Source: Promethearchaeota archaeon (GTDB lineage: Archaea > Asgardarchaeota > Lokiarchaeia > Sigyniarchaeales > SOKP01). Taken from it: a DNA stretch of 64,000 nt. Below are positions 1-64,000 of the stretch, one piece after another. The stretch spans positions 1 to 64,000 of the forward strand of contig SHMW01000016.1 in assembly GCA_008080735.1 (NCBI GenBank), given 5' to 3'. The position numbers and the translations under genes were made by a program. The notes beneath the pieces are model-generated. The model was not told the origin of the DNA. It did not search any database and worked only from the letters and a program-made list of their open reading frames with translations. How positions within the stretch are numbered: position 1 is the first letter of the stretch; each line of letters starts with the position of its first letter.

Positions 1-190
1 CCTAACCGATCAAGCAAGGCAAAAGGTTACCAAATTTCTCACCGCCCCCCCGATCAAATTCTCCCCTTCAAACGGGCGTCCCACAAAAGAGTTAAATAAG
101 AGTAAAATCAGACCGCAGAAGTACCAAATGAGTCCCAAAAGCTTTTTGGCAAAGACTCACTCGAGATATTTTACTGTAAGTAGTACTACC
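1..190 (-). other. possible 23S rRNA-like fragment (domain V region)
   Basis: Read on the minus strand, this stretch is G-rich and unlike the AT-rich spacers elsewhere. Positions 90-41 give a run resembling the conserved 23S rRNA segment around E. coli position 2230-2260: GGGACGCCCG, a short spacer, then TTTGATC, a G-run and CGGT, followed by GGTAACC. A TTTACTCTTATTTAA stretch before it resembles the AATACCACYCTT element that precedes it in 23S. The rest of a 23S gene cannot lie upstream, because a protein gene begins near 354. It would therefore be a detached or decayed rRNA piece, unless the left neighbour tells otherwise. The match was made by memory and eye, so confidence is low. Confidence 0.3.
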
Positions 191-353
191 TAATACCGAT
201 TCACGTAAGTGTTGGTTGTTTACAGAGATGTGCACTCTTAAAAATGCATAATAATATCATATGAACTATAAAAATATGTTTTTAAAGATTTTTGCATTAT
301 TGTTATATGCTTCAAATTAAAAAACCTCAAACTGGGTGGATTTTAGACTCTCG

Positions 354-1085
354 ATGATGGAAAAATACAAAAACTATTTGAAAATAACGAATGTAGGGGC
401 AATAGCTCGTCGATATTTTGTGAATAATTTTTATGATGGAATGTTAACCATTCTTGGCAGTTTATTGGGCTTTCTTACCTATATTCTTACTGGAACGCCG
501 ACTGTTGAGAGCCATATTATCATTCTTGCGGGCATAGGTACCTCGATCAGTATGTTCATCTCGGGCTTTTCTGGATCCTATCTATCAGAAAAAGCTGAAC
601 GGAGAAAAATTCAAAATGAAATCGAGCGCGCGATGGGACAGTTCAGAGAAGAAGAGGGCAAAACGATTGAACAGCAAGTAGATGTGAAAGAAATTGAAAA
701 AGCAATGCTTCGAGAACTTCCCAATGATAATCCTCCTATATTAAGAAAGAAAATTTTGCAGAAAAAAAGGGAAAAAGTAAAAACATTATACGAGAAAGCG
801 GAAAGTTTCGCAAACAAAATTGTCTCCACGGTGAATGGGGGCGCTCCGTTTTTAGGAGGGTTGGTTCCTTTGTTTCCGTTCTTTTTTGTCCCTCAAGCAG
901 GCTTGATAACCTTTATTATTTCATTTACTATAATCATCGTTTTTATCGTCTTATTGGGTGTTTTTTTGGGAGTGATCTCAAAAGGTTCGATCATCAAGAA
1001 TGTGATTCAAATGATAGCAGCTTTTATAATTACTTTTCTGGTTACGATGCCTATCCTCTTATTTACTCCAAGCGGTGGACCATGA
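354..1085 (+). CDS. VIT1/CCC1-family membrane protein (TIGR00267-like)
   Basis: Integral membrane protein of the CCC1/VIT1 family, whose characterised members move Fe2+ or Mn2+ across membranes. The N-terminal part carries the family signature: RRYFVNNFYDGMLT near residue 20, then a glycine-rich membrane helix and SGSYLSEKAERR around residue 80. A charged cytosolic segment of about 80 residues, lysine- and glutamate-rich, separates the first helix pair from the last three helices, as in archaeal members. I chose ATG 354 over GTG 336 because the GTG lies inside the only purine-rich, RBS-like stretch and ATG 354/357 follows it. The gene stands alone, with 236 bp before the next one. The substrate is not deducible; an iron or manganese role is inference from the family. 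Confidence 0.7.
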   Translation: MMEKYKNYLKITNVGAIARRYFVNNFYDGMLTILGSLLGFLTYILTGTPTVESHIIILAGIGTSISMFISGFSGSYLSEKAERRKIQNEIERAMGQFREEEGKTIEQQVDVKEIEKAMLRELPNDNPPILRKKILQKKREKVKTLYEKAESFANKIVSTVNGGAPFLGGLVPLFPFFFVPQAGLITFIISFTIIIVFIVLLGVFLGVISKGSIIKNVIQMIAAFIITFLVTMPILLFTPSGGP

Positions 1086-1263
1086 GAAAATTTTTCTTCC
1101 TTATCAATAATAAATAGGATTATCACATCTAAATTGTAGTTTCTGAGTAATAGCTTCTCATGATAAGTTTGCTATTCAAATTCTTTATCTATCCTTCTTT
1201 TAGTCTTTACAATCACAAAGAAAGTTTTGTTCAAAATTGTGGAAACTATTAAAAATCTTTATT

Positions 1264-1271
1264 TTTATATA
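1264..1271 (+). promoter_or_regulatory. candidate TATA box of first DUF4332 gene
   Basis: TTTATATA lies about 50 bp before the ATG at 1322, in the AT-rich gap after the VIT1-like gene. An archaeal TATA box here would give a leader of roughly 25 nt. No clear BRE or Shine-Dalgarno site is visible. Confidence 0.3.
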
Positions 1272-1321
1272 TTTACTAACATCTCATTTTGAATGTTAAA
1301 CAACAACAGAGTTGAAATAAA

Positions 1322-2116
1322 ATGAAAGTAATTGAAATCGAAGGTATTGGGCCAGAATATGAAAAAGATTTAAATAATGCAGGAATTGAAGATGTAGAGC
1401 AATTGGCTGAATTAAGTTGGGAAGAGCTTGAAGAATTAGCTGAAAAATCAGGAATTTCGTTAAAGCGTTTAGACAAATGGGCAGAACACGCAGATTTAAT
1501 TAGTCTCTTAGGAATCGGTCCGGAATATGCGGAAGCTTTAAATAAAGTGGGGATTGATTCAGTTAAAGAACTCGCATATCGAAATCCTGAAAATACACTT
1601 AAAAAGATTGAAGAATTAGATAAAGACCAGCCAGATGTGATACGTAAGCTCCCTACGAGTGATCAAATTTCTGATTGGATCGACCAAGCAAAGGAGAAGT
1701 ATGGAATTATCGACGAAAAGAAGGGTTCAGGTACCAAACTTATAAAGATCGAAGGGATTGGTCCAGAATACGCGAAAGATCTTAAAGCAGCAGGATACGA
1801 AGATTGTGAACAATTGTTGCCACTCTCGAAAGATGATCTTGAAGAATTGGCCGAAGAGACGGGTATATCAGAGAAATTATTGGACAAATGGCAAGAGCAC
1901 GCCGATCTTATGAGAATCAAGGGCGTTGGTCCAGAATATGCGGATGCGTTAAACAAAATTGGAATAGATTCTGTAAAAGAATTAGCTCAAAGGAACCCTG
2001 AAAACACTCTTAAAAGGATCGAGGAATTGGATAAGGATGAACCAGATGTGTTGCGCAGGCTACCCGTATTAGATGAAATTAAAGATTGGATTAAGCAAGC
2101 AGAAGATATTAAATAA
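1322..2116 (+). CDS. DUF4332-like helix-hairpin-helix protein, two repeats
   Basis: The 264-residue soluble acidic protein consists of two copies of a module of about 130 residues (roughly 1-128 and 140-264). Each module holds two helix-hairpin-helix-like motifs (IEGIGPEY and LGIGPEYAEAL in the first, IEGIGPEYAKDL and KGVGPEYADAL in the second) and ends with a helical stretch containing RNPENTL and a final DWI..A. This is the DUF4332 pattern. HhH motifs generally bind nucleic-acid backbones or mediate protein contacts, but the strong negative charge argues against simple DNA binding. It is followed by a close paralog at 2370, so the pair arose by tandem gene duplication on top of internal duplication. 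No function is assigned. Confidence 0.75.
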   Translation: MKVIEIEGIGPEYEKDLNNAGIEDVEQLAELSWEELEELAEKSGISLKRLDKWAEHADLISLLGIGPEYAEALNKVGIDSVKELAYRNPENTLKKIEELDKDQPDVIRKLPTSDQISDWIDQAKEKYGIIDEKKGSGTKLIKIEGIGPEYAKDLKAAGYEDCEQLLPLSKDDLEELAEETGISEKLLDKWQEHADLMRIKGVGPEYADALNKIGIDSVKELAQRNPENTLKRIEELDKDEPDVLRRLPVLDEIKDWIKQAEDIK

Positions 2117-2369
2117 GTGATATAATTTTCTATCTCATATTTTTTCTTTTTATTTTTAAAATAAGACTTTCAATACGGATAATTTATTTTTTGTATTTTA
2201 GTAACATCGAGAATTTGTATTTTTCATTGATCAAATCATATAATCAATTATTTAGTGTGGGTTGATAAGAAACTTTTGAAATTTAGACTAAAGATTTATA
2301 ATTAAATTTTTGTTCTTATTAAACTAAGTTTTTCGAAATTTAATGTAAACAAGATTGAGGTATAATTAT

Positions 2370-3164
2370 ATGAAAGTTATAGAGATTGAAGGAGTAGGAG
2401 AGAAGTACGCAAAAGTCTTAGAAGAAAATGGCGTTGATGAAGTGGAAGATTTTGTAACATTAAGCTATGAAGATTTAGAAAACCTAGCTGATAAGACAGA
2501 TCTATCACTAAAGCTCTTGGATAAATGGCAAGAGCACGCAGATTTAATGGTTTTGCTTAAAGGCGTTGGACCAGAATACGCTGACGCTCTAAATAAGATC
2601 GGAATTGACAGTGTTAGAGAATTTGCGTATAGAAATCCCGAAAATACCCTTAAAAAACTAGAACAACTAGATAAAGAAGAACCGGACGTCTTGCGCCAAT
2701 TACCAACCTTAGATGATTTAAAAGACTGGATTGAACAAGCGAAAGAGAAGTACAATGTAGATAAAAAAACAAAAGGTCCTGGAACAAAATTAATAAAAAT
2801 CGAAGGTATTGGGGATGAATATGCGAAAGATTTGAAAAAAGCTGGTATCGAGACGTGTGAGCAATTGGTCCCATTATCTAAAAATGATCTTAAGGAATTG
2901 GCGGACAAGACGGGCATTTCCCCCAAGCGCCTTGATAAATGGCAGGAGCACGCCGACCTAATGAGAATTAAAGGTGTAGGTTCTGAATATGCCGACCTTC
3001 TTAACCAGATTGGAATTGATTCGGTGAAAGAACTTGCACAACGAAATCCGGAAAATACTTTAAAAAGGGTAGAAGAATTTGATAAGGAGAAACCAGATGT
3101 CGTAAGACGATTGCCAGTGTTAGACGAGATTAAAGATTGGATTGCCCAAGCAAAAGATTTATAA
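2370..3164 (+). CDS. DUF4332-like helix-hairpin-helix protein, paralog
   Basis: This paralog of the preceding gene has the same two-module build: HhH motifs IEGVGEKYA and KGVGPEYADAL, then IEGIGDEYAKDL and KGVGSEYADLL, each module closing with RNPENTL and DWI.QA. The modules resemble their counterparts in the upstream gene, so four copies of the domain lie in about 1.8 kb. I place the start at ATG 2370. An upstream TTG at 2355 would add five residues but overlaps the TTGAGGT that looks like the ribosome-binding site for ATG 2370. The intergenic gap of 253 bp suggests its own promoter. One motif is altered (GDEYAK instead of GPEYAK). Function unknown. Confidence 0.75.
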   Translation: MKVIEIEGVGEKYAKVLEENGVDEVEDFVTLSYEDLENLADKTDLSLKLLDKWQEHADLMVLLKGVGPEYADALNKIGIDSVREFAYRNPENTLKKLEQLDKEEPDVLRQLPTLDDLKDWIEQAKEKYNVDKKTKGPGTKLIKIEGIGDEYAKDLKKAGIETCEQLVPLSKNDLKELADKTGISPKRLDKWQEHADLMRIKGVGSEYADLLNQIGIDSVKELAQRNPENTLKRVEEFDKEKPDVVRRLPVLDEIKDWIAQAKDL

Positions 3165-3343
3165 ATGAATTTTTAAGCAGTTTTACCATATTCTTTTTTA
3201 TTTTTTTTCATATTATTCCAAATTGATGAGTAGATCCAATTTTTTTTTATTATTATAACTCAAAGGTTTTTAGACAAAAAATTAATAATTCTAATTTCAT
3301 TTTCCGATATAGTTAGAAGCTACTAAAAAGGAGAATCAAGAAA

Positions 3344-4126
3344 ATGAAACATATGTGTGGTGTTGATATCGGGTCATTGGCCACCAAAATAGTATTACTT
3401 GACGATAATAAGCAGATGGTTGACTGGCGTTTAAATAGGTCAACATATGATTTCAAACGAGTAGGTCGTAATCTATTTCAAGATATCTTAAAAAAAAACG
3501 AATTATCTCGCTCTGATGTATTTGTAATGTCAACGGGTTATGGAAGAAATACGATAGATTTTGCTGATGATAGAATTACAGAAATCACAGCTCATGCACG
3601 AGGAGCTCAATTTTTTTATCCCGATGCTCATTCTGTCATCGACATAGGAGGACAGGATAGTAAAGCCATTGTTATGTCCTCAAAAACCGGAAATGTCATT
3701 GATTTCCAGATGAACGATAAATGCGCTGCGGGAACGGGCAGATTTTTAGAAGTAATGGCCAACGCATTAGAAATACCTTTAGATGATATGGGGTCTATCG
3801 CATTAAAATCAAATAAGCCAGCTTCAATTAGTTCTACTTGTACCGTATTTGCAGAAAGCGAAGTGATCAGTTTATTTGCACAAGGAACATCAAAAGAGAA
3901 TATAGCCGCAGGGATTCACAAATCAATTGCAAAAAGAGTAGCAGGAATGGCAAAACGAATTGGTGTAGAACCTCTCTTAGTATTCTGTGGCGGTGTTGCG
4001 AAAAACATCGCAGTCAAAAAATATCTTGAAGAAGAACTGGAATTTGAGATCGTACGACCTGAATACCCACAACTCACAGGCGCTCTTGGCGCAGCTCTAT
4101 TGGCTTTGGATAAAAATTCAAACTAA
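3344..4126 (+). CDS. activator ATPase of 2-hydroxyacyl-CoA dehydratase (HgdC/BadF family)
   Basis: This BadF/BadG/BcrA/HgdC-family ASKHA ATPase uses ATP hydrolysis to push one low-potential electron from a [4Fe-4S] cluster into a dehydratase or reductase partner. The first phosphate loop VDIGS lies near residue 6, IDIGGQDSK near 100 and FCGGVAKN near 215. The two cysteines that bind the bridging cluster in the homodimer are at about 127 (DKCAAGTGRF) and 165 (STCTVFAESEV), close to the positions known for Acidaminococcus HgdC. The length of 260 residues fits a single-subunit activator. A good RBS (AAGGAG) precedes ATG 3344. It is the only activator in this window, while five potential partner subunits occur, the nearest at 7325. 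One activator serving several enzymes is inference. Confidence 0.88.
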   Translation: MKHMCGVDIGSLATKIVLLDDNKQMVDWRLNRSTYDFKRVGRNLFQDILKKNELSRSDVFVMSTGYGRNTIDFADDRITEITAHARGAQFFYPDAHSVIDIGGQDSKAIVMSSKTGNVIDFQMNDKCAAGTGRFLEVMANALEIPLDDMGSIALKSNKPASISSTCTVFAESEVISLFAQGTSKENIAAGIHKSIAKRVAGMAKRIGVEPLLVFCGGVAKNIAVKKYLEEELEFEIVRPEYPQLTGALGAALLALDKNSN

Positions 4127-4341
4127 AAATTATGATTAGTTTTCTACTTATTTTTCATTAATTATTTCTTAGAGTCTCTTATCAAAGATTTTATCTTAAA
4201 TTTTAGATTTATTTCTCATCTACTGGAAATTTAGGATTAATAATTCTAATAATAATCGAAGATCGATAAGATATAATCAAGTTAAAAATTTAAGATGTAA
4301 GCTTTTTTAATAGCAAAAAATTAGAATCCCTATCTATTCCA

Positions 4342-4349
4342 TTTATAAA
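4342..4349 (+). promoter_or_regulatory. candidate TATA box of cation ATPase gene; spacer 4127-4452
   Basis: The 326-bp gap between the activator gene and the ATPase gene is AT-rich with no visible ORF or RNA gene. TTTATAAA at 4342-4349 is its best archaeal TATA-like element. It would give an untranslated leader of about 80 nt before ATG 4453, longer than usual here. No riboswitch fold was recognised. Confidence 0.35.
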
Positions 4350-4452
4350 CCCTTTACCCCTTTCGGTTCAGTAGATTGAGGATTTAGAAAGGAAAATAGA
4401 TCCAGATAGAAAAGAAATATTCAAAAATTATAGAAATAGCAAACAGTTTATC

Positions 4453-7182
4453 ATGAATGAGGAAAATATAAACGGTTCTCTGGAACAACTAGCGTCTCCA
4501 TGGCAAGTTTCCCATAAAACAGTAATTGAACAACTCGACGTGGATCCAAATAAAGGGTTGAATTCAAGTGAGATTGAACCGAGAAGAGAGAAGTTTGGGT
4601 CTAACAAGATGAAAAAGAAAGAGAGAAAAGGCGCCTTGGAAATATTGATAAATCAAATAAAAAGTATCATTATAATTCTACTTATCGCCGCCACAGTGAT
4701 ATCATTGATTTTTGGTGAAATTATAGAAGCAATCGCGATCTCTGCTGTTATAATTATTAATACCTTAATCGGCTTTTTCACAGAATTAAAGGCAGCCAGA
4801 TCGATGGAAGCGTTATATGAATTAACACAAATTAAAAGTAAGGTTCTACGAGAAGGAGAAGTGAGGAAGATCTCTGCTGATGAGTTGGTGGTGGGAGATA
4901 TTATAGTTCAAGATGCCGGAGATCTAGTGCCCGCAGATTCACGAATCATTGATTCTTCAAAGCTACAAGCCAATGAGTCTTCTTTGACCGGGGAATCAAT
5001 TCCAGTTAATAAACAGAATAAAAAAATTGAAGATGAAAAAACTCCATTGGCAGAAAGGTATAATATGCTATATAAAGGTACAGCAATCACCAGGGGATCT
5101 GCCGAAGCAATTGTAGTTGCAGTGGGAGAGGATACGGAATTGGGGCGAATCACCTCTCTGGTTGAAGAAGCAGGTGAGGGAGAAACTCCTCTCACAGAAA
5201 GATTACAAAAGCTGGGAAGGAATCTCTTTTGGGTCACATTAGTAGTTGCGGTAGTTGTGGGAATAAGTGGATTAATAAGAAATCCGGAAAACTTATTCTT
5301 AATGATTGAGTCCGCTTTAGCTTTAGCAGTGGCAACCGTTCCAGAGGGTCTGCCCGTTGTCGCTACAATCTCTTTAGCACGCGGAATGTGGAGAATGGCA
5401 GATAAAAATGCACTTATAAATCGCCTATCTGCAGTCGAAACCTTGGGATCCACGAATATCATTTGTACCGATAAGACAGGGACGCTCACAGAAAATAGGA
5501 TGACCGCAATTAAAATATATACAAATAAGGAGATTATTGAAATTACCGGAAAGGGCTTTGAAATTAGTGGAAAATTTGTAATCGACAATGAAGAAATAAA
5601 TCCAGAAGAACTCACTACTCTTTCTAGATTGATTAAAGTCTGTTTGCTATGTAATAATGCAAATTATAAAAAAGGAGAGGGAGATTCTGATGATGAATTT
5701 GTTGGAGAGCCTTTAGAAGTTGCATTATTGATAATGGGATTGAAATCGGGCTTTAGCCGTAAGCAGCTTTTAGAGCAATATCCGGAAGTAAGAGAAGAAT
5801 CTTTTGATCCTAGTATTAACAAAATGGCAACTATTAACAAATTTAATGGTAAATATTTAGTCTCGGTGAAGGGTGCACCAGAAGATGTCTTAGAGGTGTG
5901 TACATCATATTGGACCGAAAACGGAGTAAAATCTCTCACCCAAGAAATTAAAAATAAAATTCTACAAAATAACCAATCGTTTGCCGAAAAAGGATTAAGA
6001 ATAATAGCAACAGCTACCAAAGAAGCTCAGAATCAAGATATTGAGCCATATTCAGATTTAGAATTTTTGGGACTTGTTGCACTTTTAGACCCAGCTCGGA
6101 AAGAAGTCAAACCCGCAATTGAAATTTGTAAAAATGCGGGCATAAACATCATTATGATTACAGGAGATCAAGCGCCTACTGCACAATATATCGGAGAAGA
6201 ACTCGGTTTAATTTCTCACGATGGCTCTAATGTTAGGGAAGGTAAGGTGATTAAGGTGTATGATGAATTATCAAGAGAGGACATTGAGGAAATTGAGAAA
6301 GGCACGATCTTTGCCAGAGTTGAACCCGAACAAAAATTAAATCTTATTGATATTTTTCAAAAAGAAGGGAATATCGTTGCCATGACAGGAGATGGAGTGA
6401 ACGATGCCCCTGCACTTCGTAAAGCCAATATAGGTGTTGCAATGGGGCAGAGAGGGACGCAAGTAGCTCAGGAGGCAGCAGATATGATTTTGGAGGATGA
6501 TAATTTCGAGACGATCACCACCGCAGTAGAGGAGGGTCGAATTATTACAGATAATATTAAGAATTTTGTAATATATTTGCTCTCGTGTAACATTAGCGAA
6601 ATTTTACTAGTATTTTTCGCATCTCTATTGGGGATGCCATTGCCGATTCTCCCATTGCAAATATTATTTTTGAATGTGGTCACGGATATTTTTCCCGCAT
6701 TTGCCCTAACCGCAGGAGAAGGTACACCAGGAATTATGAAACGAGCCCCTCGGGATCCAGATAAACCAATAATCACAAAAAATCATTGGGTCACGATTGC
6801 GATATATGGGTTTGGGCTTACCATGACCGTTTTAGGAACGTATGCGATTGCCCTTTATATATTAGGCTTTGATGAAGCTCGCTCGGTCACGATTTCATTC
6901 TTGACTCTGGCTTTTGTTCAACTATGGCATGTGCTTAATATGCGAAATTTTAGGTCAAGTTTTTTCAAGAATGAAATTACAGACAATAGTTATATTTGGG
7001 GAGCGATTGTCTTAAGCGCTACCATAATCCTACTGGCGACATATCTTCCAGGGCTTTCATTTATCTTAAAAACTGTGGATCCTCAAATTGATGGTTGGTT
7101 CTTGATTTTGGGAATGAGTTCGATTCCCTTAATTTTAGGTCAAATTTGGAAGTCATTCAATAATGAAATTTCACTTTTTTAG
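4453..7182 (+). CDS. P2-type cation ATPase, SERCA-like (probable Ca2+ pump)
   Basis: This membrane ATPase exports cations with a phospho-aspartate cycle. The order is complete: an N-terminal cation-ATPase domain, TGES near 178 (actuator), PEGLP in M4 near 297, the phosphorylation site DKTGTLT near 339, a nucleotide-binding domain, TGDGVNDAP near 645 and six C-terminal helices. The ion-site residues of SERCA are preserved: Glu in PEGLP, Asn and Glu in M5 (SCNISEI), and Asn, Thr and Asp in M6 (FLNVVTD). This supports Ca2+ more than Na+/K+ or H+. At 909 residues it is typical of prokaryotic PMA1/SERCA relatives. The gene stands alone, with a long leader. Mn2+ or Na+ transport remains possible. 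Confidence 0.9.
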   Translation: MNEENINGSLEQLASPWQVSHKTVIEQLDVDPNKGLNSSEIEPRREKFGSNKMKKKERKGALEILINQIKSIIIILLIAATVISLIFGEIIEAIAISAVIIINTLIGFFTELKAARSMEALYELTQIKSKVLREGEVRKISADELVVGDIIVQDAGDLVPADSRIIDSSKLQANESSLTGESIPVNKQNKKIEDEKTPLAERYNMLYKGTAITRGSAEAIVVAVGEDTELGRITSLVEEAGEGETPLTERLQKLGRNLFWVTLVVAVVVGISGLIRNPENLFLMIESALALAVATVPEGLPVVATISLARGMWRMADKNALINRLSAVETLGSTNIICTDKTGTLTENRMTAIKIYTNKEIIEITGKGFEISGKFVIDNEEINPEELTTLSRLIKVCLLCNNANYKKGEGDSDDEFVGEPLEVALLIMGLKSGFSRKQLLEQYPEVREESFDPSINKMATINKFNGKYLVSVKGAPEDVLEVCTSYWTENGVKSLTQEIKNKILQNNQSFAEKGLRIIATATKEAQNQDIEPYSDLEFLGLVALLDPARKEVKPAIEICKNAGINIIMITGDQAPTAQYIGEELGLISHDGSNVREGKVIKVYDELSREDIEEIEKGTIFARVEPEQKLNLIDIFQKEGNIVAMTGDGVNDAPALRKANIGVAMGQRGTQVAQEAADMILEDDNFETITTAVEEGRIITDNIKNFVIYLLSCNISEILLVFFASLLGMPLPILPLQILFLNVVTDIFPAFALTAGEGTPGIMKRAPRDPDKPIITKNHWVTIAIYGFGLTMTVLGTYAIALYILGFDEARSVTISFLTLAFVQLWHVLNMRNFRSSFFKNEITDNSYIWGAIVLSATIILLATYLPGLSFILKTVDPQIDGWFLILGMSSIPLILGQIWKSFNNEISLF

Positions 7183-7324
7183 AGTGTTTTCAATTCCTAA
7201 CTATCATATTATTGAATGTATAGGAAAAAGAAAGCAAATCCGACGACTTTTTGGGTAAAGAGTAAATTTTATCAACAATATACTCTTGTAATTAATAATA
7301 TTAATTTAGCTAAAGAATTTAATT

Positions 7325-8461
7325 ATGCACTCCTTGGATCTTCTATCGGAATTCACTTCGTTTATTGAGCAGAAGAAAGCGCAAGGTAAGAAGATAATCG
7401 CGTTTCTTTCCCACGACAACGTGCCAGAAGAGCTAATTGATGCAGCGGGTTTTGTTCCATTGCGCTTGGTTTTTGCTGGGGACGATTCGCTAATGAATGC
7501 GAGCCATAACTTTTTACCTCCTTCGACTTGTAGTTTTGCCCAAAGTTGTATTGGATTCTTTTCTCTGAAACCGAACATGTATAGATTCTTGGATTATGTA
7601 GATTATATTTTATTGTCTAATCATTGCGTATCCGATATAGTAGTTTCAGAAATTATTTCTCAAAATTTTAATGTTGAAAGGTTGGATTTTTATGTCTCCT
7701 ATACTCGAAATAATAATGCATTAAAGTATTATAAAATCGAATTAGAACAATTTCGAAAAGAACTTGAAAAAATTAAGGGAGAAAAAATTCCCGACGAAAA
7801 AATCCGTGAAAGTATTATAAAGTACAACGAATTTAAAAAAACACTCGCAAAAGTAAAAGATTTGCAAATCAAGGGATCGGAAAAATTAAAAATATATCAA
7901 AAAGCAATGCTATTCGGACCACAAATTCAATCTGAACTGGAAGAATTTATTGCTCAAACCAAAGAAAAAAACGATTATATGGGTAATAATGCGAAAAATG
8001 TAATTCTTACGGGGTGTTCGATCTTCATTGGGGACTATCTGATGGATTTAATAGAAGAAAGCGGGGGGAATATCGTATTTTTTGATAGTTGGGTGGGATA
8101 TAATTATTACACTCAAACTTTTTCCCAAGAAATTTTAGATAAAATTAGCGATCCCATCGATCTATTAGTCAAACGATTTGAAAATAATGTTTATGGCGAT
8201 CACACTGTTCCTAATTCTCTCGATGAAAGGATTGCGCTGATTGAGAATTATGTCAATGAATTCCAAAAGGAGCATGGAATTAAATTGGGCGTAATTAATC
8301 ACGTGATTAAATTTTGCGACCACTTCGCTTTATTTCAATCGTTATTTAAAGATAAACTGCAAGATATAGGTATTCAAGTGTTAAATTTGGAAAGAGATTA
8401 TTCACGATCGATAAGAGGTCAGCTTTCCACTAGAATTGAAGCATTTATGGAGATGTTATGA
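7325..8461 (+). CDS. 2-hydroxyacyl-CoA dehydratase/benzoyl-CoA reductase-type subunit
   Basis: The 378-residue protein is of the HgdB/FldC/BcrC family (2-hydroxyglutaryl-CoA dehydratase D-component). It shows the family opening, VPEELIDAAGFVPLRL near 36, then cysteines in STCSFAQSC (near 70), SNHCVSD (near 100) and LTGCSIF (near 235) that could hold the [4Fe-4S] cluster. It ends with the family tail TRIEAFMEML. Enzymes of this family remove water from 2-hydroxyacyl-CoAs or reduce aromatic CoA rings by ketyl-radical chemistry after activation by an HgdC-type ATPase. The next gene starts 5 nt after its stop, so the two subunits are co-transcribed. TATA-like sequence lies 30-40 bp upstream of ATG 7325. 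The substrate cannot be read from the sequence. Confidence 0.82.
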   Translation: MHSLDLLSEFTSFIEQKKAQGKKIIAFLSHDNVPEELIDAAGFVPLRLVFAGDDSLMNASHNFLPPSTCSFAQSCIGFFSLKPNMYRFLDYVDYILLSNHCVSDIVVSEIISQNFNVERLDFYVSYTRNNNALKYYKIELEQFRKELEKIKGEKIPDEKIRESIIKYNEFKKTLAKVKDLQIKGSEKLKIYQKAMLFGPQIQSELEEFIAQTKEKNDYMGNNAKNVILTGCSIFIGDYLMDLIEESGGNIVFFDSWVGYNYYTQTFSQEILDKISDPIDLLVKRFENNVYGDHTVPNSLDERIALIENYVNEFQKEHGIKLGVINHVIKFCDHFALFQSLFKDKLQDIGIQVLNLERDYSRSIRGQLSTRIEAFMEML

Positions 8462-8465
8462 GAAA

Positions 8466-9806
8466 ATGAGTATATTTACTGATGATATTATAAGTTTTAA
8501 GTCGGTCCTAAGGTTGGCTTATAATTTCTTAGCGGGACGAGAATATCTAAAGAAGAAGAAATTTAAAGACAGAAAAAAACTAATTTCTGTCGCACTTCCC
8601 TTTTCCGACTTGATATATTCAGCTGGCGCCGTACCAGTGTTCCCGATACGGATGGAGAAATTCAAGGTGAATGCCTATTTGAACGCACTCAATTCTGCAA
8701 AAAGTTTAATTGGGTGGGATCTCACTACAAGATTACTTAGTTTTGTGAGACAATTTGATGTTTTAAAAATCTTAGATACGGTTATGGATGATGTAATCCA
8801 TACGATAAACGAAAAATATAACGAATTATATGAATTGGGAATCGACAACGGTATTCCCAGCGATTTTTGCTATGGAATCACCGGACTAACTGGAATGTTC
8901 ATTTCAAAAGGTAAAAATGTTGATGCTAATCTCAATTTTACTATACGATGTTCGGCGTGGAACAAATATTCTGAATCTCTGAAGAATTATGTGCCCAGGC
9001 AGATTTGGGTGGATGTCCCTCCAAGAGAATATGGAAATGCCATTGAGTTACTTACAGACAATATAAGTAAGGCCATAACCGATTTAGAAGATGTGACGGG
9101 AAATCTAGTTACCGATAATAGTCTAAAAAAGCAATTTAGGATTGGAAATCAAATTAAGAGATTTTATAAGACGGTTTTATTTGAATGCAGTGCCTCTGAT
9201 TTCTATCCGTGCAACCCTGCTACATTTGCTGAGATTCTCGCATTATTAGGATTAAGTTTCCAAGATTACAATTCCAATGCTCAACGATATTTAGAAAATT
9301 TTAGCTATCTAGTGAAAGAAATGAGAGAGCGGATTGACAAGGGAATTGGAATGGATGTTTCTGATATGCCTCGGGTTATGATAACTCCTGTATTTGGAGG
9401 ATGGGAGCCTGAAACACATGAAATTCTTTATAATTTAGGTGCAAGGACAATTTACGCTGACTGGGAGTTACTTAAAATGCTAGAGGAGATACCAGTTGGA
9501 AGAAATTCGAATCCAGTCGAAGATTATGCTCGTTTTGTAATGAATGCGACAATGCGAGGGATAGGATGCGATCAGGAGACATTGACGGACAGTTATATTG
9601 AAACCGCTAAAGATTTAAACGTAGACGGCTTAGTCTTCAACCAAGTATTTGGCTGCCATAGCATATCAAATTGTTATTCTCAATTACGTCGCAAAATTCG
9701 AAAGAAGCTCGAGATCCCAACAACAGTTATTAATTTTAACAAAATCGGAGAAAACGTAGAGCAAGTAAGAACTCGCCTCGGCGCATTTATGGAAATGTTT
9801 AGATAG
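8466..9806 (+). CDS. 2-hydroxyacyl-CoA dehydratase/benzoyl-CoA reductase-type second subunit
   Basis: This larger partner of the preceding gene shows HgdA/BcrB-like organisation: FSDLIYSAGAVPVFPIR near 45, a string of cysteines (DFCYGI, IRCSAWN, FECSASDFYPCNP, GIGCDQ, FGCHSISNCYS), the VFGGWEPETHE segment, and a C-terminal NFNKIGE...TRLGAFMEMF like the family's substrate/cluster region. I start at ATG 8466 rather than the earlier TTG at 8436. The TTG lies inside the upstream gene, and GGAGATG about 11 nt before ATG 8466 serves as its RBS. The unusually high number of conserved-looking cysteines could mean more than one Fe-S cluster. Pairing with 7325 as a heterodimer is inferred from the 4-nt gap and shared family. 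Confidence 0.8.
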   Translation: MSIFTDDIISFKSVLRLAYNFLAGREYLKKKKFKDRKKLISVALPFSDLIYSAGAVPVFPIRMEKFKVNAYLNALNSAKSLIGWDLTTRLLSFVRQFDVLKILDTVMDDVIHTINEKYNELYELGIDNGIPSDFCYGITGLTGMFISKGKNVDANLNFTIRCSAWNKYSESLKNYVPRQIWVDVPPREYGNAIELLTDNISKAITDLEDVTGNLVTDNSLKKQFRIGNQIKRFYKTVLFECSASDFYPCNPATFAEILALLGLSFQDYNSNAQRYLENFSYLVKEMRERIDKGIGMDVSDMPRVMITPVFGGWEPETHEILYNLGARTIYADWELLKMLEEIPVGRNSNPVEDYARFVMNATMRGIGCDQETLTDSYIETAKDLNVDGLVFNQVFGCHSISNCYSQLRRKIRKKLEIPTTVINFNKIGENVEQVRTRLGAFMEMFR

Positions 9807-9948
9807 CATTTTTATCGAAAATTTAAGAAAATATTTTAGCAATATTCATTCTCATGGTTTTTAAAAGAGGTCTTTTTAAAATATTCCACAAAATTTATTA
9901 TATCGGTAATTATTTGTAAATCCAAATACCATAATATAAGAGCTAATT

Positions 9949-11010
9949 ATGAGGGCATACCCATTTGCAATAATATATTTAGTTCCATTTTCCGTGATAT
10001 TAGGTTATCTTCTTGGAGAGTTTTTTGGAGGACATTTTGGAGGATTTTTAACATTTTTGACCCCTATTTTTGTCTTTATTGTAATTCCGCTTCTCGATGA
10101 GGTGCTTGGATACACCTATAAAAATCCAGATCCGCAAAAAGAAAAGGAACTGGGGAAGAAAAAATCATTTCGAGTAATAACTTGGTTCGCAATGCCGATA
10201 ACCATAGGATTAGTTATATGGGGCGCATACATCGTATCTCTCGAGAATCTTTCCATTATTGAATTTATAGGACTCACGATCTCTATTGGAATTTCCAGTG
10301 GAGTCTTAGGGATTAATACAGCACATGAAATGCAGCATCGGGTAAACAATAAGCTTGAACCCTTTCTTGCGAGATTGACTTTATTGCCATCTTTATATGT
10401 TCACTGGGGATTAGAACACGTAACAGGGCATCATCGTTGGGTCGCAACGCCCGAAGACCCCGCCACAGCCAGATTAAATCAATCATATTATAGTTTCTGG
10501 CCTCAAACGGTATTTGGCAGTTTCAAATCGGCCTGGAAATTCGAAAAGTCGAAGCTCACTCGTCAAAAAAAGCGTTTAATTTTTTTTCGAAACAGGGTGC
10601 TTCATTATGTGTTTTACGAAATTGCATTCATACTATTTATAGCATATTTCTTTGGCTTTTTTGCCCTCCTCTTCTTTATACTTCAAAGTCTTATAGCTAT
10701 ATCCCTATTAGAGATAATCAACTATATTGAACATTATGGGTTGTTAAGAAAAAAAGACTCCGAAGGTAATTATGAGAGAGTGAAGCCACATCATTCATGG
10801 AATTCGAGTAAACGATTGACGAACTGGTTTTTATTCAATCTCCAAAGACATTCAGACCATCATTATAAACCAGGAAGGCGATATCAACTTCTAAGACATT
10901 TTGATGAGGCACCCCAGCTACCGACTGGATACGCGGGAATGGTCTTAATTGCCTTGATTCCGCCTTTATTCAAACGGATTATAAATCCACGGATTCCAAC
11001 TAAAAGATAA
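9949..11010 (+). CDS. AlkB-type membrane alkane hydroxylase/fatty-acid-desaturase-family di-iron enzyme
   Basis: This polytopic membrane protein has all the diagnostic elements of AlkB alkane 1-monooxygenases: HEMQHR near residue 125 (His box 1), EHVTGHHRWVATPEDPA near 155 (His box 2 with its following signature), NYIEHYGL near 260 (the HYG motif) and LQRHSDHH near 300 (His box 3). The known enzymes bind two irons and use O2 plus rubredoxin electrons to hydroxylate terminal carbons of alkanes; relatives act on xylene or lipids. Six or so membrane helices and the 353-residue length fit. No rubredoxin or rubredoxin reductase gene is adjacent. Upstream lies the dehydratase pair, downstream a reductase-like gene at 11105. 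The family call is firm; alkane as substrate is open. Confidence 0.87.
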   Translation: MRAYPFAIIYLVPFSVILGYLLGEFFGGHFGGFLTFLTPIFVFIVIPLLDEVLGYTYKNPDPQKEKELGKKKSFRVITWFAMPITIGLVIWGAYIVSLENLSIIEFIGLTISIGISSGVLGINTAHEMQHRVNNKLEPFLARLTLLPSLYVHWGLEHVTGHHRWVATPEDPATARLNQSYYSFWPQTVFGSFKSAWKFEKSKLTRQKKRLIFFRNRVLHYVFYEIAFILFIAYFFGFFALLFFILQSLIAISLLEIINYIEHYGLLRKKDSEGNYERVKPHHSWNSSKRLTNWFLFNLQRHSDHHYKPGRRYQLLRHFDEAPQLPTGYAGMVLIALIPPLFKRIINPRIPTKR

Positions 11011-11104
11011 TTGATGGGAATATATTTCATTCATAAATTATAAAAATCATATTTTTAGTCTCAAACTGAACATAATTCAGTAACTCATATTGGTGAGGTA
11101 AGAA

Positions 11105-12169
11105 GTGAGAGAAAATGATTGGTTGTTATATGGGGCATATGGCTATACTGGGAAGTTAATTATCGACGAGGCTCTTAGGAAGGGACACACCCCCGTTCTT
11201 GCGGGCAGAAGTCCAAATAAACTCAAACCATTAGCAGAAGAAAAGCGATTAGATTATAGAATTTTTGATTTATCAGACCAAACAGAAATAAATGACAATC
11301 TCAAAGAGTTTGAAACCATTTTTAATGCTGCAGGGCCATTTGAAAAGACAAGTTTGCCGATAGTGAAAGGGTGTTTAGAAACGAGGACGAATTATCTTGA
11401 TATCACGGGAGAGATAGGTGTTTTCGAACAAAATTTTGCCTTTAATAAATCCGCGAAAGAAAAAGAAATCGCCCTTATTTCTGGAGTTGGATTTGATGTA
11501 GTACCAAGCGATTGTTTAGCTAAATATGTGAGTGAAAAAATACCGAATGCAACGCATTTAGAACTAGGAATTGCAGGAATGAGTGGTTTCAGTAGGGGGA
11601 CTCTTAAGACCTTTTTAAAAAATCTTCCACATGGAACAATTATCAGACAAAATAGGAAACTAGTTGCTCTGCCGTTAGGTACAAATCCAAAAAAAATTCA
11701 ATTTATGGATAAGAAACGGTTTTGTTATCCAATCTCGTGGGGTGATATCTCTACCGCATATAGATCGACGGATATAGACAATATTCGTGTTTATATGGCA
11801 CTTCCACAATATTTTAAATATTTCACTGGATCCTTGGAGCCATTATTAAAAAAAGTTTTTAAACTGGATTCGATACAAAAACTCGTAAGTACTTGGATCG
11901 AGAAGAATGTGGAAGGTCCCACTGAGAAGACTCGCCAGACAGCTCATTCATATTTATGGGCTAAAGCACATAACGAGGAAGGAAAAGTTTTTGAAGCGTG
12001 GCTTAAAACAATAGAACCATACCGACTTACCGCAATCTCTGCTATAAAATGCATAGAAAAACTGAGAACACGAAAAACAGAAATCAAAGGAACATTGACC
12101 CCTTCACAAGCATTTGGAAAGGATTTTATCTTGGAATTTCCCGATACCAAAATAGCAGATTCTTTATAG
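11105..12169 (+). CDS. saccharopine dehydrogenase-like NAD(P)-dependent reductase
   Basis: The 354-residue protein starts with a Rossmann fold (LLYGAYGYTGKLI near residue 8, LAGRSPNKL near 30) and continues with FNAAGPFEKTS and DITGE (near 100). This is the pattern of saccharopine-dehydrogenase-like proteins and trans-acting enoyl reductases such as those of mycobacterial lipid synthesis. It probably reduces a hydrophobic or CoA-linked substrate with NAD(P)H rather than making lysine. The start is GTG 11105, preceded by GGTGAGGT six bases upstream. It sits 94 bp after the AlkB-type gene in the same orientation, which suggests a linked role in lipid or hydrocarbon modification; this is inference. 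True saccharopine dehydrogenase is unlikely without lysine genes nearby. Confidence 0.72.
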   Translation: MRENDWLLYGAYGYTGKLIIDEALRKGHTPVLAGRSPNKLKPLAEEKRLDYRIFDLSDQTEINDNLKEFETIFNAAGPFEKTSLPIVKGCLETRTNYLDITGEIGVFEQNFAFNKSAKEKEIALISGVGFDVVPSDCLAKYVSEKIPNATHLELGIAGMSGFSRGTLKTFLKNLPHGTIIRQNRKLVALPLGTNPKKIQFMDKKRFCYPISWGDISTAYRSTDIDNIRVYMALPQYFKYFTGSLEPLLKKVFKLDSIQKLVSTWIEKNVEGPTEKTRQTAHSYLWAKAHNEEGKVFEAWLKTIEPYRLTAISAIKCIEKLRTRKTEIKGTLTPSQAFGKDFILEFPDTKIADSL

Positions 12170-12186
12170 CATTTATACCCATATCG

Positions 12187-13053
12187 CTAATTAAGAGCAG
12201 TATATATCATTTTTCTTTTCTCAAATCCCACGATTGAGTCATATCCGATTTTTTTTATTAAAGAAAGGACTCTCTCAAAGCCATACCCCACATCCTTAGG
12301 ATTATGTGCATCTGAACTCAATACAATTGGGATATTATACTCAAATAACTTCTCAACGACTTTTTTACATGGATATAATTTTTTATAGCAATTCCTTAGA
12401 CCTTGTGTGTTGATTTCCACCGCGACACCTCTTTCTTTAATATAAGGTATGAGATTACCTATCTCTTTTAAAATGAAATTATTTAAATTTGAGTTTTCCG
12501 AACCGTTTTTAATGTAATCTAAATGTCCGATTATATCCAGATCGAAGTTTTCTGACAAGAGCATCTTGTTTACATTATCAAAATATTGGGAATAGACACG
12601 TTTTGATCCATATTTCTTAATTAAATGCTTAAGATCTCCATTTTTAAGACTCCAATACCTATTCTTTAATTTTACAGTATGGACACTCCCAATAAGATAA
12701 TCAATACTCCCATTCAATTCTTCGATTCTTGGAAAATATTTATCTTCTTTTCCAGCTAAATAGCCTACTTCAAAACCTATTCTCACATTTATGTTTTGTT
12801 TATGTTTTTGCCGTAATAATTCCGCTTCTGCTAAGTAGGAGTTAACTTCCTCGTTTTTCATGGCAAATTGTTTTAGCCGGAGCGTATTGTCGGATTTTGA
12901 ATAATCTATAGGAAAATGATCGCTTAATCCTATTGTTCCTATAGATTTTTTATATGCGTTATAAATATATTCATCTAAATTTCCTGTGGCGTGATTACAT
13001 CGGTAATTATGTGTGTGAAAATCACCCACTTTTTTCAATATCGAACTCATCAT
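12187..13053 (-). CDS. PHP-domain histidinol-phosphatase-like hydrolase (HisJ/HisK type)
   Basis: This metal-dependent phosphoesterase of the PHP superfamily shows the four PHP motifs in order: DFHTHNYRC near residue 12, GLSDHFP near 42, GFEVGY with GSVHTV (95-125), and GHLDYIK and VLSSDAHNP in the last third. The layout and length (288) match HisJ-type histidinol-phosphatases, which remove phosphate from L-histidinol phosphate. EINTQGL, a typical HisK-family element, precedes the final motif. No other histidine gene is in the window, so a different sugar or polyol phosphate is possible. It converges with the 11105 gene, with 17 bp between the stops. Confidence 0.78.
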   Translation of the reverse strand: MMSSILKKVGDFHTHNYRCNHATGNLDEYIYNAYKKSIGTIGLSDHFPIDYSKSDNTLRLKQFAMKNEEVNSYLAEAELLRQKHKQNINVRIGFEVGYLAGKEDKYFPRIEELNGSIDYLIGSVHTVKLKNRYWSLKNGDLKHLIKKYGSKRVYSQYFDNVNKMLLSENFDLDIIGHLDYIKNGSENSNLNNFILKEIGNLIPYIKERGVAVEINTQGLRNCYKKLYPCKKVVEKLFEYNIPIVLSSDAHNPKDVGYGFERVLSLIKKIGYDSIVGFEKRKMIYTALN

Positions 13054-13231
13054 GTAAAATATAGGTGAATAGAGATTTATTTTTAATCTCCATAATCTAT
13101 ATAGTAGAAATGAGATGATAATTGATTCAATATTTTATAAAAATTGCGTTTCTTTTCTGACAAAAATACTATTGACTTTGAAATGAGAATTGTGAGAGTT
13201 AGGTCAAGTATGATAAAAAAGATTGTTGATT

Positions 13232-13825
13232 TTACTTAAAGAAATCGCTGGGCTTAAGCAAATGGGGTTCTTCCTCCTCTTCTTGCTCTTTTTTAGCTTT
13301 TTCGTGTGGGTCTACCCATTCAGCCTCTTGCTGTTGACCTGCTGAAGCTTGTGCTTGGGATGATGAGGCTGGCTTTTTTAATCCCGGAGCATTTAAATCC
13401 GGAGAGATCTCCTCGGGTTGTTGTCCCACAGACACTTCTTGTGAGGATGCTGCAGCAGCTCTGGGCATCAAACCCCCTCCGCTTAATACTTGTAATTCAC
13501 TCATAATTTTTTCTAAATTCATAGTGGATAAGGAACGATTCATAGTGTCCATGATTTCCCTCAATGATTTCGATGTTTCTCTTAGTCCTTGAGGATTTAT
13601 TCCCGTTAATAAAGAATCTAAATTAGTATTAATATCCTCATTCAATTTCCCTAGAGAATCAAGGACAGTTTGCCAATGTTTATTCATTTGGCTTTCAATA
13701 GCTTTTACCATTTTAATGGTCTCATTCATAAAATTAACATGAGCTTCATACCGCTCTTCATCCTTAGCTCGCAGTTCGGAAATAAGCATAATTAATTTTC
13801 TTAAAGACTCTTTTTCTTCACTCAT
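13232..13825 (-). CDS. uncharacterised coiled-coil protein with low-complexity tail
   Basis: The 197-residue soluble protein is of unknown function. Residues 1 to about 110 are predicted largely helical with heptad-like spacing (MSEEKESLRKLIML, a TNLDSLLTG stretch, SKSLREIMDTM), suggesting a coiled coil. The remainder is low-complexity: alanine, glutamine, serine and proline-rich, then an acidic run and a conserved-looking end (PHLLKPSDFFK). It could be an adaptor or structural protein. No signal peptide or membrane helix is present. It is divergent from the large surface protein at 13995, with which it shares a spacer of about 170 bp. I recognise no family. Confidence 0.55.
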   Translation of the reverse strand: MSEEKESLRKLIMLISELRAKDEERYEAHVNFMNETIKMVKAIESQMNKHWQTVLDSLGKLNEDINTNLDSLLTGINPQGLRETSKSLREIMDTMNRSLSTMNLEKIMSELQVLSGGGLMPRAAAASSQEVSVGQQPEEISPDLNAPGLKKPASSSQAQASAGQQQEAEWVDPHEKAKKEQEEEEEPHLLKPSDFFK

Positions 13826-13994
13826 TTGGTAATCAACTTTTTCTTAAATTATTTTTCTATTTTATAATAACAATCAATATTAATATATCTTGGTCTTTTA
13901 TACTTCCCACCTTTTCCATTTATATGCAAAAACAAGATTTATAATTTTTTATAAAACTGAATTATATATTTTTGTCCATATTTACACTTTTGTA

Positions 13995-16346
13995 ATGATG
14001 AAGGTTTTTCACTATAAAAAAAAATTAAATCTCAGCTTAGGAATCGTAATTATTTTCATTTTCTTATCTGGGATTAATGTGAATTCTTCTTTATTTTCTA
14101 AAGAAGTAACACCACCGTTCATTAATCTTGGATTAGAGAATATGAATTATGGAATTAGTTTAAATAATGCTCCCCAAATAAATATCAATACAAGTTCTGA
14201 ATTTCGTATGCATGAATTCGCTAATATAAGCTCATCTAAAGAGAACATCTCATCAATAGATATAAATGTCCCCTCTTCAGATTGGAATCTTACAAATATA
14301 GAACTTAATTTTACAGATATAAGGTTAAAACAGGAAACTATCACATTAGCTTCTCAAGATGATGTCTCCGATGTTTGGGTTTTAAAAAATGGAGAGTATG
14401 AACAATTAGCAATGCAGATGGAGGTCACTGAATCCATTAAGCTAATATCGATTGATATTTATGGATTTTCATCTCAAATCCCAGAAGTAGATGAAGTTTT
14501 TGTTAAAATCACGGGATGGGATGATGGTAATAATGAACCCGATACGACAAAAATCTATGGGGACACTATTCCCCTAAATATTTCCAATACTCCTCAATGG
14601 TTTGAGCAAAAATTTGCTGAACCCATAGATTTAGAACCTGATAATTATGCAATAGTATTGGATGGTTATCCCGAAATAGGAAATGATATCCAATATTATT
14701 GGTTTATAAACGAAACTAATCCTAATTCATTAACAATGAGTTATTGGGATTACAGGTTTTTTCAAGGAGGTTGGGATTGGTATAGTATTGCCGGAGATGT
14801 ATTTTGTCACAGGATAAACCAGTTTGCGAATCGATCTTATAGACCTACTGAAATAAATATGAGCGCTGTCATTAATGAAAAATCATATAGTATTTTGAAT
14901 GGTGTGGATGAGGGAATGGGTTATTTAAACCTCCCCAATTTAGATTTTCCCATACCGGGGACTATTTTGCAGATAGAGATCTCAACTAACGAATCAATTC
15001 AATTGAGCTTCAATTTAAATTACTCGCTCTCCATTAATGATTTTAAAAATGTCGATTTATGGTTAAAAATTGAGAAGGTCAAGGCGAATGAATGGATAAT
15101 TGTCCCGAATATAACAAGATATTCGTTTTATTATTCTGTAGCGTTTGAATTTCCGATTAATTGGAATAATGTTAATGTTTTTAGGAATGGTTTGAATATC
15201 TCGGAGGATTCGGGGGTATTATTTGAAAATGATATATTAACAATTGATAATAATACAATAACTCCAAATAGTACTTGGTTAATCTCGGCAAACAGCGAAC
15301 AAAAAGATTTTGCATTAAGTAGTTCCGCAATCACATTTAATCCCGCTGATAAACTGGAAATTAAGGCAGAAACCTCCTTTGGAAACGGAGAGCTTAGATT
15401 TTCTCTCATTGACAGCAATAATCAAGAAATATATGAGGAAATCAGATCGTTGAGTTTACCCACAGAAAAGTTTTCTTATGTGATAAGTTCTGGTGATAGG
15501 GCAGGTATCTGGAATGCGATATTAATTTGGTATAATCAAACAGATGCGGGATTTGCATCTTTAACATTTAATGTCGAATTACCGTTTGTTTTAGAACCTC
15601 TTTCAGTGTTTTTCATATCAATTGGGATCGTTGGAGCAGTGAGCTCTGGATATGGCTCTTATAAACTCATAAAAAGAAGGAAACAAACTGAAGCGATCAA
15701 GAAAAGAAAAATTATAGATAAATGTATGGATATTGTAAATTTGAAGAGTATTTTAGTAACGGATAGAAATAGTTCATTAACACTTTTTGAAGGAACTTAT
15801 GTCGAAAAAGGACTCGACTCTAATCTTATCTCAGGATTTTTACAAGCGATTCGCTCTTTTGGAATTGAATTGACAGAATCACAAGAATCTTCCCAAATCA
15901 TTAAACTTGAATATCAAAAATTAAAAATTATTATGGATGAGTATGGGGATTTTAGAATTATTCTTATTATGAAAGAAATTCCATCAATCGACTTTCTAGA
16001 TTCTGTCAAAGACCTTTCCTATGAGCTTAAAGAAAAATTTGAAAAGTATATAAGTAATTTTAATGGTAATATAAAACCTTTCAAATATATCGATAGATTA
16101 ATTGTGAAGCACCTTAACGGGGAATTACTTTATCCCTTAAAACTTGATAGAGCTGAGAATTCAAATATTACTACAGAAGAGAGAGCATTAATTTCCAAAA
16201 TTTCAGGTCTCTTAAAAACCAAAAATACAGATTATATATATTTTAAAGACATTGTAGAGGAAAAAGCTTGCTCACCCGAGGAAGTACTGTTAATAAATAG
16301 CTTAATTCAAAAGGGCATATTAAACCCAATCTTAAGCTTTAAGTAA
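13995..16346 (+). CDS. surface-exposed membrane protein with cytosolic longin/roadblock-like tail
   Basis: The protein of about 783 residues has a signal peptide or anchor (MMKVFHYKKKLNLSLGIVIIFIFL), a long extracellular beta-rich region with many NxS/T sites, one membrane helix (LEPLSVFFISIGIVGAVSSGY, about 570) and a cytosolic tail of about 200 residues after a KRRK stop-transfer. The tail (ILVTDRNSSLTLFEG, LISGFLQAIRSFG) resembles the longin/roadblock-like modules frequent in Asgard proteins; this is recalled, not searched. A sensor or trafficking receptor role would fit but is inference. I start at ATG 13995. A 35-residue extension to TTG 13890 would put a poor leader before a good signal peptide. 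The next two membrane-protein genes run in the same direction. Confidence 0.65.
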   Translation: MMKVFHYKKKLNLSLGIVIIFIFLSGINVNSSLFSKEVTPPFINLGLENMNYGISLNNAPQININTSSEFRMHEFANISSSKENISSIDINVPSSDWNLTNIELNFTDIRLKQETITLASQDDVSDVWVLKNGEYEQLAMQMEVTESIKLISIDIYGFSSQIPEVDEVFVKITGWDDGNNEPDTTKIYGDTIPLNISNTPQWFEQKFAEPIDLEPDNYAIVLDGYPEIGNDIQYYWFINETNPNSLTMSYWDYRFFQGGWDWYSIAGDVFCHRINQFANRSYRPTEINMSAVINEKSYSILNGVDEGMGYLNLPNLDFPIPGTILQIEISTNESIQLSFNLNYSLSINDFKNVDLWLKIEKVKANEWIIVPNITRYSFYYSVAFEFPINWNNVNVFRNGLNISEDSGVLFENDILTIDNNTITPNSTWLISANSEQKDFALSSSAITFNPADKLEIKAETSFGNGELRFSLIDSNNQEIYEEIRSLSLPTEKFSYVISSGDRAGIWNAILIWYNQTDAGFASLTFNVELPFVLEPLSVFFISIGIVGAVSSGYGSYKLIKRRKQTEAIKKRKIIDKCMDIVNLKSILVTDRNSSLTLFEGTYVEKGLDSNLISGFLQAIRSFGIELTESQESSQIIKLEYQKLKIIMDEYGDFRIILIMKEIPSIDFLDSVKDLSYELKEKFEKYISNFNGNIKPFKYIDRLIVKHLNGELLYPLKLDRAENSNITTEERALISKISGLLKTKNTDYIYFKDIVEEKACSPEEVLLINSLIQKGILNPILSFK

Positions 16347-16390
16347 TTTTTTTCTTTATTCTCAAATTTCTATTTTGAGCATTCGATAGG

Positions 16391-17101
16391 ATGCGAGAGC
16401 TCCAAGTAAATGTAGTCCCAGTAGTAGAGGATGGAAAAATATTGGGGGTGTGCACTATCCAAGATTGTTGGAGTTATATTCCTGATCAAATTGTAGATGA
16501 AGTTGGTCTTATACCTACTAAGAATACCAAAGTAGTGGAATTCTGGTTTGCGAGTGTCGCATCAATTCTTGCGTTTGTGTTGGGAGTTATTCTTCCTATG
16601 GCGGGTATCTTTGGGTTTTTTCAAGCTGACGAATCTGAACTCCTAAGTCTATTTAATATAGCTGATATTCGTGGTGGGATGGTCTCTTTTTATTTGTTTG
16701 AGGCGAGAGGTAATAATTTTTTAATTGCATTAGCAGATATCGTAGCCAATAATGGTGGAATCTGGATATTCGTGATAATTTGTAGTTTTCTTGTCTTAAT
16801 TTTTGGAATTTTAGGGATGTTCTCAATTATCTACAATTCTTTTATTGATATTCGGTACGTTCAGACAGGAAAGTTAATTCGATATATTATTCCCGCGCTC
16901 TTTGTTTTTGCTTTAATTTTAGAGTGGATATTTTATTCAATAGCATTGGCTTTTTCCGTGCCTTCTATTAATTATACTGTAGATGTAATAGGACTTATTA
17001 TGTCTATTTTATCAATGAGCTTGATGCTTTTGGCAATATTCCGTGATTACCTATTTCGCGGCAGCGAAGTCCAAAAACAAGGATTGCTCGAGGAGGTATA
17101 A
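16391..17101 (+). CDS. four-helix membrane protein with CBS-like N-terminal piece
   Basis: The 236-residue protein begins with a stretch that looks like the second half of a CBS motif (VNVVPVVEDGKILGVCTIQDCW, residues 5-28). Four membrane helices follow, around 55-80, 120-145, 160-185 and 195-220, with a loop between the first two. A complete CBS motif needs about 30 more residues at the front, but only 44 bp of non-coding sequence separate this gene from the previous stop, so the domain is truncated. The last coding bases hold the strong RBS of the next gene, showing a tight operon with 17104. Function unknown; gating by a ligand is speculative with half a CBS motif. Confidence 0.6.
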   Translation: MRELQVNVVPVVEDGKILGVCTIQDCWSYIPDQIVDEVGLIPTKNTKVVEFWFASVASILAFVLGVILPMAGIFGFFQADESELLSLFNIADIRGGMVSFYLFEARGNNFLIALADIVANNGGIWIFVIICSFLVLIFGILGMFSIIYNSFIDIRYVQTGKLIRYIIPALFVFALILEWIFYSIALAFSVPSINYTVDVIGLIMSILSMSLMLLAIFRDYLFRGSEVQKQGLLEEV

Positions 17102-17103
17102 AA

Positions 17104-18606
17104 ATGCCACGAGGAGGGGGAATTAGACGAACACGAATAGGTGGGATGAATGGTGGATTTAGAGGAGGAGGATTCCGAGGAGGTCCAGCTACATTTAGAT
17201 CTAGCACAATAAGAAGTTCTGGAAGGCCTTTTGGTAGAACAGGCGCCCCAAGAACGGTTTCTCGTAGCCCCTCAGGACCTTATCGCCATACATATTATAG
17301 GCCGAGACGAAGATATTATGGCTATTGGCGCTACCCGTGGTATCGAAGGTTCTGGTACTCTCCTTTTTGGGCAGGGTATCATTATAGGTCGTGGTACTAT
17401 TCTCCTGCATATGTAGGCGGAGGAATTGCTATATTTATGATTATGATGCTGATCATTTTACCAATAGCGGGAGTAGCATTCTTTTTTCCATTCGATAACG
17501 CAGATCCTTCTGGAAGGGTAAATTATCGATCCACGGAGACAATTTATTATAATGAGTATTGGTATGAATATGAATATATTGAAGCGGGAAATAGTATTAC
17601 GTATTCTATGCAATCTTCTCCAAGTGTGGTAAGCTTTGCCATCTGGGATCAACCATTTGAAGATTTGCCTACGGGGACGAGAACGGGGAATATGAATGAA
17701 ACGATCTTTAATATCCCAAATAATGGATATGAATATTGGACTACCTTTCTGAAAGCCGGATCTTCCCTCGAATATGCGTTTAATTCCAGTGTGAACGTAG
17801 ACTTTTTTATCGCAGATGCGTATGATTTATATTTATGGAATCAATATGATTTTTCCACCTTCTATAAGGAGGAGAATGATATAAATCAAAGTTCTGGGAC
17901 TTTTAGCATTACAGAAGCACAAGATTATTATTTAGTTTGGTATAATGAAGATTATTCATCTGTTGATGTAACCTACGATATTAACTACACCGCAGTAGAT
18001 GTGATCGATCTCAGCCAAGCTGAGGTGTATAATCAATCTATAACGTCAATCAGTCAATCTACGTTTGAAGTCCCAAATAATGGAAATTGGTATTTCTTCA
18101 TATATTTTGATCCAATGGATTCTCCCGAAGAATCCACTGAAATCACGTTCGATGTTACTTATGATACGGGAATCACTGCACGAGACAAATGGATTTCCAT
18201 TCAACCAATTTTAATAGTGATCGTAGTTATAATTGGTATTGTTATTGTCGCAGCATTTCTCGCTAGAAAAAGCCAGAAAAAAGCCAAGGAAAAGAAAATG
18301 GGGCTCAAAACCACAAGTCCGACTGCTCAAAAAGATATAGATGAAGAACCAAAAGCTATCTCACCATATAAAGTCAAACGTATTTCCGAAAATGAATGTT
18401 TACGATGTGGGGCAGAATTAAAACCGAACGCAAAGTTCTGTCATATCTGTGGTGGGAAAACAGAAGGTAGAAAAGTGGCAAGTAAATCGGTTATGACTCC
18501 AGTAGATTCTAAAAATTGTACATTTTGCGGAAACTCTATAAAACGTGATCAAAAATTCTGCACCTACTGTGGAACTGAGATATCTCAATCTAATACCTCG
18601 AAATAA
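17104..18606 (+). CDS. membrane protein with Arg/Gly/Tyr-rich N-terminus and C-terminal zinc ribbons
   Basis: The 500-residue protein is built from unlike parts. Residues 1-100 are rich in Gly, Arg, Tyr and Trp (GGFRGGGFRGG, then many YRR and WYR groups). A first membrane helix lies at about 108-130. A beta-rich extracellular part full of Tyr, Asn and Asp follows, with two similar halves each containing FxxPNNGxxYW/F. A second helix sits near 365-385, and a cytosolic tail carries two zinc ribbons (CLRCGAEL...CHICGG; CTFCGNSI...CTYCGT). The start is fixed by AGGAGGT at 17091-17097. The RG-rich head recalls RNA-binding or phase-separating segments, and its placement before the first helix suggests it is cytosolic. 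No known family was recognised. Confidence 0.65.
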   Translation: MPRGGGIRRTRIGGMNGGFRGGGFRGGPATFRSSTIRSSGRPFGRTGAPRTVSRSPSGPYRHTYYRPRRRYYGYWRYPWYRRFWYSPFWAGYHYRSWYYSPAYVGGGIAIFMIMMLIILPIAGVAFFFPFDNADPSGRVNYRSTETIYYNEYWYEYEYIEAGNSITYSMQSSPSVVSFAIWDQPFEDLPTGTRTGNMNETIFNIPNNGYEYWTTFLKAGSSLEYAFNSSVNVDFFIADAYDLYLWNQYDFSTFYKEENDINQSSGTFSITEAQDYYLVWYNEDYSSVDVTYDINYTAVDVIDLSQAEVYNQSITSISQSTFEVPNNGNWYFFIYFDPMDSPEESTEITFDVTYDTGITARDKWISIQPILIVIVVIIGIVIVAAFLARKSQKKAKEKKMGLKTTSPTAQKDIDEEPKAISPYKVKRISENECLRCGAELKPNAKFCHICGGKTEGRKVASKSVMTPVDSKNCTFCGNSIKRDQKFCTYCGTEISQSNTSK

Positions 18607-18762
18607 TTATAAAATTTCTTTTTTTAATTTATATTCATTCTCTTTTTAATTCCCTATTTGCTGGAAATAGAATTTGAATTCATAAGCAAATATTTTTAAA
18701 TTTAAGACTAATAATAGATGTTATAGTATTTTATTTTGAGAAATAATCGTATTAGAGGGAAT

Positions 18763-20253
18763 ATGCAAATGAATAATGAACAAACTAAATGGAAAAATCA
18801 TTCTAATTTATTTGAGATTAATACGTGGCCTTGGCTCACAGAATTATCAGAGCATTACGATAGAAAAATAATTCTTGATAATATTCCAGAAGAGATATTT
18901 GAAGGATATCTTCAATATTTCGATGTTGTGTGGTTAATGGGTGTATGGGAAAGGAGTCCAGCGAGTAAACGTATTGCTCAAGAGGAACCCGACCTTCAAA
19001 AAGCATATCAAGAAGCGTTAGACCATGTAAAAGAGGAGGATATAATTGGGTCTCCTTACGCGGTTTATTATTATCATGTTGATAAGAATTTGGGAGGGAA
19101 GGAATCGTTATTAAAGTTTCGAGAACAATTACTAGCCAGAAACATTAAACTTATATTAGACTATGTACCTAATCATGTAGCGCGTGACCATATGTGGACT
19201 TTAGAAAAATCAGACATTTTCATCGAGGGAACGTTCGAGGATATGAATTCCCAACCAGATAATTATTTTTCTTCCTACGGAAGAGTATTAGCGCATGGTA
19301 AGGATCCCTATTTCCTCCCTTGGACTGATACCGTCCAAATAAATGCATTCTCTTCCGAAGCGCGAACGAAAGCAATTAACACCTTAAAATCTATTGCAGA
19401 TATTTGTGATGGAGTACGCTGTGATATGGCTATGTTGGTTACGAACAAAATATTTAAAAAAACTTGGGGAGATAAAGCGGGAGATCCTCCAGAGACAGAA
19501 TTTTGGGAACGAGTAATTCCGAGTGTTCGAGAAAACCATCCTGATTTTAAATTTATTGGAGAGGTATATTGGGATATGGAATATGATTTAATGCAACAAG
19601 GATTTGATTATTGCTATGACAAACGACTCTATGATAGGATTTTGAAGAAGAATGTAGAAGAAATTACAGCTCACCTGAATGCAGATTATAATTATCAGAA
19701 AAAATTGGTAAGATTTTTGGAAAATCATGATGAAATCAGGGTCGCTAAAGAATTAGGGATCAATCTTTCAAAAGCCGCAGCTATGGTCATTTTAACCTTA
19801 CCGGGGATGGGATTAATATACGAGGGACAGATGAAAGGGTATACACGAAAGGTGCCCGTCCAACTAAAAAGAAGAGGAGAAGAGGAGACAGACTTAGATT
19901 TGCTTACATTTTACAGAAATCTGTTAATCCTAATTCAACAAAATCAGATAAAAACTAAATATTGGGAAAAATGTACTTCTAAAGGGCAGGAGAACAACTC
20001 GGGACAAAAGATAATCTCACATCATTGGTGGGATGATCAAAATCATTTTCTTATTGTGGTGAATTTTGATGATTCAGAGACACAAACCCACATTTCGATA
20101 CCTTCATTAGACTATAACACAGATCGATTATCTTTCTATAATATTTCTAATGAAAACAAATTAGTATATCAAGCGTCTGAGATAAAGGAGACTGGATTGA
20201 AAGTTGAGTTGGAAGCTTGGAAAGGTATTATTTATGAAATAAGTACTGCTTGA
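18763..20253 (+). CDS. GH13 alpha-amylase-family glycoside hydrolase
   Basis: This (beta/alpha)8 enzyme acts on alpha-glucans. The catalytic triad of clan GH-H is visible: nucleophile Asp in GVRCDMAML near residue 220, acid/base Glu in FIGEVYW near 265 and the third Asp in ENHDEIR near 320. LDYVPNHVARDH near 140 is conserved region I. A C-terminal beta domain follows. The protein lacks a signal peptide, so it works in the cytosol, perhaps on glycogen or maltooligosaccharides; sucrose-phosphorylase-like or trehalose-type activities cannot be excluded. The start is ATG 18763 or 18769. AGAGGGA lies just upstream and its spacing favours 18769. A TTG at 18736 is also in frame. The QueG-like gene follows after 6 bp. 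Confidence 0.85.
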   Translation: MQMNNEQTKWKNHSNLFEINTWPWLTELSEHYDRKIILDNIPEEIFEGYLQYFDVVWLMGVWERSPASKRIAQEEPDLQKAYQEALDHVKEEDIIGSPYAVYYYHVDKNLGGKESLLKFREQLLARNIKLILDYVPNHVARDHMWTLEKSDIFIEGTFEDMNSQPDNYFSSYGRVLAHGKDPYFLPWTDTVQINAFSSEARTKAINTLKSIADICDGVRCDMAMLVTNKIFKKTWGDKAGDPPETEFWERVIPSVRENHPDFKFIGEVYWDMEYDLMQQGFDYCYDKRLYDRILKKNVEEITAHLNADYNYQKKLVRFLENHDEIRVAKELGINLSKAAAMVILTLPGMGLIYEGQMKGYTRKVPVQLKRRGEEETDLDLLTFYRNLLILIQQNQIKTKYWEKCTSKGQENNSGQKIISHHWWDDQNHFLIVVNFDDSETQTHISIPSLDYNTDRLSFYNISNENKLVYQASEIKETGLKVELEAWKGIIYEISTA

Positions 20254-20259
20254 TACGAA

Positions 20260-21012
20260 ATGATGAAAATAGAAAAGAATTCGGAAATCGCTGAAATTTT
20301 CCATAATTATTTAGATGAAGTCAATTACGAGGGACTATTAAGTGTTGCAAATTTCTCCGAAGTCTACAATAGTGTAATGGATGAGCAAAAACAATATTTA
20401 GAAAGTATTTGTGGTGTAAAGTTTAACAATTATGTAGATTTTGGTTCAATTATTTCACTTGGTATTGCATATCATCCAGAAACGATAGAATCTATCAATA
20501 TTAAAGAGGAAAGTGGATACAATAAGGAATTATGGAATCAATATGGATATGAGTATTCTCATCTAAACAAAATGCTAAAAGAGATTAGCGAAAAAATAGC
20601 TAAATTATATAATGGAATAGCAATTCCTCCAACAACCGAAACGCCTTCCAAAGAGATTAGAAATGTAAAGGATTTTTTTCCAAACACTTTATCTCATCGT
20701 GCTGTCGCAGAGAATGCAGGTCTCGGCTGGAGAGGAAAAAATGAACTATTAATCACTTACGAATATGGACCAGCTATACGTTTTGTATCAATATTAGTCA
20801 GTCTAAAGTTTATTGAAGGAAAAAGAATCGATTCACAATGTGGAGAGTGCAATGCGTGTTTAGAAATATGTCCAATTCTCAGAGAAAAATCAAATCTTAA
20901 GGATTATAGAGAAAATTGCAGATTATACCTTAATTCCTTAGGATTGGTTCATGATGTATGTGGTAAATGTATAAAAGCTTGTTTTAAAGAAATTATTTCA
21001 AGAAAAAGATAA
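20260..21012 (+). CDS. QueG-like (DUF1730) double-cluster 4Fe-4S reductase
   Basis: This 250-residue protein is related to epoxyqueuosine reductase QueG and reductive-dehalogenase-type flavin/cobalamin enzymes. The signature SHRAVAENAGLGWRGKNELL sits near residue 145, and two ferredoxin-like cysteine groups follow (CGECNACLEICP near 202, CGKCIKAC near 235), ligating two [4Fe-4S] clusters. It is shorter than bacterial QueG (about 350-380) and lacks the C-terminal HEAT part. Archaea make archaeosine instead of queuosine, so the true substrate is doubtful. It starts at ATG 20260, six bases after the GH13 stop, and converges with glmS with only 3 bp between the stops. Confidence 0.75.
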   Translation: MMKIEKNSEIAEIFHNYLDEVNYEGLLSVANFSEVYNSVMDEQKQYLESICGVKFNNYVDFGSIISLGIAYHPETIESINIKEESGYNKELWNQYGYEYSHLNKMLKEISEKIAKLYNGIAIPPTTETPSKEIRNVKDFFPNTLSHRAVAENAGLGWRGKNELLITYEYGPAIRFVSILVSLKFIEGKRIDSQCGECNACLEICPILREKSNLKDYRENCRLYLNSLGLVHDVCGKCIKACFKEIISRKR

Positions 21013-21015
21013 ATT

Positions 21016-22863
21016 TCAGTGGACGGTTACCGTTTTAGCTAGATTGAGTGGTTTATCGGGGTCAAGATTATGATCTAGGGCAGCATAGTATGCAAGTAAC
21101 TGGAGTGCAGGTATAAAAGTAATAGGACTGAAGTATTGATAATATTTCGTGGACGGTTGAGGTATCCGAATGGTAATATCACTCATTTCAGAAATGGTCT
21201 CGTCATTATCGACAACCAGAGAAATAATATGACCTCCTCTCGCCTTAAATTCCATTACATTTCCAACTAACCTTTCATAGGATTTATCTGGAGGTGCGAT
21301 GAAAATGATCGGAAACCCTTCTCTCACTAATGAGATTGGTCCATGTTTCGCGTGAGCAGCTGAATATCCCTCAATAAATCGGCATGCGACTTCCTTTAGC
21401 TTCAATCCTCCCTCTTTAGCAGTGGCAATAGAAATTCCGCGTGCGAGAAAAAAATAATTGGCGTTCTTCTCGAGATTTTGAACGATTTCCTTTATGGACT
21501 CGAGATTATTTTTTAAGAATATTTCTATTATTTCAGGGATGGATTTTAAGGCATCATAATATTTATCGAGTTCTACTGGTGCTAATTTTTTTCGTAATCC
21601 CGCGATTTTCAAGGCGATTAAAGCAAGAGACAGAACTTGAGTAACATACGTCTTGGTCGCTGCAACACCTATTTCTGGACCCGCACGGGTAATGATGGAA
21701 TGATCCGAATATCTTGTGATCGAGGAACCAATTATATTTGTGATGGCTAAGATAGTTATATCTTTCTGCACTTCTTTGGCCCATCTAATAGCTTCTATCG
21801 TATCTACCGTCTCTCCAGATTGGGAAATCGCAATAATCACGGTATTCTTTTCTAATGCTCCTGTTAATTTATTTTGAAACTCACTACATTCAATTTCTTG
21901 AATATATTTCCCAAGAAATCGTGTTATTATATATTTACCCGCCAAGGAAGCATAAAAGGAAGTCCCCGCGGCAGTTATATAAATATGATCTGCCTTGATT
22001 AATTTTCGCGCAAAGAGCTCGATTTCTTCATCGGAGGTTTTTAAAGTTTTTCTGAGCGCATCTGGTTCTTCAAAAATTTCTTTCAGCATAAAATGTTCAT
22101 AACCATTCTTTTCAGCAGCGTCAATATCCCAGTTAATATGCTTCGGTTGCTTTGTTATCTTTTTTAGTGAATTTTCAATATCGAAAAATTCAATCTCCCC
22201 AGCTTTTAAGATTGCCATTTCATTATCTTCCAAAATAAAACAATTACGAGTATATTGAAGCAACGCTGGAATATCTGAGGCGCAATAACTTGTTTTTCCT
22301 TCCTCCATACCTACGATTAGTGGGGACTCTTTTCTCGCAACAATTATAGAATTGGGTTCTTTCGCATAACAGACAGATAAGGCATATGCTCCTTCACATT
22401 TCTTGAGCGCTTCAACAACTGCCTCTTTGAAATCGTATCCTTCTTTCAATTTCTCTTCGATTAGATGAGGAACAATTTCCGTATCCGTTTCCGATTTGAA
22501 GCTATGTCCTTTTGAGATTAATTCTTTTTTGAGTTCAATAAAATTTTCAATAATTCCGTTATGTACTACAGCTATTTCACCAGTACAGTCAGTATGAGGG
22601 TGTGAATTATCTTTTGTTGGAGGTCCGTGAGTGGCCCAACGGGTATGAGCTAATGCGATACTCCCGTTTAGCGTATCAAAATGTAATTTTTCATGTATCT
22701 CATCGATTTTTCCCGAATCTTTGAGAATTTGCAAATCTGTATTCTCGATGGATACCATTCCGCAAGAATCATACCCTCGATATTCAAGCTTACGAATAGC
22801 CTCTAAAGCAATGCTCCCAATATTAATATCTTGGTTAGTAATTATTCCGAAGATTCCACACAC
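21016..22863 (-). CDS. glmS: glutamine--fructose-6-phosphate aminotransferase (isomerizing)
   Basis: GlmS makes glucosamine-6-phosphate from fructose-6-phosphate and glutamine, the entry to UDP-GlcNAc and surface glycans. After the initiator (GTG at 22863) comes the nucleophile Cys2 of the class-II glutaminase domain (MCGIFGI), with HTRWATHG near 75 and the NGIIEN loop near 100. Two SIS sugar-isomerase domains follow, with TAAGTSFYA near 295, SQSGETVDT near 345 and the C-terminal KTVTV end. The length of 615 is standard. It is transcribed alone, and no glmS ribozyme is seen upstream, as expected outside Firmicutes. Confidence 0.95.
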   Translation of the reverse strand: MCGIFGIITNQDINIGSIALEAIRKLEYRGYDSCGMVSIENTDLQILKDSGKIDEIHEKLHFDTLNGSIALAHTRWATHGPPTKDNSHPHTDCTGEIAVVHNGIIENFIELKKELISKGHSFKSETDTEIVPHLIEEKLKEGYDFKEAVVEALKKCEGAYALSVCYAKEPNSIIVARKESPLIVGMEEGKTSYCASDIPALLQYTRNCFILEDNEMAILKAGEIEFFDIENSLKKITKQPKHINWDIDAAEKNGYEHFMLKEIFEEPDALRKTLKTSDEEIELFARKLIKADHIYITAAGTSFYASLAGKYIITRFLGKYIQEIECSEFQNKLTGALEKNTVIIAISQSGETVDTIEAIRWAKEVQKDITILAITNIIGSSITRYSDHSIITRAGPEIGVAATKTYVTQVLSLALIALKIAGLRKKLAPVELDKYYDALKSIPEIIEIFLKNNLESIKEIVQNLEKNANYFFLARGISIATAKEGGLKLKEVACRFIEGYSAAHAKHGPISLVREGFPIIFIAPPDKSYERLVGNVMEFKARGGHIISLVVDNDETISEMSDITIRIPQPSTKYYQYFSPITFIPALQLLAYYAALDHNLDPDKPLNLAKTVTVH

Positions 22864-23192
22864 GATATAATCAATTCATTTCTTGTCTATAATCGAATTT
22901 AATCAAACTAAAAATTAAAAATTTTGTTTTTAGGGTTTTCCCATAGTATCTAAATATGATCTTTTTTTGAAAATAACACATCAAATCAGAGATCATTTTC
23001 TTACATTTTATAAAAAGTAAGAATTTATGAGATGTTTAATTTGTTATCTTAATAATTTGCTTGGTTGCATACTACTTAATTGTTTGTGGTATTAACTATG
23101 TATTCAGAATTGTTAATAAGCATTGTTTATTATAATGCTTCAGTCTGCAATAAAATTAAAAAAAAGAGTTTTGTCTTGAATTTGTGGTTTAA
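22864..23192. other. 329-bp divergent intergenic region
   Basis: This very AT-rich spacer separates glmS (leftward) and the unknown helical gene (rightward). It must carry both promoters; several TATA-like stretches are present but none is clearly positioned. No ORF, RNA gene or repeat is seen. Confidence 0.5.
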
Positions 23193-24665
23193 ATGATTTT
23201 CCAAGGTCTTTATAATATATTAGATTTATATCTTAACGATAGTGAAACTTTTTATGAAAAGGTTGATATTTACTTCAAAAAAAGTATAGAAAATATTCCA
23301 ATTAACAAAAATAATTTACAAGAAACGATAAATGCGATTCTTGATGAATTAACACTTCAATTTACTGAATTAGGTTTTTCTAAAATACAAATAGAAAATA
23401 AATTTGCAGATCCTTTTTTAAAAATCGAAAATAGTGAATTAGAAAGTATAAATTCCTCCCTAGATTTGTATAGAGAAAAGATTGCGCCTATGGTATATGA
23501 GATCATATTAGAAAAAATAGTTGATTATCTCGTTGATTCAGGAGTAGCGGAGCTGATGCTTAAGTTAAAGGCGAATGATTTATTACCTCTTGAGTTCATC
23601 ATGGAGCTTAAGAAACTTAAGGAAATGCTCGAGAGTAATCCCGAAAAAATGGAGAACTTGCGAAAATACATCAATATTAAAGATAAAATTATCGAAACTT
23701 TCCGAGAAAACAAATGTGAAATAGAACGATTGGAAGATATAAGAGATCCCCGCGATAAACTTCAATTAGTGTATATGATCTACAGAATTATCAACTTTTT
23801 CCATCTCGAGCGACTGTTTGATTTTAGTCATATGATCACGTATCTGGAAAACAATATGGATGAATGGCTTACCTCCGTACCGTTGATCACCCTAAAAAAC
23901 CCAGATATCTATTTTTGTGGGCTTTATTTAGCAACTCATTTAGGAGCAAAATTTGATAAGGAAGAAGTAAGGCGATTTTTATTAGAATTATACAATGAAT
24001 TTATCGACGAATTTGATGCTCCGATTATAGAAGCGACCGATCAAATTTATTATTTTTATAAAGCTATCAGGTTAATCGATTTAGATCTTTACGAAAAGGA
24101 AATAGAAAATCTGATGAAAGCGGATTCTTCCTTTTTTGAAAGAGAATATTTGATGGAATTGGAAACCTCCCAACTCGTAGTTATTTTAAAAATGTATAAA
24201 CTGTTGGGATTTTACGAGAAGATTGATAACTCCAAAATCAATGCTATCCTAAATGAGATTAAGAGAAGGATAACTCCCGAAGGAATCGTGCAATATCGCG
24301 ATGGAATAATATCGTCTGAGGCAACATATTATGTCTTATTCAATGCTTATATGCGAGATGAATTAGACCATCTTAAAAAGTTCAAAATTTTGGATAGTGT
24401 TGTTGAGCGAGTATATAGGAATTTAGAGATTATAGATTTTTGTAGAAATACCAATTTCGATTTAGTAAGCGAAATTTTTTACTCTTGTGAAAGTTTGAAG
24501 CTTTTCAATTGTATAGAAACAAAAGAGATGATATATCATTTAGCAAGATTTCTGTTTCCTCAAACGATCTCAGAGAATGGAATCTTTGCGAAGGAAATAG
24601 ACAGAAAAACCGCCAAATTTAGACATTTGAAAGTCAATAAGCTAACAGGTCAAACAATTTATTAA
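23193..24665 (+). CDS. uncharacterised all-helical protein
   Basis: The 490-residue soluble protein matches no family I recognise. Residues 1-190 are rich in charged helices. Residues 210-430 show pairs of helices separated by short turns containing NPDIYFCGLYLATHLG, DQIYYFYKAIRL, EATYYVLFNAY and EIFYSCESLKL. This is loosely like the alpha/alpha toroid of prenyltransferases and terpene cyclases. The Asp-rich catalytic motif of cyclases and the zinc ligands of protein prenyltransferases are not evident, so no activity is proposed. The gene stands 87 bp before the flavoenzyme gene at 24752 in the same direction and may be co-transcribed. Confidence 0.55.
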   Translation: MIFQGLYNILDLYLNDSETFYEKVDIYFKKSIENIPINKNNLQETINAILDELTLQFTELGFSKIQIENKFADPFLKIENSELESINSSLDLYREKIAPMVYEIILEKIVDYLVDSGVAELMLKLKANDLLPLEFIMELKKLKEMLESNPEKMENLRKYINIKDKIIETFRENKCEIERLEDIRDPRDKLQLVYMIYRIINFFHLERLFDFSHMITYLENNMDEWLTSVPLITLKNPDIYFCGLYLATHLGAKFDKEEVRRFLLELYNEFIDEFDAPIIEATDQIYYFYKAIRLIDLDLYEKEIENLMKADSSFFEREYLMELETSQLVVILKMYKLLGFYEKIDNSKINAILNEIKRRITPEGIVQYRDGIISSEATYYVLFNAYMRDELDHLKKFKILDSVVERVYRNLEIIDFCRNTNFDLVSEIFYSCESLKLFNCIETKEMIYHLARFLFPQTISENGIFAKEIDRKTAKFRHLKVNKLTGQTIY

Positions 24666-24751
24666 TTTCACCCGTCCTCTTTCTTTTTGTCTCTCTAGAT
24701 TCAATAAACCAAATCTTAATTTATTTATAAAAATTTAATTAAGTAATTTAA

Positions 24752-26251
24752 TTGAACGATAGAGTGATAGATTTGAACTTTGAAGATTTTGAACTAGTAT
24801 ATAAAGAGGATAGAACGGAGATCAAAAATAAAGATAAAATTTTGGATGAATTGAAGCATGTAATCGGAGACAAAAATGTATCGATTCTAAAGTCAGATAT
24901 TTTAGCGTATACAAGAGATAGTTCGTTAATTTCATTAAACTGGACGATTCAAGGTAAGATTGCGGGGTTACCAGAAATTATCACATGGCCAGAGGATTCT
25001 AATCATATCAGTGAGATTTTAAAAATAGCGAATAGAGAAAAAATCCCTATTGTCCCTTTCGCTGAGGGTTCAGGCGTAGTTGGAGGTGCAATTCCCATAA
25101 AAGGGGGGATTATTATCGATTTGAAACGGTTTAATAAAATAATCGAGATCAATGATCAAAATCTCACCGTGACCGTTCAAGCAGGAATGAACGGGATGAA
25201 TTTAGAGCGATATCTCAATTCCAAAGGGTATACGGGTGGACACATCCCGCAATCATTGTATACTTCTTCCGTCGGAGGTTGGATTGCTCATAGAGCCGCA
25301 GGACAATTTTCGACAAAGTACGGTAAAATTGAAGATATTGTATTAGGGATGGAAGTTGTGCTGCCCAATGGAGAAATGATAAAATTCGATCCAATTGCAC
25401 GAGCAGCGACTGGACCTCAACTGGATAAATACTTTATCGGGAGTGAAGGAACATTAGGAATCGTTACTCAAGCGACGCTTAAAATTTGGCCCTACCCTGA
25501 AAAACGAACTCTTATATCTTATGCCTTTCCGACAATAGAAGATGCATTGGACGCAGTTCGATTAACCTTACGAAAGCAAGTCAATCCTGCAGTTGTACGA
25601 ATATATGATGCTGACGAGACTGCCAGACATTTTGAACATATTGAAAAAGCTACAGACAGGGTAATGACGGTGTTTGTATGTGAAGGGATTACAGAATTAG
25701 TGGATTTAGAAGAAAAGATTACGCGCGAAAAATGTGAAGAAAAATCTGGTATTGATTGTGGAGAAGAACCAGTCAAGCATTGGTTTGAAACCCGATTTAA
25801 AGTGACAGAAACCTCAATGTTCCCACCCTATAAAATCGTCGCGGATACGATTGAAGTCTCGATAATGTGGGATAAGGCGGCTGATTTATATCATTCTGTG
25901 ATAGAATCTACAAGTCAAGTGGAAGGCAATCTATTAATCACTGCTCATGTGTCTCATTTTTATCCAAACGGCGCGGGATTCTATTTTACATTTGGAGGAG
26001 TACCTGGCAAAGGAAAAACGGAATTTGATTTTTATAAAGAATGCTGGAATGCAACAATTAAAGCCGTTTTGGACGTGGGTGGCAGCATTGCACATCATCA
26101 TGGAATCGGTGTAAACCGCTCTCATTGGATGGAAAGAGAATGGGGTAATGGATATAAGGTTATGAAACAGTTTAAGGAAGTATTGGATCCTAACAATATC
26201 CTCAATCCAGGAAAAATCTACACACCAACATGGAAAGGAGGGGATGAATAA
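24752..26251 (+). CDS. FAD-linked oxidase, alkyl-DHAP synthase/GlcD-like
   Basis: This flavoprotein is of the VAO/FAD_binding_4 type. The FAD-binding part contains PFAEGSGVVGGA near residue 108, SSVGGWIAHRAAGQ near 170 and GSEGTLGIVTQATLKIWP near 228. The C-terminal FAD-oxidase domain ends with AHHHGIGVNRSHW near 450 and LDPNNILNPGKIY. The TSSVGGW and HHHGIG elements are closer to alkyldihydroxyacetonephosphate synthase (AGPS) than to lactate or glycolate dehydrogenases. The gene next door encodes a CCG-domain Fe-S protein, as in GlcDF or D-lactate dehydrogenase units, so an electron-transferring dehydrogenase is more likely than ether-lipid synthesis. The start is uncertain: TTG 24752 or GTG 24764, as no ATG is near. 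Confidence 0.8.
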   Translation: MNDRVIDLNFEDFELVYKEDRTEIKNKDKILDELKHVIGDKNVSILKSDILAYTRDSSLISLNWTIQGKIAGLPEIITWPEDSNHISEILKIANREKIPIVPFAEGSGVVGGAIPIKGGIIIDLKRFNKIIEINDQNLTVTVQAGMNGMNLERYLNSKGYTGGHIPQSLYTSSVGGWIAHRAAGQFSTKYGKIEDIVLGMEVVLPNGEMIKFDPIARAATGPQLDKYFIGSEGTLGIVTQATLKIWPYPEKRTLISYAFPTIEDALDAVRLTLRKQVNPAVVRIYDADETARHFEHIEKATDRVMTVFVCEGITELVDLEEKITREKCEEKSGIDCGEEPVKHWFETRFKVTETSMFPPYKIVADTIEVSIMWDKAADLYHSVIESTSQVEGNLLITAHVSHFYPNGAGFYFTFGGVPGKGKTEFDFYKECWNATIKAVLDVGGSIAHHHGIGVNRSHWMEREWGNGYKVMKQFKEVLDPNNILNPGKIYTPTWKGGDE

Positions 26252-26253
26252 AA

Positions 26254-27615
26254 ATGGGAATATTTGATACCCTAAAAAAATATAAATGGATGCTTCCACT
26301 CATTCAAGATGCGGACCGAAATGTTAGACGTAAATTATTGAAAAACGTCCGAAAGAAAAAAGATAATTTTTATCCAGAAGGAGAATTTAATGCAGACATT
26401 AAAAACCTAATCAATTGCATGCTTTGTCCTAATATGTGTCGTTTCGATTGTGGGACATTGAAAGCCGCTGAGAAGGAAACAATTGGACCTGCTTACAAAT
26501 CTCGGATTGGCTATTACCTAACTACGGGGAAAATAGACCCAAATGATCCAGCGAATAAAGAATTTGTTGATTTGATGTATAAATGTACAAACGAAGAGAA
26601 CTGTAAAATTTGGTGTCCTTTTGAGTTTTCTGTGGTTTCATTGCTGGAAACGGTGCGAGATGATCTAAATGAGAAAGGATTAATGCCCGATTATTGCACA
26701 AAGCAAATCGACAAACTACACAATACCGGAACCATTGAAGAGGAGAATATCTTTAAAACATATGCAGAAAAGGGAGTAGAAAATATTGAAACAGAAGGAG
26801 ATGATGATGTCTTTTACTATGTTGGCTGTGAGATGATGAAGTTTCCCGAAGTAGTTAAAGCGAATATAGCATTTCTTAAAAAAGCGGGAGTGAAGTTCTC
26901 TACTAACTTCGACCAGAAAGTTTGTTGCGGAGCACCAGCCTTGAATATTAGAGATAAGGGCACTGTACAAATGCTCGCCGATAAAAACATGGAACTAATA
27001 AAAAAAACAGGAGCTGATATTGTCGTTTCGGATTGCCCGGGATGTGTGAATGCATTAAAAAATAGATATCAAAAATTCGGCGTAGGTATTGAAACACAAA
27101 AGCCAAGTGAAGAAGAAGACGATGATTCTGAAGAGGAGGAAGAATCAGAAACGATTATAAAAGGGTATTTTGAAGATGGGCCAAAAATTATCCACATCGT
27201 AGAATATATTAAAAACATGGTGGAAGAGGGAGAATTAAGATTTAACGAAATTCCCGAAAAGTATCATAAAGTCACGATCCATGATCCCTGTCTCCTTGCT
27301 CGTAATTTAAATGACACAACGTCAATAAGAACTATTTTAGAGAATATTCCAAACTTAGAAATCGTGGAACCTGTATATAATAAAGACTTTGGACATTGTT
27401 GTGGGTGGAGTGGAACAGTTCACTGGGCGGATACAGAAATATCAATAAAGGAGGCTCAGAATCGAATTGATGAATTAAAAGAAACTGGTGCTCGGGTAAT
27501 AATCACTACTTGTCCAACCTGCGAGTTGGGTTTGGCCTATGGGATATCTGAAGAAGATAAAGATAGCATAGAGATTATTGACCTTTCGGAATTAATTAGT
27601 AAAGCAATCCAATAA
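26254..27615 (+). CDS. Fe-S oxidoreductase with CCG domains (GlpC/HdrD-like)
   Basis: The 453-residue iron-sulfur protein is the likely electron partner of the upstream flavoenzyme. The N-terminal half has cysteine groups CMLCPNMCRFDC (near 52) and CTNEENCKIWC (near 110) for two [4Fe-4S] clusters. Two CCG domains follow: VGCEMM...VCCGAP (190-228) with a SDCPGC end, and HDPCLLAR...FGHCCGWSG...TTCPTC. Such CCG domains bind the non-cubane cluster of heterodisulfide reductase or serve in GlpC and LutA/GlcF. An acidic run of Glu and Asp near 285-300 is inserted between the domains. The start is fixed by AAAGGAGGGG inside the end of the previous gene, two bases apart, so the two proteins are translated together. 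Confidence 0.85.
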   Translation: MGIFDTLKKYKWMLPLIQDADRNVRRKLLKNVRKKKDNFYPEGEFNADIKNLINCMLCPNMCRFDCGTLKAAEKETIGPAYKSRIGYYLTTGKIDPNDPANKEFVDLMYKCTNEENCKIWCPFEFSVVSLLETVRDDLNEKGLMPDYCTKQIDKLHNTGTIEEENIFKTYAEKGVENIETEGDDDVFYYVGCEMMKFPEVVKANIAFLKKAGVKFSTNFDQKVCCGAPALNIRDKGTVQMLADKNMELIKKTGADIVVSDCPGCVNALKNRYQKFGVGIETQKPSEEEDDDSEEEEESETIIKGYFEDGPKIIHIVEYIKNMVEEGELRFNEIPEKYHKVTIHDPCLLARNLNDTTSIRTILENIPNLEIVEPVYNKDFGHCCGWSGTVHWADTEISIKEAQNRIDELKETGARVIITTCPTCELGLAYGISEEDKDSIEIIDLSELISKAIQ

Positions 27616-27689
27616 TTTAATCGTTTTTTATATTATTTTTTTATTTTAATGAAGCAACCCAAAGATTCTAGTATACTAAAGTGATGGAT

Positions 27690-29183
27690 TTATTTATATT
27701 CTAATCCAAGTCTTTGATATTGTTCATCAGGGGCATCATTATCTTTCATTAACTGGATCATCAGCTTTATCATTTTAGTTTCTATTTCTTCATTATCAAT
27801 GGGAGTTTCTTGGTGAGGATCTGTCTTTAAATCGAATAAATAATTTTTTCCCCCATATGAGGACCCCGCAGGATTATAGGCTTTGATTTTCAGTGTCTTA
27901 CATTGCTTTGTAAACGAGAAAGGTTCTTGAAGTTTCATTCCCTTTAGTTCATTCGGAGTGAACATATTGCGCATATGAGTAGGCATTAGAGTATAATTAA
28001 AGAGGGGGCGATTTCTTTTGCGCCCAGGAGCTCTCATATAAACATATCTCCCGTCAGTAATATTCACAAATGATCCATGCTGCCCGAATAGTGCAGCTTC
28101 TCTAATTTTCTGATCAGACGCTATGGTTTCCTTCAGTGGGATGCCTTGTATATGTGTTGGAATCTCGATGTTAAAAAAGTCCAATATCGTGGGCGCTAAA
28201 TCTATTGTTTGCACGAGTGAATTTCTTCGTTCATTTTTCTTTTTCGACCTGGGATCCCAAATAAAAAGGGGGATATGGACAAGTTCATTATAATCAGGCA
28301 TTAAAATCTTTCCCCAAAAACCTTTTTCACCTAATAAGAAACCGTGGTCTGTATTTACTATGAGCATGGTATCTTTCCACATATCTTTCTCATCAATGAA
28401 ATCTAAAATTTTTCCCAAATAGTGATCGCACATGCTAATTAATGCCGCATACTGGAAACGTATATGCTCTTTTTGTTCGGGAGAGGTGTCGTCTATAGAA
28501 TAATCTGGCCAATCGAAATGGGGTCCATCATATTCATCTGAATAAAGCTCTCGATATTTCTCCAGTACATAAAAAGGTTCATGAGGATCGAAAGTCTCGA
28601 TATGTAAAAACCAATTATCCGCCTCATAGTTAGTTTTTAAGAATTCCATTGCTTTTCGAAAAGTCTTGGCTTGAGGAAATTTCTCTTCTGTGTTCATATA
28701 TTTTCTATTTACCCAATCTTGACGCCAGGTGTCACCCATTCTTTCAATAGTCTGTGTCTCTCGTGCGATTTTAACGTGTTCAGGAATTGTTGGGTCATTT
28801 ATTTCTCCTTTCCAAAAGTCTCCTTCTTGTCCTCTGGAAAGTTCCCAGCTATAATATCGATTATGATATGTGGCACCACCATCTTCCCAATAATGATAAT
28901 GATCACTAACGAGGTGAGAATAGACTCCATTTTCTCTGAGAATTTGGGGCATCGAATCATCAAATGGTTCTAATGGTCCCCAACTGCGATGGAGGAAGTT
29001 ATATCTTCCAGAATGGATTTCTCTCCGAGCGGGCATACACGGGATACTTCCCGCATAACAATTATTAAAGATTACGCTTTTTGTTCCAAGGCGTTCAAAA
29101 TTCGGTGCTTGCACCCAGGAATTTCCATATGGAGGCAAAAACCTTCTATTCAGCGTATCGAACATAACCATGATAACTTTCAT
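27690..29183 (-). CDS. type I sulfatase (formylglycine-dependent)
   Basis: The 497-residue alkaline-phosphatase-superfamily sulfatase has metal-site residues in MVMFDTLNRR (the usual DD is FD here), the sulfatase signature CMPARREIHSGR at residue 49 whose Cys becomes formylglycine, VNTDHGFLLGEKG near 280 for the second metal half, and a C-terminal domain. No signal peptide is seen, so it acts in the cytosol, although many relatives are exported. A phosphonate monoester hydrolase or phosphodiesterase activity is also possible within the family. The start has a good RBS (GGTGAGAT). No formylglycine-generating enzyme gene is in the window. It is divergent from the FGGY kinase. Confidence 0.85.
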   Translation of the reverse strand: MKVIMVMFDTLNRRFLPPYGNSWVQAPNFERLGTKSVIFNNCYAGSIPCMPARREIHSGRYNFLHRSWGPLEPFDDSMPQILRENGVYSHLVSDHYHYWEDGGATYHNRYYSWELSRGQEGDFWKGEINDPTIPEHVKIARETQTIERMGDTWRQDWVNRKYMNTEEKFPQAKTFRKAMEFLKTNYEADNWFLHIETFDPHEPFYVLEKYRELYSDEYDGPHFDWPDYSIDDTSPEQKEHIRFQYAALISMCDHYLGKILDFIDEKDMWKDTMLIVNTDHGFLLGEKGFWGKILMPDYNELVHIPLFIWDPRSKKKNERRNSLVQTIDLAPTILDFFNIEIPTHIQGIPLKETIASDQKIREAALFGQHGSFVNITDGRYVYMRAPGRKRNRPLFNYTLMPTHMRNMFTPNELKGMKLQEPFSFTKQCKTLKIKAYNPAGSSYGGKNYLFDLKTDPHQETPIDNEEIETKMIKLMIQLMKDNDAPDEQYQRLGLEYK

Positions 29184-29384
29184 TTATCTCACCTATGAGC
29201 TCTTTTTAAGATATTTGATAAATTCAATGTTCACATATAGAATAAAATGTGATCCTATATCAATGTCAACTTAAATTAGTATCGGATTTGATATGCTGGA
29301 ATTTCAATCTGAAGATAAGTTTTATTATTATATATGACTTAATTGAAATATCATACAGATTTAGAATTAATTTGTATAAGGCTG

Positions 29385-30941
29385 ATGAAAATGGAACAAA
29401 ACGTAATACTAGTATTGGACATAGGCACCACAAATATAAAGGCTTTACTTTTTGATAAGCAAGGAGAAATAGTCGGAGAGGCAAGGCGTCGACCCGAATA
29501 TATTATGAACGAGAAAGGGCAAGTTGAGCAAGATCCAAATCAAATTTGGCAATATAGCAAGGAAGCCATTGAAGAAGTTATTGAAAAAAAGAACTTGAAT
29601 GCATCTGATATTCAATGTATGGGTATCACTACGCAGAGAGCTTCTTTTTGTATGTGGGATAAACGCGATGGAAGATTATACTCAAATATTATCACATGGC
29701 AAGATAAACGCGCTGCAGAATATGCGGAAAAAATGACAAATAGTTTCTTTTTTAGATTTTTACGCGGATTTGCCAAGGTTGCGCATGCCTTGACGAAAAG
29801 TACAAAAATGCTTACGGCTTCGATGCTCCAATTTAACTCGGATTATGCTTCTATTCGCACATCTTATTTTCTCAAACATAACCCAAAAGTAAATGAACTC
29901 ATCCAAGACCCAAAGACTACAATTGCTTGGGGTACTATAGATACGTGGGTTTTATGGAATTTGACAAGTGGGAGAGTACACGCCACTGACTATTCAAATT
30001 GTTCTTCGACCGGAATGTTGGATCCTTTTACTTTAGATTGGAATTCTATCGTAGTTGATAAATTAGAAATTCCCGTACACATACTTCCTGAAATAAAGGA
30101 TACGAATGGAGATTTTGGGGTTACGAAACTTTTTGGGAACGGAGACATTCCTATTCGTAGTGTTATCGCAGATCAACAAGCCTCTCTATTTGGACAATGT
30201 TGTTTTGATTATGGTGATATGAAAGTAACGAATGGAACGGGTTCCTTTGTAGATTTAAATACCGGAGATGAGCCATTCGCGTCAAAAAGGAAGCTATATC
30301 CCTTAGTTGCATGGAGGCTTGATGGGGAAGTTAGATACATTCTTGAAGGCTTGTCTCACAATACAGGGAATATAATTGATTGGATACAGGAGGAACTTGA
30401 GCTTTATGACGATCCGGCTAAAACGGAGGAAATGGCTAAGAGTGTCGAATCAACTGGCGGAGTTTTCTTTTTACCAACATTTTCGAGTGGAATCTCCTTT
30501 CCATACTGGGATCCTACCGCAAGGGGTAATATTTTTGGTATAAGTATGCAAACAAAAAAAGAACATATCGTGCGAGCCGTTCTTAACGGAATTTGCTTTC
30601 GAATAAAAGACTTCGTTGAAGGGATTATTGCTGATACGGGAATCCATGTAGATATAATAAAAGCGGATGGCGGTGTTTCTCAAAATACCTATATACTTCA
30701 GTTCCTTGCGGATATTCTAGGAATGGAAGTCGAACATTCGCAAAATCCAGAGACCACTGCATTAGGTGCTGCCTTCATTGCAGGTTTAAAAACCGGATTC
30801 TGGGACTCTAGAGATCAGTTAAAAGAGATCAGAAAAGTTGATAAAATATACAAACCGAAAATGAGTAAAGAGCGCCGAAATAAATTATATAACGCGTGGA
30901 AGGATATTATTCGGAGATCGCTTAATTATAACAATTTTTAA
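29385..30941 (+). CDS. FGGY-family carbohydrate kinase, glycerol-kinase-like
   Basis: This ATP-dependent sugar or polyol kinase has VLDIGTTNIKALLFD at the first phosphate loop, GITTQRASFCMWDK near 85 followed by NIITWQDKRAAE (the GlpK-like substrate segment), and VTNGTGSFVDLNTG near 280. PYWDPTARGNIFG follows near 380, then ADGGVSQNTYILQF with TTALGAAFIAG near 440-480. These track glycerol kinase more closely than xylulokinase, but the glycerol-binding REx triple is changed to RAS, so another polyol is possible. The start is taken at ATG 29385 (or 29391). An in-frame upstream ATG-like codon at 29343 lacks an RBS and would add 14 residues with no family match. The flavoenzyme and Fe-S pair upstream could oxidise its product; this is inference. 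Confidence 0.82.
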   Translation: MKMEQNVILVLDIGTTNIKALLFDKQGEIVGEARRRPEYIMNEKGQVEQDPNQIWQYSKEAIEEVIEKKNLNASDIQCMGITTQRASFCMWDKRDGRLYSNIITWQDKRAAEYAEKMTNSFFFRFLRGFAKVAHALTKSTKMLTASMLQFNSDYASIRTSYFLKHNPKVNELIQDPKTTIAWGTIDTWVLWNLTSGRVHATDYSNCSSTGMLDPFTLDWNSIVVDKLEIPVHILPEIKDTNGDFGVTKLFGNGDIPIRSVIADQQASLFGQCCFDYGDMKVTNGTGSFVDLNTGDEPFASKRKLYPLVAWRLDGEVRYILEGLSHNTGNIIDWIQEELELYDDPAKTEEMAKSVESTGGVFFLPTFSSGISFPYWDPTARGNIFGISMQTKKEHIVRAVLNGICFRIKDFVEGIIADTGIHVDIIKADGGVSQNTYILQFLADILGMEVEHSQNPETTALGAAFIAGLKTGFWDSRDQLKEIRKVDKIYKPKMSKERRNKLYNAWKDIIRRSLNYNNF

Positions 30942-31127
30942 CTTATATTTATTCATTCTTTTTTAATTTTTTCTAAAATGATCGAACTCTTTCTGCTAGA
31001 GTGTAATAGTGTTTTGACATAATATCCATCCGAATATATTTAAGGGTAATTGGAAAAAAGAAAAATATTTTTGTTATCTAATATTGCAAAAAATATAAGA
31101 TAATTCACGTGTCGCACTCTAAAAACA

Positions 31128-31961
31128 ATGCCTTATTTCCAAAACGAAGAGGGTTATAAGTTATATTATGAGGAATTTAACCCTCATTCGAGACATTGCA
31201 CGGTGATATTACTCCATGGATTTGCATCTTCTGTTTCTTTCTTCAAAGAACAAATAAAAGTGTTAAAAGGATATTATCGTGTTATTTGTTTCGATGCATT
31301 AGGGCACGGACGTAGCGACCATCCAAAAGAATTAAATCTCTCAGAAAATATTCGAGATCAAATTATTCGAGATCTCGAAGATTTGTTGGATCATCTCGGT
31401 ATTAAAGGGCCCTACGGAATAATAGGACATTCCTTAGTCGGAGGAATGATAGCGCAACTCATATGTAAGAAGCATTTGGAGGATGTGAAATTTCTTATCT
31501 TGCTCAATTCGGGATACATTAATACGGATAATGTGATTCGAAATATCTTCTATAATCTTTTGCCATATATGGTGCGGATGAATTTTTTAGATGTTCTTAA
31601 TAATTCTATTGGTAATATCTTAGATAAGACTACTCCATATATAGTACAAGCATTATCAAATTCTCTCTATAACGTGAAGATGTCAAGAGAAAAGCTATTA
31701 ATGCATATAGAAGAGCAAATCTTTGGAATGATAAATGAGATAAAAGATTATGATCCTTCATATATCAAATGTCCTACATTGATAATTGGCGGCCGACTTG
31801 ATAATTTCGCGCCAGAACAGATGTCAGAGAGTTTAGCAAAGATGATCCCGAATTCTCGATTAGAAATAATCGACATGGCAGGTCATTTTGGTCCAGCTCA
31901 ACGAAAGGAAACCTACAACGAGATTATTTGTGATTTTATTCGATCCATAAGAGAAAATTAA
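31128..31961 (+). CDS. alpha/beta-hydrolase fold protein
   Basis: The 277-residue serine hydrolase has the oxyanion segment LLHGFASS near residue 28 and FDALGHGRSD near 60. The nucleophile elbow GHSLVG is near 102, the acid lies in the GGRLDNFAP region near 220, and the catalytic His is in AGHFGP near 252. The all-round pattern is that of esterases, lipases and C-C hydrolases such as MhpC or BphD. Nothing in the neighbourhood fixes the substrate. It stands before the MazG-like gene (34 bp gap). A TATA-like AAAATATAA lies about 35 bp upstream, so the leader must be short and no RBS is seen. Confidence 0.82.
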   Translation: MPYFQNEEGYKLYYEEFNPHSRHCTVILLHGFASSVSFFKEQIKVLKGYYRVICFDALGHGRSDHPKELNLSENIRDQIIRDLEDLLDHLGIKGPYGIIGHSLVGGMIAQLICKKHLEDVKFLILLNSGYINTDNVIRNIFYNLLPYMVRMNFLDVLNNSIGNILDKTTPYIVQALSNSLYNVKMSREKLLMHIEEQIFGMINEIKDYDPSYIKCPTLIIGGRLDNFAPEQMSESLAKMIPNSRLEIIDMAGHFGPAQRKETYNEIICDFIRSIREN

Positions 31962-31995
31962 ATTTATTTTGGATTGTATTGTTTTATAGATCATT

Positions 31996-32370
31996 ATGGA
32001 TCCAGACACTAAGATCAATGATTCTAATACTCAAATTTCCTTTTTTAAAACAGCAGTGAAAAGATTTGTTGAAAAAAGAGGTTGGAAAAAATATCATACC
32101 CCAAAAAATCTGATTCAAGCAATGGAAATTGAATTAGCAGAACTCTCAGAACTCTTTCTTTTTGTTGATTATGCTAGAAAAGATATCTTGAATGATAAGG
32201 AATTATATAATAATATAAAAGCGGAAGTGGCGGACATATTCATATATCTAATAAGTTTCATTAATGTTTTAAATATTGATCTATCTGAATCATTCGTGGA
32301 AAAGATGAAAAAAAACCGAAAGAAATATGATATAAAGGAATTTAATGATGGGCGATATTATAAAAAGTAG
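31996..32370 (+). CDS. MazG-like nucleotide pyrophosphohydrolase
   Basis: The 124-residue protein is of the all-alpha NTP pyrophosphohydrolase (MazG/dCTPase) superfamily. The helix carrying EIELAELSELF near residue 45 and the second helix EVADIFIYLISF near 83 supply the acidic Mg2+ ligands of the E-x-x-E...E-x-x-D pattern. The opening KRFVEKRGWKKYHTPKNLIQAM is characteristic of the RS21-C6-like subgroup that cleaves non-canonical or excess (d)NTPs. It lies just upstream of the purine synthesis block, a reasonable place for a nucleotide-pool cleaner, though co-transcription is not certain with a 97-bp gap. Confidence 0.82.
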   Translation: MDPDTKINDSNTQISFFKTAVKRFVEKRGWKKYHTPKNLIQAMEIELAELSELFLFVDYARKDILNDKELYNNIKAEVADIFIYLISFINVLNIDLSESFVEKMKKNRKKYDIKEFNDGRYYKK

Positions 32371-32467
32371 GGAACTTACTAACCACAATCCTCTACATAT
32401 TAAATAATTATTCAGTTAATACTCCATTATTAATAGATTTTTAATTCTTACTGCAATTATTCTAAAT

Positions 32468-33445
32468 ATGGTTGTGGAAAATATTGAAGATTTGATTAAA
32501 AAACAGTTTGAGTTTACCCTAAATAAAACAGAGATACCCGAATTAGGGAAATTATACCGAGGGAAAGTTCGAGATAATTATATTTCAGATGATAAGCGAA
32601 TTATAATCGCCTCTGATCGGCTTTCAGCCTTTGATCGCGTCATCACTACAATTCCTTTCAAGGGACAGATGTTAAACCAAGTATCTTCATTTTGGTTCGA
32701 AAAGACAAAAGACATTATAAAAAATCACCTCATCGAAGTTCCCGACCCAAATGTGTCTGTCGTTCACCAATGTGAAACCATCCCAGTTGAAATAATCGTA
32801 AGGGCATATTTAACGGGAACTGCATGGAGAAACTACCAAAAAGGGAAGCCCACATCGGGTATTATGCCTCCAAAAGGAATGAAAAAAAATGAAAAGTTAG
32901 AGGAAATTCTAGTAACCCCCTCTACCAAAGCTGAATCTGGTCATGATATTTACTTACCTGCAGACGAGATTATTGAAAAAGGTATGGTTGAAAGAGAAAT
33001 TTATGACCAAATGGAAGAAGCTGCGATTAAACTATTCAAATTTGGACAAGAATACTGTAAAAAGAATGGATTGATCCTAGTAGACACTAAATATGAATTC
33101 GGTATAAAAGACGGGGATTTAATGGTCATAGATGAAATTCATACCCAAGACTCCTCACGATTTTGGATTGAAAATACATTTGAACAAAGATTTCAAAAAG
33201 ATGAAGAACCCGATATTTTAGATAAAGAGATATTTCGAGGTTGGTTAATGGACACCTATCCGGATATTTTCCCAAATATTAGGCCCGAACAAGAGATCCC
33301 CCCGATCTCAGATGATATCAAAATTGAACTAGCAAAACGGTATATGAGAAGTTATGAGCGAATTACAGGGCAAGAATTTTCTCCAGACGTAGGAAATGTT
33401 GAAAAGAGAATAAAAACAAATCTCAGAAAACGGGACTATCTTTAA
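32468..33445 (+). CDS. purC: phosphoribosylaminoimidazole-succinocarboxamide synthase
   Basis: SAICAR synthetase joins aspartate to CAIR in purine synthesis. Typical elements are LYRGKVRDNY near residue 27, IIASDRLSAFDRV near 48, VPVEIIVRAYLTGTAW near 105, EIIVRAY with the KAESGHD loop near 160, and LVDTKYEFG followed by VIDEIHTQDSSRFW. The protein has 325 residues, longer than the 240-residue bacterial type and more like the yeast Ade1 layout with the extra C-terminal helices. It opens the purine block 32-38.5 kb. ATG 32468 has no visible RBS, so a leaderless or short-leader transcript is likely. Confidence 0.93.
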   Translation: MVVENIEDLIKKQFEFTLNKTEIPELGKLYRGKVRDNYISDDKRIIIASDRLSAFDRVITTIPFKGQMLNQVSSFWFEKTKDIIKNHLIEVPDPNVSVVHQCETIPVEIIVRAYLTGTAWRNYQKGKPTSGIMPPKGMKKNEKLEEILVTPSTKAESGHDIYLPADEIIEKGMVEREIYDQMEEAAIKLFKFGQEYCKKNGLILVDTKYEFGIKDGDLMVIDEIHTQDSSRFWIENTFEQRFQKDEEPDILDKEIFRGWLMDTYPDIFPNIRPEQEIPPISDDIKIELAKRYMRSYERITGQEFSPDVGNVEKRIKTNLRKRDYL

Positions 33446-33495
33446 TCAGCGAAAAACAAAAATTATATTAATTATCAAAATTGTACTTTTTAATA

Positions 33496-33708
33496 ATGAT
33501 AATTGAAACTATTCTACTAACAATCGCAATTCTTTCGACAACTGTGGGATTTTTCTATTTAATAATTAATTTTCGAAAAATCAGTGCGCAAAAAGTTGAA
33601 GAGACGGAAGAAGATGAATTACCTCATGATATTTCACGAGCGTTTGGATTTGTGCTTCTTGCATTTCTATTTCTTACATTATTAAGTATTTTTATCGCCC
33701 TCAGATAA
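33496..33708 (+). CDS. small membrane protein, two helices
   Basis: The 70-residue hydrophobic protein has helices at about 3-25 and 47-68 joined by an acidic loop (VEETEEDELPHD). I chose ATG 33496 over TTG 33481. No family is recognised. Its place between purC and purS is curious but may be chance, since purS has its own promoter. Confidence 0.5.
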   Translation: MIIETILLTIAILSTTVGFFYLIINFRKISAQKVEETEEDELPHDISRAFGFVLLAFLFLTLLSIFIALR

Positions 33709-33832
33709 ATCTATACCAATTTTATACTCAAAAATGGTATTCTTTTTAAGTATTATGGTTTTCAAGAATTAAGCAAACTCAATTTCGGCGGTATTTATCC
33801 GTAAGAATTATTTTTAAGTTAATAGGAATTAT

Positions 33833-33844
33833 TTTAAATATAAA
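33833..33844 (+). promoter_or_regulatory. candidate TATA box of purS operon, leaderless-type spacing
   Basis: TTTAAATATAAA lies 21-32 bp before the purS ATG at 33865. With usual archaeal spacing the transcript would begin at or next to the A of that ATG. No Shine-Dalgarno site is present before purS, which agrees with leaderless translation. Confidence 0.45.
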
Positions 33845-33864
33845 CGCCTTTTTTTTCATAAAAA

Positions 33865-34146
33865 ATGGGATTAGAAGAATTAAAAGATTTTGTAGTAGAA
33901 GTGGTACTGACTAACAAGGAAAAAGCCAGAGACCCTACGGGTGAAAGTATTCAGCGCGATTTACTGGCTAAGAAGGGATACTCAATGATATCGAACGTAA
34001 GAAGCGGACAATATTTAAAAATATCACTAGAGGCAGAGAATTCCAAAAAAGCAGAGGAAATCATAACCGATATGTGCAACGAACTAAGAATTTTCAATCC
34101 AGTAACTCAGGATCTTCACATCTTAAATGTAACTGAACATAGTTAA
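33865..34146 (+). CDS. purS: FGAM synthase subunit PurS
   Basis: This small structural subunit of formylglycinamide ribonucleotide amidotransferase bridges PurQ and PurL and channels ammonia. The 93-residue sequence has the classical features: VEVVLTNKEKARDPTGESIQRDLLAKKGY near 10-40, VRSGQYLKISLE near 50 and MCNELRIFNPVTQDLHI near the end. The length is typical, slightly over the usual 80-85. It is followed by purQ (6-bp gap) and purL, the standard archaeal and Gram-positive arrangement. Confidence 0.93.
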   Translation: MGLEELKDFVVEVVLTNKEKARDPTGESIQRDLLAKKGYSMISNVRSGQYLKISLEAENSKKAEEIITDMCNELRIFNPVTQDLHILNVTEHS

Positions 34147-34152
34147 ACTAAA

Positions 34153-34863
34153 ATGAGTATTAAAGTAGCTGTCATTCAATTTCCAGGATCTAATTGCGAT
34201 TTAGATACACTTCATGTTTTAAATGAAGTTATGAATATAGAAGCGGAGCTCATATGGCATAATGAATTTGTGGGCTCTAAATTTGACGCCGCCATCCTTC
34301 CGGGTGGATTTTCATTTGGAGATTATTTGCGTTCAGGAATAATAGCCGCCCATAGCCCTGCGATTGAAGAGGCTAAAAAGATGCTTAAGGATGACAAACC
34401 GATCCTCGGCATTTGTAATGGTTTTCAAATACTCACGGAAGCTCAATTGCTCCCAGGAGCCCTACTAAAAAATGACTCGCTGAAATTCATCTGTAAATGG
34501 GTACATATTCGAGTGGAAAACACTCACACTGCCTTTACAAATCAAATGAAGGAAGGGCAAGTCTTAGATATCCCAGTTGCTCACGGGGAGGGACGATATT
34601 TTACAGATAAGCTTACTGAACTTAAAGAAAATAAACAAATTATTTTTCGATATTCAGATCCTCAGGGAAGTGTGGGAGATGCTTCAAATCCAAATGGTTC
34701 ATTGGATAATATAGCTGGAGTATGCGATCTAGAAAGAAAATGTCTTGGACTAATGCCTCATCCAGAACGTGCTTCAGAAATGATCCTTAGTCCAAATAAA
34801 ACCACCCATGGCATAAAATTTTTTCAATCTATGATACATTTCATTACGTCGGGGGAGATTTAG
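34153..34863 (+). CDS. purQ: FGAM synthase glutaminase subunit PurQ
   Basis: This class-I glutamine amidotransferase supplies ammonia to PurL. Cysteine nucleophile: ILGICNGFQIL near 90. The catalytic His and Glu are in LMPHPERASE near 200. VIQFPGSNCDLDT at the start and LPGGFSFGDYLRSG near 52 are PurQ signatures. Its 236 residues are normal for archaeal PurQ. The stop codon TAG directly abuts the purL ATG, with GGGGGAGA as the RBS for purL in its last codons. Confidence 0.95.
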   Translation: MSIKVAVIQFPGSNCDLDTLHVLNEVMNIEAELIWHNEFVGSKFDAAILPGGFSFGDYLRSGIIAAHSPAIEEAKKMLKDDKPILGICNGFQILTEAQLLPGALLKNDSLKFICKWVHIRVENTHTAFTNQMKEGQVLDIPVAHGEGRYFTDKLTELKENKQIIFRYSDPQGSVGDASNPNGSLDNIAGVCDLERKCLGLMPHPERASEMILSPNKTTHGIKFFQSMIHFITSGEI

Positions 34864-37110
34864 ATGACAAAGGTTAAAGTGGGAAAGGATGAATTGGAAG
34901 TGGATTTAACTGAAGACGAGATTAAATATATTAATGCGAATTTAGAGCATCAGCCTTCTATCACGGAATTAGGAATGTTTGATGTAATGTGGTCTGAACA
35001 TTGCTCCTATAAATCTTCACGACCAAAATTAAAACTTTTTGAAGATGCTGAAAAAAAATATGATTATGTGTTAGCTGGACCTGGACAAGATGCGGGGGTT
35101 ATAGATATCGGAGATGGATATTGTTTAGCATTTAGAATCGAATCACATAATCACCCGTCTGCAATAGAACCCTACCATGGAGCGGCAACGGGTATCGGAG
35201 GAATTATCAGAGACATCTTATGTATGGGCGTTCGACCTATTGCATTATTAGATCCATTACGATTTGGTCCCCTCAAAGATGACCCTCATTCGCAGTGGTT
35301 GTTTAAATATGTGGTAAAAGGGATTGCGGATTATGGAAATTGTACAGGTATTCCCACAATTGGGGGAGAAGTCGAGTTTGATAAAAGCTTCAGAAATAAT
35401 TGTCTAGTTAATGTTGCGTGTATCGGATTAGGTACTATAGAGGATTTTGAACATGCTCCAAGTAGGGCATATAATCCTGGAGATTATATCGTGCTTATGG
35501 GAGGATCAACGGGAAGAGATGGTATCCATGGAGTCACCTTCGCATCTCGGACATTAACCGAACAATCCGAAGAAGATCGCCCAGCAGTACAGATTGGTGA
35601 CCCCTTCACCAAGAAATTAATCATCGAAGCCACATTAGAAGCAATTGATACGGGCTATGTAAGAGGCTTAAAAGATCTTGGCGGAGGAGGATTATCTTGT
35701 GCCTTAAGCGAACTGACAGGAGATGGAGGAACAGGAGCGAAAGTGGATATGAAAAAAATATTTACCAGAGAACCAGGTATGAATTCATTTGAAATTATGC
35801 TTTCCGAATCACAAGAGAGAATGGCATTTATCGTGAAACCAGACGGTCTTGATGAGATTTTGAGAATTTTTAGAAAATATGAAATGGCACATGCCGTCAT
35901 TGGAAGGACAGATGATTCGAAAGTGCTTAAAGTTTATGATGATGAGAATTTAGTGGTAAGTCTCCCAGCAACTGCGCTATCAGAATCTCCTATGAAAGAA
36001 CGTGAGGAAAAGCGACCTGAATACTTGGATGGTCTTATTACTCAACAAACACCACAAACCAATCTTTCTCATAAAGAAATTCTTTACAAACTCATAGCCT
36101 CAGAAAATATTTGTAATAAAGAATGGATTTATCGACAATATGACCATGAAGTTGGGATTCGCTCGGTTGTAAAATGTGGTCGCGGTGATTCGGGAGTGTT
36201 AAGAATTATGGATGAAGATAAATTCATCGCGACCAGTGTTGGATCAAATTCTAAGCATTGTTATCTCGACCCATATAATGGGGCAAAAGGAAATCTAGTG
36301 GAGGTCTGTGGGAATATTATCTCGAATGGTGCGAAACCCATGGCAATGGTTAATTGCTGTAATTTTGGCAATCCTGAAAAGCCCGAATCCTATTGGTATT
36401 TCTCCAAGTCGGTAGAAGGGATGGCAGATTTCTGCAAGGCACTTAGGATTCCCGTTGTTGGAGGAAATGTCTCGTTTTATAATGAAGATGAAGTGACCAA
36501 AACCGCAATTAAACCCACCCCTCAAATCATGATCGTTGGATTGATTGAAGGCGAAGAAAACATCATAACAATGCCCTTTAAGGAACCTGGAAATGCGATT
36601 GTATTAATTGGAGAAACAAAAGCAGAACTTGGGGGCTCTGAATACCATTCTGTTATACATAATATAGAAGGGGGAAATCCGCCGAAGGTTGATGAGGAGC
36701 GAGTAAAAAGTACATGGGAGCTATTAGAGACACTCTATAAAAAAAAGATGGTCAAAGCTAATCACGACATTAATAAAGGTGGATTTATAATTACCATTGC
36801 TGAAATGTGTTTTGAAACACAATATGGTGCTGCATTAGATCTGGATATCTTAACCAAAGAAAATTTGAATGAATTCGAATTATTATATAGTGAGAGTGTA
36901 GGAAGATTCATCATCGAAGTAGATCCGAAAAATTTGGAAGAAATACAATCTTTAGCTAATAAGTTAGAGGTTCCAATTTATCGCTTAGGACACATCACCT
37001 CAGAACCGAAAATAAAAATCGCGGGTTTCTCTTCCGGAGAGATAATACTCAACATTAAAGAAATAAAAGAAAAATATGATTCGACTATCCCAAATTTAAT
37101 GGAAATTTAA
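34864..37110 (+). CDS. purL: FGAM synthase subunit PurL
   Basis: The large synthetase subunit phosphorylates FGAR and adds ammonia to give FGAM. At 748 residues it is the small-type PurL that needs PurS and PurQ. Signatures include MWSEHCSYKSSRP near 40, ESHNHPSAIEPYHGAATGIGG near 95, the LKDLGGGGLSCALSE loop near 270, and the second AIRS repeat with GGNVSFYNE near 535 and VKANHDINKGGF near 630. It is translationally coupled to purQ. Start and length agree with the family. Confidence 0.96.
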   Translation: MTKVKVGKDELEVDLTEDEIKYINANLEHQPSITELGMFDVMWSEHCSYKSSRPKLKLFEDAEKKYDYVLAGPGQDAGVIDIGDGYCLAFRIESHNHPSAIEPYHGAATGIGGIIRDILCMGVRPIALLDPLRFGPLKDDPHSQWLFKYVVKGIADYGNCTGIPTIGGEVEFDKSFRNNCLVNVACIGLGTIEDFEHAPSRAYNPGDYIVLMGGSTGRDGIHGVTFASRTLTEQSEEDRPAVQIGDPFTKKLIIEATLEAIDTGYVRGLKDLGGGGLSCALSELTGDGGTGAKVDMKKIFTREPGMNSFEIMLSESQERMAFIVKPDGLDEILRIFRKYEMAHAVIGRTDDSKVLKVYDDENLVVSLPATALSESPMKEREEKRPEYLDGLITQQTPQTNLSHKEILYKLIASENICNKEWIYRQYDHEVGIRSVVKCGRGDSGVLRIMDEDKFIATSVGSNSKHCYLDPYNGAKGNLVEVCGNIISNGAKPMAMVNCCNFGNPEKPESYWYFSKSVEGMADFCKALRIPVVGGNVSFYNEDEVTKTAIKPTPQIMIVGLIEGEENIITMPFKEPGNAIVLIGETKAELGGSEYHSVIHNIEGGNPPKVDEERVKSTWELLETLYKKKMVKANHDINKGGFIITIAEMCFETQYGAALDLDILTKENLNEFELLYSESVGRFIIEVDPKNLEEIQSLANKLEVPIYRLGHITSEPKIKIAGFSSGEIILNIKEIKEKYDSTIPNLMEI

Positions 37111-37131
37111 TATTAAACCAAATTGTTTAAT

Positions 37132-38562
37132 ATGTCGAATAAAAACAAAGGAATAAACGAACATTGTGGTATTTTTGCCATAAGTTGCAATGATTTTAGT
37201 TATTCTGTTCCAAGTTTAATATATAGCGGACTTATGGCACTCCAACATCGAGGCCAAATTTTTGCGGGACTTTCCGTGAGCAATTGCTCGGGAACTCTTA
37301 CTACTTATAAAGATAGAGGTATGGTCTCAAAAGTTCTCACTCCATCCGTACTTAAAAATATTTATGGCAACGTCGGAATTGGACATGTCTGCTATGGTGA
37401 AGGAGATTTTTTAAAGATCGAAGAAGCTCAACCGTATCATTATCAATCTGATGAATTAGAATTTTCTATCTCGATGAATGGTAAGCTGACAAATTATATA
37501 CAAATAAAAAGGCAATTAGAAAATATGGGACGTATTATCACCGGAAATACGGATATTGAACTGGTCTCAATGCTCATTTCCTCCTTGTTCACCCTCAATG
37601 GAAACTTCTTAGATACATTAAAAAAGGCCTTTTCAATTATAGAAGGTGGATATTGCGTATCCATCTTGACTAAACCAGGCGATTTATACATTCTCAGAGA
37701 TAGTTGTGGGATTAAACCTCTTTGTTATGGGAAAACTTCGAGAAAAGGGAAAATATTTCAGATTTTTGCATCAGAAAGTAGTGCTTTAGATGTGATAGGG
37801 GCCGAATTGGTAAGAGATGTGAGACCAGGGGAAATAATTAAGATAGACCCTGTAGATGGCATGATATCTGATAAGTTTACTGACTCTAAGCATGGTTCGC
37901 TATGTGTGTTTGAGTACATTTATTTTGCTCGCCCTGATTCTATTATAGAGAAAAAATCTGTATTTGATATAAGATATAATCTCGGTAGAGAATTAGCCAA
38001 GAAAGATGCTATCAATTTTAAGGATGCCATAGTGGTGCCAGTTCCCGATTCAGGGAGGAGCGCTGCGATGGGATATGCGTGGGAGTCAGGATCACCTTAT
38101 CAAGAAGGATTGATTAAGAATCGATACGTATGGCAATTGAAAGTTGAAGATATTAAAGAAAAATTAAATCCCATTACCCCCATTGTGAAAGGTAAAAACG
38201 TGATCCTCGTAGATGACTCCATTATTTCCGGACAAACAATGAAAAGGATCATAAAAATGCTCAAGAATGCTGGAGCAAATCAAATTCACGTGAGAGTTAG
38301 CGCCCCGGTCATTACTGAGAGTTGTCAATTCAACCAGAATTTTTCCAATAAGGATTTATTGATTGGTTATAAATCAATAGCGGAAGATCAGAAAGAGGTT
38401 ATCGAAAATATCCGAGACCACATCAACGCAGATTCATTACAATTTCTCACCGTAAAAGAACTGGTGAAGGTTATTGATATAAAGGAAACTAGCTTATGTC
38501 TTAGATGTTTTCAGTCAATAATTAAGGACCATAAAGAGAGACTTGTACCTACACTTCACTAA
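37132..38562 (+). CDS. PurF-like amidophosphoribosyltransferase, divergent
   Basis: The protein has 476 residues and the two-domain build of PurF, which makes phosphoribosylamine from PRPP and glutamine. Cys12 would become the N-terminal nucleophile after removal of an 11-residue propeptide, as in Bacillus PurF. HRGQ and the NG loop are present, and CLRC near the end resembles the Fe-S ligand pair. Important sites differ: the glutaminase HVRY is HVCY near 87, the PRPP loop VDDSIVRGTT reads VDDSIISGQT, and the flexible loop after NRYV is about eight residues shorter and lacks GRTFI. TTG 37123 is a weaker start. It sits 21 bp after purL, so a purine role is likely, but catalytic competence is open. 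Confidence 0.8.
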   Translation: MSNKNKGINEHCGIFAISCNDFSYSVPSLIYSGLMALQHRGQIFAGLSVSNCSGTLTTYKDRGMVSKVLTPSVLKNIYGNVGIGHVCYGEGDFLKIEEAQPYHYQSDELEFSISMNGKLTNYIQIKRQLENMGRIITGNTDIELVSMLISSLFTLNGNFLDTLKKAFSIIEGGYCVSILTKPGDLYILRDSCGIKPLCYGKTSRKGKIFQIFASESSALDVIGAELVRDVRPGEIIKIDPVDGMISDKFTDSKHGSLCVFEYIYFARPDSIIEKKSVFDIRYNLGRELAKKDAINFKDAIVVPVPDSGRSAAMGYAWESGSPYQEGLIKNRYVWQLKVEDIKEKLNPITPIVKGKNVILVDDSIISGQTMKRIIKMLKNAGANQIHVRVSAPVITESCQFNQNFSNKDLLIGYKSIAEDQKEVIENIRDHINADSLQFLTVKELVKVIDIKETSLCLRCFQSIIKDHKERLVPTLH

Positions 38563-38685
38563 TAAGAAGGATATAAACAATTTATAGGAATTAAAGTTAA
38601 ATATTGAGCAATATTTCATAATGTAGGATTTTGGATATTAATTAATATTAATTGAGAAAAAATAAAAACAGAGGAAATTAGGACA

Positions 38686-38901
38686 TTGCGCGCCCGAGCA
38701 TGTATTAAATGTAGAGAATATGTATTGATTCGCCCAGATGACCCAGGAAATATGACATTAATTAGCAAATTTGAAAAAAATCATCGCGGTCACACCCTTA
38801 TTACATTAAATTTCGAAGAAATAAAAGGAACCTACAAAAAATTCCTCACCGAAGAGGAAAAGAAAGCTTCAGAAGAGAAAGGGGAAAAAGAGGAATCATA
38901 A
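38686..38901 (+). CDS. small conserved archaeal protein with CxxC
   Basis: The 71-residue protein begins MRARACIKCREYVLIRPDDP, continues with a FEKNHRGHTLITLNF core and ends in a Glu/Lys-rich tail. I recall close short relatives in methanogens and other archaea with the same RACIKC start, but no function is known to me. The single CxxC and two His could bind a metal in a dimer. The start is TTG 38686 with GAGGAAAT about ten bases upstream. It follows the purF-like gene by 123 bp. Confidence 0.65.
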   Translation: MRARACIKCREYVLIRPDDPGNMTLISKFEKNHRGHTLITLNFEEIKGTYKKFLTEEEKKASEEKGEKEES

Positions 38902-38941
38902 TTTAAATTTTGTATATCATCGTTCATTCTTTTATATTTTT

Positions 38942-39202
38942 ATGCTCTATCATTCTTGTATTCTCTTTTTTGAATTCTCCATTATTGATACTGGAATAGG
39001 GATTCCTCAGGAAGATTTTGAATTGGTTTTTCAAGAATTTGAACGGACAAATAATCCCTTGGTAAAGGAAAGGGAGGGTACAGGATTAGGACTGCCCTTA
39101 ACCAAGCGGCTGGCTAAGTTATATGGAGGAGAAATCTGGTTCGAGAGTAAACTCGGAGAAGGAACGACTTTTTGTTTTATAATTCCAAAAAAAAAAATTT
39201 GA
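38942..39202 (+). pseudogene. histidine-kinase ATPase-domain remnant
   Basis: Only the end of a GHKL ATPase domain is left. FEFSIIDTGIGIP is the G1 box, FQEFERTNNPLVKEREGTGLGL is the F and G2 region, and GGEIWFESKLGEGTTF the last strands. The N box, dimerisation/His helix and sensor are absent, and the 40 bp upstream encode nothing similar. It is best read as the 3' remnant of a hybrid or PAS kinase gene. An 86-residue product could still be made, but could not phosphorylate anything alone. Confidence 0.7.
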
Positions 39203-39372
39203 GGATTAGAGAGGATTCATTAGATTTTTATTTGATATTCTTTATTTTCACCCAGTTTATGGTTTTGGTTGATAAAAGAATAATAAATATCCTTTAATAT
39301 CATCGAATAAATCTCAGATCAGCAGATTATAAACAGAATTGATTATTAACTAAAAAGTAAAATTGATGAGTT

Positions 39373-39846
39373 ATGGTTTACATAGAAAACTATAATAAAT
39401 ATATATGGCTTTTACCATTTATCGGTGGTATTCTAGGTGTGATCGCTGCCGTTACCCCAGCGGCCCAATTAATCGAACCCGGTGATAACATAATATTTTG
39501 GTATTTTCCCTTAAATATTGATATCGAGGATTCTATAATATTTATTAATGACAGCTTTATAGCACTTTTAGGTGGAATTTTAGAATTATTGGTAATTACA
39601 TTATTTTCGACTATATTACTCACGACATCCCTACTTGTCTGGAAGAGGAAATGGAAAATCAAAAAAATTAAACTACTCTGGTTCATTTCTGCATTATTCC
39701 TAATTTTAGCACCTACGTTATTTTGGATAATCGGATCCATCACGCAAGATTTCTGGTCAAATGTGTTTCCTAGCATCGGAATGATAGTTCCATATATAGG
39801 AGCCGTATTGACCATCTTAGCCATATTCTTACAAGAGAATTATTAG
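39373..39846 (+). CDS. uncharacterised four-helix membrane protein
   Basis: The 157-residue hydrophobic protein has helices at about 12-32, 62-85, 98-120 and 130-152, short loops and a basic KRKWKIKKIK loop that places the second loop inside. The first helix contains LPFIGGILGVIAAVTPAAQ. No family recognised. It stands alone between the kinase remnant and the DtxR-type regulator. Confidence 0.5.
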   Translation: MVYIENYNKYIWLLPFIGGILGVIAAVTPAAQLIEPGDNIIFWYFPLNIDIEDSIIFINDSFIALLGGILELLVITLFSTILLTTSLLVWKRKWKIKKIKLLWFISALFLILAPTLFWIIGSITQDFWSNVFPSIGMIVPYIGAVLTILAIFLQENY

Positions 39847-40176
39847 ATTTGAGTAATTTATTTTCTTTTTACGATAATTCATCCAAAATTAGGCAGCAAC
39901 TATTTTTTCACCTAGTATCATATTCCTATGAAATAATACACTTTTCAATAGATAGATTCTGAATAAGTTAGCTTATCCTTATATTGCATAAAATATATCA
40001 GACCTATAATGCTGAACTAAAGCTAAACAAATAGAAAAATTCCTAATACTAATAATACATAATGTTCGATCCGTGATATTTATTAAGGTAGATTTCTTTA
40101 TGATATATAACAAATCGAATATTAAACATATTCAGATTAAAAACGAATTTGTCTCGATGGAACTATAATAGAATTA
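39847..40176. other. 330-bp intergenic region before DtxR gene
   Basis: AT-rich region with no ORF or RNA gene seen. It contains the first copy of a 16-bp sequence (40056-40071) that recurs after the DtxR gene, and several TATA-like stretches between 40075 and 40130 suitable for the regulator's promoter. Confidence 0.5.
40056..40071 (+). repeat. 16-bp repeat, copy 1 (candidate operator)
   Basis: TACATAATGTTCGATC, identical to 40624-40639. The ACATAATGT core is close to an inverted repeat. It lies 121 bp before the DtxR-type start. Confidence 0.55.
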
Positions 40177-40617
40177 TTGAGAAAAGATTTGGTGAAGAAC
40201 TTGATAAAAACTAATTTATTTGAGAGTCAAGAAGATTATTTAAAAATTATTTATTTAATATCAAAGACTAAGCATGGTGGCTGGGTTTCTAATGGAGAAA
40301 TCTCTCTGAGATTAAATGTGAAACCATCATCGGTTTCTGATATGCTCCATAAGTTAGAAGATTTGGGGTTGATTAATTGGAAACCAAGAAGTGCGATCAG
40401 GCTCACAGAAAAAGGAAAAATTATTGCAGAACAATTGATCTATCGCTATAAACTTATGAAAATTGTCATATCAAATATATTTGAAATCGAAGATGAAAAT
40501 TTTTTAAACGAAATTTGTTGCAAAATAGAACACGATATTCCAGTTGAATTGTGTGAATCCGTCTCTGTTCAATATCAATCAATTTTAAACAAATCTAAAA
40601 AAAAAGATAGTTCTTAA
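40177..40617 (+). CDS. DtxR/MntR-family metal-dependent transcription regulator
   Basis: The 146-residue regulator has a winged-helix DNA-binding part (ESQEDYLKIIYLI, then NGEISLRLNVKPSSVSDMLHKLEDLGLI, residues 15-70) and the metal-sensing/dimer domain with RYKLMKIVISNIFEIEDE and EICCKIEHDIPVELCESV. The latter carries the Glu, Cys and His residues where DtxR, IdeR and MntR bind Fe2+ or Mn2+. The C-terminal SH3-like domain is missing, as in MntR and other short archaeal members. The start is uncertain: TTG 40177 or GTG 40192. A 16-bp sequence is repeated before and after the gene and could be its operator. The ZIP transporter at 46155 or VIT1-like gene at 354 are possible targets; this is inference. 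Confidence 0.82.
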   Translation: MRKDLVKNLIKTNLFESQEDYLKIIYLISKTKHGGWVSNGEISLRLNVKPSSVSDMLHKLEDLGLINWKPRSAIRLTEKGKIIAEQLIYRYKLMKIVISNIFEIEDENFLNEICCKIEHDIPVELCESVSVQYQSILNKSKKKDSS

Positions 40618-40623
40618 TAATTC

Positions 40624-40639
40624 TACATAATGTTCGATC
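40624..40639 (+). repeat. 16-bp repeat, copy 2 (candidate operator)
   Basis: TACATAATGTTCGATC, identical to 40056-40071, seven bases after the DtxR stop and 60 bp before the PadR-type ATG. Confidence 0.55.
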
Positions 40640-40699
40640 AAAAATGAGAAATGAAAAAAGGAAAATAATTACGGTGAAGGATTTTGGAGGAGTGTAAAA

Positions 40700-41350
40700 A
40701 TGTTTTTTGGTAAAAGGTTTAGCGGATATCATAAGGGATCTTTATCGGGTTTAGAACTTTTGGTAATTTCATTGATAAAAAACCAACCAAATTTGACAGG
40801 GTATGACATAATTCAAGAAATAAACAAGAAATTCAAGCCTATGTGGAAAGCGTCTGCTGGTACGATTTATCCGTTGTTAGAACGGCTTTTTAAAAAAGAG
40901 TTGGTAAATGTCCAAGAAATCGTTGATGAAAATAATCGAAAGAAGAAAATCTATACAATCAGTGAGAAGGGAAAAGAAGAATTGAAGAAAGCGTTGAAGG
41001 GTAATTTTGAGCCGAGTCTACAAACATTAGGGAAATTCATTCGAACTCTATTACAAGGAATCAATATAGACGAGAATATGGAGAACGTATTTAGCTGTTT
41101 TCCGTTCTGTGATAAACATTTTGGAATTGAAGTCGATGAGGAAGATATTTCAAGAGAAAATTTAGAACGAATTGAAAGAAGAGTTGAAGAACTGAGAAAT
41201 TATAAAGAAAGATTGAGCAACAGAATCGACTCATTAGACCAGCAGATCACGCATTATGAAGCAGTATTAAAGGAACTTAAAAAAAGACGAGAACAAGAAG
41301 CTAAACCAATACCAATAGTAGAAGACGATGAGGAATTTGAAAATTTCTAA
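40700..41350 (+). CDS. PadR-family transcription regulator
   Basis: The 216-residue protein carries a PadR winged helix at its N-terminus (LELLVISLIKNQPNLTGYDIIQEI, then SAGTIYPLLERLFKKELV and KKKIYTISEKGKEEL, residues 18-100). A long coiled coil at about 150-205 (ENLERIERRVEELRNYKERLSNRI) serves for dimerisation, as in PadR-s2 types. Between them is FSCFPFCDKHFG with two cysteines. The start is fixed by GGAGGAGTG a few bases upstream. It precedes hsp20 by 44 bp and probably forms an operon with it, so it may respond to stress or to unfolded or hydrophobic ligands; this is inference. Confidence 0.85.
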   Translation: MFFGKRFSGYHKGSLSGLELLVISLIKNQPNLTGYDIIQEINKKFKPMWKASAGTIYPLLERLFKKELVNVQEIVDENNRKKKIYTISEKGKEELKKALKGNFEPSLQTLGKFIRTLLQGINIDENMENVFSCFPFCDKHFGIEVDEEDISRENLERIERRVEELRNYKERLSNRIDSLDQQITHYEAVLKELKKRREQEAKPIPIVEDDEEFENF

Positions 41351-41394
41351 ACAAATAAAAAAAAATTTAAAAAAATTAGGAGGTATAAATTAGA

Positions 41395-41907
41395 ATGTGT
41401 TATGGATCTGAAGGAAATGCGAATGTAAAAGTCGGAACAGCTTTTTTTAGCAAGGAGATGCCCCATATGATAAGAGGCATAATGAGTCATTTAAAAGATT
41501 GCATGGAAAGCTTTGAAGGATGGGTGCCCTATGAATTGGAGGAATATGAATCGGATTATTTGGTAAGAGTACCATTACCAGGACTATCTAAAAATGAAGT
41601 GGAATTATCTTTAATTAGCGGACATTTGAATATTAAAGCCGAGAGAAAGAAGGATCCAGAAAAACGTAAAAAAGTTGGATCGAACACGTCAGAAGTACGT
41701 AGAGGGCAATTTTTTAAGCATATCTTTACGACGATTTATGATTCCGATGTAAATTTAGATATTCCTCTTCCCTCAAATGCTGATGAAGAGAATATCAAAT
41801 CGGAAATGAAAAATGGATTGTTGAGAATAAAGATAGGAAAAAAACCGCCAAAAAAGATTAATATCAATCCCGAAGAGCCCGAGAGTAATTATAAAAACCA
41901 AAATTAA
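41395..41907 (+). CDS. Hsp20/alpha-crystallin small heat-shock protein
   Basis: This ATP-independent holdase keeps unfolding proteins soluble. The alpha-crystallin domain runs from about residue 50 to 150, with EYESDYLVRVPLPGLSKNEVELSL, HLNIKAERK and the final NGLLRIKIGKKP strand. The tail contains IxI-type KINI, which docks into a neighbouring subunit. The N-terminal arm is 45 residues and holds CYG and an unusual CMESFEGW. AGGAGGT at 41378-41384 is a strong RBS. The stop codon is directly followed by a large hairpin. Co-expression with the PadR regulator is suggested by spacing. Confidence 0.92.
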   Translation: MCYGSEGNANVKVGTAFFSKEMPHMIRGIMSHLKDCMESFEGWVPYELEEYESDYLVRVPLPGLSKNEVELSLISGHLNIKAERKKDPEKRKKVGSNTSEVRRGQFFKHIFTTIYDSDVNLDIPLPSNADEENIKSEMKNGLLRIKIGKKPPKKININPEEPESNYKNQN

Positions 41908-41978
41908 AATGGGAGTCTTTAGATTCTTTGGCAAATATTGACCGCACGGACAATATCTTCTCTAAAGAACTCCCATTT
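41907..41978 (+). terminator. long stem-loop after hsp20, with T-run
   Basis: The arms 41907-41923 and 41961-41978 are complementary over 17 pairs with a single bulged base. A second pair of arms (41935-41940 with 41951-41956) closes an inner hairpin around CCGCACGG. The structure begins in the hsp20 stop codon and is followed within 15 bp by a T-rich stretch. It most likely ends or stabilises the mRNA; a stress-responsive RNA element is an alternative. The rest of the spacer to 42209 shows nothing else. Confidence 0.6.
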
Positions 41979-42209
41979 ATATTATTTTTTTTATATCTTA
42001 TATTTTTATTGATGGATTTAGACTTTTTATATTGATTTTTTAAAGATGCTTGAAACTGGATTTTAATACATACGGATCAATATTTTCTCGACGTATTCAA
42101 GGGTACATATCGTAGAGGAAATTCTCTCATTCTTATCAATCATATACATTCTTTTCAAACTTTATAAGTGAGAAAACCAAAAGATAGTATGAGGAATTGA
42201 AATTAACAT

Positions 42210-44027
42210 ATGGTGAGTGAAATGGAAAAAATTGCACGAATAAATCTAAAAACTAAAGAAATACGAATAGAGGAGGGTTCAGAATCATTAGAAGAAAAAT
42301 ATATTGGTGGGTCTGGAGTGGCAGCGGCCCTATTTACAAATGAAGTCTCTCCAGAGACGGATCCATTTGATGAAAATAATCTCTTAATTTTTTCCGTAGG
42401 TCCATTTTCCGGAACCGCCATCCCATTCGGAGGAAGGCACTTCGTAATGGCTAAATCCCCTTTAACTAATATATTGGGAGAATCTTCAGCAGGAGGTTTT
42501 TTTGGAAGGGAATTGAGAGCGGCGGGACATAATCATTTAGTTTTTGAGGGAAAAAGTCAAGAACCCATATTTATTTCCATAAAAAATAGTAACATAGAAC
42601 TGAAAGATGCAACTCAATTATGGGGTAAAGGAATCCATGAAACCGAATCATTAATTAAGAAGGAATTTAACGATGACACATTAAAGATTGCGTCCATTGG
42701 GCCTGCGGGAGAAAATTTGGTGCGATATGCCTCTATAATAAATGAAGGAGATCATGCTGCGGGACGGTGTGGATTAGGAGCGGTAATGGGAAATAAGAAT
42801 TTAAAAGCCATTGCCGTGAAAGGTAGCAATAAAGTTGAGGTAAGTAATAAAGATGCGGTTCTGCATGCAGCGAAATCAATACAAGAGTTAGTAAAAGCCA
42901 GTCCCTTGGCTAATATCATGAAAGATTCCGGCACTGTTATTCATATGGATAATTATGTGAGATTCGGGGACATACCCATCAAAAATTATTCAGAAAGTCG
43001 GTGGAAAGGTACGAAAAATTTAGGATATTATGCCATGCAAGCACGAGGAGAGTTAAAAACTAGCGCATGCTTCAATTGTCCCGTAGGATGCCGAGGTGAA
43101 TTACAATATGAAGGGGATTGGGTTGCATGGCCCGAATATGAAACATGTGCGATGCTGGGAGCTAACCTTTATATTGATGATTTAGAAACCTTAATAAAAT
43201 GGAATATAATAACAAATAACCTTGGAATTGATACCATCTCCTTGGGAAGTACTTTGGGATGTTTTCTTGAAGCTACTGAAATGGGTCTTCTAGATATCGA
43301 TTTAGATTCTCTCGGATTCGAAGAAGATTCTGAAAGCGAGAGCGGATATAAGATATGGGGTTCAACTGAGCCTGTAGAAAACCTTATCAAGATGACCGCA
43401 AACAAGGAAGGAATTGGAAAAGACTTAGCGGAAGGAGTGGATAGGTTTCGAAAAATTCATGATCTCCCAGAAGAATTCGATGTCACGGGGAAAGGTTTAG
43501 AAGTACCGGCACATGAACCGCGCTCAAGTAATTTGACTGCGCTGGATTACGCCACTTCAAGCCGAGGCGCATATCATTGCTATGAACCAATGCATCTGTC
43601 ATTTGGAATGAATCTGAAAGAAGAGATCGGATTAACAGAGAAAATTGACCGATTTTCAGAAGAAGATGAGGTAATTGATGCAGTGATAAAAATTCAGAAT
43701 TCGAGCGAAGCTTATGGAGCAAGTGGGGGTTGTATCTTTGGATTCTGGTTTATTAATAAAATTTCTCCTTGGGTAGAAGGATTGAATGCTATTACGGGTC
43801 GAGATTATACTGTTGATTCTTGGGTTAACGCGGGAGAGAGGATTTTCAATCTAAAACGTAAATATAATTTAGAATGTGGATTATCCAGCGATGATGATAC
43901 GGTGGGAAAACGGTTTTTCATTCCAATAGAAAAAGGCGGAACAAAAGGTTATACCCCTCCGCTTAGTGAGTTTGTTCCAAAATATTACAAAATACGTGGA
44001 TGGAATGAGCAGGGTATGCCTAAATAA
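42210..44027 (+). CDS. aldehyde:ferredoxin oxidoreductase (tungstopterin enzyme)
   Basis: The 605-residue member of the AOR family oxidises aldehydes to acids (or the reverse) with ferredoxin, using a tungsten bis-pterin cofactor. The N-terminal AOR domain has KYIGGSGVAAALF, FGGRHFVMAKSPLT and GESSAGGFFG. The [4Fe-4S] ligands are CFNCPVGC near 288-295 and a fourth Cys in GGCIFGFW near 506. EYETCAMLGANL is the pterin/active-site region. Starts at ATG 42210 (GAGGAA upstream) or ATG 42222 (GGTGAG four bases upstream) are both possible. No MoaD-like or ferredoxin gene is adjacent. The exact aldehyde is not deducible; members of this group in anaerobic archaea serve amino-acid and acyl catabolism. 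Confidence 0.92.
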   Translation: MVSEMEKIARINLKTKEIRIEEGSESLEEKYIGGSGVAAALFTNEVSPETDPFDENNLLIFSVGPFSGTAIPFGGRHFVMAKSPLTNILGESSAGGFFGRELRAAGHNHLVFEGKSQEPIFISIKNSNIELKDATQLWGKGIHETESLIKKEFNDDTLKIASIGPAGENLVRYASIINEGDHAAGRCGLGAVMGNKNLKAIAVKGSNKVEVSNKDAVLHAAKSIQELVKASPLANIMKDSGTVIHMDNYVRFGDIPIKNYSESRWKGTKNLGYYAMQARGELKTSACFNCPVGCRGELQYEGDWVAWPEYETCAMLGANLYIDDLETLIKWNIITNNLGIDTISLGSTLGCFLEATEMGLLDIDLDSLGFEEDSESESGYKIWGSTEPVENLIKMTANKEGIGKDLAEGVDRFRKIHDLPEEFDVTGKGLEVPAHEPRSSNLTALDYATSSRGAYHCYEPMHLSFGMNLKEEIGLTEKIDRFSEEDEVIDAVIKIQNSSEAYGASGGCIFGFWFINKISPWVEGLNAITGRDYTVDSWVNAGERIFNLKRKYNLECGLSSDDDTVGKRFFIPIEKGGTKGYTPPLSEFVPKYYKIRGWNEQGMPK

Positions 44028-44239
44028 TAATCTGTTTTTTTATTTATTTATAAATTAATTCTCTCAATTTTTTACTTCCATTTTTTTAAAATTGTATTAT
44101 TGAGATATAATCACAATAATACCAGAATAGCACTTTAGAGGTAGTATTATTCTAATATTATATTAATATATTATTGATTTTTCGCTTGTTAAGTATAATA
44201 AAACGTTTATTAAACATATACTAAAAATAGGTGTTGTAA

Positions 44240-44398
44240 ATTAAACTTGTAACCTGCCATATCCCCGAACAGTATATCAAAGGCATTGAGGAGCTGGTAG
44301 ATGCAAATTATTACCCAAATCGATCTGAAGTAATTCGTGTCGCTATCCGAGATTTATTGAAGAACGAACTCAAAGTCCTTATTCGAAGAGAAGATTAA
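44240..44398 (+). CDS. ribbon-helix-helix (CopG/Arc-type) regulator, apparent ATT start
   Basis: This 52-codon reading frame matches archaeal RHH proteins: a beta strand (KLVTCHIPEQYIKGIEELV), then YYPNRSEVIRVAIRDLLKNEL. RHH dimers bind operator DNA with the strand. No ATG, GTG or TTG exists in frame at the right place; the codon where a Met is expected is ATT at 44240, directly after an in-frame stop. AGGTG at 44229-44233 stands at the correct distance before it. Either this is a rare AUU start or a gene that has just lost its start. The coding part has no stops or frameshift. It lies between the aldehyde oxidoreductase and amidohydrolase genes. Confidence 0.6.
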   Translation: MKLVTCHIPEQYIKGIEELVDANYYPNRSEVIRVAIRDLLKNELKVLIRRED

Positions 44399-44493
44399 CT
44401 CTTTTTTTTCACTTTTTTTCATTATTTTTGTTATCTTTTTCCTTATCTAATCCAAACAAAATGCTTTATTTGAAATATGCTTTACTTAATTCA

Positions 44494-45354
44494 ATGAGTT
44501 ATACCCACATGGATTTTGAATATATCGATTCACATGTACACCTCTTCCCACCTGAAATATTCAAAGCTATTTGGAGGTTTTTTGAGAGAAGAGATGATGA
44601 GGGAAAGATTAGAGGATGGCCCGTTGAATATAAATATCCTACTGAAGAATTAATAAGTACTTTAAAAAAACATAATGTTCAATATTTTACCACCTACAAT
44701 TATGCGCATAAAAAAGGTGTTGCTGAATATATAAACGATTGGATTCGTGAATTTGCTCTTAATAATAAAAATTCGATACCTTTTGGATGTGTGTGGCCAG
44801 AAGACAATAACCGAGTTGATTATATCCAGAAAATTTTTGATACGTATAATTTTCAGGGGATCAAAATTCAGCCCCTAGTTCAGAAATTTTATCCTTTTGA
44901 TGAAAGGATGGATGAGATCTATAAATTGATTATCGATAGGGGAAAATGGCTTAATATACATGCGGGAACAGCACCATATAGGAATAAATATGTGGGATTT
45001 GATAATTTTCAAAAATTTATTGAAAAATATCCTAATATTAATGTGATTGTCGCCCACATGGGGGCATTTGAATATCAAAAATTTTTAAAACTTTTAGATA
45101 TATATGATAATCTTTATTTGGACACGACCATGATATTTATACCTGATAATATTTTTCCAGAAAGAAAATCGAGGCAACCCACACCAGAGCAGTTAATTTC
45201 ATATGAAAATAAAATCTTATTTGGGAGTGATTTCCCTAACATTCCATATAAATATAACTATTCCACCCAAGGATTATTAGAATTTGATTTATCTCACGAC
45301 TTTTATGAGAAAATTTTTTTTAGTAACGCAAAACGAATTTTTAATATGTTTTGA
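44494..45354 (+). CDS. amidohydrolase-2 family metal-dependent hydrolase
   Basis: The TIM-barrel protein shows the metal motif IDSHVHLFPP near residue 10, FQGIKIQP near 130, NIHAG near 165, VIVAHMG near 190 with DTTM, and LFGSDFPN near 250. This is the pattern of the amidohydrolase-2/ACMSD-like group (decarboxylases and hydrolases of aromatic or lactone substrates). The start is uncertain: ATG 44494 is given, ATG 44461 and a TTG at 44428 are also in frame, and none has a good RBS. No neighbour points to a pathway. Confidence 0.78.
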   Translation: MSYTHMDFEYIDSHVHLFPPEIFKAIWRFFERRDDEGKIRGWPVEYKYPTEELISTLKKHNVQYFTTYNYAHKKGVAEYINDWIREFALNNKNSIPFGCVWPEDNNRVDYIQKIFDTYNFQGIKIQPLVQKFYPFDERMDEIYKLIIDRGKWLNIHAGTAPYRNKYVGFDNFQKFIEKYPNINVIVAHMGAFEYQKFLKLLDIYDNLYLDTTMIFIPDNIFPERKSRQPTPEQLISYENKILFGSDFPNIPYKYNYSTQGLLEFDLSHDFYEKIFFSNAKRIFNMF

Positions 45355-45441
45355 AGTCAAAATATAACTTAACAAATATTTTTCCTTAAAATTCAAAAAG
45401 AAAAATAAATGTAAAAATTTTATAGCCTCACGATATCAGTT

Positions 45442-46029
45442 TTATTCCTTTATATTCTTATTAATTTTAATAGCGATGAGATAGAACAATATAGCAGCAA
45501 AGAACCAAACTAGCTGTGGGAATAGAGTAAAGGGATGACCGTTCATCCAAAAGAGACATGGATTCCACCAGCAGGGTATATACTCCCAACCACCACCTAA
45601 AATACTGCTAATTTCGATAAGTAGAGATTGAATTTGACCCCAAATTTCTAAAATAATTAATTCCTTGATATTGAAAGTGGAAAAATAGTTTTCTTTTGAA
45701 TATAGACGGATAAAACCCACACCGATTAGAAAAATTCCTCCGTCCCAGACAGAGTGAATTATTCCATGGATAGGAAACGGTGCCAAAGGTCTCGAGCCCG
45801 AAAAGGTGGCAATTGGTATTTCTAATTCTCTGGCAAGCCCCAATGGGATTTCCCATAGTAAGCCTATTGCAAATCCAAGTAAAAATAGATATAGAACGAA
45901 TTTAGTGATCTTTTTAAAGAGAAATAGGAATACTACAATGATGAGAATGAACGCAGCTATGGCGTAATCGATTATAAAAAAATTTTCGCCTATAAAAATG
46001 AGTAAATTCGAGAATAGCATTAGATTCAC
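45442..46029 (-). CDS. uncharacterised membrane protein
   Basis: The protein is about 195 residues with five or six hydrophobic segments (around 18-35, 43-65, 85-110, 125-140, 165-187). A loop contains PFPIHGIIHSVWDGG and a later loop has WEYIPCWWNPCLFW; both look conserved enough to be functional sites (His, Asp, two Cys). No family recognised. The start is GTG 46029 or ATG 46020. It converges with the amidohydrolase gene. Confidence 0.5.
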   Translation of the reverse strand: MNLMLFSNLLIFIGENFFIIDYAIAAFILIIVVFLFLFKKITKFVLYLFLLGFAIGLLWEIPLGLARELEIPIATFSGSRPLAPFPIHGIIHSVWDGGIFLIGVGFIRLYSKENYFSTFNIKELIILEIWGQIQSLLIEISSILGGGWEYIPCWWNPCLFWMNGHPFTLFPQLVWFFAAILFYLIAIKINKNIKE

Positions 46030-46154
46030 ATTTATGATAATAGAATAATTTATTTTAAAATGATTTAATTGATTAATACTGATGGTTTTTTAAGTCTTTT
46101 CAATAGCTCCTTAACATTCTGAAGAACTTTCTTATAAAAAGGGAAAAAAAAAGT

Positions 46155-46928
46155 TTAAACTTCCAAAATTGCCAAACTCAATGCCATAACGAACATCCCA
46201 ACAACTATCCCTATGATCGACCATTTTTCATTTCCAAAACAATGAGATACAGGTAATAATTCATCTATAGACACATACACCATGATTCCAGCAACAACTG
46301 CTAATAGTGCTGATAAAATTAATGGGGTGATAAATGGAAGAAAAATCAGTCCGAAAACAATTGCTCCTAGGGGTTCAGACATACCACTCAAAAAAGCCCA
46401 GAAAAATCCTTTCTTTTTGCTTTGCATCGATTCACACGTAGGAATGGCGACCGCGATACCTTCTGGAATATTATGAAGTGCTATTGCGATAGTTAGAATG
46501 ACACCTATCTCAATATTGTCTATAGTTCCAACAACAGTTGCTAAGCCCTCTGGGAGGTTATGAATAAAAATTCCTAAAAATACGAAAATGGAAGCTTTTG
46601 TTAGTCGCTCATCAATGGTGCACTCCTTTTTGAAATAGTCCTCTTGGAAATGATACCTATGAGAAACCATTATATCAATTGCAAACATAATTCCCATTCC
46701 CAAAAAGAAAAAAAGTGATCCAATCAAGATACTATCAAAAGTAACGATTGCATCTTGCAAGAGTTCGGCAAAAGATACAAAAAGCATTACACCAGCGGAT
46801 AGCCCCATAATCATAGATAAAAATTTAGGACCGGGATCTTTATAGAAAAACGCTACCAATCCTCCAATAGAGGTGGAAAGCCCCGCGATGAAACTCAATA
46901 ATACACCAAGTAAGAATGCTTCAATCAT
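46155..46928 (-). CDS. ZIP-family divalent metal transporter (ZupT-like)
   Basis: The 257-residue, eight-helix metal importer has the two ZIP metal-binding helices: HNLPEGLATVVG near 125-136 and HNIPEGIAVAIP near 155-166, forming the binuclear centre. It is close in length and layout to ZupT, which takes up Zn2+ and also Fe2+, Mn2+ and Co2+. The cytosolic loop between helices 3 and 4 is short and acidic rather than His-rich. The gene is single, with a TTTATAAA stretch 18-25 bp upstream. Control by the DtxR-type protein at 40177 is possible but no matching operator is seen. Confidence 0.88.
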   Translation of the reverse strand: MIEAFLLGVLLSFIAGLSTSIGGLVAFFYKDPGPKFLSMIMGLSAGVMLFVSFAELLQDAIVTFDSILIGSLFFFLGMGIMFAIDIMVSHRYHFQEDYFKKECTIDERLTKASIFVFLGIFIHNLPEGLATVVGTIDNIEIGVILTIAIALHNIPEGIAVAIPTCESMQSKKKGFFWAFLSGMSEPLGAIVFGLIFLPFITPLILSALLAVVAGIMVYVSIDELLPVSHCFGNEKWSIIGIVVGMFVMALSLAILEV

Positions 46929-47044
46929 CTTGTTTCAATTCTATTTTTATAAACTATTTAATCTTTCATTTATAATCTATTATATATTATTTGTTTTAGG
47001 ATTGAAGAGTTAAATCTTTTTACGACTTAAAGGAGTATCAAAAA

Positions 47045-48067
47045 ATGAAAAATGCATCTGATAAAGATAAACTGTTTTTCTTCGAACGACATTTCCTAAC
47101 ACTGGATGGATTATGGATGATTGAAACGGAAAATGAGTTAGGCTGGGATAGGGCATTAAAAATCGACACAGAAGTATGGAAAAAATTATTAAAGATCATT
47201 ATCAGAAGATTAAAAGGTTACTTAGAAATAGAAGGTAACTCAATAGCAGATCTACTTAAAATATTGACCTTTCGATGGACTGTTGAAGGATGGGAATTTG
47301 ATTCTAAAATAGAAAATGAGAATGTCGTGGTTCAAATCGAAAAATGTCCGTATAAGTCAGCAATGAGCAGGAATCCCGAACGCCATAATAAAATCCCGTT
47401 AATTTGCCAGGATATGTGTATTCCGTTCTATGAAGATATAATCGAGCATTTCAATCCAAATATTCAAGTCGAAAGAAATAAGTATATGGGATTGGGAGAT
47501 ACCATCTGTAATTTCGAGCTAAGTTATAGAGATAAAGGTTCTAAAATAGTACCAGAAACTATAAAACCAATTATTAAAGTAAACGATGATGATAAGCTTT
47601 TTTATTTTGAACGAAATTTTAAAACCTTGGATGGTCTTTGGATTATTGAGCTCGAAAATGAATCTGATTTTCAGACTTCTGTGGAAATTGATACAGTGGT
47701 TTGGCAAAGATTATACCAAATTATTTTTAGAAGAGTAAAGCGATATTTAGAGATTAATTCAAACGATTTGGAAGCTCTAATTGAATTAATTTCCTTTATT
47801 TGGAGTTGTGAAGGATATAAATACGAATTAGATTACTTAAATAAAAATGAAGCGGAGATGAGAATAATCCAGTGTCCCTATGAAGAAGCCATGAGAAGAA
47901 ATCCCGAAAGGATAGATAAAATTGAGACTATTTGTAAAGATATGTGCATTCCTTTCTACGAACCCGCCTTACACGATTTTAATAGAAATATTGAGTTAAA
48001 AAGATCCAAATTTTTAGGCACTGGAGATAATAAATGTGATTTCCATCTCATTTTGAATGAAAAATAA
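47045..48067 (+). CDS. tandem-duplicated DUF6125/ATC-hydrolase-like protein
   Basis: The 340-residue protein consists of two repeats of about 160 residues (1-165 and 180-340). Each opens with FxxxFxTLDGLWxIE, continues with a charged helix, FxWxxEGxxxE, and closes with CPYxxAMxRNPER, ICxDMCIPFYE and KxxGxGDxxCxF. The four cysteines and the pattern resemble DUF6125 and the L-2-amino-thiazoline-4-carboxylate hydrolase-like family, which usually occurs as a single domain. The cysteines could bind a metal, cluster or heme. AAGGAG is a clear RBS. The function is not known to me, and the family call is moderate. Confidence 0.6.
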   Translation: MKNASDKDKLFFFERHFLTLDGLWMIETENELGWDRALKIDTEVWKKLLKIIIRRLKGYLEIEGNSIADLLKILTFRWTVEGWEFDSKIENENVVVQIEKCPYKSAMSRNPERHNKIPLICQDMCIPFYEDIIEHFNPNIQVERNKYMGLGDTICNFELSYRDKGSKIVPETIKPIIKVNDDDKLFYFERNFKTLDGLWIIELENESDFQTSVEIDTVVWQRLYQIIFRRVKRYLEINSNDLEALIELISFIWSCEGYKYELDYLNKNEAEMRIIQCPYEEAMRRNPERIDKIETICKDMCIPFYEPALHDFNRNIELKRSKFLGTGDNKCDFHLILNEK

Positions 48068-48174
48068 ACTGATTTATTAATGAACATTTTTATGAAAATA
48101 AGTTTCATTCAACAGATTTATGGATTTCGACAATTTACTCTAAATGATTGATATTTAAACCAGTGAAAATCAAT

Positions 48175-49161
48175 CTAAGAATTAAAGTTAAGAAAAATTC
48201 CCTTTTTTTTTAGTTGCTTCAACTTTGATTTACTTTCAGAATCAAAGGGGTTGTCCCACATATGGATTTCCGAAAGAGATTTCTTAGAATCTCCAAATGG
48301 ATTTTCAGACCAAGATGTTAACTCGATTATTGCCTTGGGAATCTTAGAAATCTTATTATGGGAAATATAAAGTGTTTTTAATTGATCCAATGAGCTCATT
48401 GAATCAGGAAGAGATGTAAGTTGATTATAATCTAAAGCTAATTTCTCAAGAGAACTCAAATTCCCAATACACTCTGATAGATATTTTAGGTTATTTTGAC
48501 TTAAGAATAAATATCTTAAGGATTTCAAATTACCAACAGTTGTTGGAAGTTCTTCTAAATTATTCATTTTTAAATAAAGACTAGTTAAATTTGTTAGAGA
48601 ACCAATCGATTCTGGAAGATTTTTTATTTTATTTTGACTAATTGAGAGATATTTAAGAGATTTCAGATTTCCAATTGAATCTGGCAAATATATTAAATTG
48701 TTTTCGTTTAATTCTAGTTTTTCTAATGCATAAAGATTTCCAATAGAATAGCTAAGCTTATTTAATTGATTGCAATTAAGATTTAATGTTTTAAGTGCAT
48801 AAAGTTTTCTTATAAATTTTGGGATGGTTTCTAACTGATTGGAGGATAAATCTAGGGTTTCTAAAGAGCTTAAATTAAAAAAAGAATATGGCAATGATTT
48901 GAGGTTGTTTGAAGCAAGAAAAATCTCTTTTAAATTAGAAAGTTCGCCTATTTTCTCGGGTAAGGATGATAACCCACAATTAATAAAGCCTAATCGAGTA
49001 ACTCTATTATCTTCTACTGAGAAGCCCATTCTCGTTTTCCAATCTGCTTTAGAAACTTTCGAGAACTTTTTAATTACACTCAACTCTTCTAATTCTTTAA
49101 GCACTTTAACCTCATTTTTAGGGATTCTAGAACCTCTAAATTCTACTTCCTGATTATTCAT
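48175..49161 (-). CDS. leucine-rich repeat protein (about 10 repeats)
   Basis: The 328-residue cytosolic protein has a 60-residue N-terminal cap with a conserved-looking VKVLKELEELSVIKKF, about ten 23-residue LRRs of the SxxLPxxIGNLxxLxxLxLxxNxL plant/RAS-type from residue 65 to 285, and a C-terminal cap. LRR surfaces bind proteins. It is related to the 629-residue LRR protein at 53835, sharing the IGNL repeat phrase and a similar N-terminal cap. No enzymatic domain is attached. Long LRR proteins of this sort are frequent in Asgard genomes, with unknown targets. Confidence 0.85.
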   Translation of the reverse strand: MNNQEVEFRGSRIPKNEVKVLKELEELSVIKKFSKVSKADWKTRMGFSVEDNRVTRLGFINCGLSSLPEKIGELSNLKEIFLASNNLKSLPYSFFNLSSLETLDLSSNQLETIPKFIRKLYALKTLNLNCNQLNKLSYSIGNLYALEKLELNENNLIYLPDSIGNLKSLKYLSISQNKIKNLPESIGSLTNLTSLYLKMNNLEELPTTVGNLKSLRYLFLSQNNLKYLSECIGNLSSLEKLALDYNQLTSLPDSMSSLDQLKTLYISHNKISKIPKAIIELTSWSENPFGDSKKSLSEIHMWDNPFDSESKSKLKQLKKKGIFLNFNS

Positions 49162-49479
49162 TAATTATCAGAATTATTTATTGTTCATATCTATTACTTT
49201 TTGAAAATCGGATAGTAATATACTTCTTTTTTTTCCATAACACGTGAAATTCCCCTTTTCTTTAAAAAAAATTCACTCTGTTTTTTAGACAAATCAATTA
49301 CTTAGCATATATAGGAAGATTTAATCAAAAAAGAAGAACATTCAATATTTATAACTTCTTCATAAAATAAACTCATGGATTATATATTAGATCAAGTTAA
49401 AATTGAAATCATTAAATAGAATAATATTCTAATTTACCATTATGTTGTTTTTTTATAATCAGGTTTAGAGGAGAAAAAA
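49162..49479. other. 318-bp divergent intergenic region
   Basis: AT-rich spacer between the LRR gene (leftward) and the PHP membrane protein (rightward). TTTTTTATAATC near 49450 could be the TATA region of the latter, whose RBS is GAGGAGA at 49470-49476. No ORF, RNA gene or long repeat is seen. Confidence 0.5.
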
Positions 49480-51624
49480 ATGAAAAATGATCCAAAAAAT
49501 ATTTCAACCTATGATTGGTCTAAATGGTGGCGTATTCCTCGAGTATTTCTCTATTTATTTGGATTTTTTACTTATTTTTGGTATTTCTGGAGTTTTATTG
49601 GACTTGTAATTGGATTATTATATTTTATTGCAGCAAAAGATTTAGCGTGGAAAAGAAATGGTATCATTCTCTCGCTTTCGATAAGTTTCGTGAGTTTGAC
49701 TATCTATCTTTTTAAAGGTTATCCGCCTCTCACATTTGCTATTTGGTCAGGTCTATTCATAATATTGGGCTATACCTTTATATTGCTGATTTATGAAATT
49801 CTAAAGAGAAAATCAAGGAAGATCCAGATATTTTATCAAAAATTGGAAAGAATTTGGAAAGATTGGTCACATTATTCAAAACAATTCACGAAAATTTCGT
49901 TCATATTGTTTCCCATCGTATCATGGTGTGCTGTGAACTTGGACCTGGGGGTGATGTTTGATAATTATCCAAGGGTTTTATGGATTCATGCTCCATCAAC
50001 AGCTCAAGTTGGTGAAGATTTCGACATTACTGTGGAAGCGTGGGATGCATTTGAGAGGGTTAGCGCAATCTATAAAGGGAGGATTAATTTTTCGGTAATA
50101 TCCTATAATTTATCAACATATGAGAAATTCGACACTACGATCGCCGATCTTCCAGAACCATATACATTTACTGGGCAACTATTCGGCTCGGATATGGCGT
50201 ATGGAATTTTGGATGGAAAGGATAATGGAATCCATCACTTTAGCGCAACTATTAATTCAACTGGAATACATTATATTACGGTTTTTGATAGCGTCACAAA
50301 AAATAGCTACTATAGCAATCCTGTTATTGTAAGGAATTTTACTACACAGAATTCAATGATATATTGGGGAGATATACACACTCATTCTCATCTCTCTGAC
50401 GGGTCTGGATTACCGAACGAGCATTTTTATTACGCGGAAAATGTTGCCCGACTTGATTTTAATGCGCTTACCGATCATGGAGAAATCATGTTATTCTCTC
50501 CAGGATCTCTGGATTTTCTGGAGTCTTCTACAAATAGATTTCACAAACCGAACGATTTTGTGACCTTTCATGGAATTGAATGGACTAACGTGGATACGGG
50601 TCATTATGTCTGCATTTTCAGCGGTGACCAATTATTGAAGAATCCTGTTCTCTCTTATATGACAGTGCCAACAACGGAAGCGTTGTGGGATGCTCTTGAT
50701 GATTTTACCAATCAAACAAATTCTAAAGCTCTTGCATTACCACATCATACTACCAAAAAATCATATATTCAAGACTGGACCCAAATTAATCCCAAATATG
50801 TGCGAATTGCGGAGGTCACATCGGTACATGGAGAATGCTTATTTGAGCAAAGACATGAATTAAATTATCGAGGAGCAATTGATCCCCCTCCCACCTATAC
50901 TCATGGGTCGTCAGTAATCGATGCTTTTTCTATGGGATTCAGAATGACAATGTATTCCTCAAGCGATGAACACGATGGCCATCCGGGGCATAGTCTCAGT
51001 CATACACGTGCTTATATTGGACATCAGCGCCCTTATAGTTTATGGCATACTAGAAATGAACATCCCTATCCCGGGGGAATCACTGCTGTTTTCGCGAGCA
51101 ATTTAACCCGCGAGAGTGTGTTTGATAGTCTTTATCAAGGTAGAATTTTTTCAAGTGCAGATCATGGTCGACCCATTCTCATGTTTGATATAAATAATGT
51201 CGGAGTGGGAGATGGGTCAACGGTTACCGTGAGTGATGAAACCTCACCCAGAAATATATCGGTCTTTTTAGCCCAAGATGGTTCGCCAGTTGCCCTTAAA
51301 TCCCAATCCGCTATTGCACATTCAAACGGAATTCCAAATTGGAATGTTTCGGTTGAGATTATAAAAAATGGTGCCTTATGGAAGACTATTGACATATCAG
51401 CCCCGGTTGCTAATATAACGATAAGCGATACCGAGCCGATTGAGGGTGTTTCCTTTGAGGAGTATTGTATTGAGCGAAATGGAAATTTCTATATCAATCA
51501 ATATAGCAATAACCCTATCAATCCATCGACTCTGAATACTCAAGGCTTTGATTATTATCTCATACGTGTGATCGGAGATAATGGAAGGACTAGTTATACT
51601 GGGCCAATTTGGGTAGAATATTAA
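49480..51624 (+). CDS. membrane-anchored PHP-domain hydrolase, DUF3604-like
   Basis: The 714-residue protein has three membrane helices in the first 110 residues, a fourth near 150 (SFILFPIVSWCAVNL), an immunoglobulin-like beta sandwich at about 175-285 and then a PHP/DUF3604 hydrolase: WGDIHTHSHLSDGSG near 293, NALTDHGE near 330, FHGIEWTN near 363, ALPHHTT near 420 and SSSDEHDGHPGH near 490. These His and Asp residues would bind two or three metals outside the cell. DUF3604 proteins are thought to be phosphoesterases or glycan-degrading enzymes. The start is fixed by GAGGAGA. It is convergent with the dehydratase-like gene at 51634, 9 bp between stops. Confidence 0.8.
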   Translation: MKNDPKNISTYDWSKWWRIPRVFLYLFGFFTYFWYFWSFIGLVIGLLYFIAAKDLAWKRNGIILSLSISFVSLTIYLFKGYPPLTFAIWSGLFIILGYTFILLIYEILKRKSRKIQIFYQKLERIWKDWSHYSKQFTKISFILFPIVSWCAVNLDLGVMFDNYPRVLWIHAPSTAQVGEDFDITVEAWDAFERVSAIYKGRINFSVISYNLSTYEKFDTTIADLPEPYTFTGQLFGSDMAYGILDGKDNGIHHFSATINSTGIHYITVFDSVTKNSYYSNPVIVRNFTTQNSMIYWGDIHTHSHLSDGSGLPNEHFYYAENVARLDFNALTDHGEIMLFSPGSLDFLESSTNRFHKPNDFVTFHGIEWTNVDTGHYVCIFSGDQLLKNPVLSYMTVPTTEALWDALDDFTNQTNSKALALPHHTTKKSYIQDWTQINPKYVRIAEVTSVHGECLFEQRHELNYRGAIDPPPTYTHGSSVIDAFSMGFRMTMYSSSDEHDGHPGHSLSHTRAYIGHQRPYSLWHTRNEHPYPGGITAVFASNLTRESVFDSLYQGRIFSSADHGRPILMFDINNVGVGDGSTVTVSDETSPRNISVFLAQDGSPVALKSQSAIAHSNGIPNWNVSVEIIKNGALWKTIDISAPVANITISDTEPIEGVSFEEYCIERNGNFYINQYSNNPINPSTLNTQGFDYYLIRVIGDNGRTSYTGPIWVEY

Positions 51625-51633
51625 ATAAAGGAG

Positions 51634-52929
51634 TCATAAAAGAGTTTGAGTAAACATACTGATCTTGTTTTTAATAGCATCTATAGATGTGACTCTGGCA
51701 TCTCCTACATCTAATTCGATCAATAGCATCGGAATTCCAACCTCTTCTCGCAAAGCTTCTCGTAGTAATTTAGGCACAGAGCCAAATTGTTTGCATGCAA
51801 TACTCGAGGTATAAATAAAACAATCTGCTGAATAATCTTTAGCCATCTTCACACAATCTTCTATAAAAGGGTAATATAATTCTGTACTCTGTTTTGTCAT
51901 AGGGAAGTTCATGGTCTTTTTAGCCATATCAAAAAACATATTATCCAATCCATTCTCTGTATCAATTGGATCAGAAAAACTATAATTAAAAATATCAAAC
52001 AAAATGCTCAATCCTAATTCGCGGTCGAGCCATTCACATAAGGAGATATCGAAGAAAGTTAGCATATAAGGCCATATAGATCTTATAGTTTCCTCTTTCC
52101 CATAATGGTCTCCGTTAACATATCGTTTTTTAGCCATATTTTTTATTTTCGAATAAAATGTTATATTCTCCCTTGTTCCAGATAATAGAATTGTTGTAGC
52201 TGCTGAGATTGCATTATAAAGGTTATCTATAGGACTAGGGATAGCTCTAATAAGATCAAAAATCTCTAATTTTATTTGACTAACTCGGTTTTCTATTTCT
52301 ATATGCTTCTTCATTCTATCAAAATCGGGCTCTTGACCGAGAATTTTACCTAGCTTTTTTAGACCATTTTTTAGTTGACTAGCAAAGAATTCATAGCTTT
52401 TTTCTGAATGTGTGTAGGGTAAATCCATAATGACCAAGGGGATTTTTTTTTTATATAAGAAAAAAGGATAAGACGCACATGTATTATCACATGGAGCTGT
52501 AGGGGTTATAATCGCATCAAATTTGATAAGATCGTCTAAGGAAAAGCCCAGAGTCGCTCGTTGACTTGAACAAGTATGGAATGGGTGCCCCCAATTAAGC
52601 ATAATGTCATAGTACTTTTCAACTCCATCCAGTAATAATGCAGCTAATATAAATGAAAGTGATTCAATGCAGATAGGGACACACTCAAAACAAAAAAGAT
52701 ATTCAGCTGGTAGGGAAAAATGATAGCCAACAATAGGAAGATTTTCCTCGGCTTTTACGATATTTTGTTCCAAAACACTTTCTATTTCCCTTAATCCTAC
52801 TCTTAGAGAGGGAGTAGTATTTTTGGGCAGTATACGCTCTACTAATTCACGAGAACTCGATATCGCATCTTTTAACATAATATATGGAAGAATCTTATTT
52901 TCCAATTGGTTTCTAGATTTGGGTAACAT
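51634..52929 (-). CDS. benzoyl-CoA reductase/2-hydroxyacyl-CoA dehydratase-type subunit, orphan
   Basis: The protein is about 431 residues and very similar throughout to the product of 57147 (shared ISSxRELVERIL, WGHPFHTCxSQ, TPTAPCDNT, IRSIWPYML, LREALREEVGIPML). It belongs to the HgdB/BcrB-like subunits. Cysteines in FCFECVPIC, HTCSSQ, APCDNTC and IACKQFG are candidates for the cluster. I place the start at ATG 52929, the counterpart of the paralog's start; a TTG at 52968 would add 13 residues. Unlike the paralog it has no second subunit or SCP2 gene beside it, so it may share them or have gained another role. Confidence 0.75.
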   Translation of the reverse strand: MLPKSRNQLENKILPYIMLKDAISSSRELVERILPKNTTPSLRVGLREIESVLEQNIVKAEENLPIVGYHFSLPAEYLFCFECVPICIESLSFILAALLLDGVEKYYDIMLNWGHPFHTCSSQRATLGFSLDDLIKFDAIITPTAPCDNTCASYPFFLYKKKIPLVIMDLPYTHSEKSYEFFASQLKNGLKKLGKILGQEPDFDRMKKHIEIENRVSQIKLEIFDLIRAIPSPIDNLYNAISAATTILLSGTRENITFYSKIKNMAKKRYVNGDHYGKEETIRSIWPYMLTFFDISLCEWLDRELGLSILFDIFNYSFSDPIDTENGLDNMFFDMAKKTMNFPMTKQSTELYYPFIEDCVKMAKDYSADCFIYTSSIACKQFGSVPKLLREALREEVGIPMLLIELDVGDARVTSIDAIKNKISMFTQTLL

Positions 52930-53123
52930 TTCTGTGAGAAAGTGGAATAGAATAGATTTAGAATTCAACTAATAATTTTACTATTATATTAGCTATAAAT
53001 GATAATAAAGTTTGATTTACTAAAATGATTTTTTTGAAATCTGCATCAAATTGAACAGTATTATGGAATGAGCATAAAAGAGATAAATAAAAAAGAAATC
53101 TTATCTTCATACACTCAAAACTT

Positions 53124-53522
53124 TTAAATGCTGTATTTAATGTGTCTGTAATGAATTAAGTCAACAACAAACAAAAATAATCCTTGAATAATTACACCCA
53201 GTCCATTTCCTATTAGAAATGCATTTCCTCCTAGAATAATCAAGAGAATACCAATTACCATATATCCAATGTCTAAATAAGTATTTACCAGTAAGATTTT
53301 TTTTATTCTTTCTAAGTTGAACTCTTTTTTTCGCAAATAAGTAACTAATCCAAGGATTCCATCAATTAGTCCCCAAAAAAATGATTGAAGTAGTATACCT
53401 TTAATCAAATCAGAGGTAGAGAATGGATAAAAAACCGCAGCAAGCATATTGATCCCTCCCCAGACTAATAGGGGAAGTCCAATTCGTTTTCTCAAATTTC
53501 TAATTTTAGACGTTTCATTCAT
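53124..53522 (-). CDS. uncharacterised small membrane protein
   Basis: The 132-residue hydrophobic protein has four helices (about 15-35, 40-60, 75-95, 100-125) and a conserved-looking LLVWGGINMLA and GLIDGILGL. I start at ATG 53522 (MNETSKIRNLRKRIG); a TTG at 53552 is in frame. No family is recognised. It lies upstream of the orphan dehydratase subunit in the same direction with a 194-bp gap, so co-transcription is unclear. Confidence 0.5.
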   Translation of the reverse strand: MNETSKIRNLRKRIGLPLLVWGGINMLAAVFYPFSTSDLIKGILLQSFFWGLIDGILGLVTYLRKKEFNLERIKKILLVNTYLDIGYMVIGILLIILGGNAFLIGNGLGVIIQGLFLFVVDLIHYRHIKYSI

Positions 53523-53834
53523 GGTAAAATTGAGACTTATTAAGAATATCAATTTTATGATTACAAATGATTTATTTTTCGTTCTTTCCTCCTTTACTTA
53601 ATAATCTAAAAAATTGGATTATTTAATCTTCCATAAATCTGAAGGAAATTACAGATATTTAATTACATTTTGATGACTTCCATATTCAAATTCTTATTGA
53701 GCAATATTTTATGGAACAGATCTATTTTATATTTATTATATAGATAAACATTATTAATCAATGAAATATCATATTGTATTATTCTTTTAATTCCATAAAT
53801 ATAACGAAATATTATAGAGTTAAAGTGCGAAAAA

Positions 53835-55724
53835 ATGGGAGAAAATCAACCTGTTGATACTGAAGAGCTTATAGTTTTGAAAGAGTTCGAGAAAATTATC
53901 GGACAATCCATACCAATCGCTAACACAATTGAAAATAAATCTGTTGGAGTTTCTATTGAAAATAGAAAGATTATAGCATTAACTATAGTTGGAAAAGATT
54001 TAGTTCGTCTACCCGACTCTATAGGAAATTTAACTTCATTAAAAGAGCTTAATTTGTACCGAAATAAATTAAATTCACTACCAAGTACCATCAAGAATTT
54101 AAATTCACTTGAAATGCTCAATCTTAATGACAATCAAATCAATAATATTCCTCAATCTCTCTTTAAATTAACTAACCTTCAATCTCTTAGCATGTGGAAA
54201 AATGGAATAAAAACATTGCCAGAAGAAATAGGCAATCTTGTAAATCTTTCCTTTCTTGACCTTGAAGTTAACAAATTTGAAAGCTTTCCTGATTCTCTCG
54301 GAAATTTAACAAATCTTAAAGAACTTTGGCTTCAAGGAAATCTTTTAAAGAATCTTCCCGATTCAATCGGTAATCTTACCGTACTCGAAAAATTATATCT
54401 TCATGTAAACCGAATTACTTCTCTTCCTAATTCTATTGGTAGTCTAAAAAATTTAAAATTTTTTGACCTTCATGGAAATAAATTAGAAAATTTACCGGAG
54501 TCTTTCGGTAAGCTTGAAAATTTAATATATCTAAATCTTTATCATAATAAACTACAGAGTCTCCCAGAAAGCTTGAAAAATCTAAAGATGATTCAAGAAC
54601 TAGTACTGGATCATAATGAGCTTTTTGAAATTCCTCCATTTTTGTTTAAACTCAAATCATTGAAAGATCTCAGTATATCTTCTAATAATCTAAAAAAGCT
54701 TTCTAGTTTAATAGGAAACCTTACAAAGTTAGAAACCTTTAGGATTCATAATAATGGTCTAACTGAAATTCCTAAATCCATAGGAAATCTTAAGTCTCTA
54801 CAGTTAATACAACTTCAGTTCAATCAAATCTTTTCTTTACCAAGTTCCATCGGAAATTTAGAAAATCTTAATGAAATTGACCTTTTAAATAATGATTTAG
54901 TGAACCTCCCTGAATCTATTGGTGAACTTAAATCGTTAGAAAAAATTGTTCTTGATCAAAATAAGTTAGAAAATCTCCCCCAAAGTATTGGAGAATTAAC
55001 TAACCTAAGAGAGCTACAACTTAGAAACAATAAGCTAAAAAACCTTCCAAAATCACTGGGAAGTCTGAAAAATCTCAATATATTAGCATTAACTAATAAT
55101 GAATTGAAAAATCTGCCCTCCTCTATAAAAAATCTAAAAAACTTAACCTATTTAAATTTAGCTGGAAATAAATTCACATATGTACCTGAGATAGTTTGTC
55201 AAATTAAATCTCTTCAATATCTTGGTTTATATGACAATCAGATATCCAAAATCCCAGAATGTTTCGAAAATTTGAACGCCTTAAATAATCTTGATCTAAG
55301 TGGTAACTTTTTAACCCATCTTCCCGCTTCAATTGGAAACATGCAGACCTTAGATACGTTGCATCTAAATAATAACCAATTTTCAGATTTACCCGATTAT
55401 TTTAAAAATATGAAATCACTTGAATTCTTGAACTTAGCTTGGAATCAATTTACAAAAATTCCAGATGCTATATTAGGTTTAAAAAATCTTAACCATTTGC
55501 ATATCAATCATAATCAATTAAATGAATTATCTGCATTTATATCAAATTTAGAGAATTTAATATTGCTAAATCTTGGTCATAATAATCTTTCAATACTACC
55601 CGAATCGATTTTGAATCTAAAAAATTTGAGTAATTTATTTTTAGGGGGAAATCCAATTCTTGAATCTCCAAACCCAAATATGAAATCATTAATTGAAAAA
55701 TTAAGATCTAAAAATCTTATTTAG
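53835..55724 (+). CDS. long leucine-rich repeat protein (about 24 repeats)
   Basis: The 629-residue protein is almost wholly 23-residue LRRs (residues 55-615) of the xLPxSIGNLxxLxxLxLxxNxLxx type, without signal peptide, membrane helix or catalytic domain. The N-terminal cap (LIVLKEFEKIIGQ) matches the style of the LRR protein at 48175. The extended solenoid should bind protein partners in the cytosol; in Asgards such proteins may be regulatory, but this is inference. The last codons and following bases are repeated in a decayed form at 56106-56172. Repeat units are similar enough in DNA that recombination could change their number. Confidence 0.88.
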   Translation: MGENQPVDTEELIVLKEFEKIIGQSIPIANTIENKSVGVSIENRKIIALTIVGKDLVRLPDSIGNLTSLKELNLYRNKLNSLPSTIKNLNSLEMLNLNDNQINNIPQSLFKLTNLQSLSMWKNGIKTLPEEIGNLVNLSFLDLEVNKFESFPDSLGNLTNLKELWLQGNLLKNLPDSIGNLTVLEKLYLHVNRITSLPNSIGSLKNLKFFDLHGNKLENLPESFGKLENLIYLNLYHNKLQSLPESLKNLKMIQELVLDHNELFEIPPFLFKLKSLKDLSISSNNLKKLSSLIGNLTKLETFRIHNNGLTEIPKSIGNLKSLQLIQLQFNQIFSLPSSIGNLENLNEIDLLNNDLVNLPESIGELKSLEKIVLDQNKLENLPQSIGELTNLRELQLRNNKLKNLPKSLGSLKNLNILALTNNELKNLPSSIKNLKNLTYLNLAGNKFTYVPEIVCQIKSLQYLGLYDNQISKIPECFENLNALNNLDLSGNFLTHLPASIGNMQTLDTLHLNNNQFSDLPDYFKNMKSLEFLNLAWNQFTKIPDAILGLKNLNHLHINHNQLNELSAFISNLENLILLNLGHNNLSILPESILNLKNLSNLFLGGNPILESPNPNMKSLIEKLRSKNLI

Positions 55725-55859
55725 GCTTGAGAATTTTAAGAAAGGTGCGAAATTATATTATAAAAATATTCATCGGAATCTTCTGAAAAATCTATTTTAG
55801 AACCATTTATTTCAATAAGAGAAATAGAGAATTGCTTATTCATGAAAAGATAGTGAAAA

Positions 55860-56009
55860 TCAATCAGATTTTTTAGATTTAGATTCTTCTTTTAGAAGTT
55901 TTTCAAGAGCTTTATTCCGTTTGAATTCCTTTTTGAGTAAGTAATCACCAAGGCTCTCTTCTGATGTTTCCTGGCTATATTCTTTGGTTTTACTATTATT
56001 GTTGTCCAT
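55860..56009 (-). CDS. putative 49-residue charged protein
   Basis: The small open frame starts at ATG 56009 (MDNNNSKTKEYSQETSEE) and continues with SLGDYLLKKEFKRNKALEKLLKE before a Lys/Ser-rich end. It has a helix-forming middle and lies in a 550-bp stretch otherwise without genes, next to the LRR gene on the opposite strand. AGAGAT upstream could serve as a weak RBS. No family is known; it may be a chance ORF. Confidence 0.35.
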   Translation of the reverse strand: MDNNNSKTKEYSQETSEESLGDYLLKKEFKRNKALEKLLKEESKSKKSD

Positions 56010-56105
56010 TTTAATCTATCTCTCATTATTAATTAGAGTAAATCACTTCAATATTTATCCCTTTTTATTGCAATTTTAGTAAAATGAGATAAAACGGCAA
56101 GGATA

Positions 56106-56172
56106 TGATCACTTCTTCATTAATTGAAGAATTAAGATCTAAAAATCTTATTTTAGATTGAGAAATTTTAAA
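56106..56172 (+). pseudogene. decayed duplicate of the LRR gene 3' end
   Basis: From about 56117 the sequence repeats the last codons and stop region of the LRR gene (55686-55740): TCATTAATTGAA, one change, then ATTAAGATCTAAAAATCTTATTT, the stop and TTGAGAATTTTAA with small differences. Nothing of the repeat region precedes it. It shows that another LRR gene copy once lay here or that the end was duplicated. The rest of 55725-56275 holds only the small minus-strand ORF. Confidence 0.6.
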
Positions 56173-56275
56173 TTCAAATCTAATGTGATTTCATTGTTGC
56201 TTAGAGTCATCATCAGAACTTCAAATGGGTCAAAAAGTTTCTGAATTAAATGTTCCAAACAATCAGGAGAGAAAT

Positions 56276-56713
56276 TTAGCTAAAAAGTTCTTCAATATTT
56301 TTCAGACTTTTCACTTTAATTTTTAGTCGTTCGGGGAGCTTATTAATGATTTTTTCATCAGCAGTACAGAAGATCTTTCCCAATCCCAAGCTGAGGGCGA
56401 GATATGACGCATCATAAATTGATAATTTATGATCAACAGCAATCTTAATCATATTTTTGCGTAGATTTTTTTTTATAGTGACTGTATTAAAACCATATTT
56501 CTCTAAGCTCTCTGCTGCATCATCAAGTTCAGATAATTCAAATAGTTTGCTATATTTTAAGGCGTTCAAAACTTCGAAGTACATCAACGATGGCACGATT
56601 AATTCAATATCTCCGTTAATGTATTTTTCTCTTATAATATTTGCTTTATTAGAATGTCTCTCTTCTATAAACCATTTAACTACGATGCTAGCATCAACCA
56701 CAATTTCGAACAT
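56276..56713 (-). CDS. vapC: PIN-domain ribonuclease toxin, VapC-type
   Basis: This 145-residue PIN nuclease has the acidic metal ligands VVDASIVVKW (Asp7), FEVLNAL near 46, IYDASYLALS near 99 (Asp) and CTADEKI near 116 (Asp). VapC toxins cut tRNA or rRNA and are held in check by VapB. The gene lies 15 bp after the ribbon-helix-helix gene at 56729 on the same strand, the standard antitoxin-toxin order. The length is slightly above the usual 130. Activity seems intact. Confidence 0.88.
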   Translation of the reverse strand: MFEIVVDASIVVKWFIEERHSNKANIIREKYINGDIELIVPSLMYFEVLNALKYSKLFELSELDDAAESLEKYGFNTVTIKKNLRKNMIKIAVDHKLSIYDASYLALSLGLGKIFCTADEKIINKLPERLKIKVKSLKNIEELFS

Positions 56714-56728
56714 TCTACTCCCTCTTTT

Positions 56729-56959
56729 TTAATGTCGTTCCTCTCTGAATTTTCGGATAATATCCACACTATCAAAATCTTTCGGAGCTATTTTACGGAT
56801 TTTTTCATTTAAAAGAACTGCTTTAGCCTTATTTATCTCTCTCTCCTTCTGAATTTCTGTTCTAATTGCATTTCGAATAATTTCACTCCAGTTAAGATGT
56901 TTGAGCGCGTCCATCTTCTTTTTTAGTTCAGAATCAATTCTAATACTAAAGGTTACCAT
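56729..56959 (-). CDS. vapB: ribbon-helix-helix antitoxin, VapB-type
   Basis: The 76-residue protein has an RHH DNA-binding N-terminus (VTFSIRIDSELKKKMDALKHLNWSEIIRNAIRTEI) and a charged C-terminal arm (IAPKDFDSVDIIRKFREERH) that should wrap the VapC toxin. The start is ATG 56959; ATG 56971 adds four residues and overlaps a palindrome likely to be the operator. It is expected to repress its own operon. Confidence 0.8.
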   Translation of the reverse strand: MVTFSIRIDSELKKKMDALKHLNWSEIIRNAIRTEIQKEREINKAKAVLLNEKIRKIAPKDFDSVDIIRKFREERH

Positions 56960-56990
56960 ATGTATATACATCTAATACGTATATAAAAAT
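56960..56990 (-). promoter_or_regulatory. vapBC promoter with palindromic operator candidates
   Basis: Directly before vapB lie a perfect 12-bp palindrome ATGTATATACAT (56960-56971) and an 8-bp palindrome ATACGTAT (56975-56982), next to a TATA-like TTTTTATAT on the minus strand (56982-56990). The arrangement suits RHH autoregulation and a leaderless transcript. Confidence 0.4.
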
Positions 56991-57146
56991 ATTACGATTT
57001 GAAATATTAATATTTAGTATTTAGGAATTGTTAATCCAGAGAAAAATATTCTCAATGTTTTGAGATATGGTTATACTTATACTCTTCAGTATTAATTATT
57101 AGATGAGAATGAATTTGAAGATTTAAAAGTATTGAATTAGAATTCC

Positions 57147-58436
57147 TTATAATATTGTTTTAGAAAACATATTGATTTTATCTTTTATTATCTTAGTTGA
57201 GGTAAATCGTTTGTCTCCGACATCGAGATCAATAATTAACATTGGTATTCCAACTTCTTCTCTGAGAGCTTCTCGAAGCACCTGTGGTACCGAACCGAAT
57301 TGTTTGCAACCTAAATGACTGGTAAACACAAAACAATCGGCAGAAAAATCTTTTGCTAACTGAACGCAATTTTCAATGAAAGGATAATAAAATTCCGTAG
57401 ATTCTTTCATCATAGGAAAATTCATACCTCTTCTCGCCATATCATAAAAGAGAGTATCTAAATCTTCTTTTGTGTTTATGGGATTAGAAAAATTATAATT
57501 AAAAATATCAAATAACACACTCATCCCGATTTCTCTATCTAAATATTCGCAAAGACTTAAATCAAAAAATATAAGCATATAAGGCCATATGCTACGTATT
57601 TTCTCCTCCTTACCATATTCACTTTTGTTTTTATATCTCTGCTTTGCGATTTCCAAATACTTTTCATAAAATTCTAATTTTTCCGAAGTCCCGGAAGCAA
57701 ATACGGACACCCCCGCGGAAATGGCATTGAACATATTTTCCACGGGACATGGTTTCGCTTTTCTTAGTTCAAATAATTCTAATTGAATGGCATGGATTTT
57801 ATTTTCGATTTCTATATGCTTCTTCATTCGTTCAAAATCAGGTTCTTGACCTATTATCTGACCTAATTTATTAAGAGACAATTTTAATTGTTGCCCATAA
57901 TACTCATAGCTTTTCTTCTCGTGCAGATAGGGGATATCTGGTATAACTAAAGGTATATCCTTATATTCAAAAAAGGGATAACTTGCGAATGTATTATCAC
58001 ATGGGGCTGTTGGAGTGATGATCGCATCAAATTTAAATAAATCCTCAAGAGTCATTCCCATTACTCCTTTTTGCGAGGTACAAGTATGGAAAGGATGACC
58101 CCAGCTAAGCATTACATCATAAAACTTCTCAACTCCGTCAGGTAATAATGCTGAAAGAAGATAGGAAGTGCCTTCTACACATATTGGCACGCAATCAAAA
58201 CAATACAAATACTCTCTTTGGAAAGCAAAATGATGCCCAATGACGGGCAGTCCATCATTCGCTTTTTCCACGGCACCTTTAATTACTTCTTCAATTGCTT
58301 TAGCACCGATCTTCAAAGATTCAATCTCTCCTTCCGGCAAAATTCTTTCCACTAATTCGCGAGTTGAGGAGATCGAATTGAGAACCATTTCATATGGAAC
58401 AACCTTATTTTCGAATATTTTTTTGTCCATTATCAT
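57147..58436 (-). CDS. benzoyl-CoA reductase/2-hydroxyacyl-CoA dehydratase-type subunit
   Basis: The 429-residue subunit is of the HgdB/BcrB-like family and the paralog of the 51634 product. Regions: RELVERILPEG near 25, HHFAFQREYLYCFDCVPICVEG near 62-85, SWGHPFHTCTSQ near 108, TPTAPCDNT near 135, QEPDFERMKKHIEIENK near 195, and SADCFVFTSHLGCKQFGSVPQVLREALREEVGIPMLIID near 365-405, where the last cysteine probably binds the Fe-S cluster. GGAGAA is its RBS. It follows the 58458 subunit by 21 bp in one operon that begins with the SCP2-like gene. Likely electron donor: an HgdC-type activator such as that at 3344. Confidence 0.82.
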   Translation of the reverse strand: MIMDKKIFENKVVPYEMVLNSISSTRELVERILPEGEIESLKIGAKAIEEVIKGAVEKANDGLPVIGHHFAFQREYLYCFDCVPICVEGTSYLLSALLPDGVEKFYDVMLSWGHPFHTCTSQKGVMGMTLEDLFKFDAIITPTAPCDNTFASYPFFEYKDIPLVIPDIPYLHEKKSYEYYGQQLKLSLNKLGQIIGQEPDFERMKKHIEIENKIHAIQLELFELRKAKPCPVENMFNAISAGVSVFASGTSEKLEFYEKYLEIAKQRYKNKSEYGKEEKIRSIWPYMLIFFDLSLCEYLDREIGMSVLFDIFNYNFSNPINTKEDLDTLFYDMARRGMNFPMMKESTEFYYPFIENCVQLAKDFSADCFVFTSHLGCKQFGSVPQVLREALREEVGIPMLIIDLDVGDKRFTSTKIIKDKINMFSKTIL

Positions 58437-58457
58437 TATTTTATTCTCCTTTTATTT

Positions 58458-59600
58458 CTAGGATATCATCTCTAAGAAGGCTTCTATTCGTGTTTGTAAT
58501 CTTGTGGTATCTGCTTGGAAATTTTCTCTATCGAAATTAAATACAGGGATATTGAGATTTTTTAGTTCATGTTCAAACAGCATATTGTCACATCCATGAA
58601 GATCACAATTATTAATCCTTTGTAAGAGAACGCCATCTATTGCGCCTTTTTGGATTTCTTGTTTGATAAAGTTTAACCTTCGATCGTGATCATCCATAGT
58701 TCTTGGACATGAAGGATTTCGAAAATACAATCGTTTCGCGATTGCTTTAAGAGGATTTGCCATAGTATTGTCTACATCGTCCATTATCGTTTTTTTCCCG
58801 AAGCATAAATTATCTGAGATAATTATTGCATCCGATTCTTCGACCAATTTTGTTAATTGAATATTATCGACAACACTTCCAATCAAAAGAATTCGTTTTT
58901 TTCCTTGGGTATCTAAACCTTCTCTTTTCTTAAAAATTTTTAACAAACGCTCTAATTCCTGATTAGCGATATCCTTCGGAACAGAGCTATTTGCTATAGA
59001 AAGTTGTAGGGCTTCGGTTCCACTCAATTTTGGAGAATCTAACATTCTTAAATCAAATATTTTTCTCAGTAAATGCCGATTTTGATTATAAAGAGCATTA
59101 GAGGATCTTAAATCTTCATCTGTTATTTCTACATCATATGCTTTTTCGATTTTTTCTTTTAATTCTCTTATCTCTTCATAAAACCATTGGAAGCCTTCCT
59201 CAGAAATTATGTGGGGAAGGGCAATATAAAACCGCGGGACGAGTTTATTGAATCCATCTCGCTTAAATACGACCATATCATAGATCTCGAACATTCTTCT
59301 GCTATGATCACAGCTATTACAAATAAATAATCCATCTAAAAAATCATATTCTCCATCCAATGCAAGGTTTAGTGTACTTCTAACGAATGAACAAGTAAAT
59401 CTCACCATATAGGTATCTGCTTTATCTGTATCTGTATTATCAGTTGCTCTTATTCGATACGGGAACATCCCCGCGGCCTCCAATAATTCTTCAGGAATGT
59501 AAGTACAATAATACCCCGCTATCTTCTTATCTGTCCCCTCGATGTGTTGATTTGGTATTTTATTTGCAAGTGATAGGAATGGATCACTTTCTAATCGCAT
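58458..59600 (-). CDS. benzoyl-CoA reductase/2-hydroxyacyl-CoA dehydratase-type subunit
   Basis: This 380-residue subunit shows the benzoyl-CoA reductase BcrC/HgdA pattern more clearly than the others: IAGYYCTYIPEELLEAAGMFPYRIRA near 27-52, VRFTCSFVRS near 75, GLFICNSCDHSRRMFEIYD near 95-115 (the SCDHSR element of ring reductases), NCDLHGCDNMLFEHEL near 325 and the family tail TRLQTRIEAFLEMI. The RBS is GAGGGAG. It lies between the SCP2-like gene (16 bp) and the 57147 subunit. An aromatic or alicyclic CoA thioester is thus a plausible substrate, but a 2-hydroxyacyl-CoA cannot be excluded. Confidence 0.84.
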   Translation of the reverse strand: MRLESDPFLSLANKIPNQHIEGTDKKIAGYYCTYIPEELLEAAGMFPYRIRATDNTDTDKADTYMVRFTCSFVRSTLNLALDGEYDFLDGLFICNSCDHSRRMFEIYDMVVFKRDGFNKLVPRFYIALPHIISEEGFQWFYEEIRELKEKIEKAYDVEITDEDLRSSNALYNQNRHLLRKIFDLRMLDSPKLSGTEALQLSIANSSVPKDIANQELERLLKIFKKREGLDTQGKKRILLIGSVVDNIQLTKLVEESDAIIISDNLCFGKKTIMDDVDNTMANPLKAIAKRLYFRNPSCPRTMDDHDRRLNFIKQEIQKGAIDGVLLQRINNCDLHGCDNMLFEHELKNLNIPVFNFDRENFQADTTRLQTRIEAFLEMIS

Positions 59601-59616
59601 AATTCTCCCTCAATAG

Positions 59617-60117
59617 TTATTTTTTATAAATTTTGTTTTTTCCAATCATAAGGCATTTTACAAGACTTAAGGTTGCCATAAGTGAACCTTTAATTTTGAT
59701 TTTACGTGTTAAAATTTTTGGGAGCAATTTAGCAAGTCCGAATAAATTAGCTTTACTCCTTATTATGTTGCTAAACACTTTTAAGACCTTTTCTTCCTTG
59801 ACATTCATTATTACCGTGGCTACTGGATCTTTCGCGCGTTCCGCTCGGCATTCAAAATTTCTTTTTTTAGACACCAATGGAAAATTCAGATATCCATCAT
59901 ATGCAGGAATAAAAATTTCTACTTCTTGCCCCTCTCTCTTTCCTATTTTTTCAAAACCCTCTTCTAAACCAAAGAGATCAACTAACATATTAGCTAATCT
60001 GGCGAGATTCAAGAGTTTAGTTTCTTTTAATAAATTTTTAGCTTTATATTTCTGAAATGAATTTCCATCAACATCAGAATTTTCTTTAGTATTTTTATGA
60101 TTCAACGCTTGCTCCAT
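59617..60117 (-). CDS. SCP2-like sterol/lipid carrier protein
   Basis: The 166-residue protein looks like a sterol-carrier-protein-2 fold: a helical start (LARLANMLVDLFGLEEGF), strands EVEIFIPAYDGYLNFPLV and DPVATVIMNVKEEKVLKVFSNI, then TRKIKIKGSLMATLSLVKCL, the typical KIKGxxxxxxxL end that lines the lipid cavity. SCP2 domains hold fatty acids, acyl-CoAs or sterols. As the first gene of the operon with two dehydratase/reductase subunits, it may present a hydrophobic acyl substrate; this is inference. No catalytic residues are expected. The family assignment is by pattern only. Confidence 0.62.
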   Translation of the reverse strand: MEQALNHKNTKENSDVDGNSFQKYKAKNLLKETKLLNLARLANMLVDLFGLEEGFEKIGKREGQEVEIFIPAYDGYLNFPLVSKKRNFECRAERAKDPVATVIMNVKEEKVLKVFSNIIRSKANLFGLAKLLPKILTRKIKIKGSLMATLSLVKCLMIGKNKIYKK

Positions 60118-60545
60118 GATTTTAATCTAACACCTTCTAAAGATCATTATTTTGTATTTAATTTCATACAATATTAAGAATTACAGCAATACATATAATT
60201 AAATCTTTAGATATTTATTATTTCTCAATAGAATCTGAAATGAAATTAAATGATTATTTTGAGATTTTATTAAATATGTAGTCATTTTCTTAAAGATCAA
60301 AATGATAATTATAGAAAATTTGTTTAGTTCATTATGCTTAGATCATTTGCTTACATATCGAAGTATATGTACAGAAAGAAGTGCTTAGTTTATATTGTAT
60401 TCGAATAAATCCAACTAAAAACTGAGTCAAACAAAGGGGAGTAGCTTTCTATTCTTTTGCATTTTTATTAAAAATTAGCATATAATTTTTATATTCTTCC
60501 CACAATATTTCTATAAGATTAAAACAATTAAGGCATGATAAAAAA
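60118..60545. other. 428-bp divergent intergenic region
   Basis: Strongly AT-rich spacer between the SCP2 operon and the carotenoid operon. CATATAATTTTTATATTC at about 60479-60496 is a likely TATA region for the carotenoid genes (the start is at 60546). A GGGGAG stretch at 60436 has no gene after it. No RNA gene or ORF is supported. Confidence 0.5.
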
Positions 60546-61229
60546 ATGTCATTATATTTTTGGTTAAATTTTTTGATTATTTTAGGTCCTCTTATTTTAT
60601 CATTTGATAAAAAGGTTGCATTTTGGCGTAGATGGCCTCCGCTCTTATTAAGTATGTTAATTGTCAGTACCACTTTTATAATATGGGATATAATTGTAAC
60701 CGCCATCGGTCATTGGTCATTCTCAGAATTTTATGCCGGAACATTTAAAATATTAGGGCTACCTTTAGGCGAATGGTTTTTTTTTATCGCTGTTCCATAT
60801 GCAACAATTTTCATCTACGAATGTGTTCGAGCATATTCAAAGGATAAAGAATATCATTTTAGCAAATATATTTTCATTGGAATTGGATTAATTGGGATAC
60901 TCCCGCTGATATTCTTCTTAAATAAAGGATACACGGTATTAATGGGAATAGTATTTTTAATCAATATGTTATTAATTGGATTATTTGGTTATGATAAATT
61001 CCGTTCAAGATGGACGTTAATTGGAATTTTACTGAGTTATATTCCTTTTTTGGTCTTTAATGGAGTTTTCACCTATTTACCAATCGTCTTATACAATCCA
61101 GAAGCGATTATTGGATTTAGAGTTATTTCTATTCCAATAGAGGATTTTTTTTATAGTTTTTCTCTTATTAGCCTTTCATTATTCTTCTATTTTCTAGTGA
61201 GAGAAAAATTTAGCATCAAAGGGGCTTAA
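60546..61229 (+). CDS. lycopene beta-cyclase, CrtYcd-type fused membrane protein
   Basis: The 227-residue membrane protein is made of two lycopene-cyclase domains (TIGR03462 type). Each has three helices, ending with the acidic signature: PLGEWFFFIAVPY near 75 in the first half and IPIEDFFYSFSLI near 200 in the second. Bacteria keep these halves as separate CrtYc and CrtYd; archaea (CrtY/CrtYcd) fuse them, as here. It should close the ends of lycopene to beta rings. The phytoene desaturase starts four bases after the stop, so this is the first gene of a three-gene operon. Confidence 0.87.
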   Translation: MSLYFWLNFLIILGPLILSFDKKVAFWRRWPPLLLSMLIVSTTFIIWDIIVTAIGHWSFSEFYAGTFKILGLPLGEWFFFIAVPYATIFIYECVRAYSKDKEYHFSKYIFIGIGLIGILPLIFFLNKGYTVLMGIVFLINMLLIGLFGYDKFRSRWTLIGILLSYIPFLVFNGVFTYLPIVLYNPEAIIGFRVISIPIEDFFYSFSLISLSLFFYFLVREKFSIKGA

Positions 61230-61233
61230 TAAT

Positions 61234-62715
61234 ATGAAAAAAGCTGCAATCATCGGAGCAGGATTAGGCGGTTTATCTGCATCCATATATTTAAGTATTA
61301 AGGGATGGGATGTGGATGTTTATGAAGCTCAATTTTTTCCTGGTGGTAAAGCAGCCGAAGAATATCTTGATGGATATCGATTCGATATTGGACCTTCGCT
61401 GGTGACTATGCCATGGGTCTTTGCAGATGTATTTAAAGCTGCTGGAAAAAATATTAACGAGGAATTAACTCTTATAAAACTCAAAGAAATCTGCACTTAC
61501 TATCTCTCGGATGGTACTCATCTGAAAGCTTTGTCTGACTTAGAAGATTTTGGTGATGAGCTAGAGAAGATACATGAAGGGAGTCAAGAATCACTTATAG
61601 AATACTTGAAGGAAGCAAAAAAAGCATATAAATTAGGGGGAGAATTATTTCTCACAAAACCTATTCATGAAACTCGCACATTATTGAAATTGTCCACTCT
61701 TTCTAAATTAATTCGTTTCGCTGGAATTCATCCTTTAAGCACATTAAATAAGATTAATTCAAAATTCTTTAAAGATGCTCGATTAGTCCAGCTTTTTAAT
61801 AGATATGCTACTTATAATGGATCGGATCCATATCAGACTCCTGCGACAATGTTAATTATACCTTTTGTTGAATATGATGGTGGGGGTTATGGAATAAAAG
61901 AAGGGATATATGAGATTCCTAAAAGACTCCATAAAGCGGCAGAAGAATTAGGTGTAAAATTCTATTTTGGAGAGAAAGTAATGAAGATTAACAAGGAAAA
62001 AAAGAAAATAATTGGAATAACCCTAAATTCCGGATTTAAAGATTATGATGTAGTAATATCCGACGCTGATGTTCTCTATACATATGAGGAACTCCTCGAA
62101 TTGCCAGATGCAAAAAAAGCAAGGAGATATAGAAAACTCGAACCCAGTTCAAGTGGTATTGTATTTTATTGGGGCATCAACAGAACTTTTGAAGAGTTGT
62201 CTGTGAATAATATCTTCTTTTCATCAAATTACCCCGCTGAATTTCAGGCAATATTTGAAAATAAAACTATGCCTAAAGAACCTACTGTATATGTGAACAT
62301 AACTTCAAAATTAACCCCTTCTGATGCACCGAAAGATTGTGAAAATTGGTTTGTCCTTTTAAATGCTCCCGCAGATGAAAATCAAGATTGGGATTTTCTG
62401 GTTTCAAATGCAAGAAAAGCGACTATAAAGCTTTTATCAAAGCGTTTAGGTGTGGATATAAAATCTCATATCGTAACTGAGGGGGTTCTTACCCCTCCTG
62501 ACATAGAGAGGCGAACAAGTTCTACACACGGAAGCTTATATGGAATAAGTTCCAACACTACGAAGGCTGCATTTCTACGCCATAGAAATAGAAGTAAAGA
62601 AATAACAGGATTATATTTTTGTGGGGGAAGTGCTCACCCAGGTGGTGGAATGCCCCTTGTAATATTATCAGGTAAAATATGTGCTGAATTAGTAGAAAAA
62701 TATTCAGGTGATTAA
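61234..62715 (+). CDS. crtI: phytoene desaturase, CrtI family
   Basis: This 493-residue FAD enzyme turns phytoene into lycopene (or neurosporene) in the membrane. N-terminal dinucleotide fold: AAIIGAGLGGLSASIYLS with VYEAQFFPGGKA, then the RFDIGPSLVTMP motif near 50 typical for CrtI. The C-terminal signature GLYFCGGSAHPGGGMPLVILSGK is complete. AAAGGGGC before the ATG is the RBS. Its gene lies between the cyclase and the CruF-like hydratase. An isoprenoid-quinone or O2 could be the electron acceptor. Phytoene synthase is not in the window. Confidence 0.93.
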   Translation: MKKAAIIGAGLGGLSASIYLSIKGWDVDVYEAQFFPGGKAAEEYLDGYRFDIGPSLVTMPWVFADVFKAAGKNINEELTLIKLKEICTYYLSDGTHLKALSDLEDFGDELEKIHEGSQESLIEYLKEAKKAYKLGGELFLTKPIHETRTLLKLSTLSKLIRFAGIHPLSTLNKINSKFFKDARLVQLFNRYATYNGSDPYQTPATMLIIPFVEYDGGGYGIKEGIYEIPKRLHKAAEELGVKFYFGEKVMKINKEKKKIIGITLNSGFKDYDVVISDADVLYTYEELLELPDAKKARRYRKLEPSSSGIVFYWGINRTFEELSVNNIFFSSNYPAEFQAIFENKTMPKEPTVYVNITSKLTPSDAPKDCENWFVLLNAPADENQDWDFLVSNARKATIKLLSKRLGVDIKSHIVTEGVLTPPDIERRTSSTHGSLYGISSNTTKAAFLRHRNRSKEITGLYFCGGSAHPGGGMPLVILSGKICAELVEKYSGD

Positions 62716-62717
62716 CC

Positions 62718-63428
62718 TTGGAAAAGAAAAAAATAAAATTATCAGACTGGAGAGTTCAAACTCTCATTTTATTTGTATTTTTCTTAGTAGGAATTATATG
62801 GCACGCATGGGACTTAACTTATCCATTCATGGTCATATTAACTCCCTATGTACTCTTAATTTCTGGGATCTGGGCAATCTACAAAAGTTTAAAATATAAA
62901 TATGTAATAGCATGGATAGGTATTGCATATATAGTCACCTTTTTCTTAGAGGTAGTCGGCGCTGAAACAGATTTAATTTTTGGTCCCTATTTTTATGGTG
63001 ATGGGCTTGGTCTTAAGTTGTTGAATGTACCCGTTGTAATTGGGTTGAATTGGGTATTTATTATTTTTTCACTAGTTTTATTTTCACAATGGCTAGTTAA
63101 AGAATTTTTAAATTTAGAAATAAACGCAAAAATCGAATTTGCATTAATAATTGTTTTAACGGCTAGTTTAGCAACATTATTTGATTTTATATTGGAACCC
63201 GCTGCAATTGGTTTAAATTATTGGAATTGGACATTAACTAGCAATCCCTATGATATTCCGATTCAAAATTATATTGCATGGTTTTTAATATCACTTCTAT
63301 TTGCATTCACTTTCTTATTAATTCCAAAGGAAAAAAGGATTGAATTGGAAGAAAGCCCTCATAGTCCTTGGTTTGTGGTTATCCAAGTTTTTTTCTTTAT
63401 CGGGATAAGAATTATTCTTCTCTTCTAG
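62718..63428 (+). CDS. CruF-like carotenoid 1,2-hydratase (DUF422 membrane protein)
   Basis: The 236-residue membrane protein has about seven helices and the DUF422/CruF signature: EVVGAETDLIFGPYFYGDGLGLKLLNVPVVIGLNW near 75-110 and DFILEPAAIGLNYWNW near 160. Relatives are cyanobacterial CruF (gamma-carotene 1',2'-hydratase) and haloarchaeal bisanhydrobacterioruberin hydratase. It starts at TTG 62718, two bases after the crtI stop, with AGGTGATT as the RBS. Together with a lycopene cyclase the pathway may end in a hydroxylated monocyclic or dicyclic carotenoid. A UbiA-type elongase or a phytoene synthase may lie beyond the right edge. Confidence 0.85.
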   Translation: MEKKKIKLSDWRVQTLILFVFFLVGIIWHAWDLTYPFMVILTPYVLLISGIWAIYKSLKYKYVIAWIGIAYIVTFFLEVVGAETDLIFGPYFYGDGLGLKLLNVPVVIGLNWVFIIFSLVLFSQWLVKEFLNLEINAKIEFALIIVLTASLATLFDFILEPAAIGLNYWNWTLTSNPYDIPIQNYIAWFLISLLFAFTFLLIPKEKRIELEESPHSPWFVVIQVFFFIGIRIILLF

Positions 63429-63520
63429 GAAAATTCTGTGCTAAAAATTCGCTACTTTACAAAAAGGTGTTATTGAAATCAATTGAAGATTTGGTATAAT
63501 TATCAAAAAAAAAATACTTT

Positions 63521-64000
63521 TTATAAACGAATTCTTATTAGAAGACGCTTTTTTAGATTTTGGGTGATATTTTCCATGGTCAAGATGTAATTCTGCTTAT
63601 TTCTTTGCATTTTTTTCTTATTATTGCGATATACCTCTAAGTATGGAATAATGGCAGGAATAGATTCTTCGAATTCTCTAAATGCTTGATGTAAAGGAAT
63701 AATAACTTGTTTTTTACCTCGCAAATTATATAAATAGTGTACTAAATGTTTCTTGAATTCAGAATCCTTTTGTGTGGGTAAAAAATATTGTAAAAAACTT
63801 TTTGATAAATCAGCACCGAATGGATTAATAGAATCTACATTTCCAATCCATTCTCTATCTAAATATAATTCTGCTTTTACTATATCTCTATTTCCAGTCA
63901 TATAAACATAAATATCTATGTGTTCTTGAAAGCCTCCAGTTTTCAATGATACTTTTTTCAATTCTGAGCTGAATTGTTCACTAGAGGATGTAACCAAATT
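63521..64000 (-). CDS. uncharacterised protein, 5' end beyond window
   Basis: The reading frame stays open to the right edge of the window, so its true start is unknown; a TTG at 63997 is the only candidate start seen. The visible 160 residues are mixed alpha/beta, with a beta-rich first part (EHIDIYVYMTGNRDIVKAELYLD), a middle with PFGADLSKSFLQYFLPTQKD, and a strongly basic helical end (NNKKKMQRNKQ). No family recognised. It converges with the carotenoid operon, 92 bp between the stops. Confidence 0.5.
   Translation of the reverse strand, partial: NLVTSSSEQFSSELKKVSLKTGGFQEHIDIYVYMTGNRDIVKAELYLDREWIGNVDSINPFGADLSKSFLQYFLPTQKDSEFKKHLVHYLYNLRGKKQVIIPLHQAFREFEESIPAIIPYLEVYRNNKKKMQRNKQNYILTMENITQNLKKRLLIRIRL

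Follow-up and report, generated by a model that had tools for sequence, protein, structure and literature searches.

A predicted AlkB alkane monooxygenase in a few Asgard archaea of the Loki- and Thor-type lineages

INTRODUCTION

The FA_desaturase superfamily includes AlkB, the membrane di-iron alkane 1-monooxygenase. The closest systems with solved structures are the AlkB-AlkG of Fontimonas thermophila (8f6t) and FtAlkB (8sbb). In 8f6t, the metal ligands are nine histidines (His137, 141, 167, 171, 172, 272, 311, 314, and 315) and Glu271 (PMC10113152). Mutagenesis has probed the leucines of the AlkB channel, and a valine-type residue at the chain-length gate occurs in AlkB enzymes that accept chains of at least 12 carbons (PMC10110569). 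A survey of 24,692 genomes placed archaeal alkB only in one Nanoarchaeota MAG, with Marine Group II cited besides; the Nanoarchaeota copies group with gammaproteobacteria, and Asgards are not among the reported hosts (PMC9535955). Oxygen use in Asgards has been tied, for its time, to respiring Heimdall-type lineages (PMC6737245). Our search of open-access full texts found, among the papers listed, no report of AlkB or an alkane monooxygenase in Asgards.

Here, we analyze a gene in a 64,000-nucleotide stretch (the window; positions 1-64,000, forward strand, of contig SHMW01000016.1) of Promethearchaeota archaeon GCA_008080735.1. A sequence-only reading had called the gene an AlkB-type, O2-dependent hydroxylase in an anaerobe-like archaeal context and had offered two alternatives: either the lineage meets oxygen, or the enzyme does something else, for example, lipid modification or oxygen removal.

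RESULTS

Identity, fold, and substrate channel of the predicted enzyme

The gene under study is as follows.

9949..11010, + strand: alkB, membrane di-iron alkane 1-monooxygenase (353 aa, ATG start)

In a Pfam profile search this ORF matched FA_desaturase at 113 bits, and in a sequence search of all solved structures in the PDB its only strong matches were AlkB-AlkG 8f6t (302 bits, E 3.7e-89) and 8sbb (226 bits). These matches confirm the AlkB call, which had been made from the His boxes and the NYIEHYGL motif (residues 258-265). The 8f6t ligands map onto H126, H130, H157, H161, H162, H262, H301, H304, H305, and E261, with 10/10 present. A structure model built with 34 homologues (pLDDT 94.1) aligns with 8f6t at TM 0.93 and 1.6 Å and with 8sbb at TM 0.90, the only PDB entries found at E<=0.001, and its fold is distinct from that of SCD1- and Scs7p-type desaturases/hydroxylases. 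By every sequence and structure test applied, the predicted protein is a bona fide AlkB. A desaturase identity was ruled out by the PDB matches and the AlkB fold, and identity with XylM was ruled out by the PDB matches, the position in the tree, and the fold.

The channel leucines L120, L254, L295, and L298 are retained. The chain-length gate is occupied by Val42, versus Trp55 in Pseudomonas putida GPo1, Ile54 in 8f6t, and Trp62 in 8sbb, and this residue points to putative substrates of C12 and longer. All six Asgard AlkB proteins described below have intact metal ligands and carry a tryptophan (Trp153 in the window) beside ligand His157, where 103 of 108 others have the usual phenylalanine.

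Distribution and phylogeny

A search across the phylum recovered AlkB from 6 of 228 Asgard genomes in three genera, as a single copy per carrier genome, in line with the earlier remark that AlkB is rare in archaea. The carriers are three of the five genomes of the window's genus, one genome of another family in the same order, and two of a more distant lineage. Within the public genome collection, the window protein has its four closest AlkB loci in genomes titled Lokiarchaeota and Thorarchaeota, at 58-73% identity. Asgard AlkB proteins of different lineages share 55-60% identity, and identity to the best bacterial AlkB is ~43-46%.

The suggested phylogenetic comparison with bacterial AlkB and XylM placed the six Asgard proteins in one clade (support, 100/99), within which the two lineages split as in the taxonomy; this clade was unchanged in a second tree with the long branches removed. 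The nearest branch outside the clade joins a myxobacterium and an unclassified bacterium, with weak support (80/69; 86/69). The window protein sits within the AlkB tree, apart from XylM. The two closest copies of the distant lineage, L006 and L007, differ by a dN of 0.072 against a dS of 1.9, which indicates purifying selection; inside the window's genus dN/dS is undefined because dS is saturated. A different FA_desaturase-family protein, above the Pfam cut-off and unmatched by the AlkB search, is encoded at L103:1468-2214 (another Asgard genome, G052; single contig).

Host genome and genomic context

The window belongs to a 4.15-Mb draft genome that is 93% complete, with a contamination estimate of 7.2%. 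The host is an Asgard genome that has genomes titled Lokiarchaeota and Thorarchaeota as its closest relatives. The locus L005, from an independent Lokiarchaeota MAG, has 12 neighboring genes in common with the window over ~14 kb, from a P-type ATPase at 4453 to a gene ending at 18606. This synteny excludes a chimera at 9.8-12.2 kb, which had been named as the finding that would undo the AlkB claim. Two other carrier contigs, of 172 and 417 kb, have genes around alkB in common, including CysRS. The smallest carrier contig (9.8 kb, G162) encodes a UFL1/DDRGK-PCI-type protein, an Asgard-like neighbor, and its base composition is near that of another contig of the same genome. Contamination was thus ruled out by the L005 synteny, the Asgard-only clade, and the Asgard-like gene on the G162 contig. 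Compared with the rest of the window, alkB is mildly unusual in codon usage (z -2.0) and has a GC z of 0.8; the proposed composition check therefore gave weak evidence of recent transfer.

The surroundings of alkB include the following features, in which HGD-D stands for the 2-hydroxyglutaryl-CoA dehydratase D-component.

3344..4126, + strand: BadF/BadG/BcrA/BcrD-type ATPase, HGD-D enzyme activator; adjoins the HGD-D pair in L005
7325..8461, + strand: HGD-D family protein (HgdB or double-cubane reductase-like), upstream; kept in one other congeneric genome
8436..9806, + strand: second HGD-D family protein, immediately 5' of alkB
9858..9884, + strand: TATA-like element TTTTTAAAAGAGGTCTTTTTAAAATAT, ~65-90 nt 5' of the alkB start codon
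11105..12169, + strand: saccharopine-dehydrogenase-like NAD(P) oxidoreductase, 3' of alkB; kept in L005, missing in L008
12187..13053, - strand: HisJ-family PHP phosphatase, the sole alkB neighbor common to the window, L005, and L008
42210-44027: aldehyde:ferredoxin oxidoreductase, within the same window

The archaeal, anaerobe-like setting described in the sequence-only reading holds up, given the HGD-D pair, its activator, the aldehyde:ferredoxin oxidoreductase, and carriers in which no terminal oxidase was found. Its term for the neighbors, radical dehydratases, is loose, since the top-scoring model for the pair is the double-cubane reductase, at a score well under the cut-off of that model. 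The HGD-D/alkB gene order recurs in L005 and is absent at the alkB loci L008, L006, L007, and L090; a functional tie is therefore doubtful, and we rejected a link that is not kept beyond two genomes. More broadly, the alkB neighborhood is not conserved outside the genus, and genes of a dedicated alkane pathway did not turn up next to alkB. The TATA-like element is common to L005 and, in part, to L008, which suggests that alkB may be driven from its own promoter. Further HGD-D paralogues in the window (51634-52968, 57147-58436, and 58458-59600) indicate that the genome holds many proteins of this type. Two tandem DUF4332/helix-hairpin-helix repeat proteins lie at 1322-2116 and 2355-3164.

Oxygen enzymes and rubredoxins

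In the six carriers, all draft genomes in which absences are provisional, we found no heme-copper oxidase (COX1), bd oxidase, or Fe/Mn-SOD, and COX1 exceeded its cut-off in 15 other Asgard genomes. A pairing of AlkB with aerobic respiration in Asgards was thus not supported, since none of the six carriers is among the 15 COX1 genomes; at p 0.66, six carriers are too few for this non-overlap to be called avoidance. The retinal-forming beta-carotene dioxygenase BCD (PF15461), an independent O2-dependent enzyme, had no match over the cut-off in the Asgard phylum.

The genome search proposed earlier succeeded for rubredoxin and did not find terminal oxidases in the drafts. The window's genome encodes four rubredoxin-domain proteins, namely, two of ~46 aa, an acyl-CoA dehydrogenase fusion, and a multi-knuckle protein. 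The fusion (L001:247-1653, contig C19) has its rubredoxin domain at the C terminus of the acyl-CoA dehydrogenase. The multi-knuckle protein (L004:985-1989, contig C3; 334 aa), as read by eye, has several rubredoxin-like CxxC knuckles after a rubrerythrin-like N-terminal region. No rubredoxin gene adjoins alkB at any Asgard locus within the DNA available around each, and a rubredoxin reductase was not among the genes identified.

Light exposure and habitat

At L008 (G155), a class II photolyase gene and its DUF523/DUF1722 partner lie head-to-head with alkB, an arrangement that led us to search the whole phylum for photolyases. DNA photolyase is encoded in all six AlkB carriers versus 42 of 222 other Asgard genomes (Fisher p 7e-5; p 3e-4 without G155, which prompted the test; p 0.03 at the genus level), with these p-values ignoring relatedness past the genus count. 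Microbial rhodopsin exceeds its cut-off in three of the six, including the window's genome, versus 12 of the 222 (p 0.004). Both genomes of the window's genus without AlkB are also without photolyase. Photolyase and rhodopsin attest to light exposure and only imply O2.

For four carriers the accession gives the origin: a salt-crusted lagoon in Baja California, sampled in its top 1 cm, for SHMX and SHMU (PMC6737245), and, through the accession range WJIJ-WJMT, the hypersaline mats of Shark Bay for WJIS and WJMJ (PMC7495880). The main text of neither paper mentions alkanes. Together with photolyase in 6/6 and rhodopsin in 3/6 carriers, this origin at the surface of hypersaline mats lends clear indirect support to the suggestion that the lineage meets oxygen, the better-supported of the two alternatives originally offered.

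The window's genome holds two further genes related to light. A Staygreen-family protein (L164:9285-9749, contig C39; PF12638, 161 bits) is encoded next to a photolyase (7899-9251) and a DUF523/DUF1722 protein (6896-7885). In plants, PF12638 is the magnesium dechelatase of chlorophyll breakdown, and the archaeal protein may serve to detoxify chlorophyll, or to exploit it, in mats of phototrophs. A short microbial rhodopsin (L163:6668-7276, contig C65; 202 aa, PF01036) is probably a schizorhodopsin. Its contig also carries an intein-bearing DNA polymerase, and the search for the retinal-forming BCD enzyme found none in this genome.

DISCUSSION

We consider it probable that Asgard alkB specifies a terminal hydroxylase that acts on long aliphatic chains and depends on O2 and rubredoxin, in cells that are otherwise anaerobic. 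On this view, a bacterial-type AlkB was acquired early and retained in places with light, O2, and phototroph alkanes. Daylight, O2, and cyanobacterial alkanes are all expected at the surface of hypersaline mats and lagoons. For the Asgard enzyme we infer the substrate, the electron donor, and the use of O2. Substrates would be C12+ chains, e.g., the C15-C17 alkanes of mat cyanobacteria, and electrons would come from one of the rubredoxins of the genome; the acyl-CoA dehydrogenase fusion suggests, by way of conjecture, a route from fatty-acid oxidation via rubredoxin to AlkB. The alcohol product would be converted to the aldehyde and then to acyl-CoA, which would feed beta-oxidation and fermentation. 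O2 would be a co-substrate released by neighboring phototrophs, not a respiratory acceptor, and the reaction would also remove it.

Synteny, the Asgard clade, Trp153, dN/dS, and composition taken together point either to a single ancient gain from bacteria or to an old gene that has been lost many times. AlkB has resided in some Lokiarchaeia- and Thorarchaeia-type genomes for long enough to diverge to the identity now seen between lineages. Most likely, a single transfer from bacteria brought in alkB before these lineages spread or early in that process, and most Asgards either lost the gene or never retained it. Exchange of alkB among Asgards of the same mats is possible.

It is unlikely, although it deserves some weight, that the O2-using AlkB acts instead on an archaeal membrane lipid chain or isoprenoid hydrocarbon and serves lipid modification (e.g., hydroxylation under salt or light stress) rather than alkane feeding. 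The single copy per genome, the salt- and light-stressed mats from which carriers come, and the fact that no alkane-degradation operon adjoins alkB would all suit such a role, and the Asgard-specific Trp153 next to His157 could reshape the pocket. However, L254, L295, L298, and the small gate V42 match long-chain alkane enzymes, and the fold is that of AlkB and not of a lipid desaturase/hydroxylase. We regard it as improbable that AlkB is mainly an O2 sink that lowers O2 near sensitive enzymes such as the HGD-D pair, with an incidental product. Carrier drafts in which neither terminal oxidases nor Fe/Mn-SOD were found, and two genomes with alkB immediately 3' of the HGD-D genes and near the activator, speak for such a sink, but the HGD-D neighborhood is missing at L008, L006, L007, and L090, and anaerobes usually rely on flavodiiron proteins, whose reaction does not require an organic substrate. 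A role of AlkB as an O2 sink is possible, and nothing specifically favors lipid modification or oxygen removal.

Contamination of the MAG with bacterial DNA, or a recent and transient transfer without function, is very improbable. The 7.2% contamination estimate, the patchy occurrence (6/228), and the mildly deviant codon usage of alkB would accord with it, whereas the synteny with an independent MAG, the Asgard-only clade with 55-60% identity between lineages, the purifying selection, and the ligands intact in 6/6 argue against it. Fainter still is the prospect of an O2-independent AlkB, a hydroxylase or desaturase variant that uses another oxidant under anaerobic conditions: nothing but the host's anaerobe-like gene repertoire (aldehyde:ferredoxin oxidoreductase, HGD-D, no oxidase found) speaks for it, whereas the residues of the O2-activating site are all kept, O2 is to be expected in the lit surface mats from which the carriers originate, and no AlkB is known to work without O2.

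Asgard AlkB might mark a new lifestyle, which we put forward tentatively, as less likely than not: fermentative, light-exposed Loki-/Thor-type archaea living on cyanobacterial alkanes, with O2 as an AlkB co-substrate without respiration and possibly with electrons from the acyl-CoA dehydrogenase-rubredoxin protein. The close AlkB copies in Asgards of sunlit salt mats suggest that some relatives of the ancestors of eukaryotes use O2 chemically without breathing it. Such use is relevant to how oxygen was first encountered by the archaeal partner in eukaryogenesis, and a conserved, predicted O2-dependent monooxygenase would extend it to Loki-/Thor-type lineages regarded as strict anaerobes. AlkB offers a single-gene, assayable test of Asgard oxygen use, and archaea would become candidates for the breakdown of cyanobacterial alkanes in mats.

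Set against known systems, the window protein is like 8f6t and 8sbb in fold, in its site of nine histidines and one glutamate, and in the HYG motif, at ~37-42% identity. It differs from the AlkB-AlkG of 8f6t in having no fused rubredoxin, and from both in the gate residue (Val in place of Ile or Trp), and it has Trp153 where Phe is usual. Its best non-Asgard matches are AlkB proteins of Legionella, Bacteroidota, Myxococcota, and gammaproteobacteria (~40-47% identity). Bacterial plasmid alkB is often followed by rubredoxin genes, whereas Asgard alkB stands without an adjoining one. XylM and other FA_desaturase-superfamily hydroxylases have the His-box superfamily in common with the window protein; XylM itself lies on a distant branch, at ~30% identity over part of the protein. 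The host, too, sets the window protein apart from 8f6t and 8sbb, being an archaeon in which no terminal oxidase was found, and the aerobically respiring, COX1-bearing Asgards possess a terminal oxidase, whereas 0/6 AlkB carriers yielded a heme-copper or bd enzyme. Asgard AlkB is thus a known enzyme in a new host lineage.
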